Assembly: GCA_026986115.1 (NCBI GenBank)
Contig: JALSPG010000049.1
Location: forward strand, 1-49,068
DNA: 49,068 bases
Source of the DNA: Thermodesulfobacteriales bacterium
GTDB taxonomy: Bacteria > Desulfobacterota > Thermodesulfobacteria > Thermodesulfobacteriales > Thermodesulfatatoraceae
Direction: 5' to 3'
Every line of letters begins with the position of its first letter. The stretch's first letter is position 1. The notes beneath the pieces were generated by a model. The model saw only the letters and a program-made list of their open reading frames with translations, did no database searches and was not told the origin of the DNA. Below, piece after piece: positions 1 to 49,068 of the stretch. The translations under genes and the position numbers were made by a program.

Positions 1-926
1 GGCATTTCAGAAAGCGAAAAGAAGTCCTTCCCACCTAGGGATACCGCGAGAGATTCGGGCTTCAACCTCCGTCCCTCACATGAGGGGCAGATCTTACCAT
101 CTTTCTCGCCAAAGCCTTGGCATTGAGGACAGGCCCCCAAAAGGTGAAAATATGAAAACATCTCCGGTTCCAAAGGAGGGTAAAGCTTACCACAAACAGG
201 GCAGCGCTCACCGGTAGTAAAATATTTTACTTCGCCATCCTGCAAAAAATAAATTTGTACTACTCCTCCAGCTAGAGAAGTGGCCAATTTCAAACCCTCT
301 CTGAGCCTTGGCTCTATTCCTTTCTTGAGAACCAAGCGATCTACCAAGATAGAAATCTCATGAAAATGCGGTGGCCTTTCTTCTTCTGTAAAGTCAAAAA
401 GTTGTCCATCGATCCAGAAGCGAGAAAAGCCCTGGCTTTGCAAATAATCCATAGCAGCTGGTGTTGGAGAATAAAGAGGGGCCAGAAGATAAATCTTCGC
501 GCCATCGTGAGCAAGAAGCTCTTCAAGAATCTGAGAAAGGGTTGTCTTTTCAAAATAAGAATTGCATGAAAAGCATTTACGGACACCTAATTCTGCAAAA
601 AGAATTCGCAAGTAATTCCAAATACCACTTATTGTCCCTACGGTAGAACGAGAAGAGAGGACAGGAAGTTTTTGCTCTAACCCTATAGCGGGAGGCAATC
701 CCCGAGCTTCTTCTAAGGGAGGTGCTGGAGGTAAAGGTAAAAAGTGCCTTTCTACAAAGTTAAGGGCTTCGAGATACCGCCGGCGTGCCTCGACAAAGAG
801 GGTATCAAAGGCCAAGCTCGATTTTCCTGACCCCGAAGGCCCTGTAAAGCAAATAAGGGCTGCTTTGGGAAGGCTTAAAGTTAGATCTTTGAGATTGTGA
901 GTCTTAATACCACGCAAAAAAATCAT
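1..926 (-). CDS. uvrA: UvrA-family ATPase (excinuclease ABC subunit A or paralog), N-terminal part, truncated by window start
   Basis: Manual reverse translation from ATG at 926..924 is open to the window edge: MIFLRGIKTHNLKDLTLSLPKAALICFTGPSGSGKSSLAFDTLFVEARRRYLEALNF...GLPPAIGLEQKLPVLSSRSTVGTISGIWNYLRILFAELGV...CPVCGKLYPPLEPEMFSYFHLLGACPQCQGFG. Walker A and the UvrA motifs are clear. Absent from the ORF track because it is partial. Confidence 0.9.
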   Translation of the reverse strand, partial: MIFLRGIKTHNLKDLTLSLPKAALICFTGPSGSGKSSLAFDTLFVEARRRYLEALNFVERHFLPLPPAPPLEEARGLPPAIGLEQKLPVLSSRSTVGTISGIWNYLRILFAELGVRKCFSCNSYFEKTTLSQILEELLAHDGAKIYLLAPLYSPTPAAMDYLQSQGFSRFWIDGQLFDFTEEERPPHFHEISILVDRLVLKKGIEPRLREGLKLATSLAGGVVQIYFLQDGEVKYFTTGERCPVCGKLYPPLEPEMFSYFHLLGACPQCQGFGEKDGKICPSCEGRRLKPESLAVSLGGKDFFSLSEM

Positions 927-1021
927 CTTTGAAATTTTACCATAAGTTGATCTTTTTCTTCTGCCTTGAGAAGGCTAAAGTTAGCGTCTAAGCTTTGGAG
1001 CAAGATTTAGCGGAGGCAAAA

Positions 1022-1870
1022 ATGTATTTTCAAGATGTTATCGCGACTTTGAATCGCTTCTGGGGTCAAAAAGGCTGTCTTGTCTTGCAACCTTACGATA
1101 TAGAGGTAGGGGCAGGGACATTTCATCCTGCCACTTTCTTAAGAGCTTTAGGTCCTGAGCCCTGGGCAGCAGCCTATGTTCAGCCCTGTCGTCGTCCTAC
1201 AGATGGCCGCTATGGAGAAAATCCCAACCGCCTCCAACATTATTATCAGTATCAGGTAGTAATAAAGCCTTCTCCCGACGATATCCAGGATCTCTATCTT
1301 CAAAGTCTTGAGGCCTTTGGTCTCAACCTCAAAGAACACGACATCCGCTTTGTGGAAGATGATTGGGAATCGCCTACCCTGGGGGCTTGGGGCCTTGGGT
1401 GGGAAGTATGGCTTGATGGTATGGAAATTACTCAATTTACTTATTTCCAGCAGGTTGGAGGGTTTGATTGCGACCCGGTAATGGTAGAAATTACCTACGG
1501 GCTGGAACGCCTTACCATGTATCTTCAAGGTGTGGATAATGTCTTCGAATTAGCCTGGAACGAGAAAACACGTTATGGAGATATTCATCATCGGGGAGAA
1601 GTAGAGTATTCCATCTACAACTTTGAAGAAGCAGATGTAGAAATGCTACGCGAACTCTTTGACGCTTGGGAGAAAGAAGGGCTAAGGATTTTACAGTTAG
1701 GGCTTGCCCTTCCAGGATATGACTGCTGTATCAAATGTTCTCATTTGTTTAACCTTTTAGACGCTCGAGGAGCTCTTTCTGTGGCAGAACGAACGGCCTA
1801 TATAGCCCGGGTAAGAGCTCTTGCCAAACTTGCCGCCCAAACCTGGCTCAAAACCTCTCAGGGGAAATAA
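1022..1870 (+). CDS. glyQ: Glycyl-tRNA synthetase alpha subunit
   Basis: [48 protein letters not shown] is typical GlyQ; ATG at 1022 preferred over the TTG at 995. Confidence 0.97.
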
Positions 1871-1871
1871 G

Positions 1872-3947
1872 ATGGCCAAAGACCTCCTTTTTGAAATTGG
1901 TACCGAGGAACTGCCGGCACGTTTCCTTGATCCAGCCCTTGAAGCCTTAAAAGGGCTTGCCAAAGAAGAATTTGAAAAGTTAGCCCTTTCATACGAGGGC
2001 CTTAAAACCTTGGGTACCCCTCGAAGGCTTACACTTTACGTTATAGGCTTGGCAGAAAGGCAACCCGACAAGACAGAAGAAATTCTCGGCCCTCCGGTTT
2101 CGGCGGCTTTTGATAAAGAAGGAAGGCCTACCAAAGCGGCTCTCGGGTTTGCCAAAAAACACGGAATTTCTGTGGAAGAATTAAAAGTAAAAGAAACTCC
2201 AAAAGGAAAATATCTTTGTCTTATCAAAAAAATAACTGGCCAAGACACCTTTGAGCTTTTACCCGAAATCCTGAAAAGGCTCATTGTTTCGCTTCCTTTT
2301 CCCAAATCAATGCGCTGGGGAGTTCACAAAATCCGCTTTGCACGTCCTATCAGATGGCTTTTAGCCCTTTATGGGAAACGGGTTGTTCCTTTGGAAATTG
2401 CCGGCCTCAAAGCCCAGGCCTTAACTTATGGTCACCGTTTTATGGCTCCTGACCCCATAGAAATAGAAGATTTTATCAGTTACGTCCGGCTCCTTAGGGA
2501 GGCCTTTGTTATTGTAGAACCTGAAGAACGCCTTGCCCGTACCAAAGAGGAAATAATAAACGCGGCTTTAAAGGTAGAAGGAGAAATTCTGGAAGATCCA
2601 GAGCTTCTTAGGGAAAATGCAAACCTTGTAGAGTTTCCTTACGCCACTTTAGGGAAATTTGACGAGAAGTTTTTGGCCCTCCCTCGACCGGTTCTCATTA
2701 CCGCTATGCGGGAACACCAGCGCTATTTCGCTGTAGTTGACCGGAAAGGTGAGCTCCTACCCTATTTTGTGGCGGTAAATAATACGAAACCTTCAGATCC
2801 TTCAATCTTGAAAACCGGACATGAAAGGGTCTTACGAGCGCGGCTTGAAGACGCAAATTTTTATTTTGAGCGCGATAAGAAGACCCCCTTTGCCGAACGT
2901 GTAAAAGAACTGGCAAATGTAGTCTATCACGCTAAGCTAGGAACTCTTTACGACAAGACAAAACGTCTTGAAGCCCTCTCCGCCTGGTTAGCAAAGAAAT
3001 TGGCTCCCGAAAAAATAGAACTCGCCCAAAGGGCTGCACATCTGGCCAAAGCAGATTTGGTCACCGAGCTAGTGCAAGAATTTCCAAGCCTTCAGGGAAT
3101 AATGGGGCGTGAATATGCCAAACTCTTTAACGAACCAGAAGAAGTGGCTGAAGCCATTTACGAACACTACTTGCCTCTTGCTGCAGGAGGTGAGCTTCCC
3201 AAAACCACCACCGGTGCCATAGTAGCTTTGGCGGACAAAATGGACACTCTCTGCGCCTTCTTTGGAATCGGAGAAAAACCCACTGGCACTACAGACCCCT
3301 TTGGGCTGCGGCGGTCAGCTTACGGAATAATAGAAATTATTCTTGCCCGTGGCTATTCTCTTTCTCTTTCGGCTTTTATCAACGAAGCCTTAAAGCTTCT
3401 TGATGAATATCTTGAAAAGAAACCCCAAGAGGTCCTTTTAGAAGTCAAACAATTCCTTGCACGTCGCCTGGAAGGCGTTTTAGCCAGCCGGGGCTTTGAG
3501 AAGGCCTCTGTCCGGGCTGTGATGACAGTGGGATTCGATGATCCTCAAGACGTTTTAACCCGCCTTGAAGCTTTAGAAAAAGTAAGAAAAAGCCCAGATT
3601 TTGCGGCTTTAGCGGTGGGTTTTAAGCGGGTGATGAATATGGTCAAAAAACTCAAAAAGGCACTTCCCTTTGAGGAAAAACTCCTCATAGAAGAGGCTGA
3701 AAGGGAATTATATAAAGCCTATCGAAGGGTGAGGGAGGAGGTATGGCCCCATCTTGAAGCCGGTCAATACGAAAAGGTCCTCGGAGAGCTCTTAACTCTT
3801 AAAGGCTATATCGACCGTTTCTTTGATGAAATCTTTGTCATGGTGGAAGATAAGGCCTTAAGAGAAAACCGGTTGGCTCTTCTTCAAAGAATTGCCAAAC
3901 TATTTCTTTCAGTGGCCGATCTTTCCTTTATCGAGGAAAAACTCTAA
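1872..3947 (+). CDS. glyS: Glycyl-tRNA synthetase beta subunit
   Basis: MAKDLLFEIGTEELPARFLDPAL...; directly follows glyQ; ATG at 1872. Confidence 0.97.
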   Translation: MAKDLLFEIGTEELPARFLDPALEALKGLAKEEFEKLALSYEGLKTLGTPRRLTLYVIGLAERQPDKTEEILGPPVSAAFDKEGRPTKAALGFAKKHGISVEELKVKETPKGKYLCLIKKITGQDTFELLPEILKRLIVSLPFPKSMRWGVHKIRFARPIRWLLALYGKRVVPLEIAGLKAQALTYGHRFMAPDPIEIEDFISYVRLLREAFVIVEPEERLARTKEEIINAALKVEGEILEDPELLRENANLVEFPYATLGKFDEKFLALPRPVLITAMREHQRYFAVVDRKGELLPYFVAVNNTKPSDPSILKTGHERVLRARLEDANFYFERDKKTPFAERVKELANVVYHAKLGTLYDKTKRLEALSAWLAKKLAPEKIELAQRAAHLAKADLVTELVQEFPSLQGIMGREYAKLFNEPEEVAEAIYEHYLPLAAGGELPKTTTGAIVALADKMDTLCAFFGIGEKPTGTTDPFGLRRSAYGIIEIILARGYSLSLSAFINEALKLLDEYLEKKPQEVLLEVKQFLARRLEGVLASRGFEKASVRAVMTVGFDDPQDVLTRLEALEKVRKSPDFAALAVGFKRVMNMVKKLKKALPFEEKLLIEEAERELYKAYRRVREEVWPHLEAGQYEKVLGELLTLKGYIDRFFDEIFVMVEDKALRENRLALLQRIAKLFLSVADLSFIEEKL

Positions 3948-4367
3948 ATAGAAAGAAAGACATTTATCAGGATGCTCACAAGAAAAGGAAGGGACTCCCT
4001 CTGAGGCCCTAGACAACTCTTTTCTCAAAAGTTCTAGATGGCTGCGATAGTAGGTTAAAAAGTAGTCAAATTCATTTTCTGTCGGGCTCCGCGAAATAAG
4101 CTCCTCAAAGATCAACTTTGCCATGGTAAGAAACAATTTCTGCTCAAGGGGCTCTTTTTCCTCCACATCTTGATAGGCTTCAAGATAGGCTAACATCAAA
4201 ACCTGAGAAAAACTTATAAAGGCGTCTTGAAGTCTTTCAGGAGAAAGAAAAAGACCCCTCTCAGAGCTTATCGTTTCAAGTTTTTTAACAAGATCTCGCG
4301 CTTGGACCAAAATTTTCTGCGCTAGCTCTTCTACGGAATTTACTTGCCCGAAAAGATCTTTTTTCAT
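3909..4367 (-). CDS. Hypothetical protein (alpha-helical, 152 aa)
   Basis: ORF with ATG start; convergent 39-nt overlap with glyS; no family recognised. Confidence 0.65.
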   Translation of the reverse strand: MKKDLFGQVNSVEELAQKILVQARDLVKKLETISSERGLFLSPERLQDAFISFSQVLMLAYLEAYQDVEEKEPLEQKLFLTMAKLIFEELISRSPTENEFDYFLTYYRSHLELLRKELSRASEGVPSFSCEHPDKCLSFYLEFFLDKGKIGH

Positions 4368-4560
4368 TTGCCGTTTTCTATATCAAGAAGGCCTTAAAAT
4401 TGTCAAAAATTTTGCCTCTTTCTCGCCTATGAAATTCGTTCCCAAAAACGGTTCGGATATTATTGGGAGCACTTTTTTGTCGACACCACTTTTTGGGATC
4501 CGTTTCTGTTTTTCGTCACGGATCCTTTCCGGTGTGGGCCTTTAATGCCTTCCCATTAAA

Positions 4561-5289
4561 CTAATTTTTATCTTTCACTAGGGACTCTAAGAGAACCTCA
4601 ACAAAGGCCGGGACTACTTGCGTGGCTGGACCGTAATGGTGTTCGTGGAACAAATCTGCCATTGCCGAAGGCTTGAGATTAAGTTCCACACACCACGCTC
4701 CGGCCTGCCGGGATATTTCTACAAACCCGGCCGCCGGATAAACGGTTCCAGAAGTCCCGATAGCTAAGAAAAGGTCACACTTTTGAAGATTCTCCCAAAT
4801 CTCTTCCAGCTGAAAGGGCATTTCTCCAAACCAAACTACGTGAGGGCGAAGCCCTCCCTTTTGCCTACAAGCTGGACAAGGGGTAGTGGTAAAGATTTCT
4901 TCATGAGTTTTAAAAACGTAACCACACTTTTCACACCGGACTTTTAGAAGTTCGCCGTGCATATGAATAATTTTTCGGGATCCAGCTCGTTCATGAAGAT
5001 CATCAACGTTTTGAGTAACAAGAAGAACCTTTCCAGGATATTCTCTTTCTAGTTTGGCGAGGGCATAATGGGCCGCATTAGGCCTCACTTTAAGTAACTC
5101 CTTTCTTCTAAGATTATAAAATTCATTCACAAAATCTGGATTTTTTTGAAAAGCTTCCGGGGTAGCAACTTCTTCAAGGCGAAACTTTTCCCAAAGGCCA
5201 CCCTTATCTCTAAAGGTAGGAATTCCAGATTCTGCAGAAATCCCTGCCCCTGTAAGAATAACAATGTGTTTAAATTTGCGTCGCATCAT
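4561..5289 (-). CDS. cobB: NAD-dependent protein deacylase, sirtuin family
   Basis: [42 protein letters not shown]...CPAC zinc site, HVVWFGE. Confidence 0.95.
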
Positions 5290-5999
5290 TTTTCAAGGAG
5301 ATCTATCAATTGGAGCAAATTTGAAATTATAAAGTCGGGCTGAGCAAAAGCTTTAGGCGTCGCTCCGTAGGGATCTCTTCCAGGCCTTTTTACCCAGCAA
5401 GTCCTCCATCCTTGTGAGGAAGCAGGAGAAATATCATGAAAAAGGCTTTGGGCTACATGAAGTATTGCGGGAGGAGATACGGAAAGCCTTTGAAAAGCAA
5501 AAGAAAAAATGGCTTGATGAGGCTTATAACACCGAGCATCTTCGGCGGTAATTAAAAGATCAAAATCTACTGCAAAATGTCGCAAACTATGGGCCAAAAG
5601 ATCATTATCGATATTGGAAATAATAGCTAAAGAAAAGCCCCTTTCTTTCAACCCGACAAGAGCTTCGTTAACTTCGGGAAAAGGCTTCCAAGAAGGAAGG
5701 CTTTCCAGCAATATTTCTTCTTCTCGTGGGGCCAGATCAATACCTAAAATTTGGGCCATTCTTTTACATACAGCCCGCAAAACATCCCGGTAGGGGCGCC
5801 AAACGCGTTCCTCTTCACTTTCTAGTTCTCCGTAAAGGGCCAGGAATTCTTGTAGGGAAACTTTGCGAGAAGCCTTTTCTAAAAGGGGTTTAAAGGCACG
5901 CCAAATCCCCTCTTCCCAATCAATAAGGGTGCCATAACAATCAAAAGTAAGCCATTCATAAGGAAAAGGGCCAGGCATTTCTCTCCTCAAGATCATCAA
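5286..5999 (-). CDS. HAD-superfamily hydrolase (haloacid dehalogenase-like)
   Basis: [15 protein letters not shown] motif I; SNIDND; KPHQAIF; translationally coupled to the sirtuin gene. The true start may be a downstream Met. Confidence 0.88.
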
Positions 6000-6297
6000 G
6001 ATAACATAAAACAGTTTCTACACCGTAAGTTTCCAACTCGGCCACTAGGTGATCCACTTCTGCAATACGAATAGGGTTTGCCTCGGAATGGGCCGGAATT
6101 TTTATCAAAACTTTTGGAGGATTCGTTTTTAAAGTTTCGACTTCGATGCGGAAACCTGAAGGGAGCCCTTTCAAACGCTCACGAAAAAACTTCTGCACTG
6201 TAAGGCGAAGATCTTTCGAGGTCTTAATTTTTTGAAAACACAATTTCCATTCCCTTTTCACAACATATAAAATGCTTTCGCAAATTTTATTTGGCAA
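5956..6297 (-). CDS. Hypothetical protein (113 aa)
   Basis: Intact ORF upstream of and overlapping the HAD gene on the same strand. Confidence 0.6.
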   Translation of the reverse strand: MPNKICESILYVVKREWKLCFQKIKTSKDLRLTVQKFFRERLKGLPSGFRIEVETLKTNPPKVLIKIPAHSEANPIRIAEVDHLVAELETYGVETVLCYLDDLEERNAWPFSL

Positions 6298-6342
6298 GCT
6301 TTGCTCTAGACTCTAATATTTCTTTCTGAAAGAGAGGGAAAG

Positions 6343-7110
6343 ATGGCTATTGTCAAGATTTTAGGCACTGCAGGGGCGCGTTATGTGGTAGCTAAACAAC
6401 TTAGATCTTCAGCAGGTACTTATGTTGAACATGAAGGAACCCGGCTCATGTTAGACCCGGGCCCAGGGACTTTGGTACGCATGGCCTCAGCCAAACCGCG
6501 TCTCGAAGTAGAAAAACTCCACGGGATTCTCCTTTCCCATGCCCATTTGGATCACTCTAACGATGTAAACATCTTGATTGATGCCCTTACGGAAGGAGGC
6601 TTTAAACGGCGCGGAGTCCTTTTAGCTCCTAAAGAATGTCTTGAAGGGGATACCGCCGTAGTTTTGCGTTATCTCCGCCCCTTCCTTAAAGAAATTCGGG
6701 TTCTTCAACCTGAAACGTCCTATCAGATTGGAAAAATTCGCCTGCGCACTTCAGGCCGACATTACCATACGGCGGAGACATACGGTTTCATTATGGAATT
6801 AGGTGGCCAGAAGGTGGGTTTTGTGGTGGATACCCTCTTTTTTCCAGGTCTGATAGATTACTACCGAGAGTGCCAGATCTTGATTTTGAACGTGGTACGT
6901 TATAAACCCCATCCTTCCCCCAATGTACAACATCTTTGTGTCAAAGATGTAGAAGAGATCCTGGAAGCAATTCGCCCCCAGAAGGCTATTCTTACCCATT
7001 TTGGGATGACTATGATTCGCGCCCGCCCCCATCAAGTAGCCGAAAAACTCTCCCGCAAACTGGGCCTTGAAGTCCTTGCAGCTTATGACGGCTTAACACT
7101 CGAAATTTAG
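6343..7110 (+). CDS. MBL-fold metallohydrolase
   Basis: LLSHAHLDHSNDV, GFVVDTLFFPG, AILTHFGM; preceded by a purine-rich RBS. Confidence 0.92.
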   Translation: MAIVKILGTAGARYVVAKQLRSSAGTYVEHEGTRLMLDPGPGTLVRMASAKPRLEVEKLHGILLSHAHLDHSNDVNILIDALTEGGFKRRGVLLAPKECLEGDTAVVLRYLRPFLKEIRVLQPETSYQIGKIRLRTSGRHYHTAETYGFIMELGGQKVGFVVDTLFFPGLIDYYRECQILILNVVRYKPHPSPNVQHLCVKDVEEILEAIRPQKAILTHFGMTMIRARPHQVAEKLSRKLGLEVLAAYDGLTLEI

Positions 7111-7208
7111 AGGGCACATATTCAACAAAGTGCCACGCGAGGCGACTTATACACTTAAATAGTCTCTCTTCCGAGTGAGGATTACTGGAATCTTGGGAAG
7201 CCGTTTCT

Positions 7209-7250
7209 ATTTTTGATTCCGAAAAAAATAATTTTTTCGGAATCAAAAAT
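7209..7250. repeat. Perfect 19-bp inverted repeat with 4-nt loop
   Basis: atttttgattccgaaaaaa (7209-7227) / ataa / ttttttcggaatcaaaaat (7232-7250), intergenic. Confidence 0.95.
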
Positions 7251-7333
7251 GACTTGTTTGCGGTGACAATTATAACAAAAATTAACCATAATACTTCAGA
7301 AGCACAAATTAATAAGCTATGCTAAGGTAGAAT

Positions 7334-8143
7334 ATGCTGCGAATTGGTCTTGTTTCCTACCTCAATACAGCTCCCCTACTATGGGCTCTCAAAAAATATA
7401 CCTCTTCTGACTGGCTTTTTGTGGAAGATCATCCCACCCGTTTAAATGCGGCTTTGCGCCGAGGAGAACTGGACTTAGCCTTGGTTTCTTCTTTAGAATA
7501 TGCCCAAGCCTTTGAGAATTATTTTTTGGTTCCAGACATTTCAATAAGTGCCACTGGTCGGGTGGGCAGCGTCCTCCTTTTTGGTCCCCAAAATTTAGAA
7601 GATTTTACAGAAAGAGAAATTATCCTCACCTCTGCTAGTGCCACTTCTGTAGCCCTTCTTAAACTTCTTTTAGAGGACTTTTGTGGGCTTAAAGTATCTT
7701 ACCGATACGGATCTTTGCAGGAAGGAATAAAAGCGCAAGCATATCTTGCCATTGGCGATGAAGCTTTAAGGCTTAGAGGCCAAAATCTTTTCCCTGAGGC
7801 CTACGATTTAGCCTCCATCTGGATGGAACATACCAGGCTACCCTTTGTTTTTGCCATCTTTGCTGTCCGAAAAGAGGCCTGGGGTAACAAAAAAGAAAAA
7901 ATTATCTCTTTTTTAACTCAGCTTTACCTTTCTAGGGCCAAAGGTGTGGCATCCTTAGAAATCATCGCTAACAAATGTCAAGGAATAGCGGGGCTTTCTT
8001 CCCGGCAATGTTTGGTATATTTAAAAGGAATAGAATATGATCTTTCTGGACTCAAACAAGAAGCGTTGAAAATATTCTTTCAGCACCTCTTTCGGCGGAA
8101 AGAGATCCCACAAAATCCAAAATTGGTATTTTTAAATTGGTGA
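7334..8143 (+). CDS. mqnA: Chorismate dehydratase, menaquinone biosynthesis (futalosine pathway)
   Basis: MLRIGLVSYLNTAPLLWAL...LVSSLEYA...IGDEALRL...LPFVFAIFAVR. Confidence 0.92.
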   Translation: MLRIGLVSYLNTAPLLWALKKYTSSDWLFVEDHPTRLNAALRRGELDLALVSSLEYAQAFENYFLVPDISISATGRVGSVLLFGPQNLEDFTEREIILTSASATSVALLKLLLEDFCGLKVSYRYGSLQEGIKAQAYLAIGDEALRLRGQNLFPEAYDLASIWMEHTRLPFVFAIFAVRKEAWGNKKEKIISFLTQLYLSRAKGVASLEIIANKCQGIAGLSSRQCLVYLKGIEYDLSGLKQEALKIFFQHLFRRKEIPQNPKLVFLNW

Positions 8144-8904
8144 AAAACATAAAGTTTTTTATATTTCTAAGCCTAGTTATTATTTTTCTTAGCTCTAAAT
8201 GCCATTCATACGAAAAGATAATAGATCCTCCTGGGAATCTAGAAGAAATTGTTGACCTTATTTTTCAGGAACTACAACAAAAAAATAGTCTAAAATGGGC
8301 ATTATCTCCAAGAGACATTTTTTTACAAAAATTTTATCTTGTGCCAGAATCAAAATATTTACAAACAATTTATTGCCTTGAAATCAAATATCCTCTAAAG
8401 AGTATTTGGCATCAAACGTTTTTGGAATACAATTTAAGATTTTTATTAGCAGACCAAACAAATACGCTTATAGAAATTCAAGAAGAATTGAGAAAAAAGA
8501 AAGAAATAGAAGAAAAAGCAAGAAAGATACTAGGAAAGTATTACCAAGAAATTTTTAAGAAAAAACAAAAAGAAAGCAAAATAGAGCTAACAAACAATTT
8601 AAATTTAATAGATATTATAGCTAATAAGGAAAAATCAGAAAATAGTATAGGCAAAAAATTTATAACTATTGATTATACAAAACATCTTAATAGCTTAAGA
8701 AAAAAAGAAGAACTGGTAAAAGAAAAAAAGATAAAATATAAAGAAGAAAAAGAAAATTACGAGAGCGAAGCAACATTTATCACAAAAGCAATTTCGGTAA
8801 TATTTAAAACCATGGACTGGCTAGAAAAAAATAAAGAAATAATAATTATTCTTTATACTTTTATTCTATTTACGTGGATTATTGTATCTAGTGGAAAAAA
8901 ATGA
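8137..8904 (+). CDS. Hypothetical exported protein with C-terminal transmembrane anchor
   Basis: N-terminal signal-like MVKNIKFFIFLSLVIIFLSSKCHS; Lys/Glu-rich middle; C-terminal KNKEIIIILYTFILFTWIIVSSGKK. Extremely AT-rich. Confidence 0.75.
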   Translation: MVKNIKFFIFLSLVIIFLSSKCHSYEKIIDPPGNLEEIVDLIFQELQQKNSLKWALSPRDIFLQKFYLVPESKYLQTIYCLEIKYPLKSIWHQTFLEYNLRFLLADQTNTLIEIQEELRKKKEIEEKARKILGKYYQEIFKKKQKESKIELTNNLNLIDIIANKEKSENSIGKKFITIDYTKHLNSLRKKEELVKEKKIKYKEEKENYESEATFITKAISVIFKTMDWLEKNKEIIIILYTFILFTWIIVSSGKK

Positions 8905-10907
8905 AAAATTTAGCAAAATTTATAATCATAAATCTCATAATAGCTTGCCTGACAATAAGCTGCATAACAACAAAAAAAGAAGACGAAAAAGAAATTCTTA
9001 AAAAGAGCAAAGAATATATCGCAAAAGAAAATTATCTTGAAGCTTACAATTTGCTGAAAAGTAACAAAGAAAAATTAGCATCAAAAAGTGAATACTGGGA
9101 AATTTTAGGAAAAATATCTATAAGTATTGGAAAAATAAACGAAGCTACAAAATATTATGAAATAGCATTATCTCTAGAAAACGATCCAGAAAAAAAAGAA
9201 GAAATCTGCATAAAATTAGCATACCTGTATTTAATAAGCAATTACTATATTAAGGCAGAAAAAATAGCCCAAAAAATATTAGAAAAAGACCCTAATAATA
9301 TATATGCCAATCTAATCCTAGGCAGAGTGGATTTTCTAAAAGGAAAAACAGAACAACTAAAAAAACGATTAAAAAATATCAACAAAAAAGGAACAAAGTG
9401 TGATACATATCTAGAAATTGGAGACTTATATTTATTGATAAAAAACTATAAAGAAGCAATAAAATATTACAAAATAGCTCAAAATTTATGCCCACAAAAA
9501 ATCGAAACCTTTTTGGCTCTCGGAAATGCATATTACTTCCAAGGAGATTATACAGAAACAGAAAAATACATAAAAGAAATAATCAAATTGACAAAACAAA
9601 AATCAAAAAAAACTGCCAATTATTTAAAAGCTTATTTAGCAGAATTTTATATTAAAATAAACAAAAAAGAAAAAGCCTTAAAAATTTACAAAGAACTTCA
9701 TAAAAAATATCCCAAAAATTACTTTTTTGCCATAAGAACTATAGAAATAGCTATACAAAACCAAAAATTATCTTTAGCACAAGATATATTAAACGAAATA
9801 GAAAAAGATTGCCCAGATTTATTCTATATTCCATACCTTAAAGGACATCTATATCTCCTTCAAGGGAAGACCAAAGAAGCATCTATCTTTTTTACTCAAG
9901 CGGCCTCAAAAGAAGAAAACCCTCAAATTTTTTATTATCTTGGAATTTCACAGTGGCTTGAAGGTTTAGAGTATCAGGCATTAATAAATTTTAAAAAAGC
10001 TCTAAATCTAAACCCCGCATATGTAGAAGCAAATCTAGCCATCTCAAGTTTATTGTTAAAAAACAATGAAATCATAGAAGCCAAAAGATACATTGAAAAA
10101 ACAATAAACATCTCAACAAAATCTCATCTATTAAAAACTGCTCTCCTAATAAAAGAGAAAAATTGCCTAGAAGCCCAAAAAGAGCTAGCATTCTTAAAAG
10201 AAATAGGAAAATATCAAAAAGAGGTAAAAAGTTTAAACTTATCTTTTAAAGCTAATTGCAAAGGGAACATAGAAGACGAATTAGAGTTACCATTTCAGGC
10301 CTGGATTATAATTAAAAATCAGACAGAAAGTTTATCAAAACTGAAAGTACCAGAAAATATAAAGTTAGCACTCAAAATAGCCATAGAAAAATCAGAAGAC
10401 AAAAAAATTCCAGATACAGATTACACCCCTATCCTCTACTTAAAAGCCATAAAAGAAGCAAAACAAGGAGAAATACAAAAAGCCATTAAAAAACTAGAAA
10501 TTATAACTAAAAGAACACCAGATTTTGGACAAGCATGGAAACTACTGGGCAATTTATATCTTCAAGAGAAAAAATATGAAAAAGCAGCTCATGCCTATAG
10601 AAATGCTATTAACCACGAAGAAAAAGACCCCATTCTCTGGAACAATTTAGCCTGGTCTTCTTTAATGTCTTCCATAAAAAAAGGAGAGATTCCTGAAAAA
10701 GAAGCTTTACAAGCAGCAGAAAAAGCTTTCTCCCTAGATCCTAAAAACCCGGCAATTCTAGACACTTTAGCATTGGTATATTTTTATTCGGGCATGAAAG
10801 AGCTAGCATGTAGAACCATGGAAAATGCTATCAATATTTCTCCTGAAGATGAAATAATTAAGAAACATTTCCAAGATATTTGCACATATAAAAATGAAAA
10901 TTTATAA
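8901..10907 (+). CDS. TPR-repeat lipoprotein (PEP-CTERM/XrtA-system PrsT-like)
   Basis: Lipobox-like LTISC after a hydrophobic N-terminus; many TPR units (AIKYYKIAQNLCPQKIETFLALGNAYYFQGDY; AAHAYRNAINHEEKDPILWNNLAW); lies directly upstream of XrtA-type deacetylase and FemAB genes. Confidence 0.85.
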   Translation: MKNLAKFIIINLIIACLTISCITTKKEDEKEILKKSKEYIAKENYLEAYNLLKSNKEKLASKSEYWEILGKISISIGKINEATKYYEIALSLENDPEKKEEICIKLAYLYLISNYYIKAEKIAQKILEKDPNNIYANLILGRVDFLKGKTEQLKKRLKNINKKGTKCDTYLEIGDLYLLIKNYKEAIKYYKIAQNLCPQKIETFLALGNAYYFQGDYTETEKYIKEIIKLTKQKSKKTANYLKAYLAEFYIKINKKEKALKIYKELHKKYPKNYFFAIRTIEIAIQNQKLSLAQDILNEIEKDCPDLFYIPYLKGHLYLLQGKTKEASIFFTQAASKEENPQIFYYLGISQWLEGLEYQALINFKKALNLNPAYVEANLAISSLLLKNNEIIEAKRYIEKTINISTKSHLLKTALLIKEKNCLEAQKELAFLKEIGKYQKEVKSLNLSFKANCKGNIEDELELPFQAWIIIKNQTESLSKLKVPENIKLALKIAIEKSEDKKIPDTDYTPILYLKAIKEAKQGEIQKAIKKLEIITKRTPDFGQAWKLLGNLYLQEKKYEKAAHAYRNAINHEEKDPILWNNLAWSSLMSSIKKGEIPEKEALQAAEKAFSLDPKNPAILDTLALVYFYSGMKELACRTMENAINISPEDEIIKKHFQDICTYKNENL

Positions 10908-11778
10908 CGCCCTTTCTATAGATGTAGAAGAATATTTTCAAGTAGAAGCGCTAAGGGAAGTTATACCTTATTGCCAATGGGAAGAATTACCACCAAGAAT
11001 AAATAAAAACATAAATCATATTCTAGATGTGTTGGAAGCCAAAAAGATAAAAGCTACTTTTTTCTGTTTAGGTTGGGTAGCTCGAAAACACCCCAACATC
11101 ATCAAAAAAATCGCTACTGCCGGACACGAAGTCGCTTCTCATGGTTGGTCTCATACCCCAATATTCCGTTTAAATCCTGAAGAATTCCGTCGCGAAATCC
11201 GAAAAAGTAAAGCGCTTTTGGAGGATCTGGCAGGAAAAGAAATAGCCGGTTTCCGAGCCCCTACTTATTCCATCACTTCTCAAACCATTTGGGCTTTACA
11301 AATTCTAGCAGAAGAAGGTTATCGTTATGATTCAAGTATTTTTCCCATTTATCATGATCTTTACGGCTTCCCTGAGGCCCCACGTTTTCCTTTCTTTTTA
11401 AAAGATATCCATCTTGTTGAGTTTCCTATTTCTACCTTCACTCTGGGAAATCTAAAAATTCCTATTTCAGGAGGAGGATATTTTCGCCTTTTTCCTTACA
11501 AGTTAACCCGTTTTCTCCTCCAAAAATTTTTACAAAAAGAACAAAAGCCGTTTATTTTTTATATTCATCCCTGGGAATTTGATCCTCATCAACCAAGATT
11601 TAAAGCTCCTCTAAAATCTCGCTTTAGACATTATCTTAATCTTTCGAAAACAAAAAAAAGATTTGAAAAATTACTAGACGATTTTTCTTTTGCTCCGGTA
11701 AAAGATGTTTTGGAAAAATTTAAAACCCTCCCTTCCTGGACTTTAGGGGAATTAAAACGATGCGCATCAAAAAAATAG
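10894..11778 (+). CDS. Polysaccharide deacetylase, XrtA/PEP-CTERM-associated type
   Basis: ALSIDVEEYFQVEAL...KATFFCLGWVARKHPNIIKKIATAGHEVASHGWSH...GFRAPTYSIT...YDSSIFPI. Confidence 0.92.
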   Translation: MKIYNALSIDVEEYFQVEALREVIPYCQWEELPPRINKNINHILDVLEAKKIKATFFCLGWVARKHPNIIKKIATAGHEVASHGWSHTPIFRLNPEEFRREIRKSKALLEDLAGKEIAGFRAPTYSITSQTIWALQILAEEGYRYDSSIFPIYHDLYGFPEAPRFPFFLKDIHLVEFPISTFTLGNLKIPISGGGYFRLFPYKLTRFLLQKFLQKEQKPFIFYIHPWEFDPHQPRFKAPLKSRFRHYLNLSKTKKRFEKLLDDFSFAPVKDVLEKFKTLPSWTLGELKRCASKK

Positions 11779-12752
11779 AAAATCCCTCTTTTTGGGATGA
11801 GGTTGTAGAAACTTTCGGAGCCGGACCTTATCTTTATTGGGCCTGGAAGACTGCTATAGAGAAGGTATACCGCCATCAGGGAATCTATCTTATTGCCCAA
11901 AAAGGAGATGAGCCGCTAGGCCTTTTACCTCTGGTAAAATTTAAAACCCCCTTTAAAACCTCTTGGGTTTCTTTGCCTTTTTGTGATTATGGAGGAATCT
12001 GGAGCAAAGATAAAGAATCCTTTCTACACCTTTTTTCAGAAGCCCAAAGACTTGCCCAAGGCAAACCCTTAGAAATCCGTTTTTCTCAAAAACCCCCTTA
12101 CATAAAGGGCCCAGAAGGGGCGGGAAAGGTAAGACTCCTTCTTGAACTCCCTGGAAATAGCGAAAAACTCTGGAAGCAACTTAAATCCAAAGTCAGGAGT
12201 CAGGTAAGACGCCCTCAAAAAGATGGGGCCAAGGCCCTGGTAGGAGGGTTGGAACTTTTGCCAGCTTTTTATAAGATCTATCAGGAAAACATGCATTATT
12301 TAGGCTCTCCAGCCCACAGTATACAATGGTTCAAGGTTCTTCTTAGTTCTTTCGGGGAACGCGCTCGAGTAGTTTTAGTCCATCTCAAACAAACTCCTTT
12401 AGCAGCGGCGATTCTTCTCTTTGCTCGTGATACTGCCACCGTACCATGGGCATCTTCCCTGAGGGCTTACAAAAAAATAAGCCCTAACATGCTTCTTTAT
12501 TGGACCATGCTTGCCCTCGCAGCAGACCAAGGGCTCAAATATTTCGACTTTGGTCGTTCCTCTCCAGGAAGCGGAACCTATCGTTTTAAAAAACAGTGGG
12601 GGGCTTACGAAACACCTTTATATTGGTATGGCCGTTCTCCATCTGGAAAAATTTCTAAAAAAAGAGAAATATTGGCTAAAGGATGGCAAAAAACGCCAAA
12701 ACCTTTAGCTAATTGGTTAGGACCCTTTTTAAGACGTTATATCTCCCTATGA
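11760..12752 (+). CDS. FemAB-like acyl/peptidyltransferase, XrtA/PEP-CTERM-associated type
   Basis: LWKQLKSKVRSQVRRPQKDGAKALVGG...FYKIYQENMHYLGSPAHS...YFDFGRSSPGSGTYRFKKQWGA. Confidence 0.9.
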   Translation: MRIKKIENPSFWDEVVETFGAGPYLYWAWKTAIEKVYRHQGIYLIAQKGDEPLGLLPLVKFKTPFKTSWVSLPFCDYGGIWSKDKESFLHLFSEAQRLAQGKPLEIRFSQKPPYIKGPEGAGKVRLLLELPGNSEKLWKQLKSKVRSQVRRPQKDGAKALVGGLELLPAFYKIYQENMHYLGSPAHSIQWFKVLLSSFGERARVVLVHLKQTPLAAAILLFARDTATVPWASSLRAYKKISPNMLLYWTMLALAADQGLKYFDFGRSSPGSGTYRFKKQWGAYETPLYWYGRSPSGKISKKREILAKGWQKTPKPLANWLGPFLRRYISL

Positions 12753-13945
12753 AAAAGGCCTTTTTTATCGCCCATCGTCTTCCTTTCCCTCCAAATAAAG
12801 GAGATAAACTTCGTGCTTATCATATTTTGAGCTGTGTCTGCCAGTTTTTTGAGACCTATCTTTTTTGCCATCTTGATGATAAACGCGACCTGAAAGAGAT
12901 TTCACGTCTCAATTTTCCTCTCAAAGATATTTTCTATAGATTTCGCCCAGCACGTCTTCGGAAACTATTTTGTCTTAAAGCTTTGCCGTCTGGGAGCCTA
13001 ACAGTGGCTTATTTTTATGAAAAATCCTTACAAAAAAAATACGACTATCTCTTAAAGAGTGTTAATCCCTCACTGATTTTTTGTTCTTGCGCTCCCGCGG
13101 CAGAATATGTCTTCCGGGGGCCTCCTTCTCAGGCTGCTCTCTTTCTCGACTTTATGGATGTTGATTCCGAAAAATGGCAAGCCTTTGCCCAAAAGACCCC
13201 TTGGCCTTATAAATTCATCTATGCCTTGGAGGCACAGCGTCTGAGAGCCTATGAACGCCAAATTGTTCAGAAGTTTCACCAAGTATTTTTTGTTTCAGTA
13301 CAAGAAGCTGCCATTTTTAAGGCTAAGGTCTCTCCTAGCCCCAAAATTCAGGTCCTGGAAAACGGAGTTGATCTCAGCTTCTTTAATCCTTCATATATGA
13401 GTTCTCTTCCCAAAACCGGGCCTACTGTCGTTTTCACTGGAGCCATGGACTACTGGCCAAACATTGAAGGTGTCCTTTGGTTTACCAAAAATTGTTGGCC
13501 CTCAATAAAAAAGACATGTCGAGAAGCTACATTTTATATTGTTGGTAAAGACCCCCCTCCTGAAATAAAAAAACTTTCACATAGGAAAACCGGCATTATT
13601 GTGACAGGTTTCGTAAAAGACACCAGAGATTACTTGGCCCTAGCTGATGTATGTATCGCCCCCCTTCTGGTAGCTCGAGGAGTACAAAATAAGATCTTGG
13701 AAGCCGCGGCTATGGGTAAACCCGTGGTGGCAACTCCTCAGGCGGCTGAAGGAATTTCTCTGGTCCCAGAAAAAGAAATCTTGATTGAGGACAAAGCTTC
13801 CCCTTTTGCCGAAAAGATTATTAAACTCCTCCAAAGGCCTCAACTGGCCCAAAAAATAGGGGGGCAAGCACGCCAAAGGATGGAAAAAGAATATAGCTGG
13901 GAGAAAAAACTTGCGGTTCTTAAGCAAATCTTGTCCCAAATCTAA
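12749..13945 (+). CDS. Glycosyltransferase, TIGR03087/stp1-like (PEP-CTERM-associated)
   Basis: MKKAFFIAHRLPFPPNKGDKLRAYHIL...LDFMDVDSEKW...FTGAMDYWPNIEGVLWF...IAPLLVARGVQNKILEAAAMGKPVVATPQAAEG; start chosen at the internal Met. Confidence 0.88.
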   Translation: MKKAFFIAHRLPFPPNKGDKLRAYHILSCVCQFFETYLFCHLDDKRDLKEISRLNFPLKDIFYRFRPARLRKLFCLKALPSGSLTVAYFYEKSLQKKYDYLLKSVNPSLIFCSCAPAAEYVFRGPPSQAALFLDFMDVDSEKWQAFAQKTPWPYKFIYALEAQRLRAYERQIVQKFHQVFFVSVQEAAIFKAKVSPSPKIQVLENGVDLSFFNPSYMSSLPKTGPTVVFTGAMDYWPNIEGVLWFTKNCWPSIKKTCREATFYIVGKDPPPEIKKLSHRKTGIIVTGFVKDTRDYLALADVCIAPLLVARGVQNKILEAAAMGKPVVATPQAAEGISLVPEKEILIEDKASPFAEKIIKLLQRPQLAQKIGGQARQRMEKEYSWEKKLAVLKQILSQI

Positions 13946-15086
13946 GCCCACAATTTGTTATCTAGCCCACCAATTAGACCCAGGGGGCACCGAAAAACTC
14001 GTTTATCAGATGGCTTTGGCCTTGAAAAAAAATTACGAAATTATTGTATGCACCCTTGAAGATATAGGCTTATATGGTCAAGCCCTGAGAAAAGCTGGGA
14101 TCCCGGTCTATCCACTATTCAGGGAGCCGGGAGTCGATCTCAATATCGTTTTTTCTCTCCTCCGCATCTTCTTCAAACATGAGGTCTCGCTTCTTCATGC
14201 CCATCAATATTCCCCCTATTTTTACGCGGTACTGGCAAAGTTCTTCTATCCTCAGGTTAAAATTATTTTTCAAGAACACGGACGCCATTATCCTGAAATA
14301 GATAAACCTCTCCGCAAACTGGTAAATCGCTTCTTTTTTCAACCTCTTACCGCTGCCATTGTAGCTGTATCTCACGAAGTGAAAGAAAGGCTTATTCGCT
14401 ATGAAGGTCTTTCCAAAAAACGTATTAGGGTAATTTACAACGGAATCGAAGACGTAATCCTTCTCTCTCCCGAAGAGAAAAGAGAATTACGGCGAAAATG
14501 GGGTTTTTCTGATACGCAAGTTGTTGCTGCCACTGTGGGAAGATTTGATCCTATCAAAAATCTTCCCCTTTTTCTTAAGGCTTTGGCCCTAGCCCGTACA
14601 CAAATTCCAGCCTTGAGAGGACTCCTTATTGGAGATGGGCCCGAAATGCCTGCTTTAAAAGGGCTTTGCCATAAACTAGGCCTAAAAGAAGCCGTAATTT
14701 TTACTGGATATCGGGAAGATGCCGTAAAGCTTCTTCAGATGGCAGATATTTTTGTCTTATCGAGCTTAAGTGAAGGTACCTCTTTAGCCCTTTTGGAGGC
14801 CATGGCCTGCGGATTACCTCTCATCGCTACGGCGGTGGGAGGAAATCCCGAAATCATTGCCGATGGAAAGAGCGGCCTTCTGGTTCCAAATCAAAATTTA
14901 CCAGCCCTGGCTGCGGCTCTTCTTATTTTGGCCCAAGATCCTGTGCTACGTCAAAGAATGGGCCAAAAAGCCCGCCAGATTTTTGAAAAAAAATTCACCT
15001 TTCAAAAAATGCTTGCTTCTTACCAGGATCTCTACCAAGAAATTCTCCCCAATAAAACCCGCGCGAGGAAAGTATGTGTGGTTTAG
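13911..15086 (+). CDS. Glycosyltransferase family 4
   Basis: DPGGTEKLVYQMALAL...LLHAHQYSPYFYAV...VGRFDPIKNLPLFLKAL...SLSEGTSLALLEAMACGLPLIATAVGGNPEII. Confidence 0.9.
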   Translation: MRFLSKSCPKSKPTICYLAHQLDPGGTEKLVYQMALALKKNYEIIVCTLEDIGLYGQALRKAGIPVYPLFREPGVDLNIVFSLLRIFFKHEVSLLHAHQYSPYFYAVLAKFFYPQVKIIFQEHGRHYPEIDKPLRKLVNRFFFQPLTAAIVAVSHEVKERLIRYEGLSKKRIRVIYNGIEDVILLSPEEKRELRRKWGFSDTQVVAATVGRFDPIKNLPLFLKALALARTQIPALRGLLIGDGPEMPALKGLCHKLGLKEAVIFTGYREDAVKLLQMADIFVLSSLSEGTSLALLEAMACGLPLIATAVGGNPEIIADGKSGLLVPNQNLPALAAALLILAQDPVLRQRMGQKARQIFEKKFTFQKMLASYQDLYQEILPNKTRARKVCVV

Positions 15087-16951
15087 TAGGTTTTGTATCC
15101 CTAGAGGGGCTCCCCGCCGATATTTCTCAACGGCTAAAGAGGGCAACGCGACTTTTATATCATCGAGGGCCGGATGAAGAAGGTTTTTATCAAGACCATT
15201 GGTGTGCCCTTGGTCATCGTCGTCTGGCCATTATCGATCTCCAAAGCGGCAAACAACCCTTGCTCGATAAGGAAGCAGGGTTAGCCTTGGTATTCAATGG
15301 AGAAATTTATAACTTTCAGACTCTCCGTCAGGAATTAAAAGAAAAGGGCTTTCGGTTTCAAACTAAAAGCGACACTGAAGTAATCCTCAAGGCTTACCGT
15401 GCTTGGGGTCCTGAATGTGTGCAGCGTCTTAATGGCATGTTTGCCTTCGCCCTTTGGGACGCTCCCCAAAGGCAGCTTTTTTTTGCACGAGACCGGCTTG
15501 GCAAAAAGCCCTTTTATTTCCGCTTTGAAGGATCTCTTTTCTCCTTTGCCTCAGAACTTAAAGCCATCCTCGGAGAAGAAAAAAGAGAAATCTCTCCAGA
15601 AGCCCTTGATTGCTACTTGAATTTTGGTTATGTCCCCTCTCCACTTACTATTTTGAAAGGGTTTCAAAAATTGCCCCCTGCCCATGCTGGCATTTTTTCC
15701 AAAGATGGGCTTCGAATCTTTCGCTATTGGGAATTGAGTTTTTCTCCTCAGGCCAACCTCTCCCTGGAAGAGGCTTTAGAAGAATTTTTCTCCCTTTTTC
15801 CTCAAGCTGTCGCCGAAAGGTTGATCAGTGAAGTACCCTTGGGGGCTTTCCTTTCAGGAGGTATCGATTCTCCCCTAGTAGTGGCCCAGATGCAAGCCCT
15901 TCTTTCCCAGCCGGTTCTTACTAATTCCATAGGATTTGAGGGTGGAGAAAATGAGCTTCCTACGGCTCGCCGCTTTGCTACCTATCTCGGAACCGACCAT
16001 CGCGAATTTGTAATCAAACCTGAAGCCGCCCAAGTTCTCCCCAAACTCATTTGGCATCTAGACGAACCTCTTGCGGATTCAAGTATTATCCCAACTTTTT
16101 ATGTATGTCAGATAGCACGCCAAAACGTCACCGTAGCCCTTTCAGGGGATGGAGGGGACGAAAGTTTTGGAGGCTATACTTTTCGCTATCTTCCCCACCT
16201 TTGGGAATCCCGTCTCAGGCAGAAAATCCCTCCTCTCTTACGAGGAAGTCTCTTTTCTCTTTTGGGTCACATTTATCCGCAAGCTCCTTGGTTTCCAAAA
16301 CCCTTACGCTTAAAAACCATCTGGCAAAATCTTTCTGTTTCTGATGCAAAGGCCTTTTATCGCGATTTGGTCTGGCTGCCTCCCGAAATTCGGGAAGAAA
16401 TTTATACCCCCCTTTTTTGGAAGAAACTCGGAGGCTTCAGTCCCCTTGAAAAGATTTATCCTCTCTACGAAAAAGTCAAAGAACTCGATCCTTTCAGCCG
16501 CGCCCAATATGTTGATCTTCACTTTTATCTGCCTGAAGACGTACTGGTAAAGGTAGATCGTATGAGTATGGCTGTGGCTTTAGAAGTCCGCGCCCCTCTT
16601 TTGGATCATCGCCTAATAGAATTCGCTGCAAGCCTTCCTTTGAGCCTCAAACTGAAGGGGCGAAAGGGAAAAGTGCTTTTGCGAGAAGCACTCCAGCGCT
16701 TTTTCCCCAGAAAAATTATCTCTTCGGAAAAAAAAGGGTTTGCTGTACCAGAGGCCCAGTGGTTGCGTAAAGAATGCCGCTTTTTCGTAGAGGAGGCTCT
16801 ACAAGATGCAGATTCTCTCCTCTGGCAATATCTTTCGCGCCCCAAACTCCGAAAACTTTGGGAAAAACTCCTTACCAACAAAATCAATCTTGGGGTCTTT
16901 TTCTGGGGAATCATGATCTTCTATCTTTGGGAAAAGGAGTTTTACCGGTGA
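15074..16951 (+). CDS. asnB: Glutamine-dependent asparagine synthetase-like amidotransferase (exosortase-locus type)
   Basis: MCGLVGFVS Ntn Cys; YHRGPDEEGFY; FNGEIYNF; SGGIDSPLVVA; LSGDGGDESFGGY. Confidence 0.92.
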   Translation: MCGLVGFVSLEGLPADISQRLKRATRLLYHRGPDEEGFYQDHWCALGHRRLAIIDLQSGKQPLLDKEAGLALVFNGEIYNFQTLRQELKEKGFRFQTKSDTEVILKAYRAWGPECVQRLNGMFAFALWDAPQRQLFFARDRLGKKPFYFRFEGSLFSFASELKAILGEEKREISPEALDCYLNFGYVPSPLTILKGFQKLPPAHAGIFSKDGLRIFRYWELSFSPQANLSLEEALEEFFSLFPQAVAERLISEVPLGAFLSGGIDSPLVVAQMQALLSQPVLTNSIGFEGGENELPTARRFATYLGTDHREFVIKPEAAQVLPKLIWHLDEPLADSSIIPTFYVCQIARQNVTVALSGDGGDESFGGYTFRYLPHLWESRLRQKIPPLLRGSLFSLLGHIYPQAPWFPKPLRLKTIWQNLSVSDAKAFYRDLVWLPPEIREEIYTPLFWKKLGGFSPLEKIYPLYEKVKELDPFSRAQYVDLHFYLPEDVLVKVDRMSMAVALEVRAPLLDHRLIEFAASLPLSLKLKGRKGKVLLREALQRFFPRKIISSEKKGFAVPEAQWLRKECRFFVEEALQDADSLLWQYLSRPKLRKLWEKLLTNKINLGVFFWGIMIFYLWEKEFYR

Positions 16952-18081
16952 AGATAAGGGTTCTTCAACTGGGAAGCCCCACTGGGCTTTACGGGGCAGA
17001 ACGCTGGATTCTAGCACTAATTAAATATTTAAATCCTTCCCTTATCGAAACCTGGGTTGGTGTAATTTATGATGATCCCACCCTTGAAGCCCCCTTGCTT
17101 AAGGAAGCTAAAGGTTTAGGTTTCGAAACGGTCCGCATTGAAGCTTATGGGAAATTCAACCTCCAAGCAGTAAAAAAATTGCGCGCCTTTCTTAAGAAAA
17201 AAGATATCCACATCCTTCACACTCATGCCTATAAGCAAGATTTAATAGGTTGGTTGGCAACCCGAGGACTTGAAACAAAAATTATTTCTACTCCCCACGG
17301 TTGGAGTAAAGAACCAGACCTTAAACTCTTAATTTATGAAGCCTTAAACCGTCTGGCTTTTTACGGTTTTGACCGTGTTGTTCCCTTATCAAGAGAAATT
17401 TTTGATGGTCTTTGCCGGCTGCCAGGCCTACGAAAACGTTTGACCCTCATCGAAAATGCTGTGGATCTTGAAGAAATTAAGAATGTAAAAGAAGTGCCTT
17501 CTGAAATTCAAGAAATTAAAAAACGGGGTTATTTTGTAATTGGCTACATCGGACAACTCATCCACCGCAAAGGACTTGATATTCTCCTAAAGGCCTTAGC
17601 AGAAAAACGTTTGCAAAAAAAAACTTATCTTTTTATAGTAGGAGACGGACCACTTAAAGAAAAACTCCAAAACGAAGCCCAAAGACTGGGACTTTCGAAA
17701 AGAGTATATTTTGCCGGCTTTCGTAAAGATAGATTGGCCTTCTTAAAAGGCTTTGATATCTTTGTCTTGCCCTCACGCCTAGAAGGGATCCCTCGTTGTC
17801 TTATGGAAGCGATGGGGATGGGAAAACCAGTAGTAGCCTCAGCTATTGAGGGCATAAAGGATCTCATCCCCACAGATGGAAAAGGAGGGCTTCTCTTCCC
17901 TCCAGAAAATCATCAAATTTTGGCCCAAAAAATAGAAATTATCTATAAAAACCCGGATCTACGCCGAGAGTTAGGCCAACAAGCCGCAGAGATTATTACA
18001 AAACGTTTTTCAGCAGCCAGAATGGCTCGTGACTACGAAATTCTCTACCAGGAGATCTTAGAAAAAAGCTCCTTTAAATAA
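16949..18081 (+). CDS. Glycosyltransferase family 4
   Basis: Likely GTG start at 16949 (VKIRVLQLGSPTGLYGAERWI); IGQLIHRKGLDILLKAL; LPSRLEGIPRCLMEAMGMGKPVVASAIEG. Confidence 0.88.
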
Positions 18082-18851
18082 AGGTATCCGGGGAGAACAT
18101 CCTCTTCCCGGTGGGCCTCAAAAGTGACTACGGGTCTTCGGCCCTTTTCAACCAAAAATTTAAATATTTCTTCAAAAGGGATCTTTCCCCGTCCAGGCGG
18201 AAGGTGATCATCCCAATGCCCTTCGTTGTCGTGAACATGTAACTCTAAAAGCCTTTCCTCAAAAGCTTCCAACCAAGGTCTCCAGCTACTCTTTGCAAAG
18301 GCAAAGGCATGTCCCGCATCGAAACAATAACCCAGAAAGGGGGAATTTATCTCTTCTACAATATTGGTAAGTAAAGCAGCGGCGGACTCAAAGACATTTT
18401 CTAAAGCCAAACAAAGGCCCCATTTCTCAGCCAGAGCAAGGACTTCGGCAATCCCAGCTTTAACCAGATCAAGCCAAGCTTCCTTTCTTTCTCGGTGGTA
18501 ACCAGGATGATACCCTGAATGAAAAACTACTACTTCTGGCTCAAAATAACGGGCTACCCGCAAGGCTTCCTGAAGGCGCTTAATACTTGCCCGACGTACT
18601 AAACCATCAAAGGCCCCGGGAGAAATATCACAAAAAGGAGCATGAACTGTACATTTTATCTTTTGCCTTTTCAAAAGGGATGCTGCATGCCGAAAGTCCC
18701 TAATTCGGTAAAGATCAAGGGCCTGGTGGTCAAGACCTACCTCTAGACTTAACCCCCATTCCAAAACGCGGGGGAGATATTTCTCAAACATTGTGAAGGG
18801 CAAAGCCAGATGTACTTTTGTTTTTATTTCTTCTAGGGCTTCAATCTCCAT
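18045..18851 (-). CDS. Sugar phosphate isomerase/epimerase (xylose-isomerase-like TIM barrel)
   Basis: CTVHAPFCDISPG, VVFHSGYHPGYHR, LALENVFE, YCFDAGHAFAF, ELHVHDNEGHWDDHLPPGRGKI. Confidence 0.9.
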   Translation of the reverse strand: MEIEALEEIKTKVHLALPFTMFEKYLPRVLEWGLSLEVGLDHQALDLYRIRDFRHAASLLKRQKIKCTVHAPFCDISPGAFDGLVRRASIKRLQEALRVARYFEPEVVVFHSGYHPGYHRERKEAWLDLVKAGIAEVLALAEKWGLCLALENVFESAAALLTNIVEEINSPFLGYCFDAGHAFAFAKSSWRPWLEAFEERLLELHVHDNEGHWDDHLPPGRGKIPFEEIFKFLVEKGRRPVVTFEAHREEDVLPGYLYLKELFSKISW

Positions 18852-19956
18852 AAAACTTCCTGATAGACTTTATAATAAAATCCTGCTTGATAGCGGATAA
18901 AAAGGGATGCATAGGTAAAGAAATAACATTCTGAGCCAGGCTTTCTGCTACCGGGAAATCCCCTTTTTGATAACCCAAATCCTCAAAGGCTGGCTGAAGA
19001 TGTAACGGCTTGGGATAATAAATAGCCGTAGGAATGCCCCGTTTTTTTAAATAAGCTTGCAAGGCGTCTCTTTCCCGAACACAAACCGTAAATTGGGCGT
19101 AAGTAGAAAGATAACCCGCTGGCACTTCTTGAAAAGAAAGCGGGAGATCTTTTAAGCCTTGGCGATAACGTTTGGCTACTATCTGTCTTTGTTCAATTTC
19201 AGCAGGAAAATATTTAAACTTTACGAGGAGAAGCGCAGCCTGAAACGTATCTAACCTAGCGTTAAAACCAATATAGCGATGCTGATACCGTTCAGTCTGA
19301 CCGTGAACCCTTAGAGCTTTCATTCGTTCATAAAGTTCAAAATTTGAAGTAAAAATCATGCCCCCGTCTCCGTATCCTCCCAAAGGCTTGGCAGGGAAGA
19401 AGGAAGTAGCGGCAGCAATTCCAAAGCTCCCAGAAGGCCTTCCTTGGGCCATAGCGCCTAAAGATTGACAAGCATCTTCTATCAAGAAAAGCCCTTCGGA
19501 AGAAGCCAGTTCTTCAAGCTCTGGCAAATAGGCAGGAAGCCCGAAAAGCCCTACTGCCAAAATGGCTTTAGGTAAGAGACCTTCCCTTTTGGCCTTTTGA
19601 AGGGCTTCTTTTACTTTCATAGGGGTAAGAGTCATGGTTTTTTCGGAGATATCAGCAAAGACCACTTGAGCCCCACATCTTCTGATAACTTCGGCAGTAG
19701 CAGCGAAAGTAAAAGGAGTTGTTATGACCGCATCTCCCGGACCAATTCCAAGAGCCGTAAGGATAATAAGAAGGCCATCTGTACCAGAAGAAACTCCCAA
19801 AGCATATTTCCTTTTTACAAAGCGGGCTAATTTCCCTTCAAGTTCTGCAACCTCGGGCCCAAGAATATAACGTCCACTTCTTAGGACCCGTAGCGCTGCA
19901 GCCTCAAGCTCTTCTTGATAGGTCTGATACTGGGTTTTCAGATCAATGAACTCCAT
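18841..19956 (-). CDS. DegT/DnrJ/EryC1/StrS-family PLP aminotransferase
   Basis: MEFIDLKTQYQTYQEELEAA...GVSSGTDGLLIIL...TTPFTFAATAEVI...IEDACQSLGA...SFFPAKPLGGYGDGGMIFT. Confidence 0.94.
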   Translation of the reverse strand: MEFIDLKTQYQTYQEELEAAALRVLRSGRYILGPEVAELEGKLARFVKRKYALGVSSGTDGLLIILTALGIGPGDAVITTPFTFAATAEVIRRCGAQVVFADISEKTMTLTPMKVKEALQKAKREGLLPKAILAVGLFGLPAYLPELEELASSEGLFLIEDACQSLGAMAQGRPSGSFGIAAATSFFPAKPLGGYGDGGMIFTSNFELYERMKALRVHGQTERYQHRYIGFNARLDTFQAALLLVKFKYFPAEIEQRQIVAKRYRQGLKDLPLSFQEVPAGYLSTYAQFTVCVRERDALQAYLKKRGIPTAIYYPKPLHLQPAFEDLGYQKGDFPVAESLAQNVISLPMHPFLSAIKQDFIIKSIRKFYGD

Positions 19957-19993
19957 GGCCCAAAGCTTAGCATAAATTTACTTGTATGGCCGC

Positions 19994-20021
19994 TTGCAGA
20001 AAGGCCAGAAAGATTTAGAAT
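19994..20021 (+). promoter_or_regulatory. Putative sigma70-type promoter for tRNA-Arg
   Basis: TTGCAG (19994-19999), 16-nt spacer, TAGAAT (20016-20021), just upstream of the tRNA 5' end. Confidence 0.5.
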
Positions 20022-20029
20022 AAATCAAA

Positions 20030-20106
20030 GCGCCCGTAGCTCAACTGGATAGAGCGCTGGACTTCGAATCCAGAGGCTGGAGGTTCGAGTCCTCCCGGGC
20101 GCGCCA
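20030..20106 (+). tRNA. tRNA-Arg (anticodon UCG), CCA encoded
   Basis: GCGCCCG...CGGGCGC acceptor, D-arm GCTC/GAGC, anticodon arm CTGGA-CTTCGAA-TCCAG, T-arm GGAGG-TTCGAGT-CCTCC, 3' GCCA. Confidence 0.97.
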
Positions 20107-20240
20107 ATAATATCACCGGTTCCCTGGGATCTGAAATTCTCCAAATCGATCATTTACCACCAAATACACGCAATTTTTGATTCTGCCAAACATCTTTCCT
20201 TGACAAGAGGAAACAATCTTAGCAAAATTTCCTTAATAAA

Positions 20241-21527
20241 ATGAAAGACATCCTTAAAACCATCATAAGAGAGTTTCACACCGAGGATCTTCCGCCTTTG
20301 ATAAAAAGGGATCTTACTTTCCCCTTAGATTCTGGCAAAATCATAACTTTAGTAGGCCCTAGAAGGGCAGGAAAGACCTATCTATTCTATCAACACATCA
20401 GGGGACTTCTTGAAAAGGAAGTCCTCAAGGAAAAAATCCTCTATCTAAATTTTGAAGATGAAAGACTCGATCTCACCCCTCAAACTTTAGATCTTATCCT
20501 CCAGGCTTATCGAGAACTTTATCCAGAGCTTGATCTCAGGGAATGTTACTTCTTTTTCGATGAGGTTCAAAATGCAGAAGGCTGGGAAAGATTCACGAGG
20601 AGGCTCTATGACAGAATTTCCAGAAACATTTTCCTTACTGGTTCAAACTCCAAACTTCTCTCACAGGAAATAGCCACTTCTCTCAGAGGGAGAACCCTTA
20701 AGTATGAAGTCTTTCCCCTAAACTTCAAGGAATTTCTCAGATTCAAAGGTTTTGATTTCGATCCTAAAAGAGACTTTTACAGCCCCCGGAAAAAAGCCCA
20801 TCTGATCCGTCATTTTGAGGAATATGTTTTCTTTGGGGGATTTCCAGAGGTAATTTTTCTTCCCAGGGAACTCAAGCTTAAAACCCTCCAGGAATACTTT
20901 GAAGTCATGCTTTATAGAGACCTTGCTGAAAGATACCAGATCAAAGACACCTTGGTTTTGAAATATTTTTTGAAAAGGCTTGTGGAAAACACGGGCAAGA
21001 TCCTTTCGGTTCACAAGATTTACAACGAACTAAAATCCCAGGGAATAAGAGTGGGAAAGGACACCCTTTATAGATACCTGGAATATGCCGAAAGTATTTA
21101 TTTTGTGAGGTTGTTGAAGAAACACTATCGTTCTCTGGTCAAATCAGAGCTTGCAGAAAAGAAAGTTTACCTTATAGATCCTGGCCTTTTGAGGAGCATA
21201 AGGTTTTTGGGAGACAGGGAAAAGGGTGTCCTTCTCGAAAACACGATTTTCAAGGAATTTTTGATTTCGGGGGCCGATGTGGTTTATTTCAAAGGGAAGA
21301 GGGAGTGTGATTTTATAGTCAATGAAAAAGTGGCGGTCCAAGTGAGTTATGATCTGAGCGACGAGGACACTTTGAAGCGGGAAATCGAGGGCCTCAAGGA
21401 AGCCTGTAAATATTTTGGATTGAGGAAGGGGGTAATCATTACTTTTGATCAAAAGTATAAGATTGATATAGAAGGCAATTTTAACATATATAGTATGCCA
21501 GCTTATGAATTTATATTTGGACTTTAG
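20241..21527 (+). CDS. AAA ATPase with C-terminal DUF4143-type domain
   Basis: LVGPRRAGKTYLFYQ Walker A; LYLNFEDERL; CYFFFDEVQNAEGWE; NIFLTGSNSKLL; C-terminal ECDFIVNEKVAVQVSYDL. Confidence 0.92.
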   Translation: MKDILKTIIREFHTEDLPPLIKRDLTFPLDSGKIITLVGPRRAGKTYLFYQHIRGLLEKEVLKEKILYLNFEDERLDLTPQTLDLILQAYRELYPELDLRECYFFFDEVQNAEGWERFTRRLYDRISRNIFLTGSNSKLLSQEIATSLRGRTLKYEVFPLNFKEFLRFKGFDFDPKRDFYSPRKKAHLIRHFEEYVFFGGFPEVIFLPRELKLKTLQEYFEVMLYRDLAERYQIKDTLVLKYFLKRLVENTGKILSVHKIYNELKSQGIRVGKDTLYRYLEYAESIYFVRLLKKHYRSLVKSELAEKKVYLIDPGLLRSIRFLGDREKGVLLENTIFKEFLISGADVVYFKGKRECDFIVNEKVAVQVSYDLSDEDTLKREIEGLKEACKYFGLRKGVIITFDQKYKIDIEGNFNIYSMPAYEFIFGL

Positions 21528-21736
21528 TTTTTATAATCTAAGTATATAGTAAATATTAGAAAAATAAGATGTAAATCTATAAGGAAAGCTGATAGATCCT
21601 AAAAAACCCTGAAATTTCTCGAAAGTCTTATTTTGCAGATTCTATGTTATTCTAGTTTTGCTTCATTCTTAAGTGGAATGCTAGCCCTTGTTTCTTTTCT
21701 GTTATAAAGTTTAATCTTTGCGCCGAGGAGGGAATG

Positions 21737-23335
21737 ATGGAAGTTACACTTCTGGATTATGGTGCGGGGAACGTAAGAAGTGTTATCAATGCTCTGGAGA
21801 AACTGGGAGCACAGGTAAAAATAGTCAAGAAACCAGAAGATATTCTGAAGGCCTCTAGGCTTATCTTTCCAGGAGTAGGGAATTTTGGCTCTCTCATCGA
21901 AACTTTGCGTCAGAAAGGATATTTTGAAGCCCTCAGACGCTATTTGGCCGAAGAAAGGCCTTTTTGGGGCATTTGTTTAGGGCTTCAGGCCCTTTTTGAA
22001 AGATCAGAAGAAGCTCCAGAAGTAGAGGGCCTGGGTATCTTTAAAGGATATGTCAAAAAGTTCGACCATAACCTTTCCATACCTCATATAGGTTGGAACG
22101 GGATTAAACCCCTCAAACCTTCACCGGTCTTTAATGGCCTTTCTGGCGAAGAAAAATTTTATTTCGTCCATTCCTATCATGTGGTTCCTAAAGATTCAGA
22201 AATCATTCTTTGCACCACAGATTACGGCTACGAATTTGTAAGTGCAATCCAAAAAGGAAACATCATTGCTACCCAATTCCATCCTGAAAAAAGTGGGCAA
22301 GAAGGGCTTAAAATCCTTAGAAACTTCCTTGAGGCCACTTTACCCCCAGTAAAACCTCCTAAGGCCCCTAAAAAGACCAAACTCGCCAAGCGAATCGTAG
22401 CCTGCCTTGATGTACGTACCAACGATGAAGGGGATCTGGTGGTCACCAAGGGAGACCAATATGACGTCCGTGAAAAAGGACGGGTCCGAAATCTTGGAAA
22501 ACCAGTAGAATTAGCCCGAAGATATTATACTGAGGGGGCAGATGAGATTACATTTTTAAATATTACGGGCTTTCGAGATTTCCCTCTGAAAGATCTTCCC
22601 ATGCTGGAAGTCCTGCGTCTCACCTCCCAAAACGTTTTTGTTCCTCTTACTATCGGTGGTGGAATCAGAGATTTTATGGATCGTGACGGACGCTTTTATT
22701 CTGCTTTAGAAGTGGCTGCGGAATATTTCCGCTCTGGGGCCGATAAAGTCTCTATCGGAAGTGATGCGGTTCTCATTGTCGAAGAATATTTACGCACCGG
22801 AAAAGCTACAGGTAAAAGCTCCATTGAAACTATTTCCCGGGTTTACGGGGCACAGGCAGTGGTAATCTCCATTGATCCCCGTCGGGTCTATGTGGACTCT
22901 CCTTCCAAGACCAAACATCCCGTAATTGAAACTCAAATTCCCGGCCCCAATGGTGAACGTTACTGTTGGTTTCAATGCACTATCAAAGGGGGACGGGAAG
23001 GACGAGATCTTGATGCCATTACTTTAGCCCAGGTTTGCGAAAAACTCGGCGCTGGTGAAATTCTATTAAATAGTATTGATCGGGACGGGACAAACCGAGG
23101 CTTTGATATTGAACTTATTCAGGCGGTTAAAGAAGCTATATCTATTCCTGTAATCGCCTCCAGTGGAGCGGGGTGTCCCGAACATTTTTACGAGGTATTT
23201 ACCAAAACCGGGGCAGAAGCGGCCCTTGCAGCAGGTATTTTCCATCGCCGAGAGGTAAGTATTGAAGAGGTCAAAAAATTCTTGCAAAATAAAGGGGTTG
23301 AAGTCCGGCCGGTTTTTAAGGAAGAGCTCCTTTAA
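21737..23335 (+). CDS. hisHF: Fused imidazole glycerol phosphate synthase: HisH glutamine amidotransferase + HisF cyclase (HIS7-like)
   Basis: N-terminal LLDYGAGNVRSV..FPGVGNFGS..GICLGLQALF..ATQFHPEKSG; C-terminal IVACLDVRTNDEGDLVVTKGDQYDVREK..TIGGGIRDF..ADKVSIGSDAV..EILLNSIDRDGTNRGFD..IASSGAG. One ORF, linker about PPVKPPKAPKKTK. Confidence 0.95.
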   Translation: MEVTLLDYGAGNVRSVINALEKLGAQVKIVKKPEDILKASRLIFPGVGNFGSLIETLRQKGYFEALRRYLAEERPFWGICLGLQALFERSEEAPEVEGLGIFKGYVKKFDHNLSIPHIGWNGIKPLKPSPVFNGLSGEEKFYFVHSYHVVPKDSEIILCTTDYGYEFVSAIQKGNIIATQFHPEKSGQEGLKILRNFLEATLPPVKPPKAPKKTKLAKRIVACLDVRTNDEGDLVVTKGDQYDVREKGRVRNLGKPVELARRYYTEGADEITFLNITGFRDFPLKDLPMLEVLRLTSQNVFVPLTIGGGIRDFMDRDGRFYSALEVAAEYFRSGADKVSIGSDAVLIVEEYLRTGKATGKSSIETISRVYGAQAVVISIDPRRVYVDSPSKTKHPVIETQIPGPNGERYCWFQCTIKGGREGRDLDAITLAQVCEKLGAGEILLNSIDRDGTNRGFDIELIQAVKEAISIPVIASSGAGCPEHFYEVFTKTGAEAALAAGIFHRREVSIEEVKKFLQNKGVEVRPVFKEELL

Positions 23336-24077
23336 AGACTTCTTCCGCTAAAACTACTGGACCTTCAGTACATACGTGCAAAAATTTTCCGTCTGCTTTG
23401 GGCACTGTACACCCTAAACACATCCCCAGGCCACAAGCCATCCGAGCTTCAAGAGATAAAAAGGCTTTAAGGCCGAACGTAAAGGCCAAATCACTTACGG
23501 CCTTAAGCATGGGTAGCGGACCGCAAGCATAGATAACTCCCTGCGGAGATTTTTCTAAAAAGGAACGTAAAGGTTCGGTAACAAAACCCCTTCTGCCTGC
23601 CTTTCCGTCCTCTGTAGCTAAAAAAATTTCTACCCCTAAAGTTTCAAACTCGTCCAGTAAAAGGAGTTCGGTAGCTGTTTTTGCTCCGTAAAAAAGATAA
23701 ATCTTTTGTCCCTGTGCTTTGAGTTGTTTAGCTAAAAAAAGAAAGGGGGCAATACCAATTCCACCTGCCACTAAAATGGCTGGCCCGACAGAAGAAAGAT
23801 CAAACCCACGTCCTAAAGGACCTAGGACCTGGATTTCGTCTCCTTCTTTTTGTGTTGCAAGAATTGCTGTTCCCCGGCCCTTAACTTGGAAGAGGATACT
23901 AAAAGTAGTTTCATCTTGATCATGAACCGAAAAGGGCCTGGCAAGCAGGGGATCAAACCCCGGCCAGGCCTTTACCATTACAAACTGTCCTGGACGGGCT
24001 CCGATGTTTCCCCTGAGACGGAAACGAAAAAAGCCCGGCGCCAGGCATTCATTTTTTAGCAAGGGAAAAGTACGCAT
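23316..24077 (-). CDS. pyrK: Dihydroorotate dehydrogenase electron-transfer subunit
   Basis: RPFSVHDQDETTFSILFQVKGRGT; LVAGGIGIAPFLFLAKQL; YACGPLPML; ARMACGLGMCLGCTVP. Confidence 0.9.
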   Translation of the reverse strand: MRTFPLLKNECLAPGFFRFRLRGNIGARPGQFVMVKAWPGFDPLLARPFSVHDQDETTFSILFQVKGRGTAILATQKEGDEIQVLGPLGRGFDLSSVGPAILVAGGIGIAPFLFLAKQLKAQGQKIYLFYGAKTATELLLLDEFETLGVEIFLATEDGKAGRRGFVTEPLRSFLEKSPQGVIYACGPLPMLKAVSDLAFTFGLKAFLSLEARMACGLGMCLGCTVPKADGKFLHVCTEGPVVLAEEVFKGALP

Positions 24078-24602
24078 TTAAAGCCCTTTCTTTTCCAGAA
24101 AAATACAAAAACCCAGAAGAATAAGGCTAAAGATAATCCCAGCCAGTGCAGGAGATACACCTAAAAGGGAAGGTATTGTCACCTTACCCAAAGCCCCTAC
24201 GGAGAGGACTTTTTCTTTCCAAAAATCATAAGTATGAGCAAAGACAATGGCCCCGAAAATACCACCGAGAATACCAAAAAAGCCATCAAGAGCCCCCTCA
24301 GCTAAGGCCCCCCCTGTAGTTCCGGGACAATATCCCAAAAGGGCCCATCCGAAGCCATAGATAATTCCTCCCAAAATGTTTGCCAAGAAATAGGTGGGTT
24401 TTACGGCGTAATGAATGAAACCAAAATGAGCAAGGAGATTAACCGCAAAACTCCCCACAATAACTCCGCTGAGGAGAAACTTGAGAATAGTAAAATCTTT
24501 TAGGGTAAGAAGGCCAATATGTTTTTCGAATCGCAATATTCTGGCCCGCTGAAAAATGTACCCCCAGATGAGACCAGTTAAAAAACCTAAAAGGAGCTCC
24601 AT
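24078..24602 (-). CDS. YeeE/YedE (sulfur transport) family half-size membrane protein
   Basis: GGIIYGFGWALLGYCPGTTGGALAEGALDG; multiple TM; adjacent paralog. Confidence 0.85.
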   Translation of the reverse strand: MELLLGFLTGLIWGYIFQRARILRFEKHIGLLTLKDFTILKFLLSGVIVGSFAVNLLAHFGFIHYAVKPTYFLANILGGIIYGFGWALLGYCPGTTGGALAEGALDGFFGILGGIFGAIVFAHTYDFWKEKVLSVGALGKVTIPSLLGVSPALAGIIFSLILLGFCIFLEKKGL

Positions 24603-25127
24603 TTATTTCCTCCTCCTATATAGGATTAAAGCCAAAGGTATTCCACCGATGAAAAATCCCATCACTGTTAAAAATCCTGAAAGAGAGAGTTGTGACATAC
24701 CTGAAAGACCGTGACCACTGGGGCAGCCACCGGCGAGCCTAGCACCATAAACAATGAGAAAGCCACCTACAAAAGCCATAAAGGCCCTCAAAGCAGCGCG
24801 CTTACCAAAACGTTCTTCCCAGAGCGATGGAATTAAATGCAGACGAAATTCTCCATTTTTAAGAGCGGCAAGAAGGGCCCCTAAAGGAACCCCTACAAAA
24901 ACCAAAGCTACTTTCCAATCTACTTCGGGCTTATATTTCTGATAGTAAGAGAAGTGTTTTGCTTGCGAAGAGAGTTTATCTTCAATCAGCCCTGCCACCC
25001 GCACGTAGGCTGTAGAGGTGCCCAAATATTTAGGCTTACCCAAAAACTTTTGGGTCACCAGGACTGAAACCACCAAAAGTAGACCTGTCAAAAAACCGCC
25101 GAGATAAGGAGACCAACCGTTTTTCAT
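24603..25127 (-). CDS. YeeE/YedE (sulfur transport) family half-size membrane protein
   Basis: GARLAGGCPSGHGLSGMSQLSLSGFLTVMGFFIGG motif. Confidence 0.87.
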   Translation of the reverse strand: MKNGWSPYLGGFLTGLLLVVSVLVTQKFLGKPKYLGTSTAYVRVAGLIEDKLSSQAKHFSYYQKYKPEVDWKVALVFVGVPLGALLAALKNGEFRLHLIPSLWEERFGKRAALRAFMAFVGGFLIVYGARLAGGCPSGHGLSGMSQLSLSGFLTVMGFFIGGIPLALILYRRRK

Positions 25128-26185
25128 GCTTTTCCTCCCCCTTCAAAAAATTTCTGCATCACCTGCGCCATCTTTTCTGGCAGGATAAGGATTAATTCTG
25201 AAAAGAGTTGCCGTTGCAAAAAATAGTCATCGGTACGGTAATTTTCATAAAAATTTTGCCGGGTTATAAGGCGTAGTTGGGGCACAAACCATGGGGTATT
25301 TTCACCAAGAGGGGGTAAAAAGAGAGTAAAATTAAAGGATCCATATCCCATTTCTTCATAACCTTTAAGACATGCACTTATCCCACGTGCCAAATCAAAG
25401 ACGTCTTCTTGAGTAATTTCGGAAAGCCCTTTTGCGCCTTCGACAAGGGCTATAATTTCATTTCCTCCCAGGGGAGCAAAACTTGCTAAAAAGACCACCC
25501 TTCCAAACTGGCCAATGAAGCGTTCCCCCTCTTCTCTTTCTCTGATTGCCAGTTCTTCCCAAAAGTTTTTGCCATTTTGGGTATAATAGAGAAAGCTTTT
25601 CTCTAAGAGCCGTTTCTGTTGCGGAAAGGCCTCTTTGTTAGCTACCACCTGAAAATGAGGATGAACCAGACTTGCTCCAGCTGGTGGCAAAAAATTGGCA
25701 CAAATACATCCGAAACGCATAGCCGGGTCTTCATCAACTACGAGACGCAAAAAATCAAATCCCAAAGCCAAACCATCAGCAACAAGTTCGGGGGGAAAAT
25801 CCTTGAGTTTCCTGAAGTGGGCTTCTCCTACGGCAATAACAGCGTGCCGCGGTGCCGTAGGGAAAAGATTGGGAAACAATGTGCATTCTCCCCTTAGCAA
25901 ACGCCCCTCGACAATAAAATCTTCCGGATACCGAGGCGTTATTTCTCGTACTTTAGGAGGGCACATAAAACATTGCTCTCGGCTAGCTCGGGCTATTTTT
26001 TCTACAAGCGACCAATCATGTTTTCCGAAAAAGAGCCTTACTTTATCTTCTAAGGCCGGGTTAAAAACGGCAAAATGATCTAAAAGAGGATCAAAACGAA
26101 TCTCTACCTCCTGGCTTTCTGGAACAAAATCCTTCAAAGGATTATGAAAGGTTTTGATGTGTTTTTCTTTCCGAAACGAAATCAT
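25124..26185 (-). CDS. GalT-like HIT-superfamily nucleotidyltransferase
   Basis: Met at 26185 (MISFRKEKHIKTFHNPLKDF...); CMCPP-like pair (EQCFMCPPKVRE); LFPNLFPTAPRHAVIA; active-site-like SLVHPHFQVVAN (HxHxQ). 4-bp overlap with the next YeeE gene. Confidence 0.8.
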   Translation of the reverse strand: MISFRKEKHIKTFHNPLKDFVPESQEVEIRFDPLLDHFAVFNPALEDKVRLFFGKHDWSLVEKIARASREQCFMCPPKVREITPRYPEDFIVEGRLLRGECTLFPNLFPTAPRHAVIAVGEAHFRKLKDFPPELVADGLALGFDFLRLVVDEDPAMRFGCICANFLPPAGASLVHPHFQVVANKEAFPQQKRLLEKSFLYYTQNGKNFWEELAIREREEGERFIGQFGRVVFLASFAPLGGNEIIALVEGAKGLSEITQEDVFDLARGISACLKGYEEMGYGSFNFTLFLPPLGENTPWFVPQLRLITRQNFYENYRTDDYFLQRQLFSELILILPEKMAQVMQKFFEGGGKA

Positions 26186-26271
26186 TTTGGCCCTCCTTTG
26201 ATGACAACTCCAATCAAAAATATGGGGCCCCCGAGCTCGATTAGCAACCAAAAACAACCCGAAAAAGATGT

Positions 26272-28580
<2,309 letters not shown>

Positions 28581-29048
28581 TTATTTTTGCTTTCCGTATT
28601 GAGAGCCATTCCCATTTTTGGGGAAATGAGAACGGATCTTTTTCGATTGCGGCCAGGAATTTTTTTTGAGACGGGCCTCTGCTAATATTCGCCCATCTAA
28701 AAGCTTGATTTCTACTTTGAGCAATTCTTCAAAAGAGACATCTTGCGGAAGAGTAGAAAGAAAAGTGGCTCCCTTAAAACGGCCTAATTCCCGTGCCACC
28801 CCTTCTTTATCTTCCACAAGTATAAGGGCCTCTTCTGGAACTTTTCCGTTCAATTTTACAAGAAGATACTCTGACCCATCTGCCCGCTTTTTAAAGATGA
28901 CTTTACCCTGCAAATCGCCCTTAACCATAAAAACCAAAGGTTCTTCGGCTAGAAGAATAGTCCCTGACCGTTGGGCACGGAGGGCAAAGAGGTAAAAAAT
29001 AACCACAATGAAAAGGACATAAATTAGAGTACGCGAAAAACCTCTCAC
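28581..29048 (-). CDS. Hypothetical membrane-anchored protein upstream of pyrG
   Basis: GTG start at 29048; single N-terminal TM (MRGFSRTLIYVLFIVVIFYLFALRA); no family recognised. Confidence 0.65.
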   Translation of the reverse strand: MRGFSRTLIYVLFIVVIFYLFALRAQRSGTILLAEEPLVFMVKGDLQGKVIFKKRADGSEYLLVKLNGKVPEEALILVEDKEGVARELGRFKGATFLSTLPQDVSFEELLKVEIKLLDGRILAEARLKKNSWPQSKKIRSHFPKNGNGSQYGKQK

Positions 29049-29092
29049 GTCCTCACACTATATTATTCTCTCCCCGGCCTTCAAGTTAAAAG

Positions 29093-29117
29093 AAAAAAAC
29101 CCCGCCCAAGGCGGGGT
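29093..29117 (-). terminator. Intrinsic terminator, minus strand
   Basis: Minus strand ACCCCGCC-TTG-GGCGGGGT followed by TTTTTTC; 8-bp GC-rich stem (29099-29117) plus U tract. Confidence 0.85.
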
Positions 29118-29353
29118 CAAACCTTAGAGGGAGGGGGATTTTAGGCAAAGCTAAAAGTAGGAAATACAAAAAACATGCCAGTTTTAAAATTAATTTGCTT
29201 CGAAGCTTTTGCATATATTTATTTGTTGCTTTGCTATTTTTCGGAACGAAAATTGGGAACGAATCCATTATCAAAGAAAAACAAAAATGTCGAATTTTTG
29301 ACACACATTGTCGAAGTAAAGTTGAGACCATTTGAGGTCGAAAGAGTAGACAG

Positions 29354-30880
29354 GTGTCAAATATTCGGAGGGTGGCTTTGCTTGCCAAGGTATTTTCTGC
29401 AGCCATTTTGGGAGTTGAGGCCTATTTGGTTGAAGTGGAGGTAGATATTTCCCAAGGGCTACCGGGATTTACCATTGTAGGTTTACCGCAAGGGGCGCTT
29501 AAAGAAAGTAAAGAAAGGTTACGGGCTGCTATTCGAAATGCGGGTTTCCCTTTTCCACTCCAAAAGATAACAGCAAACTTAGCCCCAGCAGATCTCAAAA
29601 AAGAGGGGAGTGCTTTTGATCTCCCTTTGGCTGCGGCTTTGCTGTCTGCCAGTGGTCTCCTGAATCAGGAAAAAATTCAACCGTATCTTTTTTATGGTGA
29701 ACTCTCCTTGGATGGAAAACTTAAACCCGTCTCAGGAGTCCTACCTGTAGCCCTCCTAGCCCAAAAGAAAGGGCTTATTCTCGTGTGTCCAGAGGACAAT
29801 CTTTCAGAAGCATCTTTAGTAAAAGGTCTTAAAGTCTTGGCTGTTTCGCATCTCAAAGAAGTGGTTTCCAACCTAGGGCAAGAAAAAGAAACCTCTCTTC
29901 CTCAAGCCATAGAGAAAGAAGAAGCGGTACCAGACCTTGCCGAGGTGATTGGCCAGGAACATGCAAAACGAGCCTTAGAGATTGCAGCTGCAGGGGGACA
30001 CAATCTTCTTTTTATCGGCCCTCCTGGAGCAGGAAAGACCATGCTTGCGCGGAGGCTTCCAGGAATTCTTCCTCCTCTTTCTTATGAAGAAGCCTTGGAG
30101 ACAAGCCGGATTTATAGCGTCTTAGGGCTTTTAGAGCCGAAAAGGCCTCTTATTAGGGTAAGACCCTTCCGAGCCCCTCATCATACCATTTCTGATGCTG
30201 GACTCATTGGAGGAGGGAATCCTCCTAAACCTGGTGAAATCTCCCTAGCACATCATGGCGTCCTGTTCTTGGATGAACTTCCAGAATTTCGGCGTAACGC
30301 CTTAGAAGCTTTACGAGAGCCCCTTGAAGCCGGAGAAATCACTCTCTCCCGGGCCCAAATGAGCATTACTTATCCAGCTCGTTTTATTCTTTTGGCCTCC
30401 ATGAATCCTTGCCGCTGCGGCTATTACGGAGATCGCCAAAGGCCTTGTCAATGTAGCCCGCAAGAGGTACGGCGCTATCGCCAAAAACTCTCTGGCCCTC
30501 TCTTAGATCGCATTGATCTCCAAGTGGAAGTCCCGGCAGTGGATTATAAAGACCTCGTCCGCCAAATCCCACAAGAAAACTCACTCCAAGTAAAAGAAAG
30601 AGTTTTAAAGGCCCGAGAGCGTCAGAAAAAACGCCTTGGAAGAGACGGCACCAATTCTTCTCTCAGCCCAATGGAAATCGAGAAATTTTGCCAACTAGGC
30701 CCTAAAGAAAAAGGCCTCCTTGAGCGGGCTGCCCGCAAGCTCAACCTTTCTGCTCGTTCTTATCACCGTATTTTAAAAATTGCACGCACCATTGCTGATC
30801 TTGCAGAAGAAGAAAACATCAAAGCGGCACACCTTCTTGAAGCCTTACAATATCGTGCCCTTGATCTTTTTTCCTGGTAA
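29354..30880 (+). CDS. comM: YifB/ComM-family Mg chelatase-like AAA ATPase
   Basis: LAKVFSAAILGVEAYLVEVEVDISQGLPGFTIVGLPQGALKESKERLRAAIRNAGFPFP; FIGPPGAGKTMLARRLPGILP; RPFRAPHHTISDAGLIGGG; MNPCRCGYYGD. True start may be the in-frame GTG at about 29372. Confidence 0.95.
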   Translation: MSNIRRVALLAKVFSAAILGVEAYLVEVEVDISQGLPGFTIVGLPQGALKESKERLRAAIRNAGFPFPLQKITANLAPADLKKEGSAFDLPLAAALLSASGLLNQEKIQPYLFYGELSLDGKLKPVSGVLPVALLAQKKGLILVCPEDNLSEASLVKGLKVLAVSHLKEVVSNLGQEKETSLPQAIEKEEAVPDLAEVIGQEHAKRALEIAAAGGHNLLFIGPPGAGKTMLARRLPGILPPLSYEEALETSRIYSVLGLLEPKRPLIRVRPFRAPHHTISDAGLIGGGNPPKPGEISLAHHGVLFLDELPEFRRNALEALREPLEAGEITLSRAQMSITYPARFILLASMNPCRCGYYGDRQRPCQCSPQEVRRYRQKLSGPLLDRIDLQVEVPAVDYKDLVRQIPQENSLQVKERVLKARERQKKRLGRDGTNSSLSPMEIEKFCQLGPKEKGLLERAARKLNLSARSYHRILKIARTIADLAEEENIKAAHLLEALQYRALDLFSW

Positions 30881-30910
30881 TTCTCTTTTTAAAAGACTAA
30901 GATTTGAATT

Positions 30911-31819
30911 ATGGATCTTACGGTAAAAATTGGCCCCTTAAGGGCTCCTAACCCCATTTTCCTGGCTTCGGGGACTTGGGGTTTTGGAGAACAACTTCGA
31001 AAACACCTTGATCTTTCACTTTTGGGAGGAGTTTTTACCAAAGGGCTTTCCCTAAAGCCCCGACAGGGGAATCCTCCTCCGCGTCTGGCAGAGACCCCTT
31101 GCGGGCTTATAAACGCTATCGGGCTCGAAAACCCCGGCGTAGAAGCCTTTTGCAAATATATATGGCCGTGGCTCTCCTCTTTGCAGCCTAACATCTTAGT
31201 CAATATTTTCGGAGAAAGTGTCTCTGAATTTCTGGAAATAATTAGCAGGTTAGCCACTTTGCCCTTTGCCGGCCTAGAACTCAATATTTCCTGCCCGAAC
31301 GTAGAAAAAGGAGGGCTTTCTTTTGCCCATGATCCCGGAGCGGTGAAAGAACTTGTCCGTGAAGTGCGAAAAATTTACAAAGGGTTCTTAGTAGTAAAGC
31401 TTTCTCCTGTAGGGCCTATCTTTGAAGTGGCCCATGCCGCCCTTTCTGAAGGAGCAGACGCCCTTACCGTAGCCAATACTTACCCCGCTATGGCAATAGA
31501 TGTTTGGCGGCGAAAATCTGCTCTTTCTCGGACCTTTGGAGGACTCTCAGGCCCGGCTATTAAACCCCTAACCCTCAAACTCGTTTTTGATCTCTGGCAA
31601 CGCTTTAAAACCCCTATCTTTGGCTGCGGGGGTATTACGAGTGGGAAAGACGTTCTCGAATATATTCTCTGTGGAGCAAGCGCCGTGCAGGTAGGGACCG
31701 CCAATCTCCTTGACCCTCAAAGTGCTACCCGCATTTTACAGGAACTCAAGGAGCTTCTTCTTTCTTTAGGGGAAGAAAATATATCTGCCCTTAAAGGAGA
31801 GCTTAAACTTGACGCTTAA
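30911..31819 (+). CDS. pyrD: Dihydroorotate dehydrogenase, class 1B-type catalytic subunit
   Basis: LKVKIG-like start MDLTVKIGPLRAPNPIFLASGTWGFGEQ; LELNISCPNVEKGG; VVKLSPV; TVANTYPAMAID; FGCGGITSGKDVLEYILCGASAVQVGTA. Confidence 0.94.
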   Translation: MDLTVKIGPLRAPNPIFLASGTWGFGEQLRKHLDLSLLGGVFTKGLSLKPRQGNPPPRLAETPCGLINAIGLENPGVEAFCKYIWPWLSSLQPNILVNIFGESVSEFLEIISRLATLPFAGLELNISCPNVEKGGLSFAHDPGAVKELVREVRKIYKGFLVVKLSPVGPIFEVAHAALSEGADALTVANTYPAMAIDVWRRKSALSRTFGGLSGPAIKPLTLKLVFDLWQRFKTPIFGCGGITSGKDVLEYILCGASAVQVGTANLLDPQSATRILQELKELLLSLGEENISALKGELKLDA

Positions 31820-31844
31820 AAGACCTCAGACTACAACTCAAAAT

Positions 31845-32666
31845 ATGCGCTTTAGGAAGGGGCTTTTCCTGCTCATATTAGGGACCTTAATATTTTCGGG
31901 TTGTGTGGCCCAACAACAAGATATTGAGGCCCTTCGGGCCCAAATTTACCAAGTTAACACCCGTCTTGATGCCTTTGATAAACGTTTGACAGCCCTTGAG
32001 ACTGAAGTGGCCCGCCTTAATGATGATTGGCAACGGTTTGAAAAAAGCCGAAAACAGATGGATCAACTAAGTGAAAGGCAGGTAGAATTACTCTCTGAAC
32101 TTGAGAAGCTTCAAGCAGAACAAATGCGTCTTACCGGACAGCTGGAGCAGCTTCTCTACCAACAAGGACAGGATCGTGAAGCCTTCCAAGCATTTCAAAA
32201 ACAGGTGCTCGCCCGTCTTGACCAAGTGGAAAGGGCCCTTTCTCCCAAAAAAACCAAAAAGGCTAGCCCTCAAAAGAAAAAGCCACTTGACGAAGAAACT
32301 CTCTACAAGAAGGCCCTGAGCCTTTACCGCCAAAAGAAATATGAAGAGGCTCAGGCCCTTTTTAGAGAATACCTCCAAAAGTACCCGCGCGGGAAACGAG
32401 CAGCCAACGCCACCTTTTGGATAGGAGAATGTCTTTACCAGCGCAAACTCTATGAGGACGCTATTTTGCAATATCAAAAAGTAATTGATGAATTCCCCCG
32501 CAGTGGCAAAGTGCCTGCCGCCTTGCTTAAGCAAGGGCTGGCCTTTTTGCGGTTGGGAGATACTGAAGCTGCTACCATAGTATTCAAAAAACTGGTAAGA
32601 TTATATCCCCGAACAGAACAGGCCCGTATTGCCAGAAAATATCTTGCAAAGCTTAAAAGATCTTGA
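31845..32666 (+). CDS. Tol-Pal-associated YbgF/CpoB-like lipoprotein
   Basis: MRFRKGLFLLILGTLIFSGCVAQQ lipobox; coiled coil; C-terminal TPRs ALSLYRQKKYEEAQALFREYLQKYPRGKRAANATFWIGECLY. Confidence 0.85.
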   Translation: MRFRKGLFLLILGTLIFSGCVAQQQDIEALRAQIYQVNTRLDAFDKRLTALETEVARLNDDWQRFEKSRKQMDQLSERQVELLSELEKLQAEQMRLTGQLEQLLYQQGQDREAFQAFQKQVLARLDQVERALSPKKTKKASPQKKKPLDEETLYKKALSLYRQKKYEEAQALFREYLQKYPRGKRAANATFWIGECLYQRKLYEDAILQYQKVIDEFPRSGKVPAALLKQGLAFLRLGDTEAATIVFKKLVRLYPRTEQARIARKYLAKLKRS

Positions 32667-33765
32667 AAAATTAACTTTTTGCTGGCTCCTAGCCTTTCTT
32701 CTCCTGGGAATAGAGCCTACATGGGCAAAATTAAGGGCCGGTGTGATTCTTCCCCTCTCGGGGAAAGAAACTGTTAAGGGCCAAGCTTTGAAAGGCTGGC
32801 TTGAAGAGCTGAGGCTTCGTTTTTTCCCCTCTATAAGCCTTATTTTCTACGATTCAAAAGGGAAATGTCGCACTATGCGGAAAATTGTCGAAGAAGCTTA
32901 TTGGGATGGAGTCAAGGTCCTTATAGGGCCTTTTGACCCCTCTTGTGCCCCTGAACTTTTGAAAGAAACCCGTCTTTTTTCTATGCCAATCATCGTAACT
33001 TCAGGTGAATTTTATCCGGTAAAAGAGATTGGAAGACCCTTTGGTCCCTATTTTCGTACCGGTATCTCTTCGAGAGCCGCTGTCAAAGTCCTCTACCGGT
33101 GCCTAAAAAAGAAGGGGCTTAAAAACATAGGTCTTCTTCTCACCAAAGATAGATTTGGAAAGGAGGGAGAAAAATGGCTTCTGGCCTATGCGGTTGAATA
33201 CGGCCTTCGCATTCAGGATAAACGCTACTTTGGAGTTCACGATACCGATGTTTCCTATCATTTAGAAGCACTTCTAGGATGCGAAGCTGTAATATGTTGG
33301 GCTCCTCCCAAAGCGGCAGCTAAAGTGGCAGAAAATTTAGCAACTTACAATTTCGGTTTGCCGGTTTTTTTTCCCCATTTTGTGGCCCGCGAAAATTTTC
33401 TGCTAAAAAATGCCGGCCTTTACGGCTTACCCTTTGTAGGGGCTTCTTTTTTGGCCGAAAAAGGGCTTTATCCTCAAAAAATTCGCAGATTTTTTGAAAG
33501 ATGGCGTAAAAAGGCTGGAACCTTGCGAGATCCTATCTTTGCCGCCTATACCGATGCCCTTCTTTTTTTACAAAAAGGTCTGTGGCATAACAGGCGCAAT
33601 TGGGTTCGTGGCCTCGAAAAAGCAGGCCTTGTCAAAGGTTTGACAGGACTTTACTTTCTATCTACAGATGACCATTACGGACTAATTCCCGGAAGTGTCG
33701 GCGTTTTTCGATACGAAGGGACGGAATTTAGGCCTTTATGTAAGCCCGTAAACAAGATTTTTTAA
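32629..33765 (+). CDS. Periplasmic binding protein type I (branched-chain amino acid ABC receptor-like)
   Basis: Signal-like N-terminus; RAGVILPLSGKETVKGQALKGWLEE; VLIGPFDPSCAPELLKETRLFSMPIIVTSGE. True start uncertain. Confidence 0.75.
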   Translation: MPENILQSLKDLEKLTFCWLLAFLLLGIEPTWAKLRAGVILPLSGKETVKGQALKGWLEELRLRFFPSISLIFYDSKGKCRTMRKIVEEAYWDGVKVLIGPFDPSCAPELLKETRLFSMPIIVTSGEFYPVKEIGRPFGPYFRTGISSRAAVKVLYRCLKKKGLKNIGLLLTKDRFGKEGEKWLLAYAVEYGLRIQDKRYFGVHDTDVSYHLEALLGCEAVICWAPPKAAAKVAENLATYNFGLPVFFPHFVARENFLLKNAGLYGLPFVGASFLAEKGLYPQKIRRFFERWRKKAGTLRDPIFAAYTDALLFLQKGLWHNRRNWVRGLEKAGLVKGLTGLYFLSTDDHYGLIPGSVGVFRYEGTEFRPLCKPVNKIF

Positions 33766-34178
33766 TGGAGGAGGAAATGGCTGTTATTCGCATCCTTTGG
33801 AGTGAGGGCCTTAGTAAATTTCAACATCAGATGCAAGCCTATTTGGGCGAACTTTTTTACTATCAGCTCCGTTGCCTCCCTGTTCAAGAAACCTGGATTC
33901 CCCAGGTAGACATCTTTGAGATCCCGCAAGCCTTAATGGTAATAATAACTTGTCCCGGAGCGCAAAGGGAACGCTTTGATATTCGGCTCGACGGCCATTT
34001 CCTCTACGTTAAAGGATATCGAGCCTTGCCGGTTAAAGGACGCGTCTATCAGCTCGAAGGAGAATACGGCCCTTTTGAGCGTCTTATCAGGCTTCCTTTT
34101 CCCGTAACCTCAGAGGGAGCGGAGGCAATATTTGAAGAAGGACTTTTAAAAATTTTGCTTCCCAAGCGAAGCCATTAA
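33765..34178 (+). CDS. Hsp20/alpha-crystallin family small heat-shock protein
   Basis: QVDIFEIPQALMVIITCPGAQRERFDIRLDGHFLYVKGYR...GPFERLIRLPFPV...EEGLLKILLPK; likely start at internal Met near 33777. Confidence 0.85.
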   Translation: MEEEMAVIRILWSEGLSKFQHQMQAYLGELFYYQLRCLPVQETWIPQVDIFEIPQALMVIITCPGAQRERFDIRLDGHFLYVKGYRALPVKGRVYQLEGEYGPFERLIRLPFPVTSEGAEAIFEEGLLKILLPKRSH

Positions 34179-34186
34179 AAACCACA

Positions 34187-35173
34187 TTAAAAACCACAAG
34201 CATTCAATATTTCTTGCGGGCTTATCTCTTCCATACAGGATCGACGAGAACACACCTTTTGAAAACAAGGACTACACGGGAGTCTTTTAAAAATTACCTG
34301 GTGTTGTTCTCCGAAAGGTCCTGTGCGCCAAGGAGCAGTAGGACCAAAAAGAGCAATCACCGTTTTCCCTAACGCCGCTGCAAGATGCATGGGACCAGTA
34401 TCGACTGATACAATAAGGCTTGCACCTTGTAAAAGACTTGCTAGCTCTAAAAGCCGGATCTTTCCACAAAGAGATCGTCCGGGCGCTTCAGAAAGGATCT
34501 TTTGAACATAGGGAGCGTCTTTTTCAGAACCTACAATTATCGGGGCTAAACCCTCTTTTGCAAATCTGTACGCCAAAGTTCGCCAGCCTGAGATTGTCCA
34601 GAGCTTGGAAGGCCACCGAGCTACCGGAATAAATACAGCAAACCGCTCCGGAAGGCCAAATTTACTTTTCAATTTTGCCAAAGAAGGCACTGGTGGAAGA
34701 GGAAAAGTTACTTTTTGGGGTTCAATCCCGAAGATTTTGAGGACCAAAAGATAGCGTTTTACAGCGTGCATATCGGGATCATAGGGCGGAAGCTTGAAAT
34801 TGTAAAAAAGAGGACTCCCTTCACGGTGGTTAGCAAAACCGATCTTAACCTTACCGCGTGCAAGACCCACTAGCAGACCACTTTTGAGAAGCCCTTGAAG
34901 GTCAAGCACTACATCATATGGCTTCTGACGCAAAAATCTTAAAAAACGCCGCGTCTCAAATAGAGAACCCCTTCGAAGTTCTTCCAAAATTCGGGTTCGA
35001 GGAAAGATTAAAAGGCGCTCAAGAAAAGGGTGATTCTCTAGGATTTCGGCAGCGGGTTCTTCTACCGCCCAATCAATCTCTGCCTCGGGAAAAGAAGTTT
35101 TAAGGGCTGAAAGCACTGGCAAAGAATGGATAACGTCTCCTAAAGAGGAAAGCTTAACAAGAAGTATTTTCAT
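34187..35173 (-). CDS. waaC: Lipopolysaccharide heptosyltransferase I-like
   Basis: MKILLVKLSSLGDVIHSLPVLSALKTSFPEAEIDWAVEEPAAEIL; VSVDTGPMHLAAALGKTVIALFGPTAPWRTGPFG. Confidence 0.88.
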   Translation of the reverse strand: MKILLVKLSSLGDVIHSLPVLSALKTSFPEAEIDWAVEEPAAEILENHPFLERLLIFPRTRILEELRRGSLFETRRFLRFLRQKPYDVVLDLQGLLKSGLLVGLARGKVKIGFANHREGSPLFYNFKLPPYDPDMHAVKRYLLVLKIFGIEPQKVTFPLPPVPSLAKLKSKFGLPERFAVFIPVARWPSKLWTISGWRTLAYRFAKEGLAPIIVGSEKDAPYVQKILSEAPGRSLCGKIRLLELASLLQGASLIVSVDTGPMHLAAALGKTVIALFGPTAPWRTGPFGEQHQVIFKRLPCSPCFQKVCSRRSCMEEISPQEILNACGF

Positions 35174-35717
35174 AGGATAGAATTTTGAGGGCGGCTTCCA
35201 GGAGATCTTCCGCTACTAAATCCGGCTCAAGACCGATTTTGGGAAGATAATAAGTTAATTCTCCCCGCCCATAACCGGTAAGTACCAAGACCCCTTTAGC
35301 ACCTATTTCGCGGGCCAAGAGAAGATCGGTAAAACGATCACCAATTACAAAGGCCCGGGAAAGATCCAGTCCAAGGTCTTTAACAGCTCTTTCAACCATG
35401 CCTGGTTTGGGCTTCCGGCAGCGACAGCCATCGTTAGGATGATGTGGACAGTAGTAAATGGCATCGAGTTTAGCCCCAAAACGAGAAAGTTCTTCTTGAA
35501 GGCGCTGGTGTATTTCTTCTACCAAGGAAGCCGGAAAAAAGCCCCGCGCCACACCACTTTGGTTGGTCACAAGTACCGTTGCAAATCCGGCTTCTTTAAG
35601 GATTCTTAAAGCCTCACCTACACGAGGCAAGAGTTTAAAACGGCTTATGTGGTTCAAATATCCCACTTCTTCATTGATAGTACCATCACGATCTAAAAAG
35701 ACAACGGGGCGTTTCAT
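35154..35717 (-). CDS. gmhB: D-glycero-beta-D-manno-heptose 1,7-bisphosphate 7-phosphatase
   Basis: VVFLDRDGTINEEVGYL; VTNQSGVARGFF; YYCPHHPNDGCRCRKPKPGM; IGDRFTDLL. Confidence 0.93.
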   Translation of the reverse strand: MKRPVVFLDRDGTINEEVGYLNHISRFKLLPRVGEALRILKEAGFATVLVTNQSGVARGFFPASLVEEIHQRLQEELSRFGAKLDAIYYCPHHPNDGCRCRKPKPGMVERAVKDLGLDLSRAFVIGDRFTDLLLAREIGAKGVLVLTGYGRGELTYYLPKIGLEPDLVAEDLLEAALKILSYENTSC

Positions 35718-36703
35718 CTCACCACCTGCCAGCAAGCCTCCAAAACTTCTGTTACTTGAATTTTTTCAAAGCAAAGGTATCCACGCTTACATGTCCTAGC
35801 AAAACACGGACTGCAAGAGACATCGGCCTTAATGATCCGTGCTTTAGGGTTTAAGGGGCCGGTAATTTTAGGATCTGTCGAACCAAAAATAGCAACTTGA
35901 GGCACCCGTAAGGCTGCCGCCACATGCATTAATCCGGAATCGTTGCTCACAAAAAGATCGGCCTTAGTAATCACCGCAGCAGTAGTGGCCAAATCCAGAA
36001 GGCCACAAAGGTTACGTGCCCTTGCCAAATCTTTAGCAATCTCTTTTCCAGCCTCATGTTCCGCAGCACTACCTACTACCACAATGCTAAAACCCTTGCG
36101 GCGCAAATGGTAAGCAAGGGCCCGATAACGATAAAGCGGCCAGCACTTAGCCGGACCAAAGGCGGCTCCCGGAGCTATTATTGCCCTGGGGGGCGGCAAC
36201 TCCGTAAGAAAGCTTTCAGCACGCTTTATCGCTTCTTCAGGAAGGAAAAGCCTTAAACTTTTAAAAGGCGTTTCAAAACCTAAAGCTTCTAGAAGTTTCA
36301 AATAATAATCGCGCTGGTGGAGGCAACGATACGGCTTTTTGACAGGATGTGTCAAAAGAAGTCGCCTTCCGTCTGCCACATAGCCGGCTCGAAACTTCAC
36401 CCGAGCTAAAAAAAACAGCAAGGCCGAAGAAAAAGAATTTGGTAGGAGGAGCCCACACTTGAAACGGCCTTTAATTTTTCGCGCCAACAAAATAAGGTTC
36501 CTTCTCCCAGGTGGCAGAGAAAATAACCCTTTTAAGGCGGGAAGCCCTTGGAAAAGCCCCAATACGTGAGGTCGTCCGATGAGGGCTATGCCCTCATAAG
36601 AGGCTAATAGATTAACTAATACAGGGGAGGCCATCACCGCGTCCCCCACCCAGTTGGGGAGTCGAAGGAGTAAAACCCCCTGTCGGTCAAACTTTTGTGA
36701 CAT
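35714..36703 (-). CDS. waaF: Lipopolysaccharide heptosyltransferase II-like
   Basis: VLLLRLPNWVGDAVMASPVLVNLLA; IIAPGAAFGPAKCWPLYRYRALA; SNDSGLMHVAAALRVPQVAIFGSTDPKITGP. Confidence 0.92.
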   Translation of the reverse strand: MSQKFDRQGVLLLRLPNWVGDAVMASPVLVNLLASYEGIALIGRPHVLGLFQGLPALKGLFSLPPGRRNLILLARKIKGRFKCGLLLPNSFSSALLFFLARVKFRAGYVADGRRLLLTHPVKKPYRCLHQRDYYLKLLEALGFETPFKSLRLFLPEEAIKRAESFLTELPPPRAIIAPGAAFGPAKCWPLYRYRALAYHLRRKGFSIVVVGSAAEHEAGKEIAKDLARARNLCGLLDLATTAAVITKADLFVSNDSGLMHVAAALRVPQVAIFGSTDPKITGPLNPKARIIKADVSCSPCFARTCKRGYLCFEKIQVTEVLEACWQVVR

Positions 36704-36737
36704 AGATGCAGCTTATAAATTTTTGGGGGCAATGCAA

Positions 36738-36824
36738 CTATTTGCGCGCCCGCCACTCTAGATAAAGCCACAAAAAACCTACAAAAATTCCTATCGCTAA
36801 CATTTCGAGTAGAAACTCTTTCAT
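36738..36824 (-). CDS. Small membrane protein, 28 aa (below ORF-track length cut-off)
   Basis: Reverse translation MKEFLLEMLAIGIFVGFLWLYLEWRARK*; preceded on the minus strand by GGGGCTAAGGTTAAAAT; lies just upstream of waaF. Confidence 0.5.
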   Translation of the reverse strand: MKEFLLEMLAIGIFVGFLWLYLEWRARK

Positions 36825-36913
36825 ATTTTAACCTTAGCCCCTTTTGAAAATTACTTGAAGGCTTGGCTTGGAGAACTTTTCAGGGTTATTATTGGTTTCT
36901 AAAGGAGTATTTT

Positions 36914-37504
36914 ATGGCCACCTTTACCTTAACAGATCGCGTAAGGGAGCTTAGTCGCCCTTTTTTGGCTCCGGTGGCAGATTTTTTGGCCCGCTTAAAG
37001 ATTCACCCTAACGCCGTGTCTCTTGCTGGCTTTTTGGGATGTGTAACCGTGGGCATAGCCCTCGCTTTGGGGCATTTGCGCCTAGCTGGGTTCTTACTCC
37101 TCCTTTTTGGTCCGCTTGATGCTATCGATGGCCTGCTAGCACGCCGTTCCGGAAAACAATCACTCTTTGGTGCCTTTTTGGATTCTACTCTTGACCGTTA
37201 TGCCGAAATCGCTATCTTTGGAGGCCTTCTCTATTTGTCTTTGGAGAATGGGGCCCGAAATTGGGCCCTGCTTGCTTTTTTCGCCCTCACCGGCTCTCTT
37301 ATGGTAAGTTACGCCCGAGCCAGGGCCGAAGCCTTGGGGTTGGAATGTAAAGTGGGTCTTCTTACCCGCTTTGAAAGGCTTGCAATCCTTACTTTAGGGC
37401 TCCTTTTGGAATGGGTCACTGTATCTCTCATCATCATTGCAGTTTTAGCTAATCTTACAGCTTTACAGCGCATACTCCATGTCTATCGAGCTTCCCAAAA
37501 CTGA
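36914..37504 (+). CDS. CDP-alcohol phosphatidyltransferase family protein
   Basis: AAAGGAG then ATG at 36914; signature DAIDGLLARRSGKQSLFGAFLDSTLDRYAE. Confidence 0.92.
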   Translation: MATFTLTDRVRELSRPFLAPVADFLARLKIHPNAVSLAGFLGCVTVGIALALGHLRLAGFLLLLFGPLDAIDGLLARRSGKQSLFGAFLDSTLDRYAEIAIFGGLLYLSLENGARNWALLAFFALTGSLMVSYARARAEALGLECKVGLLTRFERLAILTLGLLLEWVTVSLIIIAVLANLTALQRILHVYRASQN

Positions 37505-38345
37505 GCCCGGCATTCTTTACGTGGTCGCAACTCCTCTAGGTAATCTAAAAGATATTACCTCTCGGGCCCTCGAAACCCTTCAAAAAGTCGATCTTATAGC
37601 AGCAGAAGATACCCGAACAACCTTAAAGCTCCTCAATCATTTTGGCCTCAAAGGCCCTAAGCTCATCTCTTATCACGAACACAATGAAAGGGAACGTGTC
37701 CCGGCCCTGATTAATGCCCTTAAAGAGGGAAAAAGTATTGCCTTGGTAAGTGAGGCTGGCACTCCTGCCCTCTCAGATCCCGGAGCCCTTCTGGTAAGAG
37801 AAGCCCACAAAGAAAACTTACCAGTAGTACCTATTCCAGGGCCTTCGGCCCTTTCCTGTGCCCTTTCAGTAAGTGGCTTTTCCTTAAAAGACGGTTTTGT
37901 CTTTCTCGGTTTTCTTCCTGCTAAAGTTACCAAACGCCGTGCCCTTTTTTACGAGATGATAGCCGAAAAACGTCCTCTCGTATTTTTTGAAGCCCCACAT
38001 CGTCTGGAGGCCTCCCTTAAGGATGCTCTAGATATCCTGGGAGACCGGGAGGTATTTTTGGCTCGCGAAATGACTAAACGTCACGAAGAGTATCTTCTAA
38101 CTCGCCTCTCTTCCCTTTGCCAGAGATTTTCTCAAGAAAAACCCCGGGGGGAGTTTACTATTGTTTTAGCAGGAGCTTCCAAATCTCAAAGCCTCCATAG
38201 CGAAGAAAAACTTAAAGAAGCCCTCAAAGAGGCTTTTAGGGAAGGTTTAAGCCTTAAAGAGGTGGTCCAAAAAGTAGCCTCAGAGACAAAGGCCCCCAAA
38301 AAACTAATCTATCAGTTGGCCCTTAAAATTCGGGATTCTCTTTGA
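37479..38345 (+). CDS. rsmI: 16S rRNA (cytidine-2'-O)-methyltransferase RsmI
   Basis: GILYVVATPLGNLKDITSRALETLQKVDLIAAEDTRTTLKLLNHF; VSEAGTPALSDPGALLVREA; PIPGPSA. Confidence 0.97.
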   Translation: MSIELPKTEPGILYVVATPLGNLKDITSRALETLQKVDLIAAEDTRTTLKLLNHFGLKGPKLISYHEHNERERVPALINALKEGKSIALVSEAGTPALSDPGALLVREAHKENLPVVPIPGPSALSCALSVSGFSLKDGFVFLGFLPAKVTKRRALFYEMIAEKRPLVFFEAPHRLEASLKDALDILGDREVFLAREMTKRHEEYLLTRLSSLCQRFSQEKPRGEFTIVLAGASKSQSLHSEEKLKEALKEAFREGLSLKEVVQKVASETKAPKKLIYQLALKIRDSL

Positions 38346-39405
38346 GAAGACGTTTTACCTCCTCGAAAAAAACAGGGAGGATCTCCTCTTCCGAGACCTT
38401 TTTGATGATTTTCCCCTTACGGAAAATAATTCCTACTCCTTTTCCCCCTGCCAGGCCTACATCAGCCTCTTTAGCCTCCCCGGGGCCGTTTACTATACAA
38501 CCCATTACCGCGAGCTTTAAAGGTTGAGAGATACCGCGGGCAAATTTTTCTACCTCCTCAGCGATAGGAAAAAGATTTATTTCACAACGTCCACAAGTAG
38601 GGCAAGAAATAATCTCCGGCCCCCTTTGTCGCAACCCCACGGCTCGCAAAATTTCATAGGCTACATGGACTTCTTCTTCTGGGTCCCGGGTAAGGGAAAC
38701 CCGAATGGTATCGCCAATTCCTTCGGAGAGCAAAAGACCAAGAGCAAAAGCACTTTTAACTGTCCCTGCAATAAGACCTCCTGCCTCGGTAACTCCAAGA
38801 TGAAGAGGAAAATCGCTCTTTTCTGCAAAGAGACGATAGGCCTCGATTGTAGTCCACACGTCAGAAGATTTAAGAGAAACTTTGAGATTTTCAAAACCCA
38901 GCTCTCCTACAATAAAATCTAAGTGGCGAAGAGCACTTTCTACTAGGGCCTCTGGGGTTGCACCACCATATTTTCGGTAAAGCTCCCTCTCAAGAGAGCC
39001 CGCATTCACCCCTACCCGCACCGCTGCTCCTCGTTCTTTTGCCGCAAGGATAATTTTACGGACATTTTCAAGCCCTTTTATATTTCCAGGATTAAACCGC
39101 AAACCATCGGCTCCGGCCTCAAGAGCCGCAATTGCCAAACGCCAGTCGAAATGAATATCTGCAACGAGAGGGATTTGGATCTTTTTTTTGATCTGACAAA
39201 TAGCCCTTGCCGCTTCTTCGTCCGGCACTGCCACCCGGATGATCTCACAGCCTACTTCTTCAAGACGCTTAATTTGAGCCACTGTGGACGAAATATCACG
39301 GGTGTCAGTATTGGTCATAGACTGCACCACTACCGGATGACCTCCGCCAACCGGTACCTCTCCTACATAAATGGTCCTTGTAAATCGCCTCTTTATTCGC
39401 TTCAT
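38323..39405 (-). CDS. ispG: 4-hydroxy-3-methylbut-2-en-1-yl diphosphate synthase
   Basis: [50 protein letters not shown]-like; [32 protein letters not shown]. Confidence 0.98.
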   Translation of the reverse strand: [360 protein letters not shown]

Positions 39406-39480
39406 TTTCTTTAGAGTTGCGTGGAACTTTTTAAAATTATATCATTTTTCAGAAACTTTCATAGGAATTACCAATAAATC

Positions 39481-39873
39481 ATGGGGAGGCTGGAATTGAA
39501 TCTTACCGAAATTAAACGCTATACAGGAATGGTGCCCAAGTTTTTAAAACTTCTTTTGGGGCTTCTAAAAGACAAACGTGTTCCCTTCAAAGATAAGACC
39601 ATTTTGGTGGCGGCTATCGCTTATCTTTTGAACCCTGTAGATTTTATACCCGATATGATTCCTTTCTTCGGGATGGTAGATGATCTCTATTTGGTAGCTC
39701 TTGCCCTTCTTCGTCTCCTGTATCATACAGACGAAGAAATCTTGCGAGCTTATTGGGAAGGCGAGGAAGATATCGTCCCGGTAATCAAAAAAATCGTAGA
39801 ACTTGGAACAAAGATTCTTCCCCCGAAGGTCAGGGAAGCTGTTTTGGGCACTTTTGAAACTCAAAATGCTTGA
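39481..39873 (+). CDS. YkvA-like DUF1232 protein
   Basis: KTILVAAIAYLLNPVDFIPDMIPFFGMVDDLYLVALALLRLL. Confidence 0.85.
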   Translation: MGRLELNLTEIKRYTGMVPKFLKLLLGLLKDKRVPFKDKTILVAAIAYLLNPVDFIPDMIPFFGMVDDLYLVALALLRLLYHTDEEILRAYWEGEEDIVPVIKKIVELGTKILPPKVREAVLGTFETQNA

Positions 39874-40753
39874 TTTACATAAGTTAGCCGTTTTTATAGC
39901 TGTAATAGAAGAAGAAAGTTTTTCCCGCGCTGCTCAAAGGTGCCATCTTTCCCAGCCTACTGTTTCTGGTCATATTCGGAGTCTTGAAGAATATTTTCAG
40001 GTCCCTCTTTTTGACCGTCATACCCGAGAGGTCCGCCCTACTAGGGCCGGAGAACTTCTCTACCGTTATGCCAAACGGCTGCTAAAACTTTCCGAGGAAC
40101 TTGAGCGCGAAATATTCCTTTTTGCTAAAGGCGGGCAAGGGACTCTCTTTCTCGGGGGAAGCACCATCCCTGGACAGTACATCTTACCGGGAGTTCTGAG
40201 TACCTTCCAAAAGGAATATCCGGCCATCAAGATCACCCTCAAAATAGCAGATACTCAAGAAATAACGCGTCAAGTAGCTTTGGGGGAGCTGGATCTGGGG
40301 GTAGTTGGAGCTAAAATCTCAGAGAAAGATCTCCATTTTGAACCTCTTTGGGAAGATCGCATTGTACTCATTGCACCCCCCAAATTTTTTGCTAAAACCA
40401 AAGAAGTGACCATAAAGGAGCTTTTGGAAATTCCTCTTTTGGTTCGCGAGGAGGGCTCGGGAACCTGGCTGGTAGTACGAGAAAAACTCCGGGAAGAGGG
40501 CCTTTCTCCGGAAGAATGTCACATTGTAGCGGAGCTCGGTTCTACCGAAGCCGTCAAACAAGCTGTTAAAGCTGGGCTTGGAGCGGCTTTTGTCTCAGAG
40601 ATTGCGGTAGAAGAAGATATAGAAAGAGGTTCTGTAATGAAACTTTCTCTTCCTTTTGAAATTGAAAGGTACTTTTATCTTATCACACCCAAAGGTCACA
40701 TTTTGTCACCGGTGGCTCAAATTTTTGTAGATTTTTGTCGACGATCCGATTAA
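39866..40753 (+). CDS. LysR-family transcriptional regulator
   Basis: MLDLHKLAVFIAVIEEESFSRAAQRCHLSQPTVSGHIRSLEEYFQVPLFDRHTREVRPTRAGELL; ATG at 39866. Confidence 0.95.
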   Translation: MLDLHKLAVFIAVIEEESFSRAAQRCHLSQPTVSGHIRSLEEYFQVPLFDRHTREVRPTRAGELLYRYAKRLLKLSEELEREIFLFAKGGQGTLFLGGSTIPGQYILPGVLSTFQKEYPAIKITLKIADTQEITRQVALGELDLGVVGAKISEKDLHFEPLWEDRIVLIAPPKFFAKTKEVTIKELLEIPLLVREEGSGTWLVVREKLREEGLSPEECHIVAELGSTEAVKQAVKAGLGAAFVSEIAVEEDIERGSVMKLSLPFEIERYFYLITPKGHILSPVAQIFVDFCRRSD

Positions 40754-40759
40754 TAAACA

Positions 40760-40791
40760 TTTTTGGCACGGCTTGATCTCAGAGCCAAAAA
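40760..40791 (+). terminator. Possible terminator/inverted repeat after lysR
   Basis: TTTTTGGC (40760-40767) / GCCAAAAA (40784-40791), 8-bp arms; AT-rich, no clean U tract. Confidence 0.4.
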
Positions 40792-40840
40792 TTCTATTTT
40801 TCAACCTGAAAAGGTTTAATTTTTTGAAAGGGGGAAGGAA

Positions 40841-41947
40841 ATGGCAGAAAAGAAAGTTCGTCTGGCGATTGCGGGAGTGGGAAATTGCGCAAGCTCTCTT
40901 ATCCAGGGCATCTTTTATTACCGAGAGTCCGGTCTTGATCCTACACAAGGTGTAATGTTTCCCGAAATAGGTGGCTACAAACCTTGGGATGTAGAGGTTG
41001 TAGCGGCCTGGGATATAGATAGCCGAAAAGTCGGTAAAGACATAAGCGAAGCAATTTTTGCCCCGCCTAATTGTACTACTGTCTTTTATCCCGACGTGCC
41101 TAAACTCGGGGTCAAAGTGCGTAAAGGAAAAGTGCTTGATGGGTTCGCCCCTCACATGAATCAGTATCCCGAAGATAAAACCTTTGTCCTTTCAGAAGAA
41201 AAGGAAGATGAACTGGAAAATGTGGTTGCAATTCTTAAAGAAACCGGGGCCGACGTTCTGATCAATTATGTGCCTGTAGGTTCAGAAAAGGCTGCCAGAT
41301 TTTATGCCGAAGCCTGTATTAAGGCTGGAGTAGCCTTTGTAAATGCTATGCCCACCTTTATTGTTTCTGGAGAATGGGGAAAACGCTTTGAAGAGGCCGG
41401 GGTACCCGCAGTCGGAGATGACATCAAAAGCCAGGTGGGAGCCACCATCGTCCATCGCGTCCTTACCAAGCTTATGGTAGATCGGGGAGTTCCTCTTAAA
41501 CGGTCTTACCAAGTAAATTTTGGTGGTAATACAGATTTCCTCAATATGTTGGCCCGCGAACGTCTTAAAACCAAAAAGATATCTAAAACCGAAGCTGTCA
41601 CCTCGCTTCTTCCTTATGATATCGGGGCAGACAACATTCATATCGGACCCTCGGATTGGATTCCCTGGCTTAAAGACAACAAAATTGCTTATATCCGCTT
41701 AGAAGGCGAACTCTTTGGGGGTGTTCCCATGTACATCGAGTTAAAACTTAGTGTGGAAGATTCACCAAATTCTGCCGGTTCTGCTATGGATGCCATTCGT
41801 TGTGCCAAACTTGCTAAAGATCGTGGTATTGCCGGACCCTTGATTTCTATCTCGGCTTACACTATGAAACATCCTCCAAAACAATATCCCGATGATGTTG
41901 CCCGGCAGATGGTGATGGAGTTTATCGAGGGCAAGCGGGAGCGCTAA
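40841..41947 (+). CDS. Inositol-3-phosphate synthase (myo-inositol-1-phosphate synthase)
   Basis: VRLAIAGVGNCASSLIQGIFYY; VEVVAAWDIDSRKVGKDISEAIFAPPNCTTVF; GDDIKSQVGATIVHRVL; NFGGNTDFLNMLARERLKTKKISKTEAVTSLL. Confidence 0.94.
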   Translation: MAEKKVRLAIAGVGNCASSLIQGIFYYRESGLDPTQGVMFPEIGGYKPWDVEVVAAWDIDSRKVGKDISEAIFAPPNCTTVFYPDVPKLGVKVRKGKVLDGFAPHMNQYPEDKTFVLSEEKEDELENVVAILKETGADVLINYVPVGSEKAARFYAEACIKAGVAFVNAMPTFIVSGEWGKRFEEAGVPAVGDDIKSQVGATIVHRVLTKLMVDRGVPLKRSYQVNFGGNTDFLNMLARERLKTKKISKTEAVTSLLPYDIGADNIHIGPSDWIPWLKDNKIAYIRLEGELFGGVPMYIELKLSVEDSPNSAGSAMDAIRCAKLAKDRGIAGPLISISAYTMKHPPKQYPDDVARQMVMEFIEGKRER

Positions 41948-41958
41948 AGGAGGTTTTT

Positions 41959-43122
41959 ATGTTCTCTTTTTCTGAACGCTTGCAAAAGCTTCCTCCTTAT
42001 CTTTTTGTAGAACTCGATCGCATGAAGGCCGAAGTGCAGGCCAAAGGAATAGATGTGATAGATCTAGGGGTGGGAGATCCGGATCTTCCCACCCCTGCCC
42101 ATATTGTAGAGGCTGCGGTAGAAGCTGTTAAAAAACCCGAAAATCATCACTATCCCTCAAGCGTAGGAATGCTTGCTTTTCGGGAGGCAGCAGCCTCTTG
42201 GTTTGAAAAACGATTCGGTATCAAGCTGGACCCTGTTAAAGAGATTGTGACCCTCATCGGTTCCAAAGAAGGTATTGCTCATTTTCCTCTTGCTTTTGTT
42301 AATCCGGGAGATGTGGTTTTAGTGCCTACCCCGGCCTATCCGGTCTACCATATTGGAACCCTTTTTGCCGGTGGGGAAACATTTTATCTTCCCCTCCTCC
42401 CAGAAAACGATTTTTTGCCAGACTTAGATAATATCCCTGAAAACATCTTAGCGCGTGCCAAAATTCTCTGGCTTAATTATCCCAACAACCCTACTGCTGC
42501 GGTGGCAAGCCGAGATTTTTTTGCCAAAGTGGTCAATTTTGCCCACAAAAACAATCTCATCGTGGCCCATGATGCTGCCTATACCGAACTTTATTTTGAT
42601 GATTTTAGACCCCCGAGTATCCTGGAAGTAGACGGGGCTCGAGAGGTAGCAATAGAATTTCACAGCCTTTCTAAAACTTATTGTATGACAGGCTGGCGTA
42701 TCGCCTTTGCAGTGGGAAACGAAACCCTTATCGCTGGCCTTACAAAAGTAAAAAACAACATAGATTCAGGGGCCTTTCAGGCTGTTCAAGAAGCAGGTAT
42801 CGCCGCCCTTTCTGGAGATCAAAGCTGTGTGGAAGAATTTCGGCAAATCTTTAGAGAAAGGCGCGACGTGGTAATCAAGGGGCTTAAAGACTTGGGCTTT
42901 GAAGTAGAATCCCCCAAAGCCACTTTTTATGTATGGGCTAAAGTCCCTCAAGGCTACACTTCTACAAATTTTGCTGCGAAGCTTCTTCAAGAAGCCGGTA
43001 TAGTCGTTACCCCCGGGAACGGTTTTGGAGAGCCCGGAGAGGGATTCTTTCGCATAGCCTTAACTGTAGACAAAAATCGCCTACAGGAGGCCCTGGAACG
43101 CATCGCTTCCCTGAAGTTATAA
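41959..43122 (+). CDS. dapL: LL-diaminopimelate aminotransferase
   Basis: IDLGVGDPDLPTPAHIVEA; NYPNNPTAAVASRDFF; HDAAYTELYFDDFRPPSIL; HSLSKTYCMTGWRIAFAVGN. Confidence 0.92.
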   Translation: MFSFSERLQKLPPYLFVELDRMKAEVQAKGIDVIDLGVGDPDLPTPAHIVEAAVEAVKKPENHHYPSSVGMLAFREAAASWFEKRFGIKLDPVKEIVTLIGSKEGIAHFPLAFVNPGDVVLVPTPAYPVYHIGTLFAGGETFYLPLLPENDFLPDLDNIPENILARAKILWLNYPNNPTAAVASRDFFAKVVNFAHKNNLIVAHDAAYTELYFDDFRPPSILEVDGAREVAIEFHSLSKTYCMTGWRIAFAVGNETLIAGLTKVKNNIDSGAFQAVQEAGIAALSGDQSCVEEFRQIFRERRDVVIKGLKDLGFEVESPKATFYVWAKVPQGYTSTNFAAKLLQEAGIVVTPGNGFGEPGEGFFRIALTVDKNRLQEALERIASLKL

Positions 43123-43631
43123 AACGGGTTTTCATTGGCATCGGCTCCAATCTCGGAAACCGGGAATACTTCTGTCGGGAAGCCCTCCGGAGGCTTGAAC
43201 AAAAAGCCCCGGTCCGGATCTCACGCTGTTCCCGGATCTATCTTACTCCGCCCGTGGGGTTTTCCTCTTCCAATTGGTTTTTTAACCTGGTTTGTGAAAT
43301 AAAGACCTCCCTTTCTCCGCCGGCCCTTCTTTTCCTTCTTTGGGAGATAGAATTGTCCTGCGGAAGGGTGCGTACCGGTAGAATATCTGACCGCACCCTA
43401 GACCTGGATCTCCTTCTCTATGAAGATCTGATTTTAGAGGGGGAGGTGTTAAAAATTCCTCACCCCAAACTCCACGAAAGGGCCTTTGTCTTGGGGCCAC
43501 TCTTGGAATTGATCCCGCACGAAAAACATCCTATGTTAAAAAAAAGCTTTAAAGCCCTGTGGGAAGATCTCCCCCCAAAAGAAAGGGCTAAAATTAGAGG
43601 TTTTAAGCATTTATGTTACGATTATTGCTGA
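43119..43631 (+). CDS. folK: 2-amino-4-hydroxy-6-hydroxymethyldihydropteridine pyrophosphokinase (non-canonical start)
   Basis: In-frame extension of the listed ORF gives KRVFIGIGSNLGNREYFCREALRRLEQ...; RTGRISDRTLDLDLLLYEDL; IPHPKLHERAFVLGPLLEL. No ATG/GTG/TTG lies between the upstream stop (42939) and the GSNLGN motif. Confidence 0.88.
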   Translation: MKRVFIGIGSNLGNREYFCREALRRLEQKAPVRISRCSRIYLTPPVGFSSSNWFFNLVCEIKTSLSPPALLFLLWEIELSCGRVRTGRISDRTLDLDLLLYEDLILEGEVLKIPHPKLHERAFVLGPLLELIPHEKHPMLKKSFKALWEDLPPKERAKIRGFKHLCYDYC

Positions 43632-43906
43632 TTATCATTCTTTTGTTGGTAATTTATTGGGCAGCCCGTTCTCTTTGGCGAGATTTTAAGAATTTGCGTC
43701 CTAAAACTTCTTCAAAAAAAGCTCCTTCAAGTTCCCTTCCTGCAGTGACCGATAAATTGGTAAGAGATCCGGTCTGCGGTGTTTATTGCGCCAAAAAAGA
43801 AGCGTATACGGTTATTTGGAAGGGAAAGGTTTACTACTTTTGCAGCGAAGAATGTCGTCAAAAGTTTTTGGCTTCCAAAGGTTCTGCGGCTTCCTCTGTG
43901 GGCTAG
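43613..43906 (+). CDS. Membrane-anchored YHS-domain-like protein
   Basis: N-terminal TM LRLLLIIILLLVIYWAA; DPVCGVYCAKKEAYTVIWKGKVYYFCSEECRQKFL. Confidence 0.85.
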   Translation: MLRLLLIIILLLVIYWAARSLWRDFKNLRPKTSSKKAPSSSLPAVTDKLVRDPVCGVYCAKKEAYTVIWKGKVYYFCSEECRQKFLASKGSAASSVG

Positions 43907-44448
43907 CCATCCTTTTCTTGCCATCCTTTCTGCAGGCCGAACTTTACTACTACCGTGATGAAAATGGTGTACTTCATCTAACAAACATTCCCACAAACCA
44001 CCCCTTTGAAAAAACCCCCGAGGGTTCTTTATCATCTCTAAACGAAAAGCTATTTTTCGAAATAGGGTCTTTATATGGCCTTGATCCGGCCCTTCTCATG
44101 GCTATTGCTAGAGTAGAATCCAATTTTGACCCCTATGCTGTTTCTTCTAAAGGGGCCTGTGGCCTTATGCAACTCATGCCAGAGACTGCTTCAGATTATT
44201 TTGTCGCCAATGTTTTTAACCCTCAGGAGAATTTGCGTGGGGCAGCGGCTTTCCTACGTGATCTTTTCGAAGAATTTGGAGAACTCGCTTTAGTTCTTGC
44301 CGCCTATAATGCCGGGCCAGAAAAGGTAAAAGGTTATGGAGGAATTCCTCCCTTTGCTGAAACCCAAACCTATGTGCGTCGTGTTTTACACTTTTACTCC
44401 CTTTACAAAAGGCAAAAAAATTACAAATTTTTGAGTAAAAATCCTTAA
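43852..44448 (+). CDS. Lytic transglycosylase (SLT domain) with N-terminal DUF4124-like segment
   Basis: ELYYYRDENGVLHLTNIP; ALLMAIARVESNFDPYAVSSKGACGLMQLMPETASDY; VLAAYNAGPEKV. Start at internal ATG 43852. Confidence 0.9.
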   Translation: MSSKVFGFQRFCGFLCGLAILFLPSFLQAELYYYRDENGVLHLTNIPTNHPFEKTPEGSLSSLNEKLFFEIGSLYGLDPALLMAIARVESNFDPYAVSSKGACGLMQLMPETASDYFVANVFNPQENLRGAAAFLRDLFEEFGELALVLAAYNAGPEKVKGYGGIPPFAETQTYVRRVLHFYSLYKRQKNYKFLSKNP

Positions 44449-44462
44449 AAAAAGCCTTCAAG

Positions 44463-44506
44463 CGCTTTACAATATATAAAGCGATTGTTAAGATGCAGGC
44501 GCTTTA
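44463..44506 (+). promoter_or_regulatory. Alternative-hairpin leader upstream of the zinc-ribbon gene
   Basis: CGCTTTA (44463-44469), TAAAGCG (44477-44483), CGCTTTA (44500-44506); the middle element can pair with either flank; the second flank abuts the RBS GGAGGG. Confidence 0.45.
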
Positions 44507-44520
44507 GAGAGGAGGGAACC

Positions 44521-44736
44521 GTGAAAATATTCTTTGATCCGGATATTCCAGCGGAAATCCAAGATGAAATCAAAAAAATTGTCGAAGAACAGGTACAAGG
44601 ACCGTGTCCATCCTGCGGATGCGATGAAATATATGTTTCTCTTATGGGCAACACCTTAGATGTCAAATGCTATGATTGTGGAGAGAGCTTTTTTGAATTG
44701 GAACTGGAGGTAGAAGACCAAGAACAAACAGCTTAG
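44521..44736 (+). CDS. Small zinc-ribbon protein
   Basis: RBS GAGGAGGGAACC, GTG start; VKIFFDPDIPAEIQDEIKKIVEEQVQGPCPSCGCDEIYVSLMGNTLDVKCYDCGESFFEL. Confidence 0.75.
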   Translation: MKIFFDPDIPAEIQDEIKKIVEEQVQGPCPSCGCDEIYVSLMGNTLDVKCYDCGESFFELELEVEDQEQTA

Positions 44737-45512
44737 CTTTTACAACGTTCGATATAGGCATAAGCATTGTGAGCGTGTATAGATTCAAAATTCTCCGCCT
44801 CTATTACGAACCAGGTGATTTCTGGGTGTTCTAAAAGGCGTTTACACACTTCTCGTACTACATCTTCTACAAACATAGGATGATCATAAGCCCACTCTGT
44901 TACAAATTTTTCATCAGGGCGTTTGAGGAGGGGGTAAACCGGGGATGATCCGCATTTTTCTATTATTTCGATTAGTTCTTCAATCCAGACGAATTTTTTA
45001 AAACGGACCTTTACCCTTACAAGCCCCCTTTGATTATGTGCTCCACGAGAAGAAATTTCTTTCGAGCAGGGGCAAACGGTCATCACTGGGACACGAACTT
45101 CAAGGATCAAATCACGAAAATCCTCCCCTAAAGAACCATAAATCTTGCATCCGTATTCCATAAGAGCAGGTGCCTTTGAAACCGGAGCCAATTTTTCTAA
45201 AAAGAAGGGAAAAGAAATTTCCAGATGAGCTACCTTGGCACAAAGACGTTTTCGCATTTCTTGTAAGATACGGAGAATCTTTTTGATATGAATTTCATGG
45301 CGGTATTCATTCAGAATTTCTATAAAGCGGCTCATGTGGGTCCCTTTGAAGTGGTGCGGCAAATCTACATACATATTGATTACCGCTACGGTATGTTGTA
45401 CGCCCTTTTTACGGTCCAAAACGGAAATAGGGTAACGGATTCCCTTAATCCCAACTTTATCAATCTCTATCTGGCGATGGTCTGGCAAGTTTTGGACGTC
45501 TTTAAGTTCCAT
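44733..45512 (-). CDS. folE2: GTP cyclohydrolase FolE2 (type IB)
   Basis: VGIKGIRYPISVLDRKKGVQHTVAVINMYVDLPHHFKGTHMSRFIEIL; VTVCPCSKEISSRGAHNQRG; ESIHAHNAYAYIE. Confidence 0.95.
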   Translation of the reverse strand: MELKDVQNLPDHRQIEIDKVGIKGIRYPISVLDRKKGVQHTVAVINMYVDLPHHFKGTHMSRFIEILNEYRHEIHIKKILRILQEMRKRLCAKVAHLEISFPFFLEKLAPVSKAPALMEYGCKIYGSLGEDFRDLILEVRVPVMTVCPCSKEISSRGAHNQRGLVRVKVRFKKFVWIEELIEIIEKCGSSPVYPLLKRPDEKFVTEWAYDHPMFVEDVVREVCKRLLEHPEITWFVIEAENFESIHAHNAYAYIERCKS

Positions 45513-46266
45513 CTTGGAGATGTTTTAAAAGTTCTTCAGCGAGTTTAAAAGCGGTGGTTTTGGCCAGTCCTTGAGCCTCTTTTAGGGGAATTCCTTTTCT
45601 TTCTAATTGAAGGATTTCTTCATCTCGAGGAAAAGAAACCAAAGGGCTAACTCCCAGTTCTTCTTTGAGAAAGCTTTCATCTTCGGCGGTGGCAAGAAGG
45701 TTACCTACGAAATAAATACGGGGAATCTTCAAATCCTGGGCCATACGGGCAATTTGTTTGGCAGTCTCTATACTGCCTCGGTATGGTTGGACCACTACCA
45801 ATACGGCATCGATAGCCGAAACGGTAGCTCGGCCAAAGTGTTCAACTCCGGCTTCCATATCTACTACCACAGCCTCTTGACTCTGAAGGAGAAGAAGGGA
45901 AAGAAGTCTTCGTAAAACGGTTTGTTCTGGGCAGGCACAACCTCCTCCTGCCTCTCGCACTGCTCCCAACACCATCAATTTGAGACCATCTCTTTTGAGC
46001 ATAAACTTTTCTGGAAGATCATCTACTTTGGGGTTCAGAGAATAAAAAGGGCCGTCTTTTTCTGCACGGGTAGCCAAAAGTTCTTTCATCTCTGCAATAG
46101 GAACTATTTTTTCAGCCTCAGCAAAACCCAAAAGCCTTGCTAAATGGGGGCTTGGATCAGCATCGATAGCCAGCACCTGAAACCCCTTATCCAATAGGGC
46201 CTCACAAAGAAGGACTGCAATCGTAGATTTTCCGACTCCACCTTTTCCACAGATAGCTATTTTCAT
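45502..46266 (-). CDS. cooC: CooC-like nickel-insertion/carbon monoxide dehydrogenase maturation ATPase
   Basis: MKIAICGKGGVGKSTIAVLLCEALLDKGFQVLAIDADPSPHLARLLGF; GGGCACPEQTVLRRLLSLLL; VVVDMEAGVEHFGRAT. Confidence 0.9.
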   Translation of the reverse strand: MKIAICGKGGVGKSTIAVLLCEALLDKGFQVLAIDADPSPHLARLLGFAEAEKIVPIAEMKELLATRAEKDGPFYSLNPKVDDLPEKFMLKRDGLKLMVLGAVREAGGGCACPEQTVLRRLLSLLLLQSQEAVVVDMEAGVEHFGRATVSAIDAVLVVVQPYRGSIETAKQIARMAQDLKIPRIYFVGNLLATAEDESFLKEELGVSPLVSFPRDEEILQLERKGIPLKEAQGLAKTTAFKLAEELLKHLQDGT

Positions 46267-46378
46267 AATTTTACTTTTAGCAGTTTAAATGAGCTTTGAC
46301 CACTGAAAGAGAACCAAGAAGTGAAAAATTCTTGGGGCTTGTTAGATTACAGATGAGGCTCAAAAGAGGAGGTTTAAA

Positions 46379-48097
46379 ATGCGACTTAGTAGATATTTTT
46401 TGCCCACCCTTCGAGAGGACCCAGCAGAAGCCGAAGTGGTAAGCCATAAACTCATGCTTCGAGCGGGAATGATTCGGCGCCTTGCTTCAGGAATTTATAG
46501 TTTTTTACCGTTGGGATTACGGGCTCTCCGTAAAGTAGAAAACATCGTACGTGAAGAAATGAACCGCGCCGGCGCCCAAGAAATATTGCTCCCTTTAGTA
46601 CAGCCTGCTGAGCTCTGGAAGGAGACTGGCCGTTGGGACAAATTTGGGAAAGAGCTCTTGCGCTTCAAAGACCGCAAAGAGCACGATTTTTGTCTGGGCC
46701 CTACCCACGAGGAGGTTATCACAGACCTAGTGCGCGGAGAGATTCGTTCCTATCGTCAGCTTCCTCTTATCCTTTACCAGATTGCCACTAAATTTCGTGA
46801 TGAAATACGCCCTCGCTTTGGGCTCATGAGAGGGCGAGAATTCATCATGAAAGATGCCTATAGCTTCGATGCTAACGAAGAAGGGCTTAATAAAAGCTAT
46901 CGTCTTATGTATGAAACCTACGAACGTATCTTTTCACGTTGTGGCCTGCGCTTCACTGCAGTGCTAGCTGATACCGGGACTATCGGGGGGGAAGAATCCC
47001 ACGAATTTATGGTACTTGCAGAGACAGGAGAAGACGTCATTGTCTCTTGTCCTTCCTGTGGTTATGCCGCCAATCTTGAAATGGCAGAAGCGGTACAAAA
47101 TTTTTCTTACCCAGAAGAGGAAGAAAAAACCTTAGAAAAGGTCTCTACCCCCGATGTTAAAAGAGTTGAAGATGTAGCGGCATTTCTTGGAGTGCCGACC
47201 TGGAAATTGGTCAAGACCCTAATTTATCTTGTAGATAATAAACCTTACGCCATTTTGATTCGCGGAGATCATGAACTAAACGAAGTAAAATTAAGACGTG
47301 CCCTAGGAGCTGAAGTGGTAGAAATGGCCGATGCCGAAACTGTAGAAAGGCTTACCGGAGCACCTGTAGGTTTTGCTGGCCCGATAGGACTTAGCGGGAT
47401 AGTCATAATTGCTGATAAAGCTGTAGCAGGGCTAAAAAATTTTGTTACCGGAGCTAATGAAAAAGACGCCCATTACATAAACGTAAATAGTCCTCGCGAT
47501 TTTGAGATTGACTCTTTTTACGACTTACGAAATGTCACCCAGGGGGACCTTTGCCCTCGTTGTGGAAAACCTTTAGAACTTACCCGTGGCATAGAAGTAG
47601 GACATGTCTTCAAATTGGGTTCTAAATATAGCGAGGCCATGGGAGCAACCTTTCTTGATCGTGATGGCAAAGAAAAACCATTTGTAATGGGTTGTTATGG
47701 AATCGGGGTTTCTCGCACCCTAGCCGCTGCCATCGAACAAAATCACGATGAAAACGGCATTATTTGGCCTTTAGCCCTGGCTCCTTTCCACGTGGCCCTT
47801 CTTACATTAGGACCGGGGGATCAAGAGCTCTTTGAGGCTTCCGAAAAGCTTTATCATGCCCTCTGGGAAAAGGGGGTAGAAGTCCTTTGGGACGAAAGAG
47901 ATGAACGTCCGGGAGTCAAATTTAAAGATGCCGATCTCATTGGTCTTCCTTATCGTATCGTGCTGGGAAAAAAGTTTAAAAGCGAAGGAAAGGTAGAAAT
48001 AAAACCTCGAACTCAAAAAGAAGCCTTTCTACTTTCTGAAGAAGAAACAATTAATTTTTTGGCTTCGGAGATACAGAGGGCCTGTCAAAGCAAGTGA
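46379..48097 (+). CDS. proS: Prolyl-tRNA synthetase
   Basis: [98 protein letters not shown]. Confidence 0.98.
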
Positions 48098-48828
48098 GAA
48101 AGGAGCGTCTAGATAAACTTTTGGTAGAACGAGGGCTGGCTGAAAGTCGTGAAAAGGCCCGGGCTCTCATCATGGCTGGAGAAGTCTACGTTGATGGTCG
48201 ACGAATAGATAAAGCTGGTACCAAAATTTCTCCGGAATCTCGTATAGAAATACGTGGAAAAGGGCTTCCTTTTGTCTCCCGAGGAGGCCTTAAGCTTTCC
48301 CATGCCCTTCAAGAATTTTGTCTAGATGTTTCGGGTTTGGTTTGTGCTGATATTGGCGCTTCAACTGGCGGCTTTACAGATTGTCTCCTTCAGGCAGGGG
48401 CAGCACGAGTATACGCTATCGATGTAGGTAGAGGACAGCTTCACCAAAAACTTCGCAAGGATCCAAGAGTAATTGTAATGGAAGGCATAAACGCTCGGTA
48501 TTTGCGCCCAGAAGATCTTCCCGAATTGGTAGATTTAGTCACCATCGATGTAAGTTTTATTTCCCTAACCAAAATACTGCCTGCTGCCAAAAATATTCTG
48601 AAATCTAAAGGCTACATCGTGGCCCTTATCAAGCCTCAATTTGAGGTTGGGCCCCGGCAGGTAGGGAAGGGAGGTGTAGTAAAAGACCCCCGTCTTCACG
48701 AAGAAGTTAAATACAAAATAAAAGGCTTTGCTCTAAAAGAGGGCTTTGAAATTTTGGGCCTTTGCGAAAGCCCCATCCTTGGCCCAGCTGGAAATAAAGA
48801 ATTCTTTATCCTGCTTCGCAAACCTTAA
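48094..48828 (+). CDS. tlyA: TlyA-family rRNA (cytidine-2'-O)-methyltransferase / hemolysin A
   Basis: GTG start; [33 protein letters not shown]4 domain; [45 protein letters not shown]. Confidence 0.96.
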
Positions 48829-48911
48829 GAATCTAGGAGCACGTTGGTCGACATACCGTTCATATTCTTAAGGCAAGAAACAGGATTTTTCACAATGTCG
48901 AGCGTTTAATC

Positions 48912-49068
48912 TGTAAAAGTTTAGACTTAATCTGGCAGTTGCCCCTCCAGAGGCTCCATCTGTCAGGCTCGGTCAGAACCCAAAATCAACCTCTACATTA
49001 GAATGAATTTTTTCCTTTGCCAAGGACACATTCCCCAAAAAGGTCTCCATCGGGGTCTTACCTTCACA
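48912..49068 (-). mobile_element. 3' end of an IS481-like insertion sequence (truncated by window end)
   Basis: Minus-strand partial CDS (stop at 48973-48975) CEGKTPMETFLGNVSLAKEKIHSNVEVDFGF*, followed by end-like sequence TGTAAAAGTTTAGACTTAATCTGGCAGTTGCCCCTCC on the plus strand from about 48912. Confidence 0.7.
48973..49068 (-). CDS. Transposase/integrase C-terminus (DDE, IS481-like), partial
   Basis: In-frame to the window edge for 31 codons plus TGA; G(K/R)TPMETF motif typical of IS481/IS3-type integrase C-termini. Confidence 0.7.
   Translation of the reverse strand, partial: CEGKTPMETFLGNVSLAKEKIHSNVEVDFGF

Follow-up and report, generated by a model that had tools for sequence, protein, structure and literature searches.

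A non-galactose transferase of the GalT superfamily beside a PmpAB-type transporter pair in a Thermodesulfatator-type bacterium, and the association of its subclade with APS reductase

In positions 1 to 49,068 of contig JALSPG010000049.1 of a Thermodesulfobacteriales bacterium (assembly GCA_026986115.1; hereafter the window), a gene for a GalT-like protein runs directly into a pair of YeeE/YedE genes. This raises the question of whether enzyme and transporter form one functional cassette, in which import of a sulfur species would feed adenylylsulfate (APS)/ADP chemistry, as an earlier note on this DNA had proposed. We confirmed the observation behind that proposal, namely a GalT-like gene with an HPHFQ motif that overlaps the first of two abutting, half-size YeeE/YedE genes by 4 nt, while its interpretation is partly supported. 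The note had missed pyrK, with which the tandem comprises four genes. The features concerned are:

23316..24077 (-), PyrK-like dihydroorotate dehydrogenase electron transfer subunit (PRK00054 at 194.8 bits, below the cut-off of 219, plus PF10418)
24078..24602 (-), YeeE-2, half-size YeeE/YedE protein resembling PmpB (N-terminal half; PF04143 at 54.7 bits, profile positions 14-147)
24603..25127 (-), YeeE-1, half-size YeeE/YedE protein resembling PmpA (C-terminal half; PF04143 at 88.3 bits, profile positions 174-308), with the motif GGCPSGHG
25124..26185 (-), GalT-like protein of 353 aa and 40.6 kDa, member of the RQN/YRxDDYF subclade (ORF, alignment, tree, AlphaFold model, Foldseek)
25214..25261 (-), C-terminal subclade signature, R309-Q-N ... 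Y316-R317-T-D319-D320-Y-F..Q324 (alignment)
25649..25663 (-), HPHFQ, residues 175-179
25817-25819 (-), H123, candidate third ligand of a GalT-type Zn site (conservation)
25961..25972 (-), CFMC, with C72 and C75 as candidate first two ligands of that site (conservation)
26272..27009 (-), RsmG-like methyltransferase, upstream of the GalT-like gene (named from reading its sequence, without a family search; syntenic in congeners)

The GalT-like ORF starts with an ATG at 26185, behind an AGGAGGG Shine-Dalgarno sequence, and its TGA stop at 25124 shares the four nucleotides ATGA (25124-25127) with the start of YeeE-1. YeeE-1 abuts YeeE-2 at a TAA-ATG junction, and YeeE-2 abuts pyrK likewise (24077/24078). 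On the same strand upstream lie rsmG and pyrG, the listed TTG start of the former overlapping the latter. The genome collection names Thermodesulfatator species and MAGs as close relatives of the window, which bears out the thermophilic host that had been surmised; since the tandem genes are preserved whole and in synteny in most of these congeners, at 64-90% identity, the arrangement is not due to chance. The orthologues of the GalT-like protein in T. autotrophicus and a T. indicus-like genome show 71-72% identity to it. Nearby, HisH and HisF (imidazole glycerol phosphate synthase) are encoded as one fused 533-aa ORF (21734-23335 (+)), conserved in the genus; such a fusion is better known from eukaryotes.

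The GalT-like protein exceeds no Pfam cut-off and meets no NCBIfam model, the best being the GalT model PRK11720 at 27.2 bits against a cut-off of 448; another GalT model gave 15.8 against 102 bits. Profiles built from 14 or 54 relatives do match structures of GalT (5in3, 1hxq, 6k5z, at superfamily level) and ADP-glucose phosphorylase. Aligned to the HPHGQ of E. coli GalT, the HPHFQ motif supplies a Zn-ligand-like H175, a nucleophile-equivalent H177 and Q179, all three conserved at 100% in the subclade described below; C72, C75 and H123 are invariant in the sets A1 and A3, and Ser172 and Asn164 are conserved as well. C72, C75, H123, H175, H177, Q179, N164 and S172 are thus conserved in the manner of the Zn-binding and catalytic residues of GalT. 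The AlphaFold model (mean pLDDT 94.7) has a two-HIT-domain fold, and Foldseek returned ADP-glucose phosphorylase (1ZWJ/2H39, E 2.5e-18 to 3.7e-18) as the best match, GalT next and yeast Ap4A phosphorylase far behind. With its HxHxQ active site, Cys2-His-type Zn site and fold, the protein is a GalT/HIT-superfamily nucleotidyltransferase, as had been proposed, and more precisely, as judged from sequence and model, a nucleotidyl-histidine transferase with two HIT domains.

ADP-glucose phosphorylase At5g18200 (2H39/1Z84) shares the two-HIT-domain fold, the HxHxQ motif, the nucleophilic His and the nucleotidyl-enzyme chemistry and is the best fold match (TM 0.67/0.76), yet is only 16-17% identical; its hexose-binding C-terminus is replaced in the window enzyme, and its HSHSQ contrasts with HPH-F/L-Q. 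GalT itself (E. coli 1HXP/1HXQ, human 5IN3, 6K5Z) shares HPHxQ, the Zn-site Cys and His and the phosphate-site Asn and Ser, but the window enzyme lacks the C-terminal sugar/Fe-site residues and a Leloir partner gene and falls far below the GalT model cut-offs. Ap4A phosphorylases (yeast Apa2, 4I5T; Rv2613c, 3ANO) have HIT-type adenylyl-His chemistry in common with it but match its fold far less well (TM by query length 0.31-0.39).

That the enzyme is a true UDP-glucose--hexose-1-phosphate uridylyltransferase, the GalT of the Leloir pathway, is suggested by the superfamily match and the HPHxQ motif, but the remaining evidence makes this extremely improbable. Its 27 bits stand against a cut-off of 448, and the sugar/Fe-site C-terminus is absent. 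No galactokinase was found in the seven genus genomes searched (the window genome and six congeners, G000-G006), which speaks against GalT. Moreover, the window genome encodes elsewhere (contig C131) a second paralog that is more similar to GalT and ADP-glucose phosphorylase (1.2e-72 to 1Z84) and adjoins a gene of the GH57/DUF1957 type, named from reading its sequence. Because of the missing galactokinase, the lost sugar-site motif and this separate paralog, the window enzyme is almost certainly not the galactose enzyme, in agreement with the original suggestion of a role outside galactose metabolism.

As for the transporter, both YeeE proteins exceed the PF04143 cut-off of 27 bits. PmpA and PmpB are half-size YeeE/YedE proteins, two short membrane proteins of about 130 aa that correspond to the C-terminal and N-terminal halves of a full-length YeeE, each with one key Cys motif (PMC11582611). 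The window pair is alike in consisting of two short membrane proteins that match opposite halves of the profile with one conserved Cys motif each; it differs in length (174 aa each) and in its coupling to a GalT-like gene on one side and pyrK on the other. The same order of halves recurs in several other genomes. Hence, the pair is, to judge from its sequence, an ordinary two-part sulfur transporter of the PmpAB type, neither split nor broken, and its earlier description as a split transporter does not hold. Nor does it match the YTD sulfur-disproportionation cluster (a yedE-tusA-dsrE-chp block); the YTD-like block of the window genome lies elsewhere, on contig C136.

The cassette proposal can be judged from synteny. 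In its favour are the ATGA overlap, the tandem run of genes and the presence of the order GalT-like-YeeE-YeeE-PyrK in seven of the eight genus genomes examined. However, in the single-contig congener G003 a PAP2-like ORF stands where the pair would be, and in the family-mate G008 PyrK directly follows the GalT-like gene; in both, the enzyme and pyrK persist. No YeeE gene adjoins the GalT-like gene outside the genus Thermodesulfatator among the genus, phylum and 80 named loci checked, and beyond the family PyrK, too, is missing next to it at the loci examined. The coupling of pyrK is, furthermore, equally tight. The simplest account is that the YeeE pair was inserted between the GalT-like gene and pyrK, the older neighbour of that gene, or has disappeared from this place; the pair provides no conserved functional link to the enzyme. 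Its position is a quirk of a single genus, and co-transcription with the GalT-like gene would not imply shared chemistry. Since the YeeE linkage is restricted to the genus and missing in G003 and G008, the idea of a cassette that imports a sulfur species for APS/ADP chemistry fails, and we regard it as very improbable; the absence of conserved linkage beyond the genus is an outcome that the earlier note had itself named as refuting.

Two side observations concern YeeE/YedE proteins more generally. In the YedE of the YTD-like cluster (yedE-tusA-dsrE) on contig C136 (L054:2193-3362), an in-frame TGA occurs at VAGG[U]GSGS; it is conserved in four genus genomes, and T. autotrophicus and G008 have Cys at this position. 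The window genome has a tRNA-Sec. In Thermodesulfovibrionales genomes, a full-length YedE carries two in-frame TGA codons at conserved Cys positions, and one such genome encodes a half-size YeeE with GUPSGHG, where YeeE-1 of the window has GGCPSGHG; the loci of these proteins are L282:1481-2575, L283:1306-2400 and L289:585-1250. YeeE/YedE selenoproteins with GUxSG have been listed before (PMC13188914); what may be new is that they occur in the YTD cluster of sulfur disproportionation.

If the transporter does not inform on the enzyme, its own relatives do. The window protein falls in a clade of 35 leaves in a 201-leaf tree (FastTree support 99), which IQ-TREE recovered as monophyletic from 69 rows (SH-aLRT 93). 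Its members come from several phyla: Thermodesulfatator and relatives, Syntrophobacteraceae, Desulforhabdus, Desulfonatronospira, two Nitrospirota, Hydrogenophilus, Thiobacillus, a CSSED10-310 bacterium and an Actinomycetota MAG. They are marked by a C-terminal signature of the general form RQN...YRxDD[YF]..Q, plus E330, located where GalT and ADP-glucose phosphorylase have their sugar-binding motif, with key residues conserved at 94-100%; outside the subclade, R309 and D319 alone persist. The strict motif is found in 18 of the 35 members and in none of the 166 family members outside, and a looser form fits nearly all full-length members. The parent family extends to Asgard archaea, Bathyarchaeota, Chloroflexota and Peptococcaceae. 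A separate observation is that genomes of one genus (g48, family f41) carry up to three diverged sister-clade copies each (L200, L202, L204, L205, L209, L213, L219, L220, L223, L224, L226, L229, L235).

The hosts of this subclade have a metabolic feature in common. AprA (APS reductase) scored above cut-off in 25 of 28 subclade hosts, compared with 39/128 in the remainder of the family, and in 27 of 28 once fragments in G000 (the window genome) and G115 are included. Although a first search found none in the window genome, we rejected its absence: the AprA N-terminus lies at the edge of contig C126, where it is truncated. Sat is also present in this genome, so that the window organism does carry dissimilatory APS genes, and full AprA occurs in Thermodesulfatator congeners, while none was found in congener G002 (a MAG, 83% complete). 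The G115 copy is likewise a truncation, of 138 residues. The one of the 28 hosts that is left with no detected AprA is the Actinomycetota MAG, and in its member the QN of the signature is missing too. Raw leaf counts give a Fisher p of about 1e-8, which overstates the association because the hosts are related; counted by family within the phylum, AprA is present in 7/7 subclade-carrying families versus 44 of about 95 (P 0.0035), and the association recurs outside the phylum sample in Nitrospirota, Thiobacillus and Hydrogenophilus. The signal is confined to the subclade: across 297 genomes of the phylum, no association was seen between AprA and the family as a whole (37/109 vs 81/188, p 0.14). 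Most AprA genomes of the phylum do not have the subclade, which is therefore dispensable for APS metabolism.

Gene neighborhoods count against a link with APS. A tblastn search over the fetched loci found no sat, apr, tusA, dsrE or other sulfur gene adjoining subclade members; the nearest apr is the aprBA of Hydrogenophilus, about 12 kb away. In Thiobacillus (L073:1383-5085) the subclade gene adjoins phosphoketolase and acetate kinase genes, and in Hydrogenophilus (L072/L295) phosphoketolase, aprBA and acetate kinase are on its contig. In G041 (L290, G041:C32:1-20000), a paralog from outside the subclade (L046) has sat and aprBA-qmo at distances of about 6 kb and 9 kb, respectively; we do not use this proximity as evidence because no apr was seen within 20 kb of the same paralog in G115 (L291).

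Based on these observations, we tentatively favor, at somewhat less than even chances, a non-galactose two-HIT-domain transferase whose likeliest reaction would be APS + Pi -> ADP + sulfate. A nucleotidyl group, probably AMP, would be transferred to His177 with release of a small acidic leaving group, and the nucleotide would then pass to phosphate or another acceptor; with APS as the substrate, this would amount to an APAT-like (adenylylsulfate:phosphate adenylyltransferase) APS drain or salvage step. We infer the adenine specificity, the substrate and the direction, and APS is put first because the subclade is nearly confined to bacteria with APS reductase. This association is the best reason for the APS idea and is independent of the YeeE argument. 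An APS- or adenylyl-transfer role is accordingly plausible, on grounds other than those of the earlier note. Against it, an APAT would waste APS in a sulfate reducer; as an energy drain, its role there would need salvage, regulation or metabolism in the reverse direction. Moreover, co-inheritance can mimic a link to APS, since the hosts are related or share habitats.

An alternative that we hold to be about as likely, and thus also at less than even chances, is a nucleotide-salvage phosphorylase acting on an NDP-sugar, Ap4A or another adenylylated metabolite rather than APS, whose spread among sulfate reducers would reflect common descent and the exchange of genes between organisms living together. 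The gene lies between pyrG/rsmG and pyrK, a setting that fits nucleotide metabolism no less well than sulfur; the parent family, with its wide distribution, has no AprA association; and the nearest solved fold is an ADP-glucose phosphorylase. Yet the sugar-recognition C-terminus has given way to the private RQN/YRxDDYF signature, and the subclade alone is strongly AprA-associated, including two Pseudomonadota and two Nitrospirota.

The APS-directed activity has a precedent in the APAT ("ADP sulfurylase", EC 2.7.7.5-type) of Thiobacillus denitrificans (Bruser et al. 2000, J Biol Chem 275:1691, cited in PMC8232776). Both APAT and the window enzyme are GalT-related, and a Thiobacillus MAG has a subclade member with 43% identity to the latter. 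The APAT subunit is presumably similar in size to the window enzyme. However, the commoner GalT-like protein of Thiobacillus (L167) is ADP-glucose-phosphorylase-like and nearer to the other paralog of the window genome (36% identity to L055). Thiobacillus thus offers two differing GalT-like paralogs, both of them APAT candidates, whose subunit masses (40.6 vs 41.6 kDa) do not discriminate between them. Because the subclade type is the rarer in this genus group (one of six genomes, versus four of six for the ADP-glucose-phosphorylase-like type), the APAT known from experiment may be of the latter type.

A broader proposal, which we consider possible but on the unlikely side, is that the RQN/YRxDDYF subclade as a whole forms an unrecognised family of adenylyltransferases specific for APS (APS phosphorylases), present in several phyla among both sulfate reducers and sulfur oxidisers and providing a Sat-independent exit for APS. 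An ADP-forming APAT activity from APS has been measured in several sulfur oxidisers while its gene is poorly assigned, and the private acceptor-side signature, together with co-occurrence with AprA across phyla, marks the subclade as a testable gene candidate. If the proposal is wrong, the subclade would still represent a distinct GalT-superfamily specificity that annotation pipelines likely mislabel as galactose metabolism; if it is true, both sulfate reduction and sulfur oxidation would gain a phosphate-dependent branch at their energetic hub.
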